64,000 nt of DNA from Bacteroidota bacterium (GTDB lineage: Bacteria; Bacteroidota; Bacteroidia; Bacteroidales; JACABE01): positions 1 to 64,000 of the forward strand of contig JACABE010000012.1 in the NCBI GenBank assembly GCA_013377005.1. Direction: 5' to 3'. Below, one piece after another: positions 1 to 64,000 of this stretch. The notes beneath the pieces were generated by a model. That model saw only the letters and a program-made list of their open reading frames with translations, had not been told where the DNA came from and did not search any database. Each line of letters starts with the position of its first letter. Position 1 is the stretch's first letter. The position numbers and the translations under genes are program-made.

Positions 1-45
1 TAATATAGTCGAATTTAAGAATTGTTGCTGCTTTTTGTCATGTAC

Positions 46-1077
46 TTAGTAATAAGCGAGTCTATCATCATATTTTTTAATAGATAAATATTTTTCATCC
101 TTCTCTAATCTGGAAATCAATTTTTCATATTCGTCAAAAGGATAATTCAACCAAATTAAATCAGATTTCGCCATTATCTTAAATGTGCTTTCAAAAGGGG
201 GTAATCCAATTTCTATTCTTTTAAGATTTGATGCTTTTACCTTATCTTCGTCCGGGTAATTTGCAGTACATGTTTTTGTTTTAAAATCCATATTAATAAT
301 AAAACCGCAATCAATACTATTTTTTTCGCGATAATCATGACAATTGATATAGTCATTCGGGTAGAAAAAGCCTTCTTGCATTGCTTTTAAATAAAGATTC
401 ATCAAATCGTATTTTTTAAAATCCATTTTGATATACATTGAATCAAAATAAATATCTGGTGAGTTTCTTGTTTTGTTGTACAATCCAAAAAAATGTCGGA
501 CTAAAATGACAGGAAGCATAGTTTTTGTTTGAAACATATTGGTTTTAGGAAATCCCATGGTGGTAAAAATCTCACAAAGCCGTTTGGTGTTTTCATATAC
601 AATACTATCAAATTTTCTTTCAGGTAAATTAGCATTTGATTCAGCTATTGCCATATTTTCTAATTCTGTTTTTAAATCATTATCAAACGATTTCAAAAAA
701 CCAGCCCTAAGTTCTGGATACTTATTTTTGAATAATTTCCATGCTTTCGACTTTTTGAAGTTTTCATAAGTATTCGATTTAAACTGGTCAATGGTATATC
801 CTTTAAAAACCATTTTCTCTAAAAATACTTCTGCAACTTCGTTTTGTTTGCTTAATATGGCACACAAGCAGGCATTGTAAATATCCTGTCCGAAATTATT
901 TTTAAATTTATTAAATGCAGATTGATAAATCATTAAAGCATCTGCAAATGAGCTATCAACAATTTTAAGCTCTGCTTGGTTGGTAAGTTTATAGTATTCG
1001 GAATAATTTTTATTCTGTGAATAAGAGACCCAAGGAAGAAGTAAAAAAAAGACAATAATTTTTGAAGATAATCTCAT
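46..1077 (-). CDS. Secreted hypothetical protein
   Basis: 343-aa ORF with N-terminal signal-like segment (MRLSSKIIVFFLLLPWVSYSQ). Confidence 0.6.
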   Translation of the reverse strand: MRLSSKIIVFFLLLPWVSYSQNKNYSEYYKLTNQAELKIVDSSFADALMIYQSAFNKFKNNFGQDIYNACLCAILSKQNEVAEVFLEKMVFKGYTIDQFKSNTYENFKKSKAWKLFKNKYPELRAGFLKSFDNDLKTELENMAIAESNANLPERKFDSIVYENTKRLCEIFTTMGFPKTNMFQTKTMLPVILVRHFFGLYNKTRNSPDIYFDSMYIKMDFKKYDLMNLYLKAMQEGFFYPNDYINCHDYREKNSIDCGFIINMDFKTKTCTANYPDEDKVKASNLKRIEIGLPPFESTFKIMAKSDLIWLNYPFDEYEKLISRLEKDEKYLSIKKYDDRLAYY

Positions 1078-1167
1078 ATCAAAAAATATTAAAAAAAATT
1101 ATATATTTTTAACAAACGTAATATTGCAGGTATTATTTTATTTGAGGGAAGATTAAAAAAACAAATT

Positions 1168-1506
1168 TTACCACAGTTTTAACTCTTTGGCAGGATCCCA
1201 GAAATATTTTTCAAAATTTATAATTTGATTATTTTCAACAATAATACCTTCGTTTTCCAGTAACTGTTGCATTGTATTTTCCCCTCCAAAATGGTGTTTC
1301 CCTGTTAATAATCCATTACGGTTAACTACACGATGAGCCGGAATATTTTCGGGTAAATGATGACTTCCATTCATTGCCCACCCTACCATGCGCGACGAAC
1401 CTTTGCTCCCAAGAAAAGCTGCAATTGCACCATATGAGGTTACCCTGCCGTAAGGAATTAATTTGGTAACTTCGTAAACCGATTGAAAAAAAGAAATATT
1501 TTCCAA
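1168..1506 (-). CDS. MGMT/alkyltransferase-like DNA-binding domain protein
   Basis: IPYGRVTSYGAIAAFLG...AHRVVNRNGLLTG resembles the MGMT DNA-binding domain; the active-site Cys of PCHR is replaced (PAHRVV), as in alkyltransferase-like proteins. Confidence 0.85.
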   Translation of the reverse strand: MENISFFQSVYEVTKLIPYGRVTSYGAIAAFLGSKGSSRMVGWAMNGSHHLPENIPAHRVVNRNGLLTGKHHFGGENTMQQLLENEGIIVENNQIINFEKYFWDPAKELKLW

Positions 1507-1508
1507 TA

Positions 1509-2177
1509 CTATCGTTTTAGTTTAAACTTAATATAGTTTATTTTTTTCCCTTGCTCCAAAAACATTTGTTCGTAAAATGTTTGAATACCCATTACATCAT
1601 CTTCAATTCCGGAATTGTATAAATCATCGGTAGAAACTAAAATATGATGGTTATTCTCTTTTATTATTTCTAATGTATAAAAGTATAATAAAAAAGCATC
1701 GGTCTTTAGATGAACAATACCATCTTCCGTAAGAATTTTACTGTATTTGCTTAAAAAGGGAGGTGAAGTTAGTCGCTTATTTTCTTTAATTCGGCGAGGT
1801 TGAGGATCGGGAAAAGTAACCCATATTTCAGAAATTTCATTTTCGGCAAAATAATTTTCTATTAGTTCGATTTTTGTACGTAAAAATGCAATATTAGGGA
1901 TTCCTTCGTCACGGGAAGTTTTACAACCTCTCCACATGCGAGCTCCTTTTATATCAATACCAATAAAATTCTTTTCAGGATACCGCTGTGCCAGTCCAAC
2001 AGAGTATTCGCCTTTTCCACAGCCCAGTTCGAGTATAATTGGATTATTATTCTTAAAAAAATCACTTGCCCATTTTCCTTTTAAAAAATAGCCATCTTTT
2101 ATGTCTTCGTAAGTAGGCTGAAAAAAGTTATCAAACGTGAGATTTTCAGCAAATCGTTCTAGTTTATTTTTTCCCAA
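1509..2177 (-). CDS. trmB: tRNA (guanine-N7-)-methyltransferase
   Basis: ELGCGKGEYSVGLAQRYPEKNFIGIDIKGARMW and WVTFPDPQPRRIKENKRLT motifs. Confidence 0.9.
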   Translation of the reverse strand: MGKNKLERFAENLTFDNFFQPTYEDIKDGYFLKGKWASDFFKNNNPIILELGCGKGEYSVGLAQRYPEKNFIGIDIKGARMWRGCKTSRDEGIPNIAFLRTKIELIENYFAENEISEIWVTFPDPQPRRIKENKRLTSPPFLSKYSKILTEDGIVHLKTDAFLLYFYTLEIIKENNHHILVSTDDLYNSGIEDDVMGIQTFYEQMFLEQGKKINYIKFKLKR

Positions 2178-2226
2178 TGACTTATTGTGTTATTTATTGT
2201 TTTTAGTTTCTTTTGAGTAAATTTAT

Positions 2227-3222
2227 TTACTTTTTCATAATCCAAGAATCCCTATTTTCTTTCTGAACAATTTGCTGCAATGCTTTTGAAGCATCTTCTT
2301 TAGCAGCATGCGATTCGTAATATACTATCCACATACCGCTATTTCCTTGACGAACAATACCGGCATAAAGAAAACCTTTTGTTTTTAATTCTGAAACACT
2401 TTTGTTAGCATTTTCCTCCGACCTAAATGAACCTGCCACAAGATAATACATAATGCCTTGAGAATTTTCTTTTTTAGCTATATTTGTATCGGCTGCTTTT
2501 ATTGTACTAGATGTTGAAGTAAGCGCAACAGATGTATTATTATTTTCCTTACTAATGGTATCTTTTTGAACCTGAACAGGAATTTGTGTCTTATTTTCAA
2601 CGACTTTATTTTCGGATTTTACCTCCGAACTAACATCATTGTTGTACATATAATTTCTTAAAATATCGGTAAAGAATACAACAAAAATGAGGGCTGTAAC
2701 TATAATTACTGAAACTGTAATTGTAATATATCTTCTGTTTCGTTTTGAGCGTTTTATTTTATCATCCTTTGCTTTTTGAGCATTGAACGCTGCTTTTTCT
2801 TTAAATTCATTTCGAACAATTGCAGGAGAAATAAAGCCAGAGAGTCCGAACTGCTCATCAGATAATTGAGTAGCTTCAGGTATAAATGTAATTTCATTTT
2901 CTTTTAATGAAAAAACACCCAATCCTTCAATACCGGTAAGTTTACCTTTTTGAATATCTGAAAGCAAGGTGTCAGAAAAAATATTGATAGCATTTAATGC
3001 ATCGGTAATGCTGATATGCTCTTTTTCGGAAATGGTACGAATAAGCAAATCATCATCAGAAGTAATGCTTTCAAAAATAATAATTTTTTCAGGAGGTGTG
3101 AAGGTATGTTCCACCGGATGGATTGTAGTAGCTCTGTATTCAATAGAAAAAATTCCCAAACCCGGAACGACTACCTTATCATTCTCTCTAAGTATTTCGA
3201 TAATGTATTTAACAATATTCAT
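2227..3222 (-). CDS. HU-CCDC81 / SPOR domain protein
   Basis: N-terminal NDKVVVPGLGIFSIEYRATTIHP (HU-CCDC81-like), one TM segment, C-terminal YYLVAGSFRSEENANKSVSELK (SPOR). Confidence 0.85.
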   Translation of the reverse strand: MNIVKYIIEILRENDKVVVPGLGIFSIEYRATTIHPVEHTFTPPEKIIIFESITSDDDLLIRTISEKEHISITDALNAINIFSDTLLSDIQKGKLTGIEGLGVFSLKENEITFIPEATQLSDEQFGLSGFISPAIVRNEFKEKAAFNAQKAKDDKIKRSKRNRRYITITVSVIIVTALIFVVFFTDILRNYMYNNDVSSEVKSENKVVENKTQIPVQVQKDTISKENNNTSVALTSTSSTIKAADTNIAKKENSQGIMYYLVAGSFRSEENANKSVSELKTKGFLYAGIVRQGNSGMWIVYYESHAAKEDASKALQQIVQKENRDSWIMKK

Positions 3223-3244
3223 TTTATTATCTTTAATACAATAA

Positions 3245-3982
3245 TTATTGTATGATTAGTTTCTTCAAATCTTCGGGTGTATCTACGGCGATACTTTCAA
3301 ATTCTGTAAGCTCAGTATGAATCTTAAAACCATTTTCGATCCAACGAAGTTGCTCCAACGATTCAGTTCTTTCTAAATTGCTTATAGGTAAGTTTACTAT
3401 CTTTTCTAAAATAGTTGTTCGATATGCATATATACCTATGTGTTTGTAATAATCTGCTTTCGACAACCATTGGTCTTGCATAAATCCACGCACATAAGGA
3501 ATGGGTGAGCGACTAAAGTAAATAGCATTTTTAGAAGTATCGGTTATTACTTTTACAACATTCGGACTCAGGAGTTCTTCGTTTTGATGAATCTTTTTGA
3601 TTAACGTTGCAATTTCAACTTCCTTTTTTGTAAAACCTGAAGCCAACAAATCAATTTGGGTTGGATTTATATAAGGCTCGTCGCCTTGAATATTTATTAC
3701 TACATCAAAATGGATGTCTTTAATTGTTTGAACAACTTCAAAACTTCTATCTGTTCCGCTATTATGGTTTTCTGACGTCATACATGAATTGCCACCAAAA
3801 CTTTCAACATGATCGGCAATGCGTTTATCATCTGTGGCAACAATAATTTTTGATATTTGCTTCGACAATTTAACTTGCTCGTAAACCCGCTGTATCATTG
3901 ATTTTCCATTAATCATTGCCAGGGGTTTGCCGGGGAATCGTGTAGAAGCGTAACGTGCAGGTATAATACCAATAATATTCAT
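3245..3982 (-). CDS. kdsB: 3-deoxy-manno-octulosonate cytidylyltransferase
   Basis: IIPARYASTRFPGKPLAMINGKSMIQRVYEQ; NIQGDEPYINP. Confidence 0.93.
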   Translation of the reverse strand: MNIIGIIPARYASTRFPGKPLAMINGKSMIQRVYEQVKLSKQISKIIVATDDKRIADHVESFGGNSCMTSENHNSGTDRSFEVVQTIKDIHFDVVINIQGDEPYINPTQIDLLASGFTKKEVEIATLIKKIHQNEELLSPNVVKVITDTSKNAIYFSRSPIPYVRGFMQDQWLSKADYYKHIGIYAYRTTILEKIVNLPISNLERTESLEQLRWIENGFKIHTELTEFESIAVDTPEDLKKLIIQ

Positions 3983-3994
3983 ATCAGCATTTGA

Positions 3995-4609
3995 TTAAAA
4001 CAAGCCATTAATTTCGGCATTAATTTTTTCGATGATGAAACCTAAATCTTCGGGATTCTTTTGAAAGTTTAAATTATCTACTTCTATTACCAGTAATTTT
4101 CCATTGGTATAGCCTTCAATCCATAATTCATATCTTTCGTTTAAGCTTTTAAGATAATCTAAACGGATTGCGTTTTCATATTCTCTGCCTCTTTTCTGAA
4201 TTTGATTTACTAAAGTTGGCACACTTGCTTTTAAATATATCAACAAATCGGGTGGTTGAATAAAGGTGCTCATTAATTCAAACAAAGAAGAATAATTATC
4301 AAAATCGCGTGTTGTCATCAAGCCCATGGCGTGAAGATTGGGTGCAAAAATATAAGCATCTTCATAAATAGTGCGATCCTGAATAACTGATTTTCCTTTT
4401 TTTCGAATATCAACCACTTGCCTGAACCGGCTATTTAAAAAGTAAACCTGAAGATTAAACGACCAACGGCGCATGTCTTCATAAAAACTTTCAAGATAAG
4501 GGTTGGTATCTACATCTTCATAATGAGCCTGCCATTTAAAATGCTTTGCCAATAAACTTGTAAGTGTGGTTTTGCCCGATCCAATATTTCCAGCAACTGC
4601 TATATGCAT
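3995..4609 (-). CDS. Deoxynucleoside kinase
   Basis: P-loop AVAGNIGSGKTTL; QDRTIYEDAYIFA; dNK family pattern. Confidence 0.9.
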   Translation of the reverse strand: MHIAVAGNIGSGKTTLTSLLAKHFKWQAHYEDVDTNPYLESFYEDMRRWSFNLQVYFLNSRFRQVVDIRKKGKSVIQDRTIYEDAYIFAPNLHAMGLMTTRDFDNYSSLFELMSTFIQPPDLLIYLKASVPTLVNQIQKRGREYENAIRLDYLKSLNERYELWIEGYTNGKLLVIEVDNLNFQKNPEDLGFIIEKINAEINGLF

Positions 4610-4841
4610 AATTATTTTTTTTAGAATTTATGATTTTCAAAAGTACAATTTTTTATATAGTTTTGAATGGGAAATTTAATTTTTTTGAAAAATTATTGAA
4701 TTATACTTCCGATTTACGGCATGGAAATGCTTGTAGGATAAGAATAAGGTGTGAAATATTGAGTAAAAAGAGTTGTTGAATCGATTAATTCCCTGTCGTG
4801 GATGTTGTGTTTTTATTTGAATACATAAGTAATTGGAATAA

Positions 4842-5085
4842 TTTATTGTTACATTTATACTGAAGTATCAAATTCTTCTGATTTATTTTTTTGAACGCGG
4901 ATAACGCTGATCCCTGAAGGGAAACGCTGATTTAAACGGATTTTAAACAACAACAAATCTTAAATACATTTATAAATCTGCGAGTATCCGCGTTTACGGA
5001 ACGTATCCGTTTAATCCGCGATTTAAATTTTAGTTGTATAATTTCTACTATTTAAAAGATGCGTATTAATTTTTACTACTTATAT
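4842..5085. repeat. Dispersed ~240-bp intergenic repeat, copy 1
   Basis: Aligns over its whole length, with substitutions, to 30142-30384; shared blocks include GGGAAACGCTGATTTAA, TATCCGCGTTTAC, GAACGTATCCGTTT and TTTTTACTACTTATA. Confidence 0.85.
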
Positions 5086-5092
5086 ATTAAAA

Positions 5093-5128
5093 AACCCTGT
5101 CAAAGATTTGAAATTCTCTGACAGGGTT
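5093..5128 (-). terminator. Hairpin terminator 3' of ORF 5153-6106
   Basis: AACCCTGTCA...TGACAGGGTT inverted repeat. Confidence 0.7.
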
Positions 5129-5152
5129 GTGTGTGATGTAGTTTCTGATTTT

Positions 5153-6106
5153 TTATACAAGCATTATTTCTACTTCTGCTGTATTAACGGTGTCTTTATT
5201 TACAAGTATTAAATATTTTCCCAAATCGGTGGCTGGTATTTCTACTTCGTCGCCGGCAAATAGTTCGATGGGTGCAGTTTTGGGTGCTTCGTCGGGGGTG
5301 TTTGCTCCGTAATAAAAAATAGAAGTATCAGTACTTACATTGCTCAATAAAATAGTATCGGTTACCGAATAAATAAGATTGGGAGTTTTGGTAGTAAGGG
5401 GTGGTATTTCCACCAATAAGGGTTGTTCGCCTTCGTCGTCGGCAGTGTGTTTACGTACTTCTAAGATAGATTCATCAAAAAAGGCAAGCATTTTTTCAGG
5501 AGTTTTGTAGTAATAAGCAGCAATGGTGAGTATGTTTTTGTAGATTTGATCGAAAAATTCAACTTTAGCAGCTTCAAACTCTGGGATGTTGAGTTTTACA
5601 CTTCCGATAAGTCCTTTTTGAGTATTTACAGCATCTTCGTATCCTAATCTGATGGCTTTGAATTTATCGGAATAAGGGGTGCCCAGCGCTGTTTCGTGTG
5701 TAAGACTGAAATTTTCAAAACGAAACATAAGTGTCAGCGCATTGGCTTGTGTCATTTTATGAATTTCACTTGCTCCGTGTGGATAGAATTCTTCGTAAAA
5801 GCCCGATTTTTTCAACTTATATTCAACCAAGGGTTCAATTTCGATAGCTAATGTTTTAAATTCGTCAGCTTTCTGGTTGAGCTGTATGGTGGCCGCCTGA
5901 CGCTGGGCTTCCATTTGGTCTCTGGAAGTAATATTCCCAAACATGATATTGTAGAGAGATTTAATTGCTGCCAGTATAGCAGCAAATTCGGCAATTCCGG
6001 CTTTTTCTAATGCAATAATGTGATATTCGCCGAATTTACGGATTTTTTCTTTTCCTACTAAAATATAGGAAAATGGTTTCTGTGCATAACTTTTAAATTG
6101 TTTCAT
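5153..6106 (-). CDS. Hypothetical protein, helical N-terminal region plus beta-type C-terminal domain (module A protein)
   Basis: 317-aa ORF; helical/amphipathic to ~aa 225, then PPLTTKTPNLIYSVTDTILLSNVS...GDEVEIPATDLGKYLILVNK, beta-rich. Confidence 0.75.
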   Translation of the reverse strand: MKQFKSYAQKPFSYILVGKEKIRKFGEYHIIALEKAGIAEFAAILAAIKSLYNIMFGNITSRDQMEAQRQAATIQLNQKADEFKTLAIEIEPLVEYKLKKSGFYEEFYPHGASEIHKMTQANALTLMFRFENFSLTHETALGTPYSDKFKAIRLGYEDAVNTQKGLIGSVKLNIPEFEAAKVEFFDQIYKNILTIAAYYYKTPEKMLAFFDESILEVRKHTADDEGEQPLLVEIPPLTTKTPNLIYSVTDTILLSNVSTDTSIFYYGANTPDEAPKTAPIELFAGDEVEIPATDLGKYLILVNKDTVNTAEVEIMLV

Positions 6107-6282
6107 AATAATTAAAGGATTTAATTAAACATTTCTTTTTTCACTATAAAAGTAAAAATCATCCATATTATAACTTAATACCTTTTCAAATATTGCAAAA
6201 CTCATCTAAAAATTTAAAAATATTTCAAGATATTATGACATGTAATTTTTTATTAGATATAAATATATTATTGGTAGCCTTA

Positions 6283-6538
6283 CTGAAGTATCTTTTATAT
6301 TACATTCAAAATACATGTACCCATTCTGAAGTTTCATTTAAAGTACATGTAAAATACATATAGCTATTCTGAAGTTTCTTTTATAGTACATGCAGAATAC
6401 TTGTTGTCCTTCTGAAGTTTCATTTATCCTACATGTAAAATACATGTATGCCTTCCGAAGTTTCTTTTATAGTACATGCAAAATACATGTACCTCTCAGA
6501 AAGTATTTTTTATACCACATGCAAAAAATAGGTGGTGC
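6283..6538. repeat. 43-bp direct-repeat array A (about 6 units)
   Basis: CTGAAGTTTC... phase starts at 6283, 6326, 6369, 6412, 6455 (exactly 43 bp apart), then 6497; each unit carries TACATG-type half-sites. Confidence 0.9.
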
Positions 6539-6612
6539 TTTTGAAAAATAAATACGTGGTGAATAAAATAAAGTTCACGGATTAGAGGTCATAAATAATA
6601 TAGCGCTGAATT

Positions 6613-7350
6613 TTAACGCTCTTTATATTTGCTGTTAAAATGCTCAATATAATTATCTCCTATAGTAAACATTCTATTACCAATTAGTTCAACTTTATTA
6701 CCTCTTCTGCATTTTATTTTATGAATCGAAATAATAACACTTTTATTAATTCTTATAAAATCGTTGGGTGGCAATAATTCTGTTATTTTTTTTAAAGAAG
6801 CATTGTATTTAAAAGTTCTATTATCATCTCTTACAACATCTATGTAATTACGAACAGATTTGAAAAATATCACATCGCTTAAATACACCATTTCATTGCC
6901 TTTTGAACCTTTAACAGCTAAAGATGTAAGAGATTGTATTGTGTTTGTTGGTATGTGCTTAGCAATTTCGTTGGTGTTTGACAAATGCAAAACATTAGAT
7001 AAAGTTTTATATAGCAATTCAGCTTTGACAGGCTTTTTTAAATAACCAACTACATTTGGATATAGGTAAGTATCAAGAGCATAATCTGAAGAACAAGAAA
7101 CAACAATTACCTTTATTGATTTATCAGCAACTTTTAGTAAATCCATACCAGTCATATCAGGCATTTCAATATCTAAAAAAAGCAAATCGGGTTTCTTTTC
7201 TGTTAGCATGTGTATTGCCGAAAATGCATTGTAACACGAACCTATGCATTCCAAAAAATCATAATTACGAAGAAGTATTTCTAAAGTTTTATGAGCCAGG
7301 GGTTCATCATCTAAAACAATATAAGTTAAGTTTCCCTTCATTTTGTGCAA
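6613..7350 (-). CDS. LytTR-family response regulator
   Basis: REC domain (VLDDEPLAHKTLE...LLFLDIEMPDMTGMD...LKKPV) plus LytTR domain (FKSVRNYIDVV...FIRINKSVIISIHKI). Confidence 0.92.
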   Translation of the reverse strand: MHKMKGNLTYIVLDDEPLAHKTLEILLRNYDFLECIGSCYNAFSAIHMLTEKKPDLLFLDIEMPDMTGMDLLKVADKSIKVIVVSCSSDYALDTYLYPNVVGYLKKPVKAELLYKTLSNVLHLSNTNEIAKHIPTNTIQSLTSLAVKGSKGNEMVYLSDVIFFKSVRNYIDVVRDDNRTFKYNASLKKITELLPPNDFIRINKSVIISIHKIKCRRGNKVELIGNRMFTIGDNYIEHFNSKYKER

Positions 7351-7620
7351 ATTTCAGTGTAATAGCTTGCGAAGTTATTGATTATTCAATACGTAAAGAA
7401 ATTTTTCGTCCTTTTTTTCACTTTTTATATTTCCTGCTTATTACGGCTCTGTATGGGTTGACATTGGTTGTTGATAACTTTCGTCCTTTTTTCGTCCTTT
7501 CTTGTTAAGGACGTGTAAAATCTGCCTTTTTTGAATGTATATTTGCAGCCTAAAATGTAAAATAAAAAGTTTAAATACAATTTTTAAATAAAAAAGAAAA
7601 TATGAAATTCAAATAAAAAA

Positions 7621-7656
7621 GCCGCTGCAAAGAACTCCTTTAAAGTTTGCAGCGGC
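7621..7656. other. Intergenic stem-loop
   Basis: GCCGCTGCAAA...TTTGCAGCGGC perfect inverted repeat. Confidence 0.6.
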
Positions 7657-7879
7657 GATTAAAACACTTAATATTGCCTGAGGAGACACATATTTAAGTT
7701 TATAAAGGAGATGTTGCAAAATTACATAAATTTTGGAGATTCTATTACCTTGATTTAAAAGAAGGATTTTTAGGTTTCTTAAAATACCTCACAACAAAAT
7801 TTTAAGCATTGGCTATTAAATTAATGGTTAGTAGCTACTACATAAACAGAAAAAAATTAAAAATTAAATTTTAAAAACA

Positions 7880-8488
7880 ATGAAAAAATTATCAATTTTT
7901 GTATTATTACTAACAACTATTACATGTTTTGCAAGTAAAAACAATATTGCAAAGCCAGAGATTAATCAAACAAATTCAGCAGATGGTTATTATTCGGCAG
8001 GTTACTACGACAAAGAATCAGGCAAAATAGTAATAACACATGAAATAACCAGAGAATTAAGTGATGCATACAACAAATTATCTCAAAGAGAAAATCAAAT
8101 GTCAGCAACATTAAATAGCATTGATATTTTGGATAACAACCCAACCGATTTAAAAAATTTATCATATTATTGTAATTATGGAAATACTTCAGAAGGATCT
8201 TTTAATGTAGCTCTTGAATTATTAAAAATTGAAAGAGATAATAAAATATTTTATATAGTTGATTATAAATCAAATGGTGGAAATTCAGTAACACATACAT
8301 GTACAGGTGTTAAATGCGAATCTTGTCGATTTACACTTGGAACACAAGGTGAAATTAATGGTTGTGAATGTGTAGGTCAAAAAGGACATTGCAATCATAC
8401 AATCTCATCTACTAGCGGCGGCGGCAACAGCATAGATGTTGCTGCATGGGCGGGTGTTTTAGTAGGTATTCTTTCTTGGTTTATATAA
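7880..8488 (+). CDS. Small exported Cys-rich protein with C-terminal hydrophobic segment
   Basis: Signal peptide MKKLSIFVLLLTTITCFA; CTGVKCESC...CECVGQKGHCNH; GGG linker; AAWAGVLVGILSWFI end. Confidence 0.7.
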   Translation: MKKLSIFVLLLTTITCFASKNNIAKPEINQTNSADGYYSAGYYDKESGKIVITHEITRELSDAYNKLSQRENQMSATLNSIDILDNNPTDLKNLSYYCNYGNTSEGSFNVALELLKIERDNKIFYIVDYKSNGGNSVTHTCTGVKCESCRFTLGTQGEINGCECVGQKGHCNHTISSTSGGGNSIDVAAWAGVLVGILSWFI

Positions 8489-8494
8489 TTTTGA

Positions 8495-8531
8495 GTTGTC
8501 TCAAATATCAATTAAAAGTATTTGAGACAAC
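8495..8531 (+). terminator. Hairpin after 7880-8488
   Basis: AGTTGTCTCAAATA...TATTTGAGACAACT inverted repeat. Confidence 0.6.
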
Positions 8532-8606
8532 TTTACTATTTTAATTAGGCTTTACAAATTTATTTTATTATTTTTACGCATTATAAAAATATTAATCATT
8601 ATAATA

Positions 8607-9809
8607 ATGAGAAAAATTTACATTTCAATAATATATATTATTTTTTTACTTTCATCTTGTTCTAAAGCTGAAAATCCTATTATTAGTACAGCTTTTAATA
8701 AAATAAAAAATGCTAATTCCTATAATATCAGAATTATACAGCTTAATAGCTTTACTACAGATACAACAATAACATATGCTTCTCCATTAATAAAATTTAT
8801 TTCTAAAAATGATGTAAATTATGAATTATCTGCATATAAATTTTTATATTTTGAAGAAAGTAAAGATACAGGAAATTGGTTTAATCTAACATTAATGGAT
8901 GGTAATAATTGGTATATTAAAAAGGATGTTTTGAATACATATAATCTGAAGGATGATAATAATTATGCTAATTTTAAAAGTAACTTCTCTGATTATTCGG
9001 TTCTATTTTATCCGAAGGATTATTTTTCGCGAATATTTAATTGGGAATTAAAAAATGAAGAAAAAATAGAAAATGAAAATACATGGCTTTTTGAAAGAAG
9101 TTATAAAGACAAACAAGGTTTTAACGTATTATTAAAAGCAAATATTAGCAAAGTTGATACATTCCTTAGACAGTTTACTATAATTTGCTCTGATTATGAA
9201 AAATTGCATGAACCATTGGAAATTTTTTATAAATTAGATATACTTTCTCACAAATCTTTAGGTACAGATTGTGATTCAATTTTTGATATAAATATTCAAA
9301 AGAATAAATTCAATAAAGAAAACAAAAATATCAGCCCAATTATTTCAGATATTAAATCATCCGATAAAATAATAAAAGATACAGCTGATATTCTTTTAAA
9401 TTCGAATTTGATGAATATGAATGGAGATGTAACAAAATTATCATCTAATAAAGGGAAATGGATTCTTGTTGATTTTTGGTATGTTGGATGTTATCCATGT
9501 TATAAAGCAATGGACTTTTTAAATAAAATGGCTGTAAAATATAAAGATAACGGATTGGTTATTTATGGAATAAACCCTATGGATAATGACAGGAAAGCAT
9601 TAACAAGATTATTTAATGATAAAGGCTTAACCTATCAATATTTAATTGACCCTAAAGGTAATTGTGTAAAAAAAATAGGAATAACAGGGTATCCAACAAT
9701 GTATTTAATTTCACCAGATAATAAAATTGTTTGGCAACATTATGGTTACACTCCCTCTATGGATGCAGAACTTGAAAAAATAATAGAAAATAATATTACA
9801 AGAAAATAA
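8607..9809 (+). CDS. TlpA-like thioredoxin-fold lipoprotein
   Basis: Lipobox-like FLLSSCSK; DFWYVGCYPCYKAMDFLNKM (CxxC); GYPTMYLISPDNKIVWQH. Confidence 0.85.
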   Translation: MRKIYISIIYIIFLLSSCSKAENPIISTAFNKIKNANSYNIRIIQLNSFTTDTTITYASPLIKFISKNDVNYELSAYKFLYFEESKDTGNWFNLTLMDGNNWYIKKDVLNTYNLKDDNNYANFKSNFSDYSVLFYPKDYFSRIFNWELKNEEKIENENTWLFERSYKDKQGFNVLLKANISKVDTFLRQFTIICSDYEKLHEPLEIFYKLDILSHKSLGTDCDSIFDINIQKNKFNKENKNISPIISDIKSSDKIIKDTADILLNSNLMNMNGDVTKLSSNKGKWILVDFWYVGCYPCYKAMDFLNKMAVKYKDNGLVIYGINPMDNDRKALTRLFNDKGLTYQYLIDPKGNCVKKIGITGYPTMYLISPDNKIVWQHYGYTPSMDAELEKIIENNITRK

Positions 9810-9826
9810 TAAAAGTTGCTTAATAG

Positions 9827-10687
9827 ATGAAACAAAAACTTATTTTGCTTTTATTGTTTCTTTTATTCATAAATAGTATAACCTATAGCCAAATAAAAAC
9901 AGACAGTAATTTTGTATTTCCTACTCTAAGGTTAGCAGCTTCGGCAATGCATAATAGCAAAACCAAGCTGCTTTCTTTTGTTTTGAGAGATGAAGTACAA
10001 ATTGCATTTCAAAAAATAGTTAACCCCCGCTGTATAATACGTTCAAACATTAAACAAGAACTCGCTTTTATCAACTTTAACGATTCAATAACCAGAAAAG
10101 ATTTCGATAGATTTTTTTGGGAAACTACGATTACTACCAATCAAATTGGCAGGTCTGTTTTTAGCATAACCTTTGATGGTCCTTTATTGAATACCTATAG
10201 ATATAAAATGAAAAAGGATAGTTTGATTAAAGAAAAAATTGGAAAGTTTTTTTCGCCGAGTATTATTTCGGTGGGTTATGGTTACGAACGTAAACTATTT
10301 AAAAATTCAAGATTCAAAATATGTTATTTTGCTTTTGACGGCAAATTAAAATTGAAAGAGAAAGAATTTACCGATGATCACAATTATCTTTTCATGGGCA
10401 AAGAACAATATTTTAAAGTTGATTACAGCATGAATATGTTGTTGGATATCAAAGAAAAATTAGCTAAAAATTTATATATAAAATCGCTATTTACAATCAA
10501 TGCCTGTGGTTTATCACAAAAGAGTATTACATTCAAGCTATGTAATGAGTTTTGTGTAGAAGCTACTAGTTTTTTAGATATTATTATTTCCACTAAAATA
10601 GATTACAATCCTGTAATTTCTTACGAACAATTTGTTTACAATGAAATTTGTCTTACCTATCATATTGGAAAGAAATTTGGATTTTGA
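9827..10687 (+). CDS. Exported hypothetical protein
   Basis: 286-aa ORF with signal peptide. Confidence 0.6.
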   Translation: MKQKLILLLLFLLFINSITYSQIKTDSNFVFPTLRLAASAMHNSKTKLLSFVLRDEVQIAFQKIVNPRCIIRSNIKQELAFINFNDSITRKDFDRFFWETTITTNQIGRSVFSITFDGPLLNTYRYKMKKDSLIKEKIGKFFSPSIISVGYGYERKLFKNSRFKICYFAFDGKLKLKEKEFTDDHNYLFMGKEQYFKVDYSMNMLLDIKEKLAKNLYIKSLFTINACGLSQKSITFKLCNEFCVEATSFLDIIISTKIDYNPVISYEQFVYNEICLTYHIGKKFGF

Positions 10688-10740
10688 GCTTAATTGGATA
10701 GTAGTTCAAACCTGCTAATAGGATTGTATAGATAATAAAA

Positions 10741-10772
10741 AAACCTGACAAATTAAAAAAATCTGTCAGGTT
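10741..10772. terminator. Bidirectional terminator between convergent genes
   Basis: AAACCTGACA...TGTCAGGTTT hairpin. Confidence 0.7.
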
Positions 10773-10795
10773 TTACTATTTGTAGTTTTGTTTAG

Positions 10796-11110
10796 CTATG
10801 CTTGAGCCGTTGGACCACCCAAATTAAAAGGTAAACCTTCTAATTGATCGGGTTCTTTTATTTTCCCATTAACCGATTCAAACTTTGAAAGATTTTCTTG
10901 TAAAGCTCTCAGTAAACGTTTAGCATGCTGAGGTGTAAGAATAATTCTTGATTTTACATTGGCTTTTGGAACACCAGGCATCAACTTAATAAAGTCAACA
11001 ATAAATTCAGATTGAGAGTGCGTAATAACGGCCAAATTTGAATAAATTCCTTCAGCAACTTCTGCACTTAACTCAATATTTAGCTGGTTTTGATCATCTT
11101 GTTGATTCAT
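10796..11110 (-). CDS. DUF3467-like protein
   Basis: IELSAEVAEGIYSNLAVITHSQSEFIVDFIKLMPG...RIILTPQHAKRLLRALQ. Confidence 0.85.
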   Translation of the reverse strand: MNQQDDQNQLNIELSAEVAEGIYSNLAVITHSQSEFIVDFIKLMPGVPKANVKSRIILTPQHAKRLLRALQENLSKFESVNGKIKEPDQLEGLPFNLGGPTAQA

Positions 11111-11112
11111 AA

Positions 11113-14100
11113 TTACAAGTTTTTACGGTTCATTAAATCATTCATTTCTTCACTTGAGCCTACAATTAAACTTTCATATTCTCTCAAACCAGTTCCTGCT
11201 GGAATTAGATGTCCTACCAATACGTTTTCTTTCAAACCAATTAAACTATCAACCTTAGCACTAATAGTTGCTTCGGTAAGTACTTTAGTTGTTTCCTGGA
11301 AAGATGCTGCTGATAAGAAACTCTTGGTTTGCAATGAAGCTTTTGTAATACCCTGTAATACCTGACGTGCAGTAGCAGGTTGTGCATCTCTTGACTCTAC
11401 TAACATTTTATCTTTACGTTTTAATGTTGAATTTTCGTCTCTTATTTTACGTGCACTAACAATTTGTCCTGCTTTGTATATCTCAGAATCACCAGGGTTT
11501 TCAACTACTCTTTTTCCAAAAATTTCATCATTTTCCTCTTGGAAATCAATTTTATTAACCAATTCGCCTTCAAGAAATTTTGTATCACCTGGGTCAGCAA
11601 CTTCCACTTTACGCATCATCTGACGAACAATAACTTCGTAATGTTTATCATTGATTTTTACACCTTGCAAACGATAAACCTCTTGGATTTCGTTTACAAT
11701 ATATTCCTGAACTTTCATAGGTCCTTTAATAGCAAGGATGTCAGAAGGAGTCATTGCACCTTCAGAAAGTGGAGTACCGGCTTTAACGTAGTCGTTTTCC
11801 TGAGCAAGAATTTGTTTCGAAGTAGGAATCAGATATGTTTTTTCTTCACCGGTTTTAGAGGTAATGATAACTTCTCTGTTTCCACGTTTTAGTTTTTTGC
11901 TGAAAGAAACAACACCATCAATTTCAGAAACAACAGCAGGGTCAGATGGATTACGAGCTTCGAAAAGTTCGGTTACACGTGGCAAACCTCCTGTAATATC
12001 ACCAGATTTTCCAAATGCTCTTGGTATTTTAGCAATGGTTTCACCAGCAACAATTTTCTTACCTTCATCACAACTGATGTGAGCACCAACAGGAATATCA
12101 TAAATTTTCAAAACTTCACCTCCAGCAGAAAGTATGCTGATAGATGGGTTTTTAGATTTTTGACGTGTTTCAATAACAACTTTATCCTGATAACCCGTTT
12201 GATCATCAGATTCTATTCTATAAGTTACACCTTCAATAATATTGTCGAACGAAACCTTACCTGCTACTTCTGATAAAATAACAGCATTGTATGGATCCCA
12301 GTCAGCAATCATCACACCTTTTTTAACATCACTTCCATTTTGAACATACAAATTAGATCCATAAGGAATAAAGCCTGATGTTAATATAATATTTGTGTGT
12401 TTATCAACGATTCTCATTTCAGCAGAACGTCCGATAACTATCTCATAATTTCTACCATCAGTATTCGAAAATTCTACTGAACGTAATTCATCAATTTCCA
12501 GAACACCATCATATTTAGCTTCAATTCTTGAAGAAATAGAAATGTTAGAAGCAGTACCCCCAACGTGGAACGTTCTAAGAGTAAGCTGTGTTCCCGGCTC
12601 ACCAATAGACTGAGCAGCAATAACTCCAACAGCTTCACCTTTTTGAACCATTCTTCCTGTTGCAAGGTTACGTCCATAACATTTTGCACAAACACCTTTT
12701 TTCGATTCGCAGGTTAATACCGAACGAATTTCAACTTCTTCAATTGGAGAATCTGCAATAAGCTGGCAAATTTCTTCATTTAGTTCTTTTCCTGAAGCAA
12801 TGATTAATTCACCCGTTTGAGGATGGTAAATATCATGCAAAGAAACACGACCTAATATTCTATCATATAAAGATTCTACAGTTTCTTCATTTTTCTTTAA
12901 AGCAGTAGTTACCAAACCTCTTAAAGTACCACAATCTTCATCAGAAATAATCACATCCTGCGAAACATCAACCAAACGACGAGTTAAATAACCAGCATCA
13001 GCTGTTTTCAAAGCAGTATCGGCCAAACCTTTACGAGCACCGTGAGTAGAAATAAAATATTCAAGAACCGATAAACCTTCTTTAAAGTTAGAAAGAATAG
13101 GATTTTCGATAATTTCACCACCAGTTGCACCTGATTTTTGTGGTTTTGCCATCAAACCTCTCATCCCTGATAACTGACGAATCTGTTCTTTAGATCCACG
13201 GGCACCTGAATCAAGCATCATATAAACAGGATTAAATCCTTGTTTATCTTTAGCCAATTGTTTCATAAGTGTTTGAGTAAGATGCGAATTCGTATGTGTC
13301 CAAATATCAATAATTTGATTGTATCTTTCGTTATTAGTGATGAACCCCATATTATAGTTGTTCATTACTTCATCTACTTCTGCATTTGCATCAGCTACTA
13401 ATTGTTCTTTTATAGCAGGGATAATAACATCACCTAAATTAAAAGATAAACCACCCTGAAACGCCATCATAAAACCTAAATCTTTGATATCGTCTAAGAA
13501 TTTAGCAGTTTTTGCAGTACCTGTTTTTTTCAAAACAGAACTAATTATATCACGAAGTGATTTTTTCGTAAGTAACTCATCAATAAAGCCATATTCTTTA
13601 GGAACTACTTGGTTGAACAATACTCGGCCAACAGTAGTTTCTTTTAATACTTTTTTAGAAATTCCGTTTTCTTCAACCTCAATCATTACTGTTATCCATG
13701 CGTGTAAATCAACTTTCTTTTCATTATACGCAATGATAACTTCTTCTGCAGAATAGAATATTTTACCTTCACCAATTACAGGATTTTCAGGTTCACTTGT
13801 TCTACCTTTGGTAATATAATAAAGTCCCAAAACCATGTCCTGAGAAGGAACCGTAATAGGAGCTCCATTTGCAGGATTTAAAATATTATGTGATGCCAGC
13901 ATCAAAATCTGAGCTTCCAGAATTGCTGCATTTCCAAGTGGAACGTGAACAGCCATCTGGTCACCGTCAAAGTCGGCATTGAAAGCAGTACAAACCAAAG
14001 GATGTAAACGTATCGCTTTACCTTCTACTAATTTAGGCTGAAATGCCTGAATACCCAAACGGTGAAGAGTTGGAGCACGGTTTAGCATTACAGGATGTCC

Positions 14101-15393
14101 TTTTAAGATACTTTCCAAAATATCCCAAACTACAGGATCTTTTCTGTCAACTATTTTTTTAGCAGATTTAACGGTTTTTACAATTCCTCTTTCGAGCATT
14201 TTGCGGATAATAAATGGCTTAAATAATTCAGAAGCCATGTCTTTTGGAATACCGCACTCGTTTAATTTTAATTCAGGACCTACCACAATAACCGAACGAC
14301 CAGAATAGTCAACACGTTTACCCAATAAGTTCTGACGGAAACGACCTTGTTTCCCTTTCAAACTATCACTTAATGATTTTAAAGCTCTGTTTGATTCTGT
14401 TTTAACCGAACTTGCTTTTCTTGAGTTATCAAACAATGAATCCACAGCTTCCTGTAACATACGTTTTTCGTTACGCATAATTACATCCGGAGCTTTGATT
14501 TCAATTAATCGTTTTAAACGATTATTTCTGATAATAACTCTTCTATATAAATCATTTAAATCGGAAGTAGCAAAACGACCACCATCCAAAGGTACAAGAG
14601 GTCTCAATTCAGGTGGAATAACAGGAACTACTTTAACAATCATCCATTCCGGACGGTTTTCGATTCTGTGTTGCGCATCGCGAAACGCTTCAAAAACTTT
14701 TAATCGTTTAAGTAAATCCAGCTTCCTCTGCTGTGAAGTTTCATTGCTTGCACGATGTCTGAGGTCAAACGACATTTGATCCAAATCAAGTCTGGAAAGA
14801 AGATCATATAATGCCTCAGCACCCATTTTGGCAATAAATTTATTTGGATCGTTATCGTCTAAGTTTTGATTATCGGCTGGAAGATTTTCTAAAATTTCAA
14901 AATATTCTTCCTCTGATAGAAAATCAAGATAATTTACACCTTCATTTTTCTTAATACCTGGATTAATAACTACATATTTTTCGTAGTAAATAATCATATC
15001 CAGTTTCTTAGTTTGTAATCCAAGTAAAGAACCAATTTTATTTGGCAATGATCTAAAGAACCATATATGTGCTACAGGAACAACTAATTGAATGTGTCCC
15101 ATTCTTTCTCTTCTTACTTTTTTCTCTGTAACTTCAACACCACAACGATCGCAAACGATGCCTTTGTATCTGATACGTTTATATTTTCCGCAATGACATT
15201 CCCAATCTTTTACGGGTCCAAAAATTCTTTCACAAAACAAACCATCTCTTTCTGGTTTGTATGTTCTATAATTAATAGTTTCTGGTTTAAGCACTTCACC
15301 TCTTGAACGTTCAAGAATTGTTTCTGGTGAAGATAAGCTTATCGTAATATTTGAAAACTCATTTTTTACGGTATTGTCTTTTCTGAAAGCCAT
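11113..15393 (-). CDS. rpoC: DNA-directed RNA polymerase subunit beta'
   Basis: 1426 aa; [15 protein letters not shown] catalytic motif. Confidence 0.98.
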
Positions 15394-15457
15394 ATTTTTA
15401 ATGTTAAAAAAATAAATAAAATGTTGAATTAAAGATTAGTTTACAAATAAACACTTG

Positions 15458-18400
15458 TTAATCAAATGTAATATTCAAACCTAAGCCTCTTAATTCATGA
15501 ACTAAAACATTAAAAGATTCAGGAATTCCCGGTTTTGGCATGTTATCGCCTTTAACGATAGATTCGTAAGCTTTAGCTCTTCCAATAACATCGTCAGATT
15601 TAACCGTTAAAATTTCCTGCAAAATGTTGGCGGCACCGAATGCTTCAAGTGCCCATACTTCCATTTCTCCAAAACGTTGTCCCCCAAACTGAGCCTTACC
15701 ACCTAAAGGTTGTTGTGTTATAAGTGAATAAGGTCCTATTGAACGAGCATGCATCTTGTCGTCAATCATGTGATGAAGTTTAATCATATAAATGTAACCA
15801 ACTGTAGCTGGTTGATCAAACCTAACACCAGTACCACCATCATGCAGATATACTTTACCATTTTCAGGTAAACCTGCTTTACGCATATATTCATTAATTT
15901 CATCAATGGTTGCACCATCAAAAATTGGAGTTGAAAATTGGAGTCCTAATTTTATACCCGCCCATCCTAAAACAGTCTCGTATATTTGACCAAGGTTCAT
16001 ACGAGATGGCACACCTAATGGATTTAAAACAATATCAACCGGTGTTCCGTCTTCTAAGAACGGCATATCTTCTTCGCGAACAATTTTAGCAACAATACCT
16101 TTATTACCATGACGACCAGCCATTTTATCACCAACTTTAAGCTTACGCTTCTTAGCAATATAAACTTTTGCCATTTGTACAATTCCTGCAGGTAAATCAT
16201 CTCCAACTGTTGCAATAAATTTATTGCGTGAATAACGCCCAGCTAACTCTCTAAATTTGATACTATAATTATTTAATAATTCTTTTATCAAAGTATTAGT
16301 TTCCTTATCTGTTGTCCATTTATTAGGATTAATATTTGTATAATCAATCGAACTTAATATTTTTTGAGTAAATTTTGTTTTTTTAGGAACAATTTCTTCT
16401 TTAAAAATATTATGAACCCCTTGTGAAACTTTTCCAATAGTTAACACTAATAGTTTATCTACTAATTTATTAGTTAATTCTGTAGTGTCTTTTAAGTAAT
16501 CCTTTTCAAGAATTTTAATTATATCTTTATCTTTACCTTTTGCCTTTTTATCTTTTAATACTCTTGAAAATAATTTTTTATCAATCACAACACCTTTCAA
16601 TGAAGGAGGTGCTTTTAAAGAAGCATCTTTCACATCACCAGCTTTATCACCAAAAATTGCTCTTAGTAATTTTTCCTCTGGTGTTGGATCTGACTCGCCT
16701 TTAGGTGTAATTTTTCCAATTAGTATATCTCCTTCATTTACCTCAGCACCAATCCGAATAATACCATTTTCATCCAAGTCTTTAGTAGCCTCAGCACTAA
16801 CATTTGGAATATCATTGGTCAGTTCTTCAAGTCCACGTTTTGTTTCGCGAACTTCAAGTGTAAATTCTTCAATGTGAACAGAAGTAAAAATGTCTTCTTT
16901 AACTACTTTTTCAGAAATTACAATAGCATCTTCAAAATTATATCCTTTCCAAGGCATGAAAGCAACCATCAAATTTCTTCCTAAAGCTAACTCTCCATTT
17001 TTCGTTGCATATCCTTCGCAAAGCACTTGTCCTTTTTTAATCTTTTCACCTTTTCTAACAATAGGCCTTAGATTAATAGAAGTATTTTGGTTAGTACGCA
17101 TGAATTTTGTAAGCTTGTAATGTTTTAATTCATCATCAAAACTTACCATTCTTTCTTTTTCATCGCGAGCATATCTGATTACAATTTCGTCTGCATCAAC
17201 ATATTCAACAACACCATCTACTTCAGCATTAATTAATACACGTGAATCACGAGCAACAGAACCTTCAATACCTGTTCCAACAACTGGAATTTGAGGATTC
17301 AATAAAGGAACTGCCTGACGCATCATATTTGAACCCATCAAAGCACGGTTTGCATCATCATGTTCCAGAAAAGGAATTAATGAAGCCGCGATAGAAGCTA
17401 TTTGATTGGGTGCAATATCAATTAAGTCAACTTTTTCTTTTGCTACAATAGGAAAGTCTGCTAAATATCTGGCTTTAATCTTTTCAGGAATAAAATTCCC
17501 ATTTTCATCGTAGTCAGTATTAGCTTGAGCAATGATGCTGTTTTCTTCTTCTTCAGCACTTAAATACATATATTCCTGATCAACCGAAACTTTACCATCA
17601 GTTACTTTTCGATAAGGAGTTTCAATAAATCCAAGTTTATTTATTTTTGCATAAACACAAAGTGAAGAAATCAAACCAATGTTTGGACCTTCGGGTGTTT
17701 CAATAGTACATAACCTGCCATAATGAGTAAAGTGAACGTCACGAACCTCAAAACCAGCTCTTTCTCTAGATAAACCACCAGGTCCTAATGCAGAAATTCT
17801 ACGTTTATGTGTAATTTCGGCTAATGGATTGGTTTGATCCATAAATTGAGATAGCTGATTAGTTCCAAAGAAAGAATTAATTACTGATGATAATGTTTTT
17901 GCATTAATTAAATCAGTAGGAGTAAACACTTCGTTATCACGAACATTCATTCTTTCACGTATTGTTCTTGCCATACGAGACAATCCAACACCAAATTGTG
18001 CATATAATTGTTCACCAACAGTACGAACTCTACGATTGCTTAAGTGGTCAATGTCGTCAACATCAGTTTTTGCATTGATAAGTGCAATTAGATATTTGAT
18101 AATATCAATTATATCTTCTTTAGTTAAGACTTTAGTTTCAGGAGGTACATTAAGATTTAATTTCTTATTAATCCTGTATCTACCAACATCACCTAAATCA
18201 TAACGTTTATCTGAGAAAAATAATTTCTCAATAATACCACGTGCAGTTTCTTCATCAGGTGGTTCGGCATTACGTAACTGACGATATATATATTCTACTG
18301 CTTCTTTTGCATTATTAGCAGTATCTTTTTGTAATGTATTAAATATTATTGCGTAGTCGTTTGAATTTACATCTTCTTTATGTAAAAGAATTGTTTTTAT

Positions 18401-19261
18401 ATGAGCATTAACAATTAAGTCAATATGCTTATCTTCAAGAATTGTTTCACGGTCAATGATAACTTCGGTACGTTCAATAGAAACAACTTCGCCTGTATCT
18501 TCATCAACAAAATCTTCTATCCAAGCTCTAACTACGCGGGCAGCTAAGCGACTACCAATTAATTTTTTAAGACCTACTTTTGAAACTTTAACTTCTTGTG
18601 CAAGGTTAAATATTTCAAGAATATCTTTATCGGTTTCAAAACCTATGGCTCTAAGTAATGTGGTAATAGGAAGTTTTTTCTTTCTATCAATGTATGCGTA
18701 CATCACATTATTTATATCGGTTGTAAATTCCATCCAAGAGCCTTTAAATGGAATAATTCTAGCTGAATAAAGTTGTGTTCCATTTGCATGTACACTAGTG
18801 CCAAAGAATACACCTGGTGAACGATGTAATTGAGAAACAACAACCCTTTCGGCTCCATTTATAACGAAAGTACCTTTAGGAGTCATATACGGAATCATCC
18901 CAAGATATACATCTTGTATGATTGTTTCAAAATCCTCATGTTCAGGATCGGTGCAATATAACTTTAATTTCGCTTTAAGAGGAACGCTATATGTAAGACC
19001 TCTTTCCAAACATTCTTCAATAGAATAACGTGGAGGATCTATAAAATAGTCAATAAATTCTAAAACAAAATTATTACGGGCATCGGTAATTGGAAAGTTT
19101 TCACAGAAAACTTTAAACAAACCTTCATCAGAACGATTTTCTGAATTTGTTTCTAATTGAAAGAAATCCCTGAATGATTTTAATTGAATATCTAAAAAAT
19201 CAGGATAATCTGTTCTCTTTCTTGATGCAAAATTGATTTTTTGAACTGTTTTTGGTATCAA
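15458..19261 (-). CDS. rpoB: DNA-directed RNA polymerase subunit beta
   Basis: 1267 aa; [30 protein letters not shown] motifs. Confidence 0.98.
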
Positions 19262-19380
19262 AGTGATTTCGTTTTAAGATGGAAGAAAAAAATGAATTAA
19301 CAATTAATATATAACAAGGAAAAGACTTCTCGTTATCACAAGAAGCCGTTTCCTTATTAATTGTATGATATTAAACCTTC

Positions 19381-19752
19381 TTACTTAACTTCTACTTCTG
19401 CCCCAGCTTCTTCTAATTGTTTTTTCAATGCTTCAGCTTCGTCTTTAGTAACTCCTTCTTTTAAAGGTTTTGGAGCTGCATCAACCAATTCTTTAGCTTC
19501 TTTTAAACCTAAACTGGTTAATTCTTTTACTAATTTTACTACAGCTAATTTTTGAGCACCTGCTGCTTTTAAAATAACATCAAAAGATGTTTGTTCTTCT
19601 GCTACTGCTGCTACTGCTGCTGGAGCTGCTACTGCAACTGCTGCTGCTGCTGGTTCGATGCCATATACGTCTTTCAAAATATCAGCTAACTCTTTAACTT
19701 CTTTAACTGTTAAATTAACTAATTGTTCTGCAAAAGCTTTTAAATCTGCCAT
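19381..19752 (-). CDS. rplL: 50S ribosomal protein L7/L12
   Basis: Ala-rich hinge and [20 protein letters not shown]. Confidence 0.97.
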
Positions 19753-19795
19753 TTTATTATTGTTTTAAGTGTTTTTTAATTTATTTATTTTTTAT

Positions 19796-20317
19796 TTATT
19801 CTGGTTTTTCTGATAATGTTTTAAGAATTCCTGAAATGTTACTTCCACCTGATTGTAGTGCAGACATAACATTTTGCATTGGAGATTGAAGCATACCGAT
19901 AATATCACCGATAAGTTCATTTTTCGACTTAATATTAATAAGCATATCAAGTTGATTATCACCAATATAAAATGATTCTTCCACAAAAGCACCTTTTAAA
20001 ATAGGTTTAGGAGAAGTAGCCCTGAACTCTTTTATTAATTTTGCAGGTAAATTATTTATATCTGCAAGCATTATAGAAGTAGAACCTTTTAAAACCGGAA
20101 ATAACTCAGAGTAATCTCTACCGGATTTTTCCATTGCTCTTTTAAGCAATGTATTTTTTGCTACTATCAACTGTACTTCTCTTTTGAAACAAAGTCTTCT
20201 CAGTTTACTTGTATTTACTGCATCTAAATTAGATATATCAGTAACATACAAATAGTTTGATGATGATATTTGTTGTGCAAGAGATTCTATAAGTTGACTC
20301 TTTTGTTCTTTTTTCAT
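19796..20317 (-). CDS. rplJ: 50S ribosomal protein L10
   Basis: L10 family sequence and rplKAJL synteny. Confidence 0.95.
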   Translation of the reverse strand: MKKEQKSQLIESLAQQISSSNYLYVTDISNLDAVNTSKLRRLCFKREVQLIVAKNTLLKRAMEKSGRDYSELFPVLKGSTSIMLADINNLPAKLIKEFRATSPKPILKGAFVEESFYIGDNQLDMLINIKSKNELIGDIIGMLQSPMQNVMSALQSGGSNISGILKTLSEKPE

Positions 20318-20355
20318 AGTAATTACTTTTCTTTTAAGCCAAATACTTTAATATC

Positions 20356-21051
20356 TTATAAAGTAATGGATTTAGGTTCAACTTTAATACCTGGACTCAT
20401 TGTACTTGAAAGGTAAATACTTTTTACATAAGTACCTTTTGCTGCAGCTGGTTTTAATTTGATAATTGTTTGTATTAATTCTTTAGCATTATCTAAAATT
20501 TTATCATTCGTAAATGAAACCTTAGCTACTGCTGCATGAATAATACCGAATTTATCAACTTTGAAATCAATTTTACCAGCTTTAACTTCAAGAACAGCTT
20601 TACCAACTTCCATTGTAACAGTTCCTGTTTTTGGGTTTGGCATTAAGCCTCTTGGACCTAAAATTTTTCCTAACGCTCCTACTTTTGGCATGACACTTGG
20701 CATTGTGATGATAACATCTACATCAGTCCAACCAGATTTTATTTTATCAATATAATCGTCAAGCCCGTAGTAATCTGCTCCGGCTTCTTTAGCTTCATCT
20801 TCTTTATCAGGAGTACATAATACAAGTACTTTTTTAGTTTTACCAGTGCCATGAGGCAATGTAACGATACCACGAACCATTTGATTGGCTTTACGTGGGT
20901 CAACTCCTAAACGAACATCTACATCAACAGAAGAATCAAATTTTGTATTAGAAATTTCCTTTACAATTTTAATTGCTTCTTCCAAAGCATAAATACCGTC
21001 TTTATCGAATTTAGCTAAAGCTTCTTTTCTTTTTTTTGTCAATTTAACCAT
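20356..21051 (-). CDS. rplA: 50S ribosomal protein L1
   Basis: [28 protein letters not shown]. Confidence 0.97.
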
Positions 21052-21095
21052 TTCGCGTTTTGTTAAAATAAATTTGACTTTAAATAATGCTTACT

Positions 21096-21557
21096 TTAAA
21101 CATTATTACTAGAGATTCTTGCAAAAGGTTTATCTCCTTTTATTGTTAACCCCATACTTCTTGCAGTACCTGAAACCATTGACATCGCTGATTCTAAAGT
21201 GAAACAGTTTAAATCAATCATTTTTGATTCAGCAATAACCTGAACCTGATCCCATGTAATAGAGGCAATTTTGTTTCTATTAGGTTCTGGAGAACCTTTT
21301 TTAACAGCTGCTGCTTCCATTAATTGTACTGCTACAGGAGGTGTTTTAATAATAAAATCGAAGGATTTGTCTTTATAAACAGTAATAATAACTGGAATAA
21401 TTTTTCCAGCACTATCCTGAGTACGAGCATTAAATTGCTTACAAAACTCCATAATATTCACACCTTTAGAACCTAATGCAGGTCCAACTGGTGGTGAAGG
21501 ATTTGCAGCACCTCCTTTAATTTGTAATTTGATGATACCTGTAACTTCTTTTGCCAT
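21096..21557 (-). CDS. rplK: 50S ribosomal protein L11
   Basis: [20 protein letters not shown]. Confidence 0.97.
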
Positions 21558-21605
21558 TTTGTTGTTTACTTAAAGATTAAAAACTTAAGTTTAATTTCTT
21601 GATAA

Positions 21606-22148
21606 CTATTCTTTTTCTACTTGCATAAAACTCAATTCTAATGGAGTTTTTCTTCCGAAAATTTTAACCATTACTTTAAGTTTTTTCTTCTCATCATTCA
21701 CATCTTCAATAATACCACTGAAACTATTGAATGGTCCGTCAATTACTTTAACTGATTCACCAATAATAAATGGATCATTCATTTCTTCACCTTGATTCGA
21801 CAATTCATCAACTTTTCCAAGTATTCTGTTAACTTCAGACTGTCTCATCGCAACAGGCTCTCCTTTTGAACCTAAAAACCCGATTACATTAGGAATACTT
21901 TTTACAATATGAGGTATTTCTCCAACAAGAACAGCTTCAATTAATACATAGCCAGGTAAGTAATTCCTTTCCTTGCTAATTTTTTTGCCTTTTCTTACAG
22001 AGTATACCTTTTCAGTTGGAATAAGTACTTGTGAGATGTAATCATGTAAATTTAAGCGGTTAATTTCACTTTCCATGTATTCTTTTACTTTCTTCTCTTT
22101 CCCGCTAATTGCTCTGACTACATACCACTTTTTTACTTGTTCAATCAT
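21606..22148 (-). CDS. nusG: Transcription termination/antitermination protein NusG
   Basis: WYVVRAISGKEKKVKEY; LPGYVLIEA; KOW GPFNSFSGII. Confidence 0.95.
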   Translation of the reverse strand: MIEQVKKWYVVRAISGKEKKVKEYMESEINRLNLHDYISQVLIPTEKVYSVRKGKKISKERNYLPGYVLIEAVLVGEIPHIVKSIPNVIGFLGSKGEPVAMRQSEVNRILGKVDELSNQGEEMNDPFIIGESVKVIDGPFNSFSGIIEDVNDEKKKLKVMVKIFGRKTPLELSFMQVEKE

Positions 22149-22304
22149 ATTATTTAAAGAATTTGATAAGAAATAATTATCAAAATTTAATACATATCTA
22201 ATATAACATTTTTATTTAAAACTTAATTTGCATTACATACCTCAATTAAACTGGAAGGGTTGTTGTTGGGAAGCAAGATAAAGTATTGCAAATAAAAGTA
22301 TTTT

Positions 22305-22523
22305 TTATGTTAAAAAGCTATAAAAGTAACCAAGGAGTCCTTTCCATGCTAAATCAGGATGAGCTCCAAACACGATATCCATTCCAAAAACCACAAAAGC
22401 GATAATTAATGAGGCAACAGAAACAACTATTGCACTATTTTGTAATTCACTCCATGATGGCCACGAAACTTTATTCATAAGTTCGTCGTAGCTTTCTTTA
22501 ATGTAATCTATTACTTTTGACAT
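22305..22523 (-). CDS. secE: Preprotein translocase subunit SecE
   Basis: 72 aa; YDELMNKVSWPSWSELQNSAIVV plus TM; synteny. Confidence 0.93.
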   Translation of the reverse strand: MSKVIDYIKESYDELMNKVSWPSWSELQNSAIVVSVASLIIAFVVFGMDIVFGAHPDLAWKGLLGYFYSFLT

Positions 22524-22540
22524 AAATATATGTATTATGC

Positions 22541-22612
22541 ACGGGTGGAAGGATTTGAACCCTCAGCCTACGGTTTTGGAGACCGCCACTCTACCAATTG
22601 AGCTACACCCGT
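22541..22612 (-). tRNA. tRNA-Trp (CCA)
   Basis: Cloverleaf on minus strand: ACGGGTGTAGCTCAATTGG...GTCTCCAAAAC...CACCCGT. Confidence 0.95.
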
Positions 22613-22630
22613 TTATGTTTATTAATAGAT

Positions 22631-22669
22631 AAATAAAGGTATCCTTGCTTTCAAGGAATACCTTTATTT
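22631..22669. terminator. Terminator 3' of tuf
   Basis: AAATAAAGGTATCCTTG...CAAGGAATACCTTTATTT. Confidence 0.7.
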
Positions 22670-22699
22670 ACTGAATATTAATTAATTATTTATTTAAAA

Positions 22700-23887
22700 T
22701 TAATCTAAAATTTCAGTCACCTGACCTGCACCTACAGTTCTGCCACCTTCACGAATAGCAAATCTTAAGTTTAAGTTCAACGCGATTTCAGAAATTAAAG
22801 CAACTGTAATTGTTAAGTTATCACCAGGCATAACCATTTCAACACCTGCTGGTAAACTTACAGAACCTGTAACATCAGTAGTTCTGAAATAGAATTGTGG
22901 ACGATATTTATCATGAAATGGAGTATGACGACCACCTTCTTCTTTTTTCAAAATATAAACTTCAGCTTTGAAGTTTTTATGAGGTTTTACTGAACCTGGT
23001 TTTGCAATAACCATACCACGAGTAATAGCATCTTTATCAATACCTCTTAATAATAAACCTGCATTATCACCAGCTTCACCTCTATCCAAAATTTTACGGA
23101 ACATTTCAACACCGGTAACAACTGATTTTAATTTTTCAGCACCCATACCAATGATTTCAACAGGATCTCCGGTATTGATAACACCTGTTTCAATTCTACC
23201 TGTAGCCACAGTACCGCGACCAGTAATTGAAAATACGTCTTCAACTGGCATTAAAAATGGTTTGTCAACATCTCTTGGAGGCAAAGGAATATATGAATCA
23301 ACAGCATCCATTAACTCGTAGATTTTTTCCATCCATTTAGGTTCTTTATTCAATCCACCTAAGGCAGAACCTTGAATAACAGGAGTATTGTCACCATCAA
23401 AACCATAGAAAGTTAACAACTCTCTAATTTCCATTTCAACTAATTCTAATAATTCAGGATCGTCAACTAAGTCAACTTTATTCATAAACACAACCAATTT
23501 AGGCACACCAACCTGACGAGCTAAAAGGATATGTTCACGTGTTTGTGGCATAGGACCGTCAGTTGCAGCAACAACAATGATAGCGCCGTCCATTTGAGCA
23601 GCACCAGTTACCATGTTCTTTACGTAGTCAGCGTGACCAGGACAGTCAACGTGAGCATAATGTCTTGTTGCAGTTTGATACTCAATGTGAGCTGTGTTAA
23701 TTGTAATACCTCTTTCTTTTTCTTCAGGAGCTGCATCAATTGAATCAAATGATTTGAATTCTGCAAAACCTTTATCAGCTAAACATAAAGTAATAGCTGC
23801 TGTTAAGGTAGTTTTACCGTGATCAACGTGACCAATAGTTCCAACATTTACGTGTGGTTTGGAACGGTCGAATTTTTCTTTTGCCAT
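22700..23887 (-). CDS. tuf: Elongation factor Tu
   Basis: [29 protein letters not shown]. Confidence 0.99.
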
Positions 23888-23960
23888 ATAATTGCTTGTT
23901 AAAGATGTTTAAATTTATAATTATAACTATTATTATTTTATTGTTTATTTTTTCAAGCAG

Positions 23961-24033
<73 letters not shown>

Positions 24034-24044
24034 AAACACAAAGA

Positions 24045-24116
24045 GCGGAAGACGGGTCTCGAACCCGCTACCTACAGCTTGGAAGGCTGTCGCTCTACCA
24101 AATGAGCTACTTCCGC
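24045..24116 (-). tRNA. tRNA-Gly (TCC)
   Basis: GCGGAAGTAGCTCATTTGG...CAGCCTTCCAAGCTG...CTTCCGC. Confidence 0.94.
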
Positions 24117-24123
24117 AGTGTGT

Positions 24124-24204
24124 GGGGGGAGGAGGATTCGAACCTCCGAAGGCTGCGCCAACAGATTTACAGTCTGTCCCATTTGACCGCTCTGGTATCC
24201 CCCC
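24124..24204 (-). tRNA. tRNA-Tyr (GTA)
   Basis: Class II tRNA with anticodon loop CTGTAAA and long variable arm. Confidence 0.93.
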
Positions 24205-24217
24205 AGTTGTTTTTTGA

Positions 24218-24290
24218 GCCGATAGAGGGATTCGAACCCCCGACCAGCTGATTACAAATCAGCTGCTCTGGCCAACTGAGCTATATCGGC
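24218..24290 (-). tRNA. tRNA-Thr (TGT)
   Basis: GCCGATATAGCTCAGTTGG...GATTTGTAATC...TATCGGC. Confidence 0.94.
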
Positions 24291-24319
24291 ATTGGTATTA
24301 TTACATTCTTTAAAAAAAA

Positions 24320-24343
24320 CAGTCCTTTTTTCAAAAAGGACTG
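24320..24343. terminator. Terminator hairpin
   Basis: CAGTCCTTTTTTCAAAAAGGACTG. Confidence 0.7.
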
Positions 24344-24396
24344 CAAAAATAGAAATAATTTTAATACTAACCAAAAAATATTTACTTTTTTTAAAA

Positions 24397-24696
24397 TTAA
24401 ATTCCTCTTAGCTTTTCTTTATGCTTAATTAATTGCTTTTTTAACGCCTCAACTGCCTGGTCTGTAGCTCCCTCAAAAGTTTTACAAGTTTTTTTGGCAA
24501 ACAAGTCATTGCCAGGTATCATTAATCTAATTTCAGCAATTTTATTCTCTAAATCTTCTCCATTCTCTATTTTGAGTATCACTTCACTTCCAATTATATC
24601 ATTATAATTGATTGTTAACTTTTGAACTTTCTCAGTAATGAATTCTTCTAACTTCTTGTCAGTTTTGAATTTAACAGAATTAATAGTAACTTTCAT
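24397..24696 (-). CDS. Ribosome hibernation promoting factor family
   Basis: HPF/RaiA-like 99 aa upstream of tuf. Confidence 0.88.
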   Translation of the reverse strand: MKVTINSVKFKTDKKLEEFITEKVQKLTINYNDIIGSEVILKIENGEDLENKIAEIRLMIPGNDLFAKKTCKTFEGATDQAVEALKKQLIKHKEKLRGI

Positions 24697-24713
24697 AATT
24701 GTTAACCTCCATT

Positions 24714-25604
24714 TTATGCCCTAGGATGGGCTTGTTTATAAATACTTTTTAATTTATTAATTGTGTTATGAGTGTAAACCTGTGTTGCAGAAAGATTGGA
24801 ATGTCCCAAAATTTCTTTAATTGCATTAAGGTCTGCTCCATTGTTAAGCATGTGTGTAGCAAATGTATGGCGTAAAACATGCGGACTTTTTTTGTTTATT
24901 GTAGTTATTCCGCTAAGATAATAATTAACGATGCGATAAACAAGTTTTGGGTAAACTTTTTTCCCATTATTTGTTAAAAAAACAAAACTTAATTTATCTT
25001 TAGATATAATTCCTTGATTTTCTTTCAATTTTGAAAACAATAAAAATTTATCTTTCAAATCTTTTGTTATTGGAATGATGCGCTCTTTATTTCTTTTACC
25101 TAGCACTTTGATTGTTAAATTTACAAAATCTATATCTTCCTGCTTTAAATTTATTAATTCAGTCAAACGTATTCCTGTATTGTAAAACACTTCAATTATA
25201 AGAATGTTTCTATATTGTAAATATTCTTCTGAAAAATCATTTTTATTGTCAAGTAATGTTTCCATATTGACTTCCTCAACATATACAGGCAGTTTTTTTG
25301 GCGTTTTTGGGGATACTATTTTAATAGTAGGATTAGTAGAAAGCACTCTTTCTTTTAATAAATATTTATAAAAAGATTTTATAGTAGTGATTTTCCTGTT
25401 GATGCTTCTAGCTTGAATACCTGTTTCCATGAGTGAAGCTAGCCAGGATCTTATCATTTGATGAGTAACCGCAGAAATTTCTGATATTTCGTAAGTACTA
25501 CTTATAAAAGTATAAAATTGTTCAAGATCATTTTTATAGGCAATATATGTATTGAGTGAATACCTTTTTTCGTATTTAATATATTTTAGAAATTTTTCGG
25601 TCAT
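24714..25604 (-). CDS. Tyrosine recombinase, XerC/XerD type
   Basis: N-terminal core-binding (SLNTYIAYKNDLEQF) and C-terminal HVLRHTFATHMLNNGADLNAIKEILGHSNLSATQVYTH; start chosen at internal MTEKF. Confidence 0.93.
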   Translation of the reverse strand: MTEKFLKYIKYEKRYSLNTYIAYKNDLEQFYTFISSTYEISEISAVTHQMIRSWLASLMETGIQARSINRKITTIKSFYKYLLKERVLSTNPTIKIVSPKTPKKLPVYVEEVNMETLLDNKNDFSEEYLQYRNILIIEVFYNTGIRLTELINLKQEDIDFVNLTIKVLGKRNKERIIPITKDLKDKFLLFSKLKENQGIISKDKLSFVFLTNNGKKVYPKLVYRIVNYYLSGITTINKKSPHVLRHTFATHMLNNGADLNAIKEILGHSNLSATQVYTHNTINKLKSIYKQAHPRA

Positions 25605-25701
25605 TGTATAAATAAAAAAAGGAAAACTTGATAAAATTACAAAAAATCTTTTGTAAAACAAGTTTTCCTTTTAAAAATTCGTTTATGATGCTTACAAAGA
25701 A

Positions 25702-25896
25702 TTATATTTCATCATTTTGGTGTAATTGCTGAACGTAAATTGCTTTTAAGCGTTGTTCTCGTTGAACTATAGAAGGTTTAGTGAATTTTTGTCTTAGACG
25801 CAATTCCTTTACAACGCCAGTTTTTTCAAATTTTCTTTTCAGTTTTTTCAAAGCACGGTCGATGTTTTCGCCTTCTTTAATTGGAACGATAATCAT
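25702..25896 (-). CDS. rpsU: 30S ribosomal protein S21
   Basis: 64 aa; IIVPIKEGENIDRALKKLKRKFEKTG. Confidence 0.95.
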   Translation of the reverse strand: MIIVPIKEGENIDRALKKLKRKFEKTGVVKELRLRQKFTKPSIVQREQRLKAIYVQQLHQNDEI

Positions 25897-25992
25897 AATG
25901 AATACCTCTTTCTTTTTTTAATTAATAATTTTTTTAAATTGGGTGGCAAAATTATAAATAAGTTTTTATATATCAAAACTTTATTTTTAAAA

Positions 25993-27072
25993 TTATTTAG
26001 GAGCTTTTCTTAGCAGCTGCATAGCCATCAAACCAAATACTAAAATTGGTATCCATACTGATAAATAGGCAGGTAAATTGCCAGAAGTAGCAAATACAGT
26101 AGATATTTTCATAAATAAAATGAAAGAAAATGTAATTGCCAAACCAAAAGCCAGATTTAAACCAATACCTCCTCTCACTTTTCTTGAAGACAATGAAACT
26201 CCTATTAATGTTAGAACTATGGTCGCAAATGGATATGCAATTCGTTGATATTTTTCAACTTCATAAAATTTAATCCTGTCAGAACCTCTTAATTTTTCCT
26301 GAGCAATAAACTTACGCAATTGCATATAATCCATGGTTTCAACATCTTTGTTTTCCTTTGTAAAATCAGAGGGATGAATATTCATATTCATTTCCAATTT
26401 TTCACCTTTAGTAAAAGTTTCATTAACTCCATTAATATTACGAACAATATAATTCCTAATATCCCACTTACCACTTAAGCTGTCCCAACTTATCTGGTCT
26501 GCAGTTAACTTATAATACAAACCTGTTTCATTAATCTTCTCGATTGAAAACCTATAACCAGTACGACTATTATCATCATAACCTTCAAGATACATGTATG
26601 TACCCCTTTCTACCTGAAAATGAAAATTTGTCTTTATTGTTTTACTATTGCCATTAATATACTTTTTTTCAAAAGCAAGCCGATGAACATTTACATTGGG
26701 AATCAAAAAGTTGGCCAAATAGAAAGTCATTAATCCAATTACAACTGCTGATAACACATAAGGTAATAAAAAACGCTTAAAACTGACACCTGCATTTAAT
26801 ATTGCAATAATTTCGGTATTAGATGCCATTTTTGAAGTAAAAAAGATAACAGCCACAAACGTAAATAAAGGACTGAACAAATTCACGAAATATGGTATAA
26901 AATTTAAATAAAAATCGAATATAATCGCATGTAATGGGGCTTTTCTTTCAATAAAATCATCTATTTTTTCTGATATATCAAAAATAACAACAACAATAAT
27001 TATTAATGCAATGGCATAGAAAAAAGTGCCTAAAAATTTGCGAATAATGTATATATCAAGTTTCTTTAACAT
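25993..27072 (-). CDS. LptF/LptG family permease
   Basis: YjgP/YjgQ pattern with terminal TM bundles. Confidence 0.9.
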   Translation of the reverse strand: MLKKLDIYIIRKFLGTFFYAIALIIIVVVIFDISEKIDDFIERKAPLHAIIFDFYLNFIPYFVNLFSPLFTFVAVIFFTSKMASNTEIIAILNAGVSFKRFLLPYVLSAVVIGLMTFYLANFLIPNVNVHRLAFEKKYINGNSKTIKTNFHFQVERGTYMYLEGYDDNSRTGYRFSIEKINETGLYYKLTADQISWDSLSGKWDIRNYIVRNINGVNETFTKGEKLEMNMNIHPSDFTKENKDVETMDYMQLRKFIAQEKLRGSDRIKFYEVEKYQRIAYPFATIVLTLIGVSLSSRKVRGGIGLNLAFGLAITFSFILFMKISTVFATSGNLPAYLSVWIPILVFGLMAMQLLRKAPK

Positions 27073-27088
27073 TTAAAGATAATTTTAA

Positions 27089-28219
27089 TTACAGACGAGT
27101 TGTTAGTTGTTTTACCATTTTATTTTTCCATTCAGCAAAATTGCCTTCCAATATTTTTTTTCGGGCTTCGCCTACCAACCACAAATAAAAATTCAAATTA
27201 TGAACACTTGCTATCATTGGAGCCAACATTTCCTGAGCTTGAAATAAATGTCGCAAATAAGCTCTTGTATATTGACTATCAACATAACTCATGCCATTGG
27301 GGTCAACTGGAGAAAAATCATTCTTCCATTTCTCATTTTTAATATTGATAATCCCCTGACTGGTAAATAACATTCCATTGCGTGCATTGCGTGTTGGCAT
27401 CACACAGTCCATCATGTCAATACCTAACGCAATACTTTCTAAAATATTGGCTGGCGTCCCCACTCCCATCAAATATCTTGGTTTATCTTCCGGCAAAATA
27501 CTACAAACCAATTCGGTAAGTTCATACATTATTTCAACTGGCTCCCCTACTGATAAACCTCCTATTGCATTTCCTTCTCTACCATGAGAAGTAATTTCTT
27601 CAGCAGATTTAATTCGTAAATCACGATATACACTTCCTTGAACTATAGGGAAAAGTGTTTGAGGATAGCCATACAACGGCTCAGTATTGTCAAATTGTTG
27701 AATACATCTCTTTAACCAACGATGGGTAAGATCCATTGATTTAGATGCGTAATCATAATCGCAGGGATATGGAGTACATTCGTCGAAAGCCATCATAATA
27801 TCAGCTCCTATCACGCGCTGAATATCCATAACCTTTTCAGGTGTAAAAGTATGTCGCGAACCATCAATATGTGATTGAAAAACCACACCCTCTTCTTTCA
27901 TTTTGCGGGTTCCTGAAAGCGAATACACCTGATAACCTCCACTATCGGTTAAAATTGGTTTTTCCCATCCATTAAACTTATGCAAACCTCCGGCTTGCTG
28001 TAAGGTGTCGAGCCCGGGACGTAAATATAAATGATATGTATTTCCTAATATAATTTGAGCACCAATGTCATTCTTTAAATCATTAAAATGAACCGCTTTA
28101 ACAGATCCAACTGTACCAACCGGCATAAAAATAGGTGTTTGGATAGTTCCGTGAGCAGTAACGATTTCTCCTGCTCTTGCTTTTGAGTTTTTATCTTGTC
28201 CTTTTAAAGTAAAATCCAT
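27089..28219 (-). CDS. tgt: tRNA-guanine transglycosylase
   Basis: GTVGSVKAVHF; TDSGGYQVYSL; MGVGTPANILE; start chosen at internal MDFTLKG. Confidence 0.96.
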   Translation of the reverse strand: MDFTLKGQDKNSKARAGEIVTAHGTIQTPIFMPVGTVGSVKAVHFNDLKNDIGAQIILGNTYHLYLRPGLDTLQQAGGLHKFNGWEKPILTDSGGYQVYSLSGTRKMKEEGVVFQSHIDGSRHTFTPEKVMDIQRVIGADIMMAFDECTPYPCDYDYASKSMDLTHRWLKRCIQQFDNTEPLYGYPQTLFPIVQGSVYRDLRIKSAEEITSHGREGNAIGGLSVGEPVEIMYELTELVCSILPEDKPRYLMGVGTPANILESIALGIDMMDCVMPTRNARNGMLFTSQGIINIKNEKWKNDFSPVDPNGMSYVDSQYTRAYLRHLFQAQEMLAPMIASVHNLNFYLWLVGEARKKILEGNFAEWKNKMVKQLTTRL

Positions 28220-28365
28220 AAATTTTTGTGAGTAAATATAGCAAAAAATCACATAATGCTTAATATAAGCTATTTATAAATTAATCAATATGTTTATAAA
28301 TATTTTCCAAAGATAAATCATATTCGCATATAATAAATATTTTTGCATCATCAATTATAATATAT

Positions 28366-29499
28366 ATGTGTTTTGATTTAATTACTGATAATTCGACTAT
28401 TAATCTTATTCTTTTTATTTTTTACGGAACGGTCGTTGTTCAGCTATTTTATTATTGGGGCTTTTTTACTCGTTTGGCTTTTTATAAATTCAAAAATCAA
28501 GTTCGAAAACCACAAGCTGTTTCGGTAGTAATTTGTGCAAAAAACGAATACCATAATCTTAAAGACAATCTTCCGATTATTTTAGAGCAAGAATATCCTG
28601 ATTTTGAAGTAATCGTTGTAAATGATGTTTCGGATGATGAAACGTATTATTTACTAAAGGTATTGTCGGATAAATATCCTCATCTTAAAATTGTTAACTT
28701 TGTTGATAACGTTAATTTCTTTTCAGGGAAAAAATTTCCATTAACCATTGGTATCAAATCTGCAAAGAACGATATCATTTTACTTACTGATGCTGATTGC
28801 AAACCACATAGTATGAAATGGATTGAGCAAATGCAAGAACAATTTCACAGCGGGAGCGAAATTGTATTAGGTTATGGGAAATACAAAGAAGAACCAGGTT
28901 TTTTAAATAAAATAATCCGGTTCGACACACTCCAAATTGCTATTCAATATTTATCAATGGCATTGGCCGGCAATGCATATATGGGTGTGGGGCGCAATTT
29001 GGCTTATCGCAAGAACTTATTTTACCGACAAAACGGGTTTATTAATCATTATAAAGTAAAATCGGGTGATGATGATTTATTTGTAAATGCGGCAGCTTCG
29101 GATAAGAATACTAAAATTATGATTTCTCCTGATGCGCATACTATTTCCACAGCAAAAAACACTTTCCCTACATGGATTACTCAGAAAAGAAGACATTTAA
29201 CTTCGGGAAAATATTATAAATTTACAACAAAATGCTGGTTAGGAGTGTTTACATTATCTCAACTTATTTTTTTTACTGCTTTTTTTACTTTAATTGCTAT
29301 TAATTATACTTTATTAATTGTTCCTGCGTTATTTTTATTAAGGTTAATCAGCCAGCTTATTATTAATAAAAAAGCTATGATAAAGTTGAATGAGAAGAAT
29401 TTTTTATTATTAGTACCTATTTTCGAAATATTTTTTGTTGTTTTAAATCCAATTATTGTTTTAATAAATACGGTTTCAAAGCCTGATAAATGGAAATAA
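28366..29499 (+). CDS. Glycosyltransferase family 2
   Basis: SVVICAKNEYHNLKDNLP; VVNDVSDDETY; LLTDADCKP. Confidence 0.92.
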   Translation: MCFDLITDNSTINLILFIFYGTVVVQLFYYWGFFTRLAFYKFKNQVRKPQAVSVVICAKNEYHNLKDNLPIILEQEYPDFEVIVVNDVSDDETYYLLKVLSDKYPHLKIVNFVDNVNFFSGKKFPLTIGIKSAKNDIILLTDADCKPHSMKWIEQMQEQFHSGSEIVLGYGKYKEEPGFLNKIIRFDTLQIAIQYLSMALAGNAYMGVGRNLAYRKNLFYRQNGFINHYKVKSGDDDLFVNAAASDKNTKIMISPDAHTISTAKNTFPTWITQKRRHLTSGKYYKFTTKCWLGVFTLSQLIFFTAFFTLIAINYTLLIVPALFLLRLISQLIINKKAMIKLNEKNFLLLVPIFEIFFVVLNPIIVLINTVSKPDKWK

Positions 29500-30101
29500 A
29501 TCTTAAGCTCACCGAAAAAGCACTCCGCGATTACAATCTGGTTCAGCTTGCCTTAGAAAAAGGTGACCAGAAAGCGTATGCTGATTTGATGAACAATTAT
29601 AGGGATTCGCTTTTTTTTATGATGCTTAAAATGACCAATGATGCTACCGATGCCGACGACCTTACGATAGAAGCCTTTGGAAAAGCATTTAAAAGTCTCA
29701 ATCAATACACACCTGATTATGCTTTCAGCACCTGGTTGTTTAAGATTGCTACCAATAATTGCATCGATTTTATCAGGAAGAAAAAGAAAATGACTTTCTC
29801 AATGAATATCGGCTTCGATAAAAACGAGGATGGAACTGAAATTGCCCATAATATTCCTTCAGAAACATTAGATCCTGAGGAAAAGTTTATTGAAAATCAA
29901 AAAATAAAATTGATGCGTGACATTGTGGAGCGACTAAAACCTCATTATCGCGACCTGATTAAATTAAGGTATTTTGAAGAATATTCTTACGAAGAAATAT
30001 CCGAAGCTTTGGATTTGCCATTGGGAACTGTAAAAGCTCAATTGTTTCGCGCAAGAGAGTTTTTATTTAATATTTTAAAGAATTCTGAAGATAAAATTTA
30101 G
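29490..30101 (+). CDS. RNA polymerase sigma-70 family factor
   Basis: DADDLTIEAFGKAFKSL; YSYEEISEALDLPLGTVKAQLFRAREFL. Confidence 0.93.
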   Translation: MEINLKLTEKALRDYNLVQLALEKGDQKAYADLMNNYRDSLFFMMLKMTNDATDADDLTIEAFGKAFKSLNQYTPDYAFSTWLFKIATNNCIDFIRKKKKMTFSMNIGFDKNEDGTEIAHNIPSETLDPEEKFIENQKIKLMRDIVERLKPHYRDLIKLRYFEEYSYEEISEALDLPLGTVKAQLFRAREFLFNILKNSEDKI

Positions 30102-30141
30102 AAAACCAAGCCTCCACCCCACTCTTTTGCCCACCTCAGTA

Positions 30142-30384
30142 TTTTATTGTTACAATTAAACTGAAGTCTTGAATCATCTGATTTGTTTTTTTTGAACGCA
30201 GATAACACGAATCCCTGACGGGAAACGCTGATTTAACCGATTTCAAACAACAATAAATTAGAAATATATATAAATCTGCGAATATCCGCGTTTACAGAAC
30301 GTATCCGTTTCATCCGCGTTCTAAATTTTCATTACATAATTTCTATAGATTAAGATATGCGTTATAATTTTTACTACTTATAAT
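30142..30384. repeat. Dispersed ~240-bp intergenic repeat, copy 2
   Basis: Full-length match with substitutions to 4842-5085; ends 6 bp before the stop codon of ORF 30391-31359. Confidence 0.85.
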
Positions 30385-30390
30385 TTCTTT

Positions 30391-31359
30391 CTAAGTAATT
30401 TCTAACAATAGTTTTTCTAATTCGAAATTAAATTCCTGATCTTCGTTATCGGAAATAAGTTTGATGTCAGTTTTAATGAGCTCTTTGTAGCCTACAGCTG
30501 TAATTTTGATGCTGTAAGTACCCGGCACAACTTCGTCGATATAAAATTCGCCTTTTTCGTCGGTAATGGCTGATAATGGGGTGGTAAGTATTTCAACAAT
30601 GGCATCTTCAACAGCTTTGTGGGTATCGGCAGCTGTAACCTTGCCTTGCATGAAAGCTGAATTTATTTCCTCGTCGGCAACTTTGAGCGTCTTCTTTTTA
30701 GGTGCATTGTTTAAGATATAATTTCGGTAGTATTCGGGTTGTCCTTCAAAAATTATTTTGCCTGCCTTGGCAACATTGCTGATTAATTTCCATAAATCAT
30801 CGTACGCTTTTACACGCATTCCGGTTGCTATTAAACGGGCTCTTTTGGCTTGTTCTTTAGCAATATTGGCATTTTCCAGCTCAGTGCCTAACTGGCAGGT
30901 TTCATCAATCATTTCCAACGCAAGCCCCTTGAGCATCAAATCATCTTTGTACTTTTCTAAAGTTAGAATAAAGAGTTTTAAAAAGAAAATCAACTTATGC
31001 TGCGAATTAACTACTTTTTTCAGGCTTGGATATCCAAATTCGAGCAAGTGAAAATCGTCGTCGGGGAAAGCTTTTTTTACATAGTATCTGATGCTTCTGA
31101 TATTCGCAATAGCTTTATCGGAGAAATTAATTACATTTTTAGTAGCTTGCATTTGCCTTGCCACCACTGCATAATTGGGCTGGATTTTTTCAATCAACTG
31201 GATTTGTTGACTTATTTTATCGGAATACGCCATGTTTAATTCCGGGTCGAAAGCCTGAAATTTTGAAATGTCGGCTATAAAACTTTGATGGATGTTTTTC
31301 GAAATTTCCCACTGCTTGGCTTGTGGAATTCCTTTTGATACGTGCTGTTTGGGTTTCAT
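30391..31359 (-). CDS. Hypothetical protein, helical N-terminal region plus carboxypeptidase-regulatory-like C-terminal domain (module B protein)
   Basis: 322 aa; C-terminus PLSAITDEKGEFYIDEVVPGTYSIKITAVGYKEL is CarboxypepD_reg-like; N-terminal ~230 aa helical. Confidence 0.8.
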   Translation of the reverse strand: MKPKQHVSKGIPQAKQWEISKNIHQSFIADISKFQAFDPELNMAYSDKISQQIQLIEKIQPNYAVVARQMQATKNVINFSDKAIANIRSIRYYVKKAFPDDDFHLLEFGYPSLKKVVNSQHKLIFFLKLFILTLEKYKDDLMLKGLALEMIDETCQLGTELENANIAKEQAKRARLIATGMRVKAYDDLWKLISNVAKAGKIIFEGQPEYYRNYILNNAPKKKTLKVADEEINSAFMQGKVTAADTHKAVEDAIVEILTTPLSAITDEKGEFYIDEVVPGTYSIKITAVGYKELIKTDIKLISDNEDQEFNFELEKLLLEIT

Positions 31360-31624
31360 ATATAAAAATTTAAAAGCTGTTGAAATTTATAATTAAACCA
31401 AAACCGCTAAGCGGTTATAAATATTTTATTTTTGAATGAATAATTTCCGTTTTGCTTGCTATGCAGTTGACTTTGTTTTCAATGCCTCCTATATTAGTAT
31501 CTCATTTATTGTTTTTACCTATTTTATAACAACAAAATTACAACAAATAATATATTGGTTTCAACATTCTGCAAAATTTTTTATCGGCCTAACTAAATCT
31601 TTGTCACATACCATTCATTTTGTC

Positions 31625-31792
31625 GGTACACCAATATATTCTAGCAGTACACTAATTTATTCAAGCAGTACACCCATATATTCTGTCGGTACACCAATTT
31701 ATTCCAGCGGTACACTAAAATATTCAAGCGGTACACCAATTTATTCAAGCGGTACACCAATTTATTCTGTCGGTACACCAATATATTCTTTT
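31625..31792. repeat. 21-bp direct-repeat array B (8 units, no indels)
   Basis: GGTACACCAATTTATTCAAGC-type units starting at 31625, 31646, 31667, 31688, 31709, 31730, 31751, 31772. Confidence 0.95.
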
Positions 31793-31952
31793 AATAAATT
31801 TAGAATGTTTAAATATATATATCCGTACCGATAGAATATCTTGCGGCATTGCCCGACTTTGTGCTATATAACCAAAAAAGTATGATAGAAATTTAAAATT
31901 GAAAGTATAAATTGTTTAGAAATCCTTACTTCGGAATGAATTATACCTATAA

Positions 31953-32666
31953 TTATATATACTTGCTGAAAAATGCTATAAAAATAATAGCAGCCGCTAT
32001 TACCGCAGCCATGCGTAGCAAAATAATGAGCCCTGATTTGAGCTTAATTTCAAAAACTTTGATGGAGGATGCGATTAATATAGCGCAAATAAACCCCAAT
32101 AATATTCCGGCAACAGCATCACCCAAAAAGTGTACACCCAAATAAACACGTGTGTATGCTATCAAAGGACAAATCACAGCATAAAACAAAAGCTCCGCTT
32201 TGTGTTCTTTGCGAAAAATCGCCAGTAGGGTAAAAACAGCAGCTACCGTTGTGCTGTGACCACTTGGAAAGGAATAGTGATACAACATATAATTAGCAAC
32301 CGTATGCACCTGCTCTTTAAATAAGTAAGGAGGGCGATGCCATTCGCTAAACAAATTGTGTTTTAACAATTGAGCCAAAATACCCGATACAATAATTGCA
32401 ATAAGCAGCAGCATAAGTTGAAAAGGCTGCTTTTTGATAAGTAAAAAAATCAATACAACCGCCATAAATCCTGCATCGCCCAGCATGGTTAAAACAAGCA
32501 TCGGATAATCGAGCCAGGGCGAATGATAACTATTTAGCAGCAGAAAACTATCGTTATAGCCCTTTGCAAATAAAAATACCAAACCTATCAACCATATAAT
32601 TAATATAGGTATAAAATAAAATCGGAGGAAATTGTTTTGTTTGAATTGTGTTGTGATTTTATTCAT
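31953..32666 (-). CDS. PAP2-family phosphatase
   Basis: YSFPSGHSTTVAAVFTLLA; RVYLGVHFLGDAVAG. Confidence 0.93.
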   Translation of the reverse strand: MNKITTQFKQNNFLRFYFIPILIIWLIGLVFLFAKGYNDSFLLLNSYHSPWLDYPMLVLTMLGDAGFMAVVLIFLLIKKQPFQLMLLLIAIIVSGILAQLLKHNLFSEWHRPPYLFKEQVHTVANYMLYHYSFPSGHSTTVAAVFTLLAIFRKEHKAELLFYAVICPLIAYTRVYLGVHFLGDAVAGILLGFICAILIASSIKVFEIKLKSGLIILLRMAAVIAAAIIFIAFFSKYI

Positions 32667-33132
32667 TATGATAAGGTTCGTTTTTTAAAATTGTAAAAGC
32701 TCGGTACAGTTGTTCGGTAAATAAAAGCCGAATCATTTGATGCGAAAAAGTCATTTCCGATAACGACACTTTCAAATCAGCCTTTTCGTACACTTTATCG
32801 CTAAAACCAAAGGCGCCACCCACCACAAACATTAAATTTTTAATACCACTGTTCATTTGTTTTTGCAGAAAACTTGCAAATTCCTTCGATCTGAAAGATT
32901 TTCCTTTTTCGTCGAGAAGAATTACAAAATCAGCTTTAGCAGCATGTTTCAAAATTTCGTCGCCTTCCTTTGATTTAAAATCATCGGGAAGAAAATTCTT
33001 GCTATTTTTTAATGAAGGAATTACAATTGTTTGATAATTTACGTAGAATTTCAGCCTTTTTTCAAAAATAAGGATGCCATCTTTTAAATAATCGTCTTCG
33101 GTTTTACCCACCATTAATAATAAAACGTTCAT
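32659..33132 (-). CDS. rlmH: 23S rRNA pseudouridine1915 N3-methyltransferase
   Basis: FVVGGAFGFSDKV; LSEMTFSHQMIRLLFTEQLYRAFTI; internal start MNVLLLMVGK. Confidence 0.94.
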   Translation of the reverse strand: MNVLLLMVGKTEDDYLKDGILIFEKRLKFYVNYQTIVIPSLKNSKNFLPDDFKSKEGDEILKHAAKADFVILLDEKGKSFRSKEFASFLQKQMNSGIKNLMFVVGGAFGFSDKVYEKADLKVSLSEMTFSHQMIRLLFTEQLYRAFTILKNEPYHNE

Positions 33133-33273
33133 AATTACGTTTTTATTTAAAATTTTTAAATTAAACAGTTTGCATTCCAAAAATAATGTAAATTTGCATT
33201 AATCATTAAAAAAAAAGCAGAATAATTGAATTTGGCTGTTTTTTTGTAGTTTAAGAAGTAAAATTAATAACAC

Positions 33274-33684
33274 ATGAAAAAAATTGCAATCATCCTATGT
33301 TTTGTAATTGCATCAGGATTTACATTTATTAGCTTATTACCTGAAAATTCGCTGGAAGATATTACAAAGAATGTAACCAATGCAATCCGCAAAGGAAGCG
33401 CTTCAGAACTGGCGGTTTATTTTAATTCGAGTATAGATTTAACGGTTCCCGACAAAGAAGGCAGTTTTAGCAAAGCCCAAGCCGAACAAATTGTAAAAGA
33501 TTTTTTTACAAAGAATACACCAAAATCATTTGAAATCAAACATCAGGGAAAATCTGCCGATGGTAGCAATTATGCAATAGGAACATTGGTTACCAATACC
33601 GGTAATTTCAGAACTTATTTTTTGATTAAAAGCATTGCAAATAAAAGCTGTATCCAACAACTACAATTTGATAATGATAAATAG
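33274..33684 (+). CDS. DUF4783-like exported protein
   Basis: 136 aa; KNVTNAIRKGSASELAVYFNSSIDLTVPDKEGSFSKAQAEQIVKDFF. Confidence 0.8.
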   Translation: MKKIAIILCFVIASGFTFISLLPENSLEDITKNVTNAIRKGSASELAVYFNSSIDLTVPDKEGSFSKAQAEQIVKDFFTKNTPKSFEIKHQGKSADGSNYAIGTLVTNTGNFRTYFLIKSIANKSCIQQLQFDNDK

Positions 33685-33690
33685 CAAAAC

Positions 33691-33727
33691 AAGGTTAAAG
33701 GTTAAAGGATAAAGTATAAAGTAAAAT
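33691..33727. repeat. Short ~7-bp tandem repeat
   Basis: AAGGTTAAAGGTTAAAGGATAAAGTATAAAGTAAAA. Confidence 0.8.
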
Positions 33728-33755
33728 GCGATAAATAATCAAAAACTAAAGAGAA

Positions 33756-34589
33756 ATGACTATTGATGAAATTATTGAAAATGCACTTTTAGAAGATATT
33801 GGTGATGGCGATCATACATCACTTTCTTGCATTCCTGTTAATTCTTTCGGTAAAGCTAAATTATTGGTAAAAGAGGAAGGAATTATTGCCGGAATTGAAA
33901 TAGCTCGTAAGGTATTCGAAAAAGTGGATAAATCTGTTATATTTAATCAATTACTAAAAGATGGCGACGAAGTAAAACCAGGTGATATTGTTTTTACGGT
34001 TGAGGGAAACCCTATTTCATTATTATCTTCAGAGCGATTGGCTTTAAATTTCTTACAGCGCATGAGTGGTATTGCCACAAAAACGCATCAAATGGTAAAG
34101 CTTCTCGAAGGATTAAACACCAAACTATTAGATACCCGCAAAACAACTCCAAATCTTCGTTTGTTAGAAAAAATGGCTGTAAAAATTGGTGGTGGCGAAA
34201 ACCATAGATTTGGCTTATACGATATGATTATGATTAAAGATAATCATGTTGATTTTTCGGGAGGAATTAGAAATGCAATAACCAACGTTAACCAATATCT
34301 GAAATCTAAAAACAAGAACTTAAAAATAGAAATAGAAGTCCGTAATTTTGATGAACTAAATGAAGTTTTAGCAATTGGAGGCATTCACAGAATTATGCTT
34401 GATAATTTCACACCAGAAAACCTAAAAAAAGCAGTTGGAATTATTAATGGACTTTACGAAACAGAAGCTTCCGGTGGAATTACCGAATTAAGCTTACGTC
34501 AATATGCAGAAACCGGAGTAGATTTTATTTCAGTAGGCTCGCTAACACATCATATCAAAAGTTTAGATTTAAGTTTAAAAGCTTATTAA
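33756..34589 (+). CDS. nadC: Nicotinate-nucleotide pyrophosphorylase (carboxylating)
   Basis: LEDIGDGDHTS; DTRKTTPNLRLLEKMAVKIGGGENHRFGLYDMIMIKDNH. Confidence 0.97.
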   Translation: MTIDEIIENALLEDIGDGDHTSLSCIPVNSFGKAKLLVKEEGIIAGIEIARKVFEKVDKSVIFNQLLKDGDEVKPGDIVFTVEGNPISLLSSERLALNFLQRMSGIATKTHQMVKLLEGLNTKLLDTRKTTPNLRLLEKMAVKIGGGENHRFGLYDMIMIKDNHVDFSGGIRNAITNVNQYLKSKNKNLKIEIEVRNFDELNEVLAIGGIHRIMLDNFTPENLKKAVGIINGLYETEASGGITELSLRQYAETGVDFISVGSLTHHIKSLDLSLKAY

Positions 34590-34679
34590 TCTCATACTTT
34601 TTCTATTTTTGATTAGTTTCAACAAATGAAAAAATTCTATAATAGTTTATTAGTATACTTTGCATAGCAATCATTTAAT

Positions 34680-35630
34680 ATGTTAGAAGATATTTATCAA
34701 AAATTCATTCATTGGAAACCAATATTTTTAATTATTAGTTTTTCAAAGCAATTAGTTTTACCTGGTTTTGATGGCATTCCTTTTTTTGATGTTTCATTAT
34801 TCTTTTTTAAAGGAATACAAAAGGGCTATATTACACAAAGAGCATCTTCTTTGTCCTTTAACTTCTTCTTAGCTTTATTTCCTGCTATCATATTCTTTTT
34901 TACATTAATTCCCTATCTTCCTATAAGTAATTTTCAAACTACACTCTTTGAAATCTTACAAACATTTCTTCCAACAAATGCTTTTGAAACTGTAAAATCA
35001 ACCATCAGCGATATTATTACAAATAAAAGAAGTGGCTTATTGTCTGTAGGCTTTATAATGACCTTATACTTTGCAACCAATGGAGTAAATGCTATCATTG
35101 ATGCTTTTAATCAAACTTACCATACTGTAGAATCTCGTTCATGGATCAGGCAACGATTAATTTCAATCTTTTTAGTAGTCATTTTATCCGTATTATTAAT
35201 TATATCCATTTCACTTATTACATTTGGTTCTTTTATACTTAAATACTTAGTTAATCATAGTGTTCTGAAAAGCCAATTAACTATTTATCTTTTATTGGCC
35301 GGTAAATGGATTGTTTTACTAGCCATGTTATTTTTTAGTGTTTCCTTCTTATACTATTTTGCACCGGCGAAAAAAAAAACTTTCCGTTTCATATCAGCAG
35401 GTTCAACATTAGCTACATTTTTAATCTTAATAATTACTTTAGGTTTTAACTATTATGTTGCTAATTTTTCAAAATACAATGCATTATATGGCTCCATTGG
35501 AACCTTAATTATTATATTGATGTGGATTTATTTTAATGCAATTATCCTTTTGATTGGTTTTGAGTTAAACGCAAGCATATCAAATGCAAAAAAGAAAGGT
35601 AAAGAAATCAAAGAATTAAAAATACAATAA
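34680..35630 (+). CDS. YihY/virulence factor BrkB family protein
   Basis: Multi-TM; ITQRASSLSFNFFLALFPAIIFFFTLIP. Confidence 0.92.
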   Translation: MLEDIYQKFIHWKPIFLIISFSKQLVLPGFDGIPFFDVSLFFFKGIQKGYITQRASSLSFNFFLALFPAIIFFFTLIPYLPISNFQTTLFEILQTFLPTNAFETVKSTISDIITNKRSGLLSVGFIMTLYFATNGVNAIIDAFNQTYHTVESRSWIRQRLISIFLVVILSVLLIISISLITFGSFILKYLVNHSVLKSQLTIYLLLAGKWIVLLAMLFFSVSFLYYFAPAKKKTFRFISAGSTLATFLILIITLGFNYYVANFSKYNALYGSIGTLIIILMWIYFNAIILLIGFELNASISNAKKKGKEIKELKIQ

Positions 35631-36796
35631 TGCTGCAGAAAATTAAAATACTAACGATTATAGGTACAAGACCTCAAATTATTAAGGCTTCAGCAATTAG
35701 CAGAGCAATCAAAAACCATTTTAAGAATGCAATTAATGAAATTATTTTGCATACAGGGCAACATTATGATACTAACATGTCAGAGGTTTTTTTTAATGAA
35801 TTGAAGATCCCAAAACCCAATTACAATTTAAACATTGGCTCTGGAACACACGGTAGCCAAACCGCTGATATGATAAAAGGAATAGAAGAAATCATCGTCA
35901 AAGAGCAACCCGACTGTATGATTTTATATGGAGACACTAATTCTACCCTAGCAGGAGCCATCGCTGCTTCGAAATTACATTGCAAAATTGTACATATTGA
36001 AGCAGGATTACGTTCTTACAATAAAACAATGCCAGAAGAAATAAACCGCATCCTTTGCGACCACTGTTCTACACTACTTTTTTCGCCTACTAAAACCGGA
36101 TATCAAAATTTAATAAAAGAAGGATTTGCAGTAAATAACACCTCGCCATTTACCGCTGATAATCCTAAAATATACTATTGCGGTGATATTATGTTTGACA
36201 ATACATTGCATTTTTCAGAAATAGCCTCCCAAAAAAGCGGAATTCTAAAGAAATATAATCTTAAAAAAAACGCTTATGTTTTAGCAACTATTCATCGCGA
36301 TAACAATACAGATAATCCTGAACGTTTGTCAAATATTTTTGAAGCAATTTTAAGTATTGCTAAAAACAATAACATTGACTTTGTTATTCCCTTACATCCA
36401 CGTACTACCAAAGTATTGAAAGAAAACCTATCTTCCGATATTTATTACGAACTAATGAATAATAAATATATTAAAATTATAGAACCTGTTTCTTTTCTCG
36501 ATATGATTGAGTTAGAAAAACATTCGATTTTAATTGTCACAGATTCAGGTGGAGTACAAAAAGAAGCCTATTTCCTTCAAAAACCTTGTATTATTTTACG
36601 TCCTCAAACTGAATGGGTTGAATTAATAGAACATGGCAGTTCAATTATGGCTGATGCAGATGTAAATAAAATAATTAATGCAGCTAATACGCTTTTATCG
36701 AATAAATCCACAAGCTTTCCGCCCATATTTGGCAATGGTAAAGCTGCTGATTTTATTTGCGAAGAGATACTAAGTAATTTTATACCAATCAAATAA
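35630..36796 (+). CDS. wecB: UDP-N-acetylglucosamine 2-epimerase (non-hydrolysing)
   Basis: IIGTRPQIIKASAISRAI; TGQHYDTNMS; VHIEAGLRSYNKTMPEEINRI; TDSGGVQKEAYF. Confidence 0.95.
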   Translation: MLQKIKILTIIGTRPQIIKASAISRAIKNHFKNAINEIILHTGQHYDTNMSEVFFNELKIPKPNYNLNIGSGTHGSQTADMIKGIEEIIVKEQPDCMILYGDTNSTLAGAIAASKLHCKIVHIEAGLRSYNKTMPEEINRILCDHCSTLLFSPTKTGYQNLIKEGFAVNNTSPFTADNPKIYYCGDIMFDNTLHFSEIASQKSGILKKYNLKKNAYVLATIHRDNNTDNPERLSNIFEAILSIAKNNNIDFVIPLHPRTTKVLKENLSSDIYYELMNNKYIKIIEPVSFLDMIELEKHSILIVTDSGGVQKEAYFLQKPCIILRPQTEWVELIEHGSSIMADADVNKIINAANTLLSNKSTSFPPIFGNGKAADFICEEILSNFIPIK

Positions 36797-37261
36797 AAAA
36801 AATGAGAATAAATATAAGTAAACATGTAATATTTTAAACAACTATCTTTTCGTTTTATATAAATACTCATTTTTCAAATAAACCAAGACAGTATAGAAAA
36901 GTGTTAAATCAAAATATTTTTTATAGAGCTACTTGTATTAAATGTAAATAAAATTGCATCAATACGCAAATAATCAGGTATAAAATTCTTTTAAATACTA
37001 AATCAATAATACTATTCTTACCTTTAACTTTGATTTTTCTACCTTTAACTGGTTTTATGGAAAAAATAGCATTGTTTTTGGTTTTGATAAATATATTTTC
37101 CTACTTTTGTAAAAATTTTAAAACAATAAAAATAATGTTTTAAAGTTAATGAATTAATCGGTTACAAAAATTATTTTTCTTGTAATCAGTTTTTTTAAAG
37201 AGAAATTCAATAATTATTTAAATAAATACAAATTTTATTAACAATCAAATTTATCAAAAAA

Positions 37262-38068
37262 ATGAAAAAAAACGATGAATTATCAAGCAGTTTAAAAACC
37301 TGGTTTTCAGCTTTAGTTATTCCATTAGCAGTGATAGTAGCTACATGTATTTACATATTTATTTTAGGTAATGGAAGCAATTTTCAGGGTGGTAACAGTA
37401 GCGGTAATCCTTTACCTGGTAATTACTTAGCTACAGTTTACAAAGGTGGTTTTATTGTTCCTATTTTAATGTCTTTATTAATCATTGTATTGACATTTAC
37501 AATCGAAAGATTTTTTACAATTACAAAAGCAAAAGGTAAAGGTTCTGTAACTGCATTTGTTAAAAAAGTAAAACAATCTGTTGCAAATAATGATTTAAAT
37601 GCTGCAGTTGAAGCATGTAACAAACAAAAAGGATCTGTTGCAAATGTTATTTATTCTGTTTTAATGCGTTACAAAGCACTTGAGAATGATCAAACCATGA
37701 ACAAAGATCAAAAATTAATGTCAATTCAAAAAGAAATTGAAGAAGCTACTTCTTTGGAATTACCTGGTTTAGAACAAAATTTAGTAATTTTAGCAACTAT
37801 AACTTCGGTATCAACTTTGTTAGGGTTATTAGGTACAGTATTAGGTATGATTCGTGCTTTTGCAGCGTTAGCAAATGCAGGTGCTCCTGACTCAGTAGCT
37901 TTAGCAACCGGTATTTCAGAAGCTCTTATTAATACTGCTTTTGGTATTGGTACTGCTGCATTAGCAGTTGTCTTCTATAATGTGTTTACTACACAAATTG
38001 ACAAATTAACATACAGTATTGACGAAGCTGGTTTCAGCATCGTGCAGACTTACGCTGAAAAACATTAA
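37262..38068 (+). CDS. MotA/TolQ/ExbB proton channel family protein
   Basis: ISVSTLLGLLGTVLGMIRAFAALA-type signature (ITSVSTLLGLLGTVLGMIRAF). Confidence 0.94.
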   Translation: MKKNDELSSSLKTWFSALVIPLAVIVATCIYIFILGNGSNFQGGNSSGNPLPGNYLATVYKGGFIVPILMSLLIIVLTFTIERFFTITKAKGKGSVTAFVKKVKQSVANNDLNAAVEACNKQKGSVANVIYSVLMRYKALENDQTMNKDQKLMSIQKEIEEATSLELPGLEQNLVILATITSVSTLLGLLGTVLGMIRAFAALANAGAPDSVALATGISEALINTAFGIGTAALAVVFYNVFTTQIDKLTYSIDEAGFSIVQTYAEKH

Positions 38069-38088
38069 TAAATAAAAAAACAAGTAAA

Positions 38089-38697
38089 ATGCCGAAAGTA
38101 AAAGCAAAGCGAAAAAGTACCTGGGTTGATATGACCGCCATGTGTGATATGGCATTCTTATTACTCACGTTTTTTATGCTCACTTCTAATTTTACAGTAA
38201 AAGAACCTATTCAAGTTGATACTCCATCTTCAATTTCAGAAATTAAAATACCTGAAACTAATATCATGAAGGTTATTGTTGACAAAGATGGAAAAGTTTT
38301 CTTTGGAATTGACGGACAGGAAAAGAGAATAAGTTTATTGGAAAAAATAGGTGAAGCTTATAAAATAAACTTTACACAAAAAGAAAAACATGAGTTTAGT
38401 TTAGTAACTTCATTTGGTCAACCATTAGAAAAAATGAAAGCATATCTTGCATTGACTCCTGAACAAAGAGATTTGAAAGAAAATGCTGTAGGTATTCCAA
38501 CAGACTCACTCAATAATCAGTTTAAAGATTGGGTTAGAGCTGCAAGAGCTGTAAATAGAGAAATTAAGATAGCAATAAAAGCTGATCAGAAAACACCTTA
38601 TCCCAAAATTAAGAATGTTATGAACACATTACAGGACTTAAATGAATGTAGGTTTAATTTGATTACAAGCCTAGAAGAAGTACCTAAAAATTTATAA
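38089..38697 (+). CDS. ExbD/TolR family biopolymer transporter
   Basis: VDMTAMCDMAFLLLTFFMLTSNF. Confidence 0.93.
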   Translation: MPKVKAKRKSTWVDMTAMCDMAFLLLTFFMLTSNFTVKEPIQVDTPSSISEIKIPETNIMKVIVDKDGKVFFGIDGQEKRISLLEKIGEAYKINFTQKEKHEFSLVTSFGQPLEKMKAYLALTPEQRDLKENAVGIPTDSLNNQFKDWVRAARAVNREIKIAIKADQKTPYPKIKNVMNTLQDLNECRFNLITSLEEVPKNL

Positions 38698-38719
38698 ACA
38701 ATATTAAATTTATAAAGAA

Positions 38720-39337
38720 ATGGCAGAATTAAACACCGAAGGAAAAGGTGGTAAACATAAAGGGAAATCTAAAAAGGTTTCAACAAGGGTGGATCTTACC
38801 CCAATGGTTGACTTAGCTTTCTTACTGATTACTTTTTTTATGCTTACAACTTCAATGTTAAAGCCTCAAACAATGGAGCTTGCAATGCCTTCAAAAGATA
38901 CACCTACGGATCCTCCAAAACTTAAACAATCATTAGCGGTAACCGTTATCCTAGGTAAAGATAATAAAGTGTTCTATTTTTTTGGAGCTAAAGATGAGAA
39001 AACAGGTGCTGATCCCAAAATTGAAACGACTGATTTTGGTCCTAATGGAATCAGAAAAGTTCTATTAGATAGAAACAGGGAAATTATTGTGAAAGTTGAT
39101 GAATTGCGAAAGCAAAATGCAGATAGAAAAATATCTGATGACACACTTAAAGTGAGAATTAACCGCGAAAAATCTGTTAAAACTGCTCCTATGGTTTTGA
39201 TAAAAGCTACCGATGATTCATCCTATAAAAATTTAGTAGATATACTCGATGAAATGATGATTTGCAATATTGGCAAATATGCTATTATTGATATTACACC
39301 TGAAGATCTAGCTAAAATAAAAACGTTGAACCTCTAA
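38720..39337 (+). CDS. ExbD/TolR family biopolymer transporter
   Basis: RVDLTPMVDLAFLLITFFMLTTSM. Confidence 0.94.
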   Translation: MAELNTEGKGGKHKGKSKKVSTRVDLTPMVDLAFLLITFFMLTTSMLKPQTMELAMPSKDTPTDPPKLKQSLAVTVILGKDNKVFYFFGAKDEKTGADPKIETTDFGPNGIRKVLLDRNREIIVKVDELRKQNADRKISDDTLKVRINREKSVKTAPMVLIKATDDSSYKNLVDILDEMMICNIGKYAIIDITPEDLAKIKTLNL

Positions 39338-39349
39338 AAATTAAAAGTC

Positions 39350-40156
39350 ATGTCAGATAAAGTAAATATCTATTCAGATGAATGGTGCGATATGGTTTTT
39401 GCAAATAAAAACCATGAATATGGGGCTTTTGTTCTAAGAAAAGGTTCATCAAGACGACATTTGAGAGCAATATTAATAGCAGTAATATTTTTTACGTTGG
39501 CGGTAAGTTCTCCTGTAATTTTAAAAACAATACTTCCTGAGAAAAAAGTTGCCTTTGATGAAGTAACAAAAATAACAGATGTTAAACTTGATAAACCTAA
39601 AGAGGATAAAGTAATAATAGAAGAAGAACAGCCAATTTCAAAAAGTACAATTCAATTTGTACCTCCTGTTATTAAAGCTGATGAAGACGTTCCTGATGAT
39701 GTAGAAATTAAAACACAAGATGATTTATCACAATCAAAAGAAATTATTTCTACTACAACATTTAAAGGAGATGATGTAAATGGTGTTGATCCAAGTGAAC
39801 TTAATACTAATCAAAAAATTGCGGATGACGGTGGCGAAGGTACTCCATTTACAATTGTGGAACAACAACCGGATTTTCCAGGTGGAGAAGCAGAAATGAA
39901 AAAATTCTTGCTTCAGAATATGAAATACCCAACTATGGCCAGAGAATCTGGAATAGAAGGTACTGTTTTTGTAACATTTGTTGTTAGTAAATCTGGGAAA
40001 ATTTCAAGTATTAAAATACTTCGTGGTATCGGAGGTGGTTGCGATGAAGAAGCAATTCGAGTAATCAAAATGATGCCGGAATGGAAACCAGGTAAACAAA
40101 ATGGACAGGCTGTTCCTGTTCAGTTTAACATGCCAATCAAATTTTCTTTGCAATAA
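39350..40156 (+). CDS. Energy transducer TonB
   Basis: KYPTMARESGIEGTVFVTFVVSKSGKISSIKILRGIGGGCDEEAIRVIKMMPEWKPGKQNGQAVPVQFNMPIKF. Confidence 0.95.
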   Translation: MSDKVNIYSDEWCDMVFANKNHEYGAFVLRKGSSRRHLRAILIAVIFFTLAVSSPVILKTILPEKKVAFDEVTKITDVKLDKPKEDKVIIEEEQPISKSTIQFVPPVIKADEDVPDDVEIKTQDDLSQSKEIISTTTFKGDDVNGVDPSELNTNQKIADDGGEGTPFTIVEQQPDFPGGEAEMKKFLLQNMKYPTMARESGIEGTVFVTFVVSKSGKISSIKILRGIGGGCDEEAIRVIKMMPEWKPGKQNGQAVPVQFNMPIKFSLQ

Positions 40157-40401
40157 TGGAAATACAAAACGACAAAAAAGGACAATGGAAAAATATATTA
40201 CATAAAATGCTCGAAAAATTAGCTTATGTAATGGTTGTCTTTTATTTCGTTTTATCTCTTTTTTTGATGCTTACTAATATATTTTCCGCATCACTGAATC
40301 CTATTCAAAGGTATTCAGTGGGCGGAATTTTATTTATTTATTCAATATTCAGAGCTTATCGTATTTATTTATCACAAAAAGAAACCAATGAAAATAAATA
40401 A
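40156..40401 (+). CDS. Small membrane protein
   Basis: 81 aa, two TM segments, inside the tonB operon. Confidence 0.7.
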   Translation: MEIQNDKKGQWKNILHKMLEKLAYVMVVFYFVLSLFLMLTNIFSASLNPIQRYSVGGILFIYSIFRAYRIYLSQKETNENK

Positions 40402-41341
40402 ATTTCCAATTTATCCTTATCTATTATTTTTATTATCTTTAATCTTTGTAATATCCTGTAATTCAAAGCAACAATATAGTGATACTCCAACTACAGGGTC
40501 AATTTCTATTGCCGTTGATGAAACTTTTAAACCCATTGCACAAGCAGAAATTGATGTTTTTCAGGCTATTTATAATTCTACTTCGATAAAGCCATCTTAC
40601 GATAACGAAAATCTAGCATTTAAGAAACTACTTAATGATAGTGTTAGAATGATAATTTGTTCTAGAAAATTATATCAGTTTGAAAAAGATATCTTTGAAA
40701 AGAAGAAATTTTACCCCAAAGAAATAAAAATTGCAACTGATGCTATTGCTTTAATTGTTAACCCTTCAAACAAAGATACTATCATTAGTATTGACAATTT
40801 AAAAGATATTTTAAATGGGAAAATTACAAGCTGGAAGCAAATTTATCCAACTTCAAAATTAGGGAAAATTACGTTGGTATTTGATAATCAGAATTCAAGT
40901 ACTGTTCACTATTTAATTGATTCTGTAAGTAAAGGTGATACATTATCTAATACGCTCTCCGCATTAAATATTAATACTGATGTTATAAGCTATGTATCTA
41001 AAAATGCTAATGCGATTGGTATAATTGGCACAAGTTTTGTAAGTGATAGAGATGACTCTACATCATTATCATTTTTAAACAGTATTAAAGTAATGTCAGT
41101 CAGCAAAGAACATATAGCAACCTATGAGAATAGTTTTAAACCCTATCAAGCGTATATCGCAACTAAGCAATATCCATTGGTAAGGGATATTTATATTATT
41201 CTTTCAGAACCTCGCACCGGTCTTGCATCTGGATTTACATCTTTTATTACTAGTGATAGAGGACAAAGAATTATTCTTAAATCTGGGATTTTGCCAGCAA
41301 CTAGACCAGTGAGGATTATCAATGTTAATAACGAATTATAA
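40388..41341 (+). CDS. PstS-like substrate-binding lipoprotein
   Basis: Lipobox VISCNSK; IKIATDAIALIVNPSNKDTIISIDNLKDILNGKITSWKQ. Confidence 0.88.
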   Translation: MKINKFPIYPYLLFLLSLIFVISCNSKQQYSDTPTTGSISIAVDETFKPIAQAEIDVFQAIYNSTSIKPSYDNENLAFKKLLNDSVRMIICSRKLYQFEKDIFEKKKFYPKEIKIATDAIALIVNPSNKDTIISIDNLKDILNGKITSWKQIYPTSKLGKITLVFDNQNSSTVHYLIDSVSKGDTLSNTLSALNINTDVISYVSKNANAIGIIGTSFVSDRDDSTSLSFLNSIKVMSVSKEHIATYENSFKPYQAYIATKQYPLVRDIYIILSEPRTGLASGFTSFITSDRGQRIILKSGILPATRPVRIINVNNEL

Positions 41342-41353
41342 TAAAAAAACATT

Positions 41354-42988
41354 ATGAACTACCAGAAAAAAACAACAAAATATTCATTAATTAGCATTTT
41401 TATAATTTTGATGTTAAATGTTAGTTTTGTGAATGCTCAATTTGATTCTTATGGCGATAAGCTATTAAAAATGAATCAATTTAAAACAGCAAAATCTTAT
41501 TTTTTACATAAAATAAATGAAAAGCCCAATGATGTTTCAATTCTTTATTATTTAGGTGAAACTTATTATAATCTGGGCAAAACAGATTCTGCAGAGTATT
41601 ATTTTAACAAAGGCATCTCTTTGGTCCCAAATGATATTTACTTAAATATTGGCGTTGGAAAAATTCTTTTGGATAAATCGAATATTTCTGAAGCAAAAAA
41701 ACTGTTTGAAAGAGCTAATTCTTTAGCTAAATATAAGGATGTTACTGTATTATCAACAATAGCAGATGCTTTAATTAGTACAAAGAATAAACAATTTGAT
41801 TTGGCAAACGAATATTTGCTTAAGGCAAAAGAAATTAATAAGACCAAATCTATTATTCACATAGTTTCCGGTGATTTGAATAGTATTCAATTGAATTTAG
41901 GAGAAGCTGCTAATGATTATGAAAGAGCTTTCTATTTTGACCCACAATGTACAGAAGCATATTATAAATTAGGTAGAATTTATAATATTGCAAGAAACTA
42001 TAAAGAAAGTATTAAAGCTTTTGAAAGTGCATTAAAAATAGATTCAGCCTACATTCCCGTTTGGAGAGATTTAGCAGAAATGTACTATGCTTATGGTCAT
42101 TATCAAGAAGCAAGTGATGCTTTTGCTAAATATATTCAGTTAACAGAACCTGATTTAAATGACAATATCCGTTATGCAACTATACTTTACTTTAACAAAG
42201 AATATACAAAATCTTTAACGGAAACAAATAATGCTTTACTTAAAGATCCAAAAAACTTTGTGATGAAAAGATTGAATACTTACAATTTGTATGAAACCAA
42301 TGATTTTACTAAAAGTTTGAGTGCAATAAATGAATTTTTCAAAATAACACCTGAAAGTAAAATAATTGCACAGGATTATGAGTATTACGGCAAAATATTA
42401 AGTAAGAACAATATGGACTCTCTTGCAATTATTGCTTTTGAAAAAACCATCGCAATGGATAGTAGTAAAAAAATGTTTTATGAAAACATTGGTAAGTCTT
42501 ATGATAAATTAAAAAAATATGAAAAAGCTGTTATCGCTTATGAAAAACTGATATCATCAGAAAAAAATCCTTTATCAACTGAATATTTTCAATTGGGTAA
42601 AAGTGCATATTATTCTGGAGCACCTCTTATAAATGCTGAAGACACTCTTAGAAAAATGATTTATTTACAAAAAGCTGATACTTCTTTTTCAAAAGTAATT
42701 GAATTATCACCCAATTCACATTTAGGCTATTTATGGAAAGCACGTATTAATGCATTAATTGACTCTAAAACTACAGTTGGACTTGCAAAGCCATGGTATG
42801 AAAAAGTAATTGCTATATTAGAACTTACCCCCGGTAAAGGTACAAAAGACCTTATAGAAGCCTATGGTTATTTAGGTGTTTATTATATAAAAAATGATGA
42901 TAATAAAACTTCAAAAATATACTGGAATAAAATTTTAGAACTAGATCCAGCGAATGTTGACGCATTAAAATATAAAGATTTTAAATAA
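41354..42988 (+). CDS. TPR-repeat protein
   Basis: Multiple TPR motifs (AYYKLGRIYNIARNYKESIKAFESALKID etc.). Confidence 0.9.
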   Translation: MNYQKKTTKYSLISIFIILMLNVSFVNAQFDSYGDKLLKMNQFKTAKSYFLHKINEKPNDVSILYYLGETYYNLGKTDSAEYYFNKGISLVPNDIYLNIGVGKILLDKSNISEAKKLFERANSLAKYKDVTVLSTIADALISTKNKQFDLANEYLLKAKEINKTKSIIHIVSGDLNSIQLNLGEAANDYERAFYFDPQCTEAYYKLGRIYNIARNYKESIKAFESALKIDSAYIPVWRDLAEMYYAYGHYQEASDAFAKYIQLTEPDLNDNIRYATILYFNKEYTKSLTETNNALLKDPKNFVMKRLNTYNLYETNDFTKSLSAINEFFKITPESKIIAQDYEYYGKILSKNNMDSLAIIAFEKTIAMDSSKKMFYENIGKSYDKLKKYEKAVIAYEKLISSEKNPLSTEYFQLGKSAYYSGAPLINAEDTLRKMIYLQKADTSFSKVIELSPNSHLGYLWKARINALIDSKTTVGLAKPWYEKVIAILELTPGKGTKDLIEAYGYLGVYYIKNDDNKTSKIYWNKILELDPANVDALKYKDFK

Positions 42989-43045
42989 TTTTTCTATTTC
43001 AGAATTAAGTTGACTAACTAAAAACATTTTCTTAAAAAACAAATA

Positions 43046-43075
43046 ATAAACCCTGGTCATTTGACTGGGGTTTAT
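43046..43075 (+). terminator. Terminator after TPR gene
   Basis: AATAAACCCTGGTCATTTGACTGGGGTTTATT. Confidence 0.7.
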
Positions 43076-43195
43076 TATTTACAACTCATTGAGAGACTTT
43101 ATTCTGTTAAATTTACCTGAAAAATATTAAAAAAATCTAATATTTTTTTTTATTGTTAATAAAAAAACAGTAATATTGTACAAAAAAAATAAACA

Positions 43196-43768
43196 ATGTC
43201 AGATAGTCATAATCATTTAATTGATAACTCCTTATCTGGGAAAATAAAACAGAATGTAGGCGTTTCTTTAGCAAGGTGTTATCAATGTGGAAAATGTTCT
43301 GCTGGTTGTCCGGTTTCTTCAGATATGGATTTTCCACCTAGCCTACTAATTAGAAAACTTCAAACTGGTTTACCTGAACACGAAGAAGAAGTACTTCGTT
43401 CAAAAAGCATTTGGTATTGCCTAACTTGTGAAATGTGTATCAGCCGTTGTCCAATGGAAGTAGATATACCTCCTATGATGGATTATCTGAGGAGTGAATC
43501 ATTAAGATTACATAAAGCAAACCCTGCTGCAAAAAATATTATTAAATTTCATAAAGCTTTTTTGGATTCAATAGAACAAACAGGCAGGTTATATGAAATG
43601 GGATTAATAGTTGATTATAAAGCCAGGGCTCTTAATCTAATACAGGATGTTGCACTGGCACCCAGCATGTTTGCTAAAGGAAAATTGAAAATTATGCCTG
43701 AGTTGATTAAAAATCGCAAAAACATCAAGCAGATTTTCAAGAAAACAATCAACAAAAAGCAAAAGTAA
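43196..43768 (+). CDS. hdrC: Heterodisulfide reductase subunit C-like
   Basis: RCYQCGKCSAGCPVSSDMDFPP; WYCLTCEMCISRCPMEVDIPPMMDYLR. Confidence 0.9.
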   Translation: MSDSHNHLIDNSLSGKIKQNVGVSLARCYQCGKCSAGCPVSSDMDFPPSLLIRKLQTGLPEHEEEVLRSKSIWYCLTCEMCISRCPMEVDIPPMMDYLRSESLRLHKANPAAKNIIKFHKAFLDSIEQTGRLYEMGLIVDYKARALNLIQDVALAPSMFAKGKLKIMPELIKNRKNIKQIFKKTINKKQK

Positions 43769-43787
43769 ACACTAAATAAGCAAAAAA

Positions 43788-44693
43788 ATGAAACTTGGAT
43801 TTTATCCCGGATGTTCATTGGAAGGAGCTTCCAGAGAATATAACGAATCAGTAATGGCTATTGCAGAAGAGATGGGAATTGAATTGGTTTCCATTCCTGA
43901 TTGGAATTGTTGTGGTGCAACAGCTGCACATAATATGGATAAAGAATTGTCGCTTTCGTTGCCTGCACGTAATCTTGCATTGGCAGAAGAAGCAGGACTA
44001 ACTGAATTGGTTGTTCCATGTGCTGCCTGTTACAGCAGATTCTGTGCTACTCAGCATGAATTAAAGCATGACGAAAATCTTCATAAAAAGATTAATGGTA
44101 TTATTGAAAAAGAATATAAAGGCAATTTACGTATATTAAATGTAATTCAGTTTATTGAAGAATTTATCATTGATAAATTAGAGGATAAAATGAAATTTGA
44201 AATTAATAAAAAGGTAGCTTGTTATTATGGATGTCTTTTAGTTCGTCCAAATAAAGTTTTAAACTTTGATCGTACAGAAGATCCTCAGACCATGGATGCT
44301 GTAATGAAGAAACTAGGTGCTGACTCAATTGATTGGGCTTTTAAAACCGAATGTTGCGGAGCAGGATTTTCTGTTTCTTTTACCGAAACTGTAGGTCGCC
44401 TTTCTGGTCAGATTATTGAAGATGCAGTGCATAGAGGCGCTGAAGCAATGATAGTTGCCTGCCCGATGTGTCATTCTAATTTGGATATGCGACGTCCTGA
44501 AATAGATAAATATAATAAGAAAAAATCAGATATGCCGATAATATATATTACTCAGGCTATCGGACTTGCATTAGGTATCGATAGAAAAAAACTTGGATTA
44601 CAACGCCATTTTGTACCTGTTAAACTTAATGATTTTAAGCCTTATACCAAGAAAACGGAAGTTGAAAATCCACAAAAAATGGAGGTTGAATAA
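43788..44693 (+). CDS. hdrB: Heterodisulfide reductase subunit B-like (two CCG motifs)
   Basis: FYPGCSLEGASREYNES...WNCCGATAAH...YYGCLLVRP...ECCGAGFS...CPMCHSNLD. Confidence 0.92.
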   Translation: MKLGFYPGCSLEGASREYNESVMAIAEEMGIELVSIPDWNCCGATAAHNMDKELSLSLPARNLALAEEAGLTELVVPCAACYSRFCATQHELKHDENLHKKINGIIEKEYKGNLRILNVIQFIEEFIIDKLEDKMKFEINKKVACYYGCLLVRPNKVLNFDRTEDPQTMDAVMKKLGADSIDWAFKTECCGAGFSVSFTETVGRLSGQIIEDAVHRGAEAMIVACPMCHSNLDMRRPEIDKYNKKKSDMPIIYITQAIGLALGIDRKKLGLQRHFVPVKLNDFKPYTKKTEVENPQKMEVE

Positions 44694-46693
44694 TGGCACG
44701 AATAGGAGTTTTTATTTGTCACTGCGGTGAAAATATTAGTGCAACAGTTGATTGTGCTAAAGTTGCTGAAGCTGCTGCGAAATTTCCAGGAGTTGTTCAT
44801 AGCATAGATTATAAATATATGTGTTCTGATCCCGGACAGACATTGGTTGGGAATGCAATAAAAGAACATAATCTCACAGGAGTGGTTGTTTCCGCTTGTT
44901 CTCCTCGTATGCACGAACCAACGTTCAGAAGAGCTTGTGCTGAAGCAGGATTAAATCCTTATCAGTGTGAAATGGCAAATCTTCGCGAACATTGCTCTTG
45001 GGTTCATGAAAGAAATGAAAAAACAGATGACAAAGCTATTGACCTTGTCAGAATGTTGGTTGAAAAAGTAAAAAGAAACAATGCTTTGCAACCAATTAAG
45101 GTTCCTGTTACCAAAACCGCTTTGGTTATTGGAGGTGGAGTCGCAGGTATTCAGGCTGCATTGGATATTGCCAATGCCGGACATAAAGTTATTATGGTTG
45201 AACGTGAACCTTCAATTGGTGGACACATGTCACAATTAAGTGAAACTTTCCCGACCTTAGACTGTTCTCAGTGTATTTTAACACCGAGGATGGTAGAAGT
45301 TGCTCAGAATCCAAATATCAAGCTATATACTTATGCTGAAATAGAAAGTGTTGAAGGATTTGTTGGGAACTTCATTGTTAAAATCAGGAAAAAAGCCAAA
45401 AGCATTGACGAAAGCAAATGTAATGGTTGCGGTTTATGTACAACTAAATGTCCTAATAAAAAGAATCCCAATGAGTTTGAATTAGGAATGGCAAAAAGAC
45501 CGGCAATCTATGTTCCTTTTCCACAAGCAGTTCCTAATATTCCAGTTATTGATAAAACACAATGCACATATTATAAAACAGGCAAATGTAAAATCTGCGA
45601 AAAAGTATGTCAAGCAAATGCTATTCAGTTCGATCAACAGGACGAAATTATTGAAGTTCCTGTTGGTGCTATTGCTATTTGCACTGGATTTGATATTAAG
45701 AAAACTGATTTCTTCCCTGAATACGGATATGGCAAACATAAAGATATTATTGATGGATTACAGTTTGAAAGGCTGGCATCTGCATCAGGACCAACTGCCG
45801 GAGAAATCCGCAGACCATCTGATGGTCAGGTTCCAAAAAAAATAGTATTCGTTGCTTGTGCCGGTTCACGTGATCCTGCTAAAGGTATAGAATATTGCTC
45901 TAAAATTTGCTGTATGTATACAGCAAAACATGCGATTCTTTACAAACACAAAGTGCATGATGGTACTGCATATATTTTCTATATGGATATCAGAGCTGCC
46001 GGTAAAAATTATGATGAATTTACTCGTCGTGCCATCGAAGAAGATGATGCAAAATATATCCGAGGTAGAGTTTCAAAAATTTACGAACGCGATGGAAAAC
46101 TAATTGTAGTAGGAGCTGATACTTTAATGGGTGCTCAGACAGTTGAAATTGAAGCTGACATGGTTGTTTTGGCTACTGCAGGTGTTGCTAATCAGGGAGC
46201 TGAAAAATTGGCTCAAATACTTCACGTGTCTTATGATCAACATAAATTCTTTTCTGAAGCTCATCCTAAACTAAAACCTGTTGAAACCAATACTGCCGGT
46301 ATTTACCTAGCAGGTGCCTGCCAGTCACCAAAGGATATTCCTGAATCAGTGGCTGCTGCATCAGGTGTTGCAGGTAAGATTTCTTGTCTGTTCTCAAACA
46401 GCGAACTTACGCGTGAACCACTTATTGCAGTTGTTGACAGATTAGCTCCGCCTCAATATTCTTCTTGTACAGGTTGTTTTATGTGTCAATCGGTTTGTCC
46501 TTACAATGCAATTGAAAGGGAAGAAATTAAAGACAGAAACGGGAATTTAGTAAAACAACTTGCATTCATTAATCCTGGTTTGTGTCAGGGTTGTGGAACT
46601 TGTGTTGCTGTATGTAAATCTAAATCAATAGATATTGAAGGTTATACCAACTCTCAGATGTATTCGGAGGTTGATGCACTTTTAAATTTTTAA
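44693..46693 (+). CDS. hdrA: Heterodisulfide reductase subunit A-like
   Basis: GVFICHCGENI; VIGGGVAGIQAALDIANAG; multiple 4Fe-4S motifs. Confidence 0.93.
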   Translation: MARIGVFICHCGENISATVDCAKVAEAAAKFPGVVHSIDYKYMCSDPGQTLVGNAIKEHNLTGVVVSACSPRMHEPTFRRACAEAGLNPYQCEMANLREHCSWVHERNEKTDDKAIDLVRMLVEKVKRNNALQPIKVPVTKTALVIGGGVAGIQAALDIANAGHKVIMVEREPSIGGHMSQLSETFPTLDCSQCILTPRMVEVAQNPNIKLYTYAEIESVEGFVGNFIVKIRKKAKSIDESKCNGCGLCTTKCPNKKNPNEFELGMAKRPAIYVPFPQAVPNIPVIDKTQCTYYKTGKCKICEKVCQANAIQFDQQDEIIEVPVGAIAICTGFDIKKTDFFPEYGYGKHKDIIDGLQFERLASASGPTAGEIRRPSDGQVPKKIVFVACAGSRDPAKGIEYCSKICCMYTAKHAILYKHKVHDGTAYIFYMDIRAAGKNYDEFTRRAIEEDDAKYIRGRVSKIYERDGKLIVVGADTLMGAQTVEIEADMVVLATAGVANQGAEKLAQILHVSYDQHKFFSEAHPKLKPVETNTAGIYLAGACQSPKDIPESVAAASGVAGKISCLFSNSELTREPLIAVVDRLAPPQYSSCTGCFMCQSVCPYNAIEREEIKDRNGNLVKQLAFINPGLCQGCGTCVAVCKSKSIDIEGYTNSQMYSEVDALLNF

Positions 46694-46738
46694 ATATTAG
46701 GAAATAAACAGAAACTTAAAATTTAAACAGATTTTAAA

Positions 46739-47176
46739 ATGTCAGAATTTGAACCAAAAATAGTAGCTTTTGTATGTAACTGGTGCACTTATGCTGGTGC
46801 CGATCTTACAGGTACAAGCAGAATAAAGTATTCTTCAAATGTCAGAATTGTTCGGTTTCCATGCACCGGAAGAATTGATTATATGTTGTTAACCAAAGCA
46901 TTTGCTGGTGGTGCCGATGGTATCATTGTTTCGGGTTGTCATCCTAATGATTGTCACTATACTTCAGGGAATTTTTATGCTCGTCGTCGTTGGATGGTTT
47001 TCAGAAGGTTATGCGATTTTATGGGTATAGATACACGCCGTATTATTTTTTCATGGGTTTCTGCTGCCGAAGGTGCAAAATGGGCACAGATTGTTAATTC
47101 TGCAAATGAAGAGTTCAAGAAATTAGGCCCTTATGAAAATTATCATAAATTATCCACACAAGAAATTTTTGAATAA
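46739..47176 (+). CDS. MvhD/FlxD-like hydrogenase iron-sulfur subunit
   Basis: FVCNWCTYAGADLTGTSRIKY...VRFPCTGRID...VSGCHPNDCHY. Confidence 0.92.
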   Translation: MSEFEPKIVAFVCNWCTYAGADLTGTSRIKYSSNVRIVRFPCTGRIDYMLLTKAFAGGADGIIVSGCHPNDCHYTSGNFYARRRWMVFRRLCDFMGIDTRRIIFSWVSAAEGAKWAQIVNSANEEFKKLGPYENYHKLSTQEIFE

Positions 47177-47179
47177 ATC

Positions 47180-47983
47180 ATGGAAGAAATTAAAAAAATA
47201 GCAAAACAATTATTATCAGAGAATAAAGTTCAGATGGTAATTGGATTTGAGAAAGGGACAGCCAATAAAGTAAGACCTGCTTTCTTCACAAAACCTGATG
47301 ATGTTGAAAAACTGATATATAATGAAGCCTGTATTCATAATCTGGCTTTGTATCTCAAAAAAGATATTTGTCATCATGTTTCTAATGTAGCAATAGTTGC
47401 AAATCCAAATGTAGTAAGGAGTATTATTCAACTTGCATCAGAAAATCAGGTTAAAGAAGAAAAAGTTACTATTATAGGAATTTCTTTTGAAGGTAAAAGT
47501 ATTGGTATTCTCGATTTTAAAGCTGCGGAAGAATTTGCAAAAACACAGCCTAAAGGCTTAAAACCTGAGGATAGAGCTTTTATCGAAAAAGTTCAGGCAA
47601 TGCCTATGGAAGAGCGTTTTAATTACTGGGTTGAAACTTTCAGTACCTGTGTAAAATGTTATGCATGCAGAGCTTCATGTCCGATGTGTTACTGCGGAAA
47701 ATGTAATGTTGAAACCAATAATCCTCAATGGATACCTGTTGCTTCGCATAAATATGGAAACTTAGAATGGCATATCATGCGTGCGATGCATCTTGCCGGA
47801 AGATGTATTAATTGCGGCGAATGCACTCGTGCTTGCCCTGTGGATATTCCGCTGAATATGCTTTCTTATATGCTTACGGATTTCGTAATGGATGAATTTC
47901 ATGCCGAAGCAGGATTAAGTGCAACGTATGCACCTGCTCTTTCTTCTTATACAAATATTGATAAAGAAAATTTTATTAAATAG
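47180..47983 (+). CDS. 4Fe-4S protein, FlxC-like
   Basis: CVKCYACRASCPMCYCGKC; GRCINCGECTRACPVDIPL. Confidence 0.85.
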   Translation: MEEIKKIAKQLLSENKVQMVIGFEKGTANKVRPAFFTKPDDVEKLIYNEACIHNLALYLKKDICHHVSNVAIVANPNVVRSIIQLASENQVKEEKVTIIGISFEGKSIGILDFKAAEEFAKTQPKGLKPEDRAFIEKVQAMPMEERFNYWVETFSTCVKCYACRASCPMCYCGKCNVETNNPQWIPVASHKYGNLEWHIMRAMHLAGRCINCGECTRACPVDIPLNMLSYMLTDFVMDEFHAEAGLSATYAPALSSYTNIDKENFIK

Positions 47984-47986
47984 GTT

Positions 47987-49003
47987 ATGGAAATAGTTAA
48001 TAAATTACTTGATAAATCAGCTCTTTCCGCTTTAATTGAAAGACTCAGTAAATCGGGGAAAGAGGTTTATGCTCCTGTTAAAGAAAATGGAATTACCGAT
48101 TTCGCAAAGATTGATACAATTGATACAATTGATTTTGATTGTATTACTACCATTCAATCTGCAAAATCATTGGTTTTTCCAAGAGTTGAAAACATTCTGA
48201 GCTACAAAAAAACATCTGAAGATATTGTCGTGAAAAATGTCGATATTACTGCATTTCCAGAGGTAGTTGCTCTTGGTACCCGTCCTTGCGATGCAGCAGG
48301 ATTTATTCCATTAGATGCTATATTTTGTACAGATAATGCGGATGAAATTTTTAATGCACGTTTAAAAAAACTAACTATAATCAGTATCAGTTGCAAAAAA
48401 GCTGACGAATATTGTTTCTGTACATCCGTAAATGGCAACCCGGGGAATACTGCCGGAAGTGATATTCTACTTACTGAAATATCTGATTCAACCTATTTTG
48501 CAGAAATAGTTTCTGAAAAAGGAAAAGCTATTTTTGATGCAAATACTGATTTATTTAAAGAAACAGCTGCAATAGATAAGACTCCTCATTTAGCAGAAGT
48601 TAAGCAGGAATTTACAGCAGAAGCTATCAATGAGAAATTAAATACTTTATTTGAATCTGATATTTGGGATAAACAATCGATGCGTTGTGTAGGTTGCGGA
48701 GCTTGTGCTTATGTTTGCCCCGCCTGTGGATGTTTTGATATTCAAGATGAGAACAAAGGTAACAAAGGTATTCGTCACAGATGCTGGGATTCTTGCGGAT
48801 TCGGATTGTTTACATTGCATACTTCCGGACACAACCCACGCGAAAAACAGTCGCAGAGATGGAGACAAAGAATTTTTCATAAATTTTCTTATCAGCCGGT
48901 TCAGCAAAAGCAATTTGGTTGCGTTGGTTGCGGAAGATGTTCAAGAGCTTGCCCTGCTGATATGAATATTGCTGAGCACTTGAAAGAAATTGCAGTTAAT
49001 TAA
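47987..49003 (+). CDS. 4Fe-4S protein, FlxB / sulfhydrogenase beta-like
   Basis: CVGCGACAYVCPACGCFDI; FGCVGCGRCSRACPADMNIAEHL. Confidence 0.87.
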   Translation: MEIVNKLLDKSALSALIERLSKSGKEVYAPVKENGITDFAKIDTIDTIDFDCITTIQSAKSLVFPRVENILSYKKTSEDIVVKNVDITAFPEVVALGTRPCDAAGFIPLDAIFCTDNADEIFNARLKKLTIISISCKKADEYCFCTSVNGNPGNTAGSDILLTEISDSTYFAEIVSEKGKAIFDANTDLFKETAAIDKTPHLAEVKQEFTAEAINEKLNTLFESDIWDKQSMRCVGCGACAYVCPACGCFDIQDENKGNKGIRHRCWDSCGFGLFTLHTSGHNPREKQSQRWRQRIFHKFSYQPVQQKQFGCVGCGRCSRACPADMNIAEHLKEIAVN

Positions 49004-49035
49004 TATATTGTAAAAGCAGAATAACATTATATAAA

Positions 49036-49875
49036 ATGGAAAACAAAAATATATATGTTCCTTATAAGATGAAAATTGAAAAAGTTACAGAAGAAGCTCC
49101 TTTTGTAAAAACTTTTCGATTAAAATTTATGAATGATGAGGATGCTGAAAAATTTGATTTCAGAACCGGACAATTTGGCGAATACTCTGTATATGGCGAA
49201 GGTGAATCTACTTTTTGTATAGCATCAGCTCCAACCCGCAAAGGTTATATTGAATGTACTTTTCGTGAAGCAGGCCGTGTAACTAAAGCGTTGGCTAATT
49301 TGGGTGAAGGTGACATTATCGGTTTCAGAGGACCTTATGGCAATATTTTTCCGATTGACGAATGGAAGGGCAAAAACCTCCTGTTTATTGCCGGTGGTAT
49401 TGCATTGCCTCCAATGAGAAGTGTTATCTGGAACTGTTTGGATTTGCGTGAAAACTTTAAAGATGTTACTATTCTTTACGGAGCTCGCTCGGTTGCTGAT
49501 TTGGTTTACAAACACGAACTGAAAGAATGGGAAGAAAGACCTGATGTAAATCTTTTTACAACCGTTGACCCTGGCGGTGAAACTCCCGAATGGGATGGTA
49601 AGGTTGGTTTTGTACCTACTGTTCTTTCGGAAATTGCACCCAGTAGCGAAAATACCATCGCCATCGTTTGCGGACCTCCTATTATGATTAAATACACTTT
49701 TCCTGTGTTGGAAAAATTAGGATTTACCGATGAAAACATCTTTACAACTTTGGAAAATCGTATGAAATGCGGTTTTGGTAAATGTGGCAGATGTAATGTA
49801 GGTAAAGTTTTTGTTTGCAAAGACGGACCTGTATTTACTTTGAAACAAATGAAGGAACTTCCCGCTGAATATTAG
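49036..49875 (+). CDS. FAD/NAD(P)-binding oxidoreductase, FlxA / sulfhydrogenase gamma-like
   Basis: FRTGQFGEYSVYGEGES...FIAGGIALPPMRSVIW...MKCGFGKCGRCNVG. Confidence 0.9.
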   Translation: MENKNIYVPYKMKIEKVTEEAPFVKTFRLKFMNDEDAEKFDFRTGQFGEYSVYGEGESTFCIASAPTRKGYIECTFREAGRVTKALANLGEGDIIGFRGPYGNIFPIDEWKGKNLLFIAGGIALPPMRSVIWNCLDLRENFKDVTILYGARSVADLVYKHELKEWEERPDVNLFTTVDPGGETPEWDGKVGFVPTVLSEIAPSSENTIAIVCGPPIMIKYTFPVLEKLGFTDENIFTTLENRMKCGFGKCGRCNVGKVFVCKDGPVFTLKQMKELPAEY

Positions 49876-49898
49876 ACAAAAACTTAATAATAAAATCA

Positions 49899-49936
49899 AA
49901 AAGCCATACCAGATAATTCAATCCGGTATGGCTTTT
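49899..49936. terminator. Bidirectional terminator
   Basis: AAAAGCCATACC...GGTATGGCTTTT. Confidence 0.75.
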
Positions 49937-49960
49937 TTGTATTCTTTTGGTATGAGTAGT

Positions 49961-50548
49961 TTATTGTTTTTTCATCAATAGATTTAGACTGATATTAAAA
50001 TCATCATAAATGGTTTTATCACCTAAGTTGTCGAAGAAAGAACCAGAACCATATTTCAGGTTAAATTTGGTACGGTCAATTGTAATGTTGGCATATATTC
50101 TTTGTCCTTCAGGAGTCTCAGTAATCACTGTTTTGATTACGATGGGCTGTGTTACACCTTTGATGGTTATATTTCCACTGATAAACGTTGTACCTTTTTG
50201 AATGAGGATGGTTTTGTCCATCACAAATGAAGCTGTTGGAAATTTTTCTACACCAAAGAAATCGTCAGATTTCAAATGACCTTCTAATTTAGCTTTGTAG
50301 CCTTCGTCAGTTAAATCGAGATCTTTGATAGATTTCATGTCAATCTTGAAAACTGCTTTGCTTAACTTGTTATTGGTGACAATATATTCGCCATCCGATA
50401 AATTAATGGTACCATTGTGTTCGCCGGTAATTTTCTTGCCCAGCCAGGTTATTTTAGAATTGGTGAGATCTGCTTTGTATTTGGTTTGTGCATTTGCCAT
50501 TAAACCTGCTAATACGATGACGATTGATAATATTATGTTCTTTTTCAT
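49961..50548 (-). CDS. YceI family protein
   Basis: DLTNSKITWLGKKITGEHNGTINL...GNITIKGVTQPI. Confidence 0.92.
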   Translation of the reverse strand: MKKNIILSIVIVLAGLMANAQTKYKADLTNSKITWLGKKITGEHNGTINLSDGEYIVTNNKLSKAVFKIDMKSIKDLDLTDEGYKAKLEGHLKSDDFFGVEKFPTASFVMDKTILIQKGTTFISGNITIKGVTQPIVIKTVITETPEGQRIYANITIDRTKFNLKYGSGSFFDNLGDKTIYDDFNISLNLLMKKQ

Positions 50549-50778
50549 TTTTATTTATTTTAAGATTTGTAATTAAGGTTTGTTTTTATTTTTAAAAGTC
50601 TAAGTTTATTATAATTTGAATGATGCAAAATTACATCAGATATATAGGGTGTGAAATGGAAAAATAAAGGTATCGATGGTAAAAATCATGGGTATGCTGT
50701 TTAAATGCTTTTGGTCTGATGTTTACCATCATCCCGATGAGGTTATTCCTTCTTTTATCATCATATTGTTTTTATTCT

Positions 50779-51787
50779 TTACCTTTTTTCTTCCACACCA
50801 TTGCTGTACAAGGCAAACCGCCCTTTGTTGCGTGGGAACACCTGACTTTTATTGGACCAGGGCCATCCGCCAAATTCTGTCTTCCGGTAATCATCAAAAG
50901 CTTGCTGAATTTCTGCTTCAGTATTCATCACGAAGGGTCCGTATTGCACAACAGCTTCCTGTATGGGTTTTCCCTGCAATAAGATCATACTTGCATTTGT
51001 AGTTCCGTTTTCGATACTTACTGCCTCATGTACTGCTAACTCAATGGCATAATCTGCATTGATTTCATTGCCATTTAAGATTATCTTCTCACCTTTATAA
51101 AAGTATAAAGTTCGTTTGACACCTTCACCGGCAACAGGCAAATTCCACTGTGCACCCTCTTCCATCTGAATAATCCAGATAGCCACTTCATTTTCAGGAG
51201 CAGCTGCCCAGGAATCCGGAGCAGGAGAAAGGGCGTTTATATTTTCAATACTTCCTGCGATTAGTTTTACTTCTGTAGATTTCCCTTTTTCATCCTTGAT
51301 TGTATAAATAGGTATATCTTCTGACCATAACATTTTGAAATGAGGTTCTGCAAATTTCTTTGCTTTTGGCAGATTGAGCCATATCTGAAACAATTCAGCC
51401 GGATTTTCTCTATCCTTATTAAGCAGCGGAAACATGTTGGAGTCCGGATCCTGCTGTCATCCATTGCACATCGCCTTCTCCATATCTGCCGGCTTGTCCG
51501 TGCGAATCGGAATGATCGACAAATCCTTTTAGGACCACAGTAATGGTTTCGAATCCACGGTGGGGATGTACCGGAAAGCCCGGAACAGTGGCACCATGAT
51601 ACATCCGCCATCCATCTTTTAGCTTAAAGTCATTGCCGATATTACGACCTTGAAGGGAAGCCGATGGTCCCATGTTTTCATTGCCTGCCGGATATCTATC
51701 CAAATGATGGGCAAAGAAAAGGAAAGGGTTTTGAACCGGCCACATAAAATCAAGTGGTATTATGTTGATAATTGCTTCTTGTTTCAT
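50779..51787 (-). pseudogene. Pirin family protein, frameshifted
   Basis: N-terminal half (51419-51787; [17 protein letters not shown]...[10 protein letters not shown]) and C-terminal half (50779-51435; [23 protein letters not shown]) lie in different frames with an overlap. Confidence 0.8.
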
Positions 51788-51826
51788 GATGATTGATTTT
51801 TATTTTTGTGTCTTTATGTCTATTAT

Positions 51827-52543
51827 TTAAAAATTCATAGGCACTTCCATTAACAATATGCTGGCATCTTTTGTTGCAGTTACCGTAACTTTATCGGTAT
51901 CCCATATGCCATAGCCATCTCTTTTGTCAAGAATTTGTCCGTCCACTTCTATCTGTCCTTCCAAAAGGAAGATATATAAACCATTTCCTTCTTTCTTAAA
52001 ATGATAAGATTCAGTATGTGCTGCTTTAAAATAACCCAAATGAAACCAGGCATCCTGATAAATCCATACACCCTGATCATCGGCATTGGGAGAAAGAATC
52101 TGAAAAAATGTATTTTCTTTCTCCATGTCCCTGATTGATTTCTGATCATAGCGAGGGCTTGCATTTTTTTTGTTGGTGAGCACCCAAATCTGAAGGAAGT
52201 TAACATCTGTATCTTTATTATGATTGTACTCGCTGTGGAAAATGCCGGTTCCGGCACTCATTACCTGTATATCCCCTTTTCTGATTACAGCTATATTGCC
52301 CAAATTGTCTTTGTGTTCCAGATCTCCTTGCAGCGGAATAGATATAATTTCCATATTGTCGTGAGGGTGCATTCCAAAACCTTCCCCTCTGCTGACGATA
52401 TCATCGTTCAGTACCCGTAAGGCACCAAAATGCATTCTTTCGGGATTGTAATAGTTTGCAAAACTAAAGGTATGTCTGCTGTGCAGCCATCCATGCATGG
52501 CATCCCCACGACTTTCTGCTTTGTGATATATTGTTTTTGCCAT
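51827..52543 (-). CDS. Pirin family protein
   Basis: HTFSFANYYNPERMHFGALRVLNDD...GFGMHPHDNMEIISI...MSAGTGIFHSEYN. Confidence 0.95.
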   Translation of the reverse strand: MAKTIYHKAESRGDAMHGWLHSRHTFSFANYYNPERMHFGALRVLNDDIVSRGEGFGMHPHDNMEIISIPLQGDLEHKDNLGNIAVIRKGDIQVMSAGTGIFHSEYNHNKDTDVNFLQIWVLTNKKNASPRYDQKSIRDMEKENTFFQILSPNADDQGVWIYQDAWFHLGYFKAAHTESYHFKKEGNGLYIFLLEGQIEVDGQILDKRDGYGIWDTDKVTVTATKDASILLMEVPMNF

Positions 52544-53077
52544 TGTATATATATTAAATATTTATTAATTCCTGTTTAATGCTGCAAAATTAAGCAGGAA
52601 TAAAGCCATTATAAATGGATAAATTACGGAATCGATAGTATATTTACGGGCATTTTTGGTTAGAGAGGCTTTATATTTTCAGTATATACATAACTATTGC
52701 TGAATATAGAAGCTAGGAAGTATCACAGCTTATGTATTGTAAATATCAATTCACTTAATGGAGCGTTTCAATTAATTATTGCATAATTTACACGCTGTAC
52801 ATCCTTTCTAATAATTGCCGGATGACCACTCATGACTGATGAGTATATACCCCGCAAAAAAAATGCTTGATAAATTAATGATTTCCTAAAGGGATATAAT
52901 TGCTTTTTTTATTTATAAAAAGCAAATGTCCTACTACAATCTAAATTATTGTATGTTTTTTTCTATTGAAATGAATGCTCTGGTGGATAATTTACACTTT
53001 ATTTAAAACCTTAACTTAATGAAATTGCACTGGGTGTAAATCATAGTTACAAAAAAAACAATTATAGTACTAAGCCC

Positions 53078-53959
53078 TTATGCAATGATGCTTTTCTTAA
53101 AATCCTGAAGCGATTGTCCTGACTGAATTTTATAAAACTTACTGAAATGGGAAGGATCTTCAAAACCCAGATCGTAACCGATTTCCTTACTACTTTTGTC
53201 GGTAAACACAACCAATCTTCTGGCTTCCAGTATCAGCCTGTTCTGTATATAATCCTTGGCTGAAATATTGATGGCCGATTTGATAACTTCATTCAGATAA
53301 TTAGGACTTACATTCAAGGTATCGGCATAATCTTTCACCTGATGCGATTTTGTAAATTGTTTTTCGACCACTGCCTTGAAATTTTTGACCAGATTTTTCC
53401 CTACTTCAACAGATTGGGTATTGCTTTCTTCTGAAAATGAACAATGCCCGTTGCATTCGATGAGAAATAATTTTAAATAGGCCCCTATAATCTCTAAAGA
53501 CAAATCAGTTTTTGACTGAAAGGCTTGTATCATTTGATCCACAAATATTTTTAGTTGAACCTTCATTGTCTCCGTAAGCGGCAGGGCTGCTGATTCGTCG
53601 GTTTTTTTGAAGAGTTTAAGATTGGCAATAAAATCGGTGCGGATGCTGTTTTTTTCGAGAAATTCAGGCGTAAAAAGCAAGACGTAGCCGGTAGGGAAGG
53701 GGTCGGTAATAATCTGATGTACCTGAGCAGGACTAACAAAAAAGATATGATGAGGTTGTAAAGGATATTCCTTGAAATCGATAATATGTCTGCCTGTTGC
53801 AGTAAAAGGCCATATTACCGTATAATATTTATGCCGATGCGGATCGTCAACGATACCATTTGCCTGGTTTTCTATTTCTTCCATTGATTTAACCACAAAA
53901 GGCATGGGGATCCCATTGTACATTAATTCGGCTTCGTAAATGTCTTTTTTTACCTGCAT
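53078..53959 (-). CDS. AraC family transcriptional regulator
   Basis: C-terminal HTH AKDYIQNRLILEARRLVVFTDKSSKEIGYDLGFEDPSHFSKFYK. Confidence 0.92.
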   Translation of the reverse strand: MQVKKDIYEAELMYNGIPMPFVVKSMEEIENQANGIVDDPHRHKYYTVIWPFTATGRHIIDFKEYPLQPHHIFFVSPAQVHQIITDPFPTGYVLLFTPEFLEKNSIRTDFIANLKLFKKTDESAALPLTETMKVQLKIFVDQMIQAFQSKTDLSLEIIGAYLKLFLIECNGHCSFSEESNTQSVEVGKNLVKNFKAVVEKQFTKSHQVKDYADTLNVSPNYLNEVIKSAINISAKDYIQNRLILEARRLVVFTDKSSKEIGYDLGFEDPSHFSKFYKIQSGQSLQDFKKSIIA

Positions 53960-54147
53960 GGCTATTTTTTATATTATTTTTTTACCTTTTTCGGTTGACA
54001 GTTTCGACTTTTTTGAAAGATTATCGATAATGTCATAACTGTCCACCCATTTACAAAGATAAATAAGCAAAACAAATTTATGTGTTTTTATTGCTAAAAT
54101 TACAAATTTCTTCTAAGTACTTTCCATTAATTAATCCTTACATTAAA

Positions 54148-55035
54148 TTAGGCTTTGTCTATTTTCACAGAGGTCATTGACAGTGAACCACCCACGGCAC
54201 TGTCGTTGAAGAAACTCAGTTTTTCGTTTTCTTCTTTCAGCGCCAGCGCATAAAGCAAAGGTAAATAATGTTCCGGAGATGGAATAGCCAGGTCAAATGC
54301 TTTACCTTGCGATTTATAGTTGATGAGCGACTGATGATCGTTGGCCAGCATGTATTTTTTCATTTTCTCATTGGCTTCTATGGCCCAGTCAAAACCGAAG
54401 TTTTCGTTTAGTCTATTCCAAGCTAACTCTCCGAGATTGTGAACTATGTTTCCGCTTCCGATAATTAATATTCCTTTCTTACGAAGGCTCGAAAGTTCTT
54501 TAGCCAAATCATAATGATATTGTGCTGACTGAGAATAATCCAGACTTAATTGAACAATTGGCACATCAGCCTTGGGATATAAATGTTTTACAACGCTCCA
54601 GCAACCGTGATCCAGTCCCCACTTGTCATCCAATCCGACTTCTGTTTTTTTAATTAGATCTTTTGTAGTTTTAGCTAAATCAGGACTTCCGGGTGCAGGG
54701 TATTGCACATTGTATAATGCTTGTGGAAATCCGCCAAAGTCATGTATCGTTTTTGGGGTTTCCATGGCCGTTACATAACTACCTCTGGTTTCCCAATGTG
54801 CCGATATACATAATATGGACTTTGGTTTTGGAATAGTTTTACCTATATTCCTGAATCCTGTTACGAATTCATTTTCTTCTATGGCATTCATAGGGCTGCC
54901 ATGGCCTAAAAACAGCACTGGCATAGTATCTGTTTTGTCAAAGCCTTCTGTTATCTTATTCAGTTCGTTTAGTTTCATGGCTGTATACGTTAAGGGTATA
55001 ATTGCTAAGGATTGTAAAAATTTTCTTCTTTCCAT
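54148..55035 (-). CDS. Extradiol ring-cleavage dioxygenase, DODA/YgiD type
   Basis: LFLGHGSPMNAIEENEF; SAHWETRGSYVTAMETP; GSGNIVHNLGELAW. Confidence 0.92.
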   Translation of the reverse strand: MERRKFLQSLAIIPLTYTAMKLNELNKITEGFDKTDTMPVLFLGHGSPMNAIEENEFVTGFRNIGKTIPKPKSILCISAHWETRGSYVTAMETPKTIHDFGGFPQALYNVQYPAPGSPDLAKTTKDLIKKTEVGLDDKWGLDHGCWSVVKHLYPKADVPIVQLSLDYSQSAQYHYDLAKELSSLRKKGILIIGSGNIVHNLGELAWNRLNENFGFDWAIEANEKMKKYMLANDHQSLINYKSQGKAFDLAIPSPEHYLPLLYALALKEENEKLSFFNDSAVGGSLSMTSVKIDKA

Positions 55036-55055
55036 AGTTCGGAATCATTTAAAAA

Positions 55056-55094
55056 GATTCAGGACCTTTGTATTGATGTCAAAGGTCCTGAATC
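55056..55094. terminator. Hairpin between 55119 and 55035 genes
   Basis: GATTCAGGACCTTTG...CAAAGGTCCTGAATC perfect 15-bp inverted repeat. Confidence 0.75.
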
Positions 55095-55118
55095 GTAAAA
55101 ACTGCAATTCAAGTCTGA

Positions 55119-55352
55119 TTAGAGCTTGGTATGTGTTCCGTCGCAATAAGGCGCATTTTTGCTATGCTTGCATCCGCATAAATAAGCTGTTTTTGATTCC
55201 TCAGCAGTAAATGCAAGGGGTGAAAATTCGCTTCCTTGATGTGAACCATCACAGTAGGGTTGGTTTTTACTTTTACCACAGGCGCACCAGTAATATTCTT
55301 TTCCTTGTTCTAATTCTACTGCGAAAAGGTCCTTTTTTAGCAATTGTTGCAT
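55119..55352 (-). CDS. CDGSH iron-sulfur domain protein
   Basis: YYWCACGKSKNQPYCDGSH and AYLCGCKHSKNAPYCDGTH; start probably at internal MQQLL rather than the 55454 ORF start. Confidence 0.85.
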   Translation of the reverse strand: MQQLLKKDLFAVELEQGKEYYWCACGKSKNQPYCDGSHQGSEFSPLAFTAEESKTAYLCGCKHSKNAPYCDGTHTKL

Positions 55353-55405
55353 CCATTTCTTTAAATTTAAATGATTAATATATACGTTGATTATAAGTGT
55401 TTTAT

Positions 55406-55984
55406 TTACCTTTTCTCCAACTGAAGAAAGCTGTGGCTTAAATAAACAAACCATAAAGTCCAGCCAATATGAAAAAATCGTTGTTTAAGTCCGGAATAAT
55501 TGTCTATAAAGTTTGGAATTAATGTTAAAAATCCAAGTATCATAATGATGAATATTAATACTGAAAAGAATTTTATATTTTGTATAACTGTAGCTTTCCA
55601 AAATATAATGGCAAACAAAGGAGATAACGGCAAAAACATCGACGGAAAACCTAAAATTCCATGCAGTCTTAAAGGTAATGGGAAAATAGCTGCTCCCAAT
55701 ATTGAGAAAGAATATGTCAGGATTAATAAGATTGGAATTGTTTGTAATCCGATTTCAATTGCAGTTTTATAAAGCCCAATACAGAAGAGCAAACTTAAAA
55801 TTGAACATAATACCAATCCTGTTGTAAAAATGTATTGAGTTCTTGTTCCTATTCTACCTAATTCACTTACTATATTTGTGAGATGATTATAATTTTCAGT
55901 CATTAATCCACATACAATTAAAGTGCTCCAAAAAACCAATGGAATAACAAATCCTAAATAAATGAAACTTTTGTTTTTCTTCAT
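55406..55984 (-). CDS. DUF998-like membrane protein
   Basis: 192 aa, multi-TM; NHLTNIVSELGRIGTRTQYIF. Confidence 0.8.
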   Translation of the reverse strand: MKKNKSFIYLGFVIPLVFWSTLIVCGLMTENYNHLTNIVSELGRIGTRTQYIFTTGLVLCSILSLLFCIGLYKTAIEIGLQTIPILLILTYSFSILGAAIFPLPLRLHGILGFPSMFLPLSPLFAIIFWKATVIQNIKFFSVLIFIIMILGFLTLIPNFIDNYSGLKQRFFHIGWTLWFVYLSHSFLQLEKR

Positions 55985-56028
55985 TATTTCTGTCGACTAA
56001 TTATTGGCATGGAAATTATCAAAATATA

Positions 56029-56508
56029 CTAATACTTTATTAATTCTTCTTCAAGTTCTTTGATTGTTTCTTTATCCCAATATTTTTTGTGTGTGTATTT
56101 TTTATAAAGCTTAAGGTTTGTCTTGGCAAGTTCAAATTGTTTATTTGCATGGTAAACAATTGTAAGATTCATATATGCTGATCCGTTTTTTTTGTCAATA
56201 GAAATACATTTATTGAAACTTGCTATTGTTTGATTGACAAATTCTTTTTGTTCATACATAAATGCTTTTACATAACAGGTCAAGCCCAAATCATAGTAAT
56301 ACCGGTAATGTCCGGCTGAGATTTTTAAAGTATCAATTTCTAACAAATATTTTAAGGTTAATTCAACTGAATCTAAACTATTTTCTGTGCAACTGGTATG
56401 TACAACTTTTTCCCTTATCTGGTTATAGTCAATTTTATTTTGAGCAAATAAAGTCTCACAAAGCATAAGACTACAGTATACTAATATGTATTTAAGAAAT
56501 TTGTTCAT
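56029..56508 (-). CDS. Exported TPR-like protein
   Basis: Signal peptide and GSAYMNLTIVYHANKQFELAKTNLKLY. Confidence 0.7.
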   Translation of the reverse strand: MNKFLKYILVYCSLMLCETLFAQNKIDYNQIREKVVHTSCTENSLDSVELTLKYLLEIDTLKISAGHYRYYYDLGLTCYVKAFMYEQKEFVNQTIASFNKCISIDKKNGSAYMNLTIVYHANKQFELAKTNLKLYKKYTHKKYWDKETIKELEEELIKY

Positions 56509-56670
56509 TGATATGGTCCACTAACTTTATTATAACTTTCCCAAAAGGAACATTAATATCCAATATTTTGGTGGCTAAAATTATTGTTAATGATTATTTT
56601 TCAACAAATATAAGCTAAATTTCAGTTTATCTGTTGTCATAATCTTTTATTTATTTAAATTTTCCTTATT

Positions 56671-57732
56671 CTAATCTGGTTTCAAAGCTTTGTACCGACG
56701 ACCCCACCATTTGTATTTTGTGAATGAAGTAAAAACGATGATCCTTTCTACTATTTTAAATCGCATCGACCAATGGACAATTCGATACCAAATTGCAAGC
56801 AGTAATATAAAGAGAACCGATTCAATAAGCATTTTAACGATACTGTTCTCAATTCGAAAATAGGATAAGTCGAAATATTTATAAAAAGCAGCAAGCAAAA
56901 CCAGACTAAATGTCAGGCTATATCCAATTATATAACCGTGACCCGTTTCAATAGCTCTCTTTGGACAATTGCTTATACACTTCATACAACTTTCGCAGTT
57001 AAAAGTCCAGAATTGTCTTTTGTCAACTTTGATAATTGCTTTTACCGGACAAGCCTTAATGCAAATATCACAGTTGTTGCAATCATGGGAAGCATAAAAA
57101 GATTTGGCAAAAAAGAAACGTCCTATAAAGTAATATCCTAAAGCAATGGGAGCACAAAAAATATCATACACTTCCAGTAATGCTTTATAGTAGGATTTTC
57201 CTGATAGAATCTTTCGGGCAAATACCCTAACTCTTTCTTTGTTTTTTTGGTGAAGATATTTTACTGTACGCTCGTTAAGTCCGGGATGAAGTGAAATCCA
57301 GTTTGATGGCATATCAACCGGTAAAATGGCTTTAATTGAAAAACCTTTGATTATAAGAATTAAAGCTGATAAATAGAAGGCAATACCCGTTATGCCCGGT
57401 GTAATAAATTTCCCTATCAGCATTCCAGCTCTTGTATTCATTAATACAACTTTGTTTTTCCCTTTTGGAAACCGCATAATAAAATGCAGCATAATTGGCG
57501 GATAATTGAATCCATGAACGGGCGAAACAAATACAATCAACGAACCTGGTTCTGGTGCATCAATTGAATGCCTGTCGATTTGGGCAATATTTATTATTTG
57601 GCTTTCCACCTTGTTTTCTTCAGCACACTTTGATAACCAAAAAGCCACATTTCTCGAATTTCCGCTTCCCGAAAAATAGTAAATTATAATTTTACTATAC
57701 GCTTTTGTAGCAAGAGTATTTGCAATGAACAT
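56671..57732 (-). CDS. EFR1-type flavodoxin/ferredoxin membrane protein
   Basis: IYYFSGSGNSRNVAFWLSK flavodoxin-like start; CNNCDICIKACPVKAI and CESCMKCISNCPKRAIE. Confidence 0.87.
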   Translation of the reverse strand: MFIANTLATKAYSKIIIYYFSGSGNSRNVAFWLSKCAEENKVESQIINIAQIDRHSIDAPEPGSLIVFVSPVHGFNYPPIMLHFIMRFPKGKNKVVLMNTRAGMLIGKFITPGITGIAFYLSALILIIKGFSIKAILPVDMPSNWISLHPGLNERTVKYLHQKNKERVRVFARKILSGKSYYKALLEVYDIFCAPIALGYYFIGRFFFAKSFYASHDCNNCDICIKACPVKAIIKVDKRQFWTFNCESCMKCISNCPKRAIETGHGYIIGYSLTFSLVLLAAFYKYFDLSYFRIENSIVKMLIESVLFILLLAIWYRIVHWSMRFKIVERIIVFTSFTKYKWWGRRYKALKPD

Positions 57733-57743
57733 TTTGTAATATT

Positions 57744-58586
57744 TTAATTTGACACATTATACTTTATGCTCTTTAATTTGAAAACGCCATAGGTAAAATC
57801 ACCTTCAGTATATTTCCAGATGGTTTTACCATATGTAGGAATCATTCTTCCTTCAATTTCTTTATAATCCGAAATTGGAGTTACCCATGGTAGTTGTTTC
57901 AAACTGCCATCATCTTGCAATGCATATCTGTCGTCAGAAACAAAATTTATCAATGCTCCTGCTTCATTAAAATAGAGAATTGCTGATACAATGTATTTAC
58001 CGTTGCTAAGTGTAACTTTTGCAGTAAGCGAATCAATTTCTTTCCATGTCAAGCGCGCATCAATCAAACTTCCGGGAGCAAACAGGCACATATCGTTTAA
58101 CAGGGTTACGGTTTCGGCTTTCGTAAGTTCTTCACCTCGGATATCAACCACTTTGAACAATTCTGCCACCTTTACCTGAAAGCTTGCACTATAGTTTATA
58201 TAGAGATGCATGGCACGAAACGGTATTCCCATCTTACTCGCCTTCATTAGAAACAAACGGGAGTATTTCCCATAAAAATTATATTGAATAGAATTAGACT
58301 TCATGGGTTTATCCCCTGGTTTTCGGTACATATCAGCATCAAATTCAATTCTTACATTTTGTATTTTGCTTTTGCCGATGGCTCCAGTATATGCCAAATA
58401 CTTTTTTACACAATTGGGAAGATGATCGGTTTCCTGTTCACTAAGAATATTTTCTGCCTGCAAAGGCTGTAAGGCGAATTCTTCTGCTTTCTTCAATCGA
58501 AATATCTTTGTTGAAGTATTGCAAGCTGTTAATGTTATCATACTTAAAATTATAATGTTTATAATTATTCCCGAAAACGGCTTCAT
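57744..58586 (-). CDS. Lipoprotein, DUF6544-like (tentative)
   Basis: Lipobox LTACNTS; LPNCVKKYLAYTGAIGKSKIQNVRIEFDADMY. Confidence 0.6.
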   Translation of the reverse strand: MKPFSGIIINIIILSMITLTACNTSTKIFRLKKAEEFALQPLQAENILSEQETDHLPNCVKKYLAYTGAIGKSKIQNVRIEFDADMYRKPGDKPMKSNSIQYNFYGKYSRLFLMKASKMGIPFRAMHLYINYSASFQVKVAELFKVVDIRGEELTKAETVTLLNDMCLFAPGSLIDARLTWKEIDSLTAKVTLSNGKYIVSAILYFNEAGALINFVSDDRYALQDDGSLKQLPWVTPISDYKEIEGRMIPTYGKTIWKYTEGDFTYGVFKLKSIKYNVSN

Positions 58587-58615
58587 AAAACTGACACTTT
58601 ACTATTTTTTATTGT

Positions 58616-59272
58616 TTAAAAATGCCAACCCACTTTTAGCGATACTTCGCCCTGAAACTTTTTGGTTTTGTAATCAGTATTACCCACCAATACTTTTTCA
58701 TCATTAACAACGTAATGCAATGCACCCCAAGGCTCAATATAAAAGTTTTTATAAACTTTAAAAATATAACCGCTTCCTGCTGTAGCCACATAATCTTTGA
58801 AGTTATAATCTTGATGATTCAATTTGGAGTTTATCGTGTTATTCCACATTTCTACCCCGCAACCAAACCACCATCCTTTGAAATTATTTTTCAGAAAATA
58901 ATCAAAAATCAAAGCAGTGGCTGTTGTTTTTAAATCTTTAAAATCATCATTCCCCATTAGTTTGTCAGGCATTTGAAATCCTGCAATTACGCCGCGAACC
59001 CTATATTTTTTATACCCAAACCACAATTGAGCCGAGTACCCGAAATTGCCGGTTGTGGCACTCATAATCGGAGGGAGTAAATCAATTGCTACACCCACTG
59101 TTGGTTTCGGATGTAAACCATTGGGTTGAGGTGTTGGTGATGGTTCTTTAGAAGAGGTTTCTACTACATTCGTTTGAGCCGAAACAGAAATGAATAAAGA
59201 TAAAAGCGCAACAAAAATTAAAATTCGTTTTTTCATATCATAAGGTTTTAAAATGAGGATACAAAAGTACAT
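58616..59272 (-). CDS. Exported beta-barrel-like hypothetical protein
   Basis: Signal peptide, alternating hydrophobic strands, terminal Phe (KVGWHF); start probably at internal MKKRILIF. Confidence 0.6.
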   Translation of the reverse strand: MYFCILILKPYDMKKRILIFVALLSLFISVSAQTNVVETSSKEPSPTPQPNGLHPKPTVGVAIDLLPPIMSATTGNFGYSAQLWFGYKKYRVRGVIAGFQMPDKLMGNDDFKDLKTTATALIFDYFLKNNFKGWWFGCGVEMWNNTINSKLNHQDYNFKDYVATAGSGYIFKVYKNFYIEPWGALHYVVNDEKVLVGNTDYKTKKFQGEVSLKVGWHF

Positions 59273-59315
59273 TGGCTTAACGGTTCAATTGCTCCACATT
59301 TGTTACCAAATAATT

Positions 59316-59897
59316 TTAATAAAATATTTCTTTACGAATCCGGCTTAAGGATTTTGGTGTTATTCCCAAGTAGTTGGCAATATGGTAAAGCTGAACTTTC
59401 TGAAATACCTGCGGGTATTTTTTCAATAGATTTTCATAACGTTCCTTCGCCGAAAGAACTTGTAGCTCAATGCTCTGTTCCGCAATTTTTAAATAAGCCG
59501 CTTCCATCAAAATCCTACCCAATCGTTCTATTTTCGGAATCATTAAATACAAATCGCATAAATCTTTTTGCTTTATAACAAAAACCTCCGAATCTTCAAT
59601 AGCTTTAATATTAATTTTTGAAGGCATATTATTCAATCGGCTTTGGTTATTATTAACCCAATCGCCCTCAAAAGCAAAGTCAGTGGTTATTTCATCCCCC
59701 TTATCATTCGTTTTAAAATAAATCAATACACCATAATTAACAAACCCGATATAATCGCAAATCTCACCTTCTTTAAGAAAGAAATCATTCTTCTTTATTT
59801 TTTTCGACACCAAAGCAGCACTGAATACCGAAAACTCCTCATTATTGATAGTAATAATTGGATCGATGCTATTTATAATTTTTAGAAACTTGTCCAT
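59316..59897 (-). CDS. Crp/Fnr family transcriptional regulator
   Basis: cNMP-binding fold, GEICDYIGFVNYGVLIYF; C-terminal QLYHIANYLGITPKSLSRIRKE. Confidence 0.9.
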   Translation of the reverse strand: MDKFLKIINSIDPIITINNEEFSVFSAALVSKKIKKNDFFLKEGEICDYIGFVNYGVLIYFKTNDKGDEITTDFAFEGDWVNNNQSRLNNMPSKINIKAIEDSEVFVIKQKDLCDLYLMIPKIERLGRILMEAAYLKIAEQSIELQVLSAKERYENLLKKYPQVFQKVQLYHIANYLGITPKSLSRIRKEIFY

Positions 59898-59902
59898 AAA
59901 AC

Positions 59903-59982
59903 GTTCCGCAATTTGCTGTCAGGTCGCTAAATTAGTTAATTCTTTTTTTTGTTAACCCCCGCTTGTACAAGGTGCAGTTATA
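59903..59982 (-). repeat. attC-like repeat, copy 1
   Basis: Minus strand TATAACTGCACCTTGTACAAGCGGGGGTTAACAAAAAAAAGAATTAACT. Confidence 0.7.
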
Positions 59983-60016
59983 GTGTGTTTTTCTTCTGTC
60001 CAGTTTCGTTGTCATT

Positions 60017-60508
60017 TTAAGCATAACCATTTATACCCAAGTCAAATAGTTTGTTTTTGTCAAGATTAAATTTTACATTCCAATAGTAACTTCCTCCGTC
60101 AAGCACTATAATTCTATCTGTCAACCAACGGTCAGTGTAATCTTTGTCCTCTGACCAAAAGCAGTTAATGAGTAAAATTCTATTACCTTTTTTGTCAATG
60201 TAGCCAAAATACTGCCGCTTATATTTATGGAGATTTTTGTGAATAATTGGTGACGAGGATTGATTTACTAACTGTTTGTTTAAAATCTTTAAATTGTTGT
60301 TTAATGCTATTTCCGCCTTTTCAATTTCTTGTCTTGTTGGTGAAAAGCGTTGTCCTGGAATAAAGTCAATATAGTTTGCAGGAAAAATTGCTATGTCAAA
60401 TTTATTAGTCTTATAATGGTCAGCTTTTTTAAAGATAGTGTCCGCCTGTCCGAAACTGTTGATGGTTGTCAGCAGTATTGAGGTCAAAATTATTAATGCT
60501 TTTGTCAT
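60017..60508 (-). CDS. Exported hypothetical protein (cassette-like gene 1)
   Basis: 163 aa with signal peptide. Confidence 0.6.
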   Translation of the reverse strand: MTKALIILTSILLTTINSFGQADTIFKKADHYKTNKFDIAIFPANYIDFIPGQRFSPTRQEIEKAEIALNNNLKILNKQLVNQSSSPIIHKNLHKYKRQYFGYIDKKGNRILLINCFWSEDKDYTDRWLTDRIIVLDGGSYYWNVKFNLDKNKLFDLGINGYA

Positions 60509-60540
60509 TGTGTGTTGTCTTTAAAATGCCACATACCATT

Positions 60541-60643
60541 CCGTAGCTTTTTACTTTCGGGGAATGTATAGTTTCTTTCAGCTCACTAAATAGTTAATTC
60601 TTTTTTTGTTATTAAACCCCGCTAGCAGCAAGCTGCTGTTAGG
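60541..60643 (-). repeat. attC-like repeat, copy 2
   Basis: Minus strand GCCTAACAGCAGCTTGCTGCTAGCGGGGTTTAATAACAAAAAAAGAATTAACTATTTAGTGAG. Confidence 0.75.
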
Positions 60644-60685
60644 CACAGTATATTTATTTTAATTCATTGTTTGTTAATTTTAGAA

Positions 60686-61366
60686 CTATTTCGTTATTTT
60701 TAATGAATTCCCTCCTATGAGCACATAATCCCCCTGAGGAAAAACTTTTAATTTACCATTTGTATCATATACTGCGAAATAAGTAAAAATCCCAACATTT
60801 TTATCCAGATGTAATGGCTCATAAATGTCTTCCGTATCAACATCTTTTGGCAGTGCAACAATATAAACCCTACCATCAGTATCTACCAAACCCGGACAAT
60901 ACTCATTGTTTAATGTTCTACAAATTAATTGTATCCTTACATTGGGTTCAAAGCTTTCATTTTTTTCTTTTTTCCCCAGACTGAATAAAAAAAACTTATC
61001 GTAAATCGTTTTGGCTGAAATAATAATAGTGTCAGAATTTCTTGATATTGTTCCATTACAATTGAAAATATTAATTTCATTCTGATGTTTCCCTTTACAT
61101 TCCCTGAGATCTGTCACTTTTAATCTGCCTGTAGTATCAATTTCTATATCATATCCCGAACCATCATTCGAGCCATGCTTACACCTAGCCCCGTATTTAT
61201 TGTATGTAATATCCGGGCCTTCTGCAAAACTATCAACTTCATTTGGTTTCAACTCGTGAAACTCAACCTCCAGATTTGTAATAACGTTCTGAGCTCTGAT
61301 CTGAACGAAAGATTGCAACATAATTAAAATAAAAATCAGAGATAGCAGTATCAGTTTCTTTTTCAT
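60686..61366 (-). CDS. Exported hypothetical protein (cassette-like gene 2)
   Basis: 226 aa with signal peptide. Confidence 0.6.
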   Translation of the reverse strand: MKKKLILLSLIFILIMLQSFVQIRAQNVITNLEVEFHELKPNEVDSFAEGPDITYNKYGARCKHGSNDGSGYDIEIDTTGRLKVTDLRECKGKHQNEINIFNCNGTISRNSDTIIISAKTIYDKFFLFSLGKKEKNESFEPNVRIQLICRTLNNEYCPGLVDTDGRVYIVALPKDVDTEDIYEPLHLDKNVGIFTYFAVYDTNGKLKVFPQGDYVLIGGNSLKITK

Positions 61367-61402
61367 TTTTTTACTTTTAATAATTCATTTTTTCTTTTTA
61401 TT

Positions 61403-61436
61403 GTTAAACCCCGCTTGTAGCAAGGTGCTGTTAGAT
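61403..61436 (-). repeat. attC-like repeat, copy 3 (core)
   Basis: Minus strand ATCTAACAGCACCTTGCTACAAGCGGGGTTTAAC, starting 6 bp after the stop codon of 61443-61826. Confidence 0.75.
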
Positions 61437-61442
61437 GTAGTA

Positions 61443-61826
61443 TTATTTCTCTTGAACTTCACTTTCCTTCAAAAAAATATTGCAACAAATATTAAATAAC
61501 ATTCCAATAATAAACAAAGTCAATCCAAAAATTGCTATCATTGATATTGGAATCCATAATTGATTTTTTTCAAAAGAATCATGAAAGAATTTATATTTTG
61601 TCAAAAAATTATTTGGCAAAATAAAAGCGAATAAAACTGAAATTATACATTGAACACTTAGAAGAAATTGTGAAGTTTGTTTAGATTTTATTTTATTAAA
61701 ATATTTAAAAGTGTATCCACCAGTCAATTTATAAAAAACATATCCAAGAGCAAATAAGATTATAATTAAAATAAACAAACCCCATTTTATTTGAAAATAA
61801 TTTGAAAGAATTATAAGTTGTATCAT
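61443..61826 (-). CDS. Membrane hypothetical protein (cassette-like gene 3b)
   Basis: 127 aa, multi-TM. Confidence 0.55.
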   Translation of the reverse strand: MIQLIILSNYFQIKWGLFILIIILFALGYVFYKLTGGYTFKYFNKIKSKQTSQFLLSVQCIISVLFAFILPNNFLTKYKFFHDSFEKNQLWIPISMIAIFGLTLFIIGMLFNICCNIFLKESEVQEK

Positions 61827-61835
61827 AACTGTCGA

Positions 61836-62027
61836 TTAAACAATATTAAAAATAAGAAATGCAATCATGCAAAGTATTAATAGTCCAGCAATAAAGTTTC
61901 TGACATCTTTAAATGAAGTATCAAATCGCCCAGTCATTTCATCATTAAACTTCCCTTTAAAACCTTTTATTGTCCAAAAGAAAAATGCACCTGTCAGAAT
62001 TATTATAAATCTAAATATAATCCCCAT
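61836..62027 (-). CDS. Small membrane protein (cassette-like gene 3a)
   Basis: 63 aa, two TM segments. Confidence 0.55.
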   Translation of the reverse strand: MGIIFRFIIILTGAFFFWTIKGFKGKFNDEMTGRFDTSFKDVRNFIAGLLILCMIAFLIFNIV

Positions 62028-62090
62028 TCACGTATAGTATTAATATTATTTTCTAATATATCAAATTCGTTTTATATATTGCACTCAAAG

Positions 62091-62198
62091 TTCCGCAGCT
62101 TGCTTTCAGGCAAGGATTGCAAACTTCCTTCCCTTTCAACTCACTAAATAGTTAATTCTTTTTTTGTTAAACCCCGCTTGTAGCAATGTGCTGTTAGC
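62091..62198 (-). repeat. attC-like repeat, copy 4
   Basis: Minus strand TAACAGCACATTGCTACAAGCGGGGTTTAACAAAAAAAGAATTAACTATTTAGTGAG...CTGAAAGCAAGCTGCGGAA. Confidence 0.75.
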
Positions 62199-62215
62199 AG
62201 TAGCTTTTTTATTTT

Positions 62216-62845
62216 TCATAATGGTCCAGTTGTAAATGAGATTGTTACAGTAAATTTATTATTAGAATTCTTTTCAATTCTGTCTAATGTTACAAAGCTA
62301 CTAATCTCATTATTATCAAATATTAATTGTTTCCCAAGTTCTAAATCTTTAAAGTTGTTTTTATTTTTTAATTGGTTTTTTAAATATTTCAACCCGTCTC
62401 CTATTAATGGCATTAATGGTGTTTCAATACCAGAAACTATTTCGTTCATTAGTAAATAAGATGAATTTAACCAATACGGAAGATTATTTGTATCACCTTG
62501 AAATTTCGTAGTTTTGAAACTGAAAGACAATGTATAATATTCACAACCCCAATTATGGATTATCAAGCTGTCTCCATTCTTTAATGATACAGTTTCATAC
62601 GCAGTTAAACTGTCAGATTGTAATTGAAAATGTGAGTTTGGAAATATTGCTTTATTCAAAATAGGAGTTGCTTCACCACGAATACATTCATCCTTATTAT
62701 ATTGAGATAATGAATCGCCATTCACCATAACACTATCTTTTGATGATTTCTTATCAAAGTTGTCTTCATGTTCTTTCAATGAAGATTTGCACGAATAAAT
62801 ACCTAACGTCAAAATTATTATCGCTATGTATGTCTGCTTTTTCAT
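62216..62845 (-). CDS. Lipoprotein, hypothetical (cassette-like gene 4)
   Basis: 209 aa, lipobox GIYSCKSS. Confidence 0.6.
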   Translation of the reverse strand: MKKQTYIAIIILTLGIYSCKSSLKEHEDNFDKKSSKDSVMVNGDSLSQYNKDECIRGEATPILNKAIFPNSHFQLQSDSLTAYETVSLKNGDSLIIHNWGCEYYTLSFSFKTTKFQGDTNNLPYWLNSSYLLMNEIVSGIETPLMPLIGDGLKYLKNQLKNKNNFKDLELGKQLIFDNNEISSFVTLDRIEKNSNNKFTVTISFTTGPL

Positions 62846-63095
62846 AATGTTACTGTTAATTTGATATCTAAGTCATCCTATACAAAACGCTCCGTTTACA
62901 ATGTATATGTATGACAAATATCATATTTATTCCCGACAAATTTAATAATTTTTATTCACAAATCATCAAAAGGCGATATTGTTTTCAGATTTGAATTTTG
63001 TAAGTTTTCTTTGCTACGAAGAAGGACCGACCTTATAGAATTTACGCTAAAAAAAAGTATTCAAAATAGCGAGGGATCTAAAATACATTACCCAT

Positions 63096-63130
63096 CCCCG
63101 CTTATCAGCTTCTTCAGCTGATTAGCGGGG
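63096..63130. other. Long hairpin at left edge of array C
   Basis: CCCCGCTTATCAGCT-TCTTC-AGCTGATTAGCGGGG; 15-bp stem, one mismatch. Confidence 0.8.
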
Positions 63131-63149
63131 ATATATAACGATGCCTTCA

Positions 63150-64000
63150 AACGCCAAGAGAATGCTTTCGATCATCAGTAGAATACATTCCGTCGTCGGT
63201 AGAATGCCTTCCAACATTAGTAGAATATCTTCTGTCATTAGTAGAATACATCAGTCATTAGTAGAATGTCTTCAATCTTTAGTAGAATGCTTTCAGACAT
63301 CGGTAGAATGCCTTCCGACATTAGTAGAATGTCTTCTGACATTAGTAGAATGCTTTCCGACATCGGTAGAATGTCTTCTGACATTAGTAGAATACCTTCC
63401 GTCGTCGGTAGAAAGCCTTCCAACATCAGTAGAATGCCTTCTGATAACAGTAGAATGCTTTCTTTCGTTAGTTGAATACATCAGTCATTAGTAGAATGTC
63501 TTCTGTCATCAGTAGAATGTCTTCTGATATCGGTAGAATGCTTTCTGTCGTTAGTAGAATACATCAGTCATTAGTAGAATGTCTTCAATCGTTAGTAGAA
63601 TGCTTTCAGACATCGGCAGAATGCCTTCCGATATTAGTAGAATGCCTTCAAACATCAGTAGAATGCTATCGTTCTTCAGTAGAATGCCTTCTGAGGTCGT
63701 GCAATTACTTTCTGTCATCATGCAAAAGCTTTCAAATGATTTGCAATAGCTTTCTGTCATCGTACAAATACCTTCCACCATTGTGCAAAAGCTTTCAGTT
63801 ATCGTGCAATACCTTCCGACGTTGTGCAAATACCTTCAGAAGTCATGCAAATGCTTTCTATCGTTATGCAATTGCTTTCGTACAGCATGAAATACTTGCT
63901 GTCATCAGTAGAATGCTTTCGGTATTAACGAGAATACAATAAATCTTTAAGCAAATGTTTTCGTACTATCAGTAATTGCTTTCTGACATCGTGCAAATGC
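63150..64000. repeat. 21-bp direct-repeat array C (about 40 units, truncated by window end)
   Basis: AGTAGAATGCCTTCCGACATT-type 21-bp units with occasional 20-bp units; GTGCAAATGCTTTCTGTCATC subfamily from ~63696. Confidence 0.95.

Follow-up and report, generated by a model that had tools for sequence, protein, structure and literature searches.

Array B, which runs from 31624 to 31791 of the window (by which the whole 64,000-nucleotide stretch analysed is meant), belongs to a class of cassettes in which a gene of an unnamed Bacteroidia protein superfamily is accompanied by a strictly spaced tandem array, and there is hardly any doubt that this class is real. It was computed directly that arrays are paired with the gene family, that the period is fixed, that cores and spacing are preserved over spacers and, in members with a 42-bp period, that dyads are set half a period apart. 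About even weight is given to the reading that array B constitutes the DNA half of a two-part cassette, i.e., a superfamily gene combined with a private phased array of candidate binding sites.

The window has 32% G+C, is part of a 3.69-Mb genome assembly and carries SusC-like and T9SS-type genes together with promoter boxes of the TAnnTTTG type, which suggest a Bacteroidia-type bacterium. The first-pass annotation had reported eight 21-bp repeats with zero indels, each starting (G/A)GTACAC and ending in a variable 3′ portion, and this description held, with coordinates that were off by at most 1. TRF called the array at 31624-31789 (period 21, 7.9 copies, 81% matches, 0% indels), and cutting every 21 bp from 31624 resulted in eight units with the consensus CGGTACACCAATTTATTCAAG, all of which start CRGTACAC and end variably in AG, GT or TT; no strand is assigned to this or the other arrays. 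The GTAC cores lie at 31626, 31647 and so on up to 31773, every step being exactly 21 bp, and with only about 1.9 GTAC per kb across the window, seven consecutive steps of this length are not due to chance. The array score was not reached by any shuffle of the homologs' upstream regions (0/198). An inverted ninth unit, overlooked in the first-pass annotation and likewise without a strand, is located at 31820..31840, where the GTAC at 31825 appears as CCGTACCGATAGAATAT after a step of 52 bp beyond the last core; inverted units are also contained in the sister arrays L060, L061, L062, L064 and L065. The dyad of array B is the 4-bp GTAC palindrome only, the long dyads of the 42-bp members being absent, and the dyad argument is therefore drawn from the relatives of array B, with which it has the gene family and the exact spacing in common. 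A CRISPR reading of array B was considered and rejected, because its units are contiguous, without unique constant-length spacers between identical repeats, in contrast to the true Cas12a-type array that lies beside the L090 cassette and served for comparison.

The association between arrays and genes was assessed on 80 unique proteins, 66 of which had at least 400 bp of 5′ sequence, and an array was counted if it had a period of 20-22, 41-43 or 62-64 bp and lay within 600 bp of the gene. A 5′ array was found for 53 of these 66 homologs, versus 9/406 other ORFs of the own genome (Fisher 5e-48; these matches were mostly arrays without a family gene) and 2/76 3′ flanks (6e-24), figures to be read with the paralogs of one genome not being independent and the array-bearing cassettes occurring in 23 genomes. 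The tie of array B to its adjacent protein, as put forward in the first-pass annotation, was thereby supported as a pairing. Among the 13 misses, the arrays lie farther upstream at L128, L173 and L182, are degenerate at L146, L188, L197, C78 and C14, and are placed 3′ of the gene at L144 and L165, while no array was detectable at L030, L132 and L177. Arrays in the 3′ position were also seen at L220, L222, L223 and L224, and these six cases do not fit a pure promoter operator. The near-complete genome G243 has seven members, three with 5′ arrays and four with 3′ arrays. The distance from the end of the array to the ATG is 0-60 bp in several of the distant members, and there the array may be part of the leader.

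A survey of several hundred kilobases of the own genome, plus parts of relatives, showed that the intergenic tandem arrays of the own genome have periods of mostly 21, 42, 43 or 63 bp and unrelated unit sequences. Several are placed directly 5′ of similar protein genes, namely array B, loci L059, L070 and L090, and array A (6257..6549; period 43, i.e., 2 x 21.5; about 6.8 copies), which marks the second cassette of the window. About 0.36 Mb from G001, G006 and G019, three relatives with no detected family A, was searched without finding any intergenic array of the 21/42 type, only other periods being present. G001 has 51-bp periodic repeats inside open frames (L099:18377-18687 and L103:13391-13843). 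In G003, similar GTAC arrays with similar flanks are found near the ends of four contigs (L062, L063, L064 and L065), which probably represent a repeated locus that broke the assembly.

Protein B, encoded on the minus strand at 30391..31359, has 322 aa, with a helical N-terminal region (about residues 1-225, the secondary structure coming from a low-confidence model) and a C-terminal CarboxypepD_reg-like beta domain (residues 238-314; 30418..30648, minus strand). Protein A (317 aa; 5153..6106, minus strand) belongs to the same superfamily, whose general layout consists of about 220 N-terminal residues that are predicted to be helical, followed by a variable C-terminal domain, this being an unnamed beta domain, CarboxypepD_reg, a longer beta extension, or nothing at all. 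The two families were joined by profile-profile comparison with hhalign at a probability of 97%, and their homology rests on this comparison, in which the A profile excluded B-like rows; an hmmsearch of B with an A profile was not independent because that profile included three B-like rows. For the N-terminal region, Pfam, NCBIfam, PHROGs, PADLOC and PDB gave weak or chance matches only, among them NF052641 “PQLLE family”, far below the cut-off, and, for one member, PADLOC PDC-M54B (E = 0.0012). The helical region matched no known DNA-binding fold, and the cassette proteins matched no toxin, transposase, HUH, Rep or Par family. Single-sequence structure predictions for proteins B and A (pLDDT 39 and 34) were too poor for a fold search. 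The A-type members are patchy in distribution (4-5/58 relatives, 21/388 genomes of the class) and multi-copy, with 5-11 matches in several genomes. When a wider profile was applied to a phylum-wide sample, the additions from outside were weak matches only; plasmids and phages gave no match to the family-A query, nor did viral contigs to queries A2 and A3.

Whether the arrays act as DNA or as a transcript was addressed through their stems, their strands and the signals around them. A dyad can serve as a DNA site or as an RNA hairpin, and in a hairpin G.U is tolerated on the transcribed strand, whereas A.C is not. The stem mismatches of the arrays are even in this respect (G.T 117 vs A.C 125; in a stricter set 84 vs 91, heterogeneity p = 0.10), and the folding energy was better on the sense strand in 29 cases vs 34 on the antisense strand (p = 0.86), the fold z-scores being inflated by repetition and used for this strand comparison only. 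Cores occur in both orientations within one array. Class-wide, Bacteroidetes-type -7 boxes are enriched 22-68 bp before the ATG, and a gene promoter box between array and ATG was found by a strict motif search in 21/47 cassettes vs 2.4% of background windows, whereas boxes before the array were at background level (3/55). In the array B cassette the interval between array and gene holds the motif match TAATTTTG (TAnnTTTG) on the minus strand at 31533..31540, which, at 181 bp before the ATG, is atypically far. A terminator-like element between array and gene was as rare in the sense (2/54) as in the antisense direction (1/54). The even mismatches, the absence of a strand preference, the mixed orientations and the pattern of promoters and terminators favor DNA sites over RNA, and the arrays probably are site arrays that act at the DNA level. 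The small RNA for which the first-pass annotation had suggested a search was accordingly not borne out, there being no strand bias in the stems, no promoter enrichment before the arrays and no match above chance in Rfam, where ToxI reached E = 0.88 only.

The main rival reading follows the model of type III toxin-antitoxin systems: the array would be transcribed, and the protein would have the resulting repeat RNA as its partner. We regard this as unlikely. In ToxIN, CptIN and TenpIN, tandem repeats of 34-36 nt precede an endoribonuclease gene, and the repeats are constant in length, diverge fast and do so together with the protein (PMC5086642). The layout of the cassettes is very similar, with a short-repeat array that mostly precedes a protein gene, a constant repeat length, divergent sequences and co-divergence with the protein; many units can be folded as hairpins, the gene-sense strand folds better in 6/7 B-type arrays, and promoter-like boxes that read from the gene side into the array in 11/54 cases suggest that the arrays may be transcribed. 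Against this, no ToxN-, CptN- or TenpN-type endoribonuclease was matched in Pfam, NCBIfam or PADLOC, and where a single promoter before the array and a Rho-independent terminator after it would be expected, the gene has a promoter box of its own in the interval. The cassettes also differ in lacking an RNA strand bias, in having arrays that are sometimes 3′, in their period of 21/42 rather than 34-36, and in spacers that have diverged while the 42-bp spacing stayed fixed.

A further possibility is that the arrays are mobile or selfish repeats of the MITE or REP kind that were spread by the protein. It draws on the arrays that stand without a family gene, namely array C and those at L073, L082, L091 and L093. 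Array C (63159..64000 of the window, extending to about C4:64040) has 21-bp units of two sub-types and no recognisable adjoining family gene, and the array at L073:2697-3169 is likewise long, with 21-bp units of more than one sub-type, and also lacks a recognisable family gene alongside. The units at L082:17410-17680 are 92% identical to the array of the L148 cassette on another contig, of which this array is possibly a satellite site, and arrays like that of L029 recur on four further contigs of its genome. There is also a precedent in BrickBuilt of Porphyromonas gingivalis, intergenic tandem repeats of 23 nt within a minisatellite-MITE (PMC4596501), which resembles the cassettes in being an intergenic tandem repeat of a Bacteroidota genome. 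BrickBuilt, however, is one sequence family with leader, tail and TIRs and without linked genes, whereas the cassettes have many sequences and one gene family; related copies per array are few, by eye no common leader, tail or terminal inverted repeat is evident, nearly every locus has its own unit sequence, and cross-array blastn found almost no common sequence. In REPtrons a RAYT transposase gene is flanked by its cognate REP palindromes, with related repeats elsewhere in the genome (PMC3733652). The cassette gene is similarly flanked by its own palindromic repeats and has related repeats elsewhere, but the proteins match no HUH/Y1 tyrosine transposase or other transposase family, and the repeats form tandem phased arrays with few dispersed copies. 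The mobile-repeat reading is thus quite improbable.

The geometry of the arrays bears on whether they are under selection. The period was 42 in 36 of the 63 arrays excised, 41 in 10 and 43 in another 10; six had 21 or 63, and one had a weak 32. The period (41/42/43/21) tracks the protein tree, with 15 changes vs 24.2 +/- 1.3 for shuffled labels (0/300), an agreement that is partly expected from common descent. Below about 45% protein identity, clear similarity of the unit sequences is lost, which means that the period outlasts the sequence. At L222 in G243, copies of the 14-bp palindrome GGGACGTACGTCCC follow one another at exactly 42 bp and are 100% identical, with spacers at 49%, and in the sister cassettes of B at L060 and L061 GTAC is 100% conserved every 21 bp exactly, the remainder being 45-47% identical. 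Kept cores at fixed steps over diverged spacers are what selection on core and spacing predicts; simple tandem duplication does not predict this. Of the two explanations offered in the first-pass annotation, selection on spacing with divergent bases was therefore upheld, whereas recent expansion from mixed units cannot account for kept cores amid diverged spacers; its proposal that the cores are phased on the same face of the DNA turned out to be a general property of the class. The best inverted repeat scored 5.97 vs 3.95 in shuffles, and 15 of the 39 two-dyad arrays have their dyads 20.5-21.5 bp apart, which is half the period. Stems vary less (10.8%) than the remainder (15.7%), and compensated stem changes were weakly above shuffles (25 vs 18.2 +/- 3.4). 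Were the arrays neutral minisatellites that travel along with the gene family, joint inheritance would also explain the agreement of period and tree, and indels are indeed present in 23/59 arrays by TRF; that one period is held across unrelated sequences, that cores outlast spacers at exact intervals, that dyads are set at precisely half the period and that stems are less variable makes this reading very improbable. Array B is also spanned by a 132-aa open frame (31436-31834) with GTPIYSS heptads, and that it codes for a small heptad-repeat protein was rejected as having practically no chance of being true, since 20/63 sister arrays have periods of 41 or 43, which are not divisible by 3 and cannot keep a reading frame, and since changes between units hit all codon positions, so that the frame probably just reflects a period that is a multiple of 3.

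For array B as the DNA half of a cassette, the following mechanism may be envisaged. Steps of 21 and 42 bp correspond to two and four helical turns. With a site at each 21-bp step, or with two dyads alternating within each 42-bp unit, all sites would face one side of the helix, and a protein would recognise the cores on double-stranded DNA and assemble cooperatively along the array. The binder would most simply be the neighbouring cassette protein, each paralog having its own site sequence, and binding of the sites by this neighbour is given slightly less than an even chance. The complex would then act locally, in self-regulation, nucleoid anchoring or partition-like clustering. More tentatively, the class may form a multi-copy chromosomal nucleoprotein system in which each helical paralog recognises its own phased-dyad array and in which protein specificity and site co-diversify, resulting in many insulated pairs per genome. 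Iterons, centromere-like parC/parS arrays and phased operator arrays are made of strict helically spaced direct repeats beside the gene for their binder, and mixed orientations are possible in them. The cassettes have in common with the iteron and parS type the integral helical spacing of direct repeats (21/42 bp) and a position beside the gene for a putative binder, but they are without a replication initiator, ParA/B or known DNA-binding domain and consist of many chromosomal paralogs, each with its own sequence. An iteron in the strict sense, the comparison made in the first-pass annotation, was therefore rejected, there being no adjacent Rep or Par protein and no plasmid or phage match to the family-A query.

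The pairing of array and gene family is rated as new because no tested family or system fits, while the mechanism may prove to be a variant of known site arrays. The openly accessible literature on 21/22/42-bp Bacteroidetes arrays, on PQLLE and on type III toxin-antitoxin systems in Bacteroidetes gave no account of the pairing. It links the superfamily to a recognisable DNA element and provides dozens of natural protein-site sequence pairs. Provided that binding within the pairs is specific, they would supply DNA-protein specificities that are insulated from one another and allow the diversification of recognition within a family to be tested; with RNA as the partner, they would constitute a protein-RNA repeat system of a new kind. 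In both cases, current annotation would show only a hypothetical protein and an intergenic repeat.

One cassette of the own genome directly adjoins a CRISPR locus. At L090:3345-8300 (own genome C12:283345-288300) there is a Cas12a-like gene with a CRISPR array of AATTTCTACTATTGTAGAT-type repeats, partly masked with N, and the family cassette follows with its array at 8310-8560 and its gene at 8760-9725.
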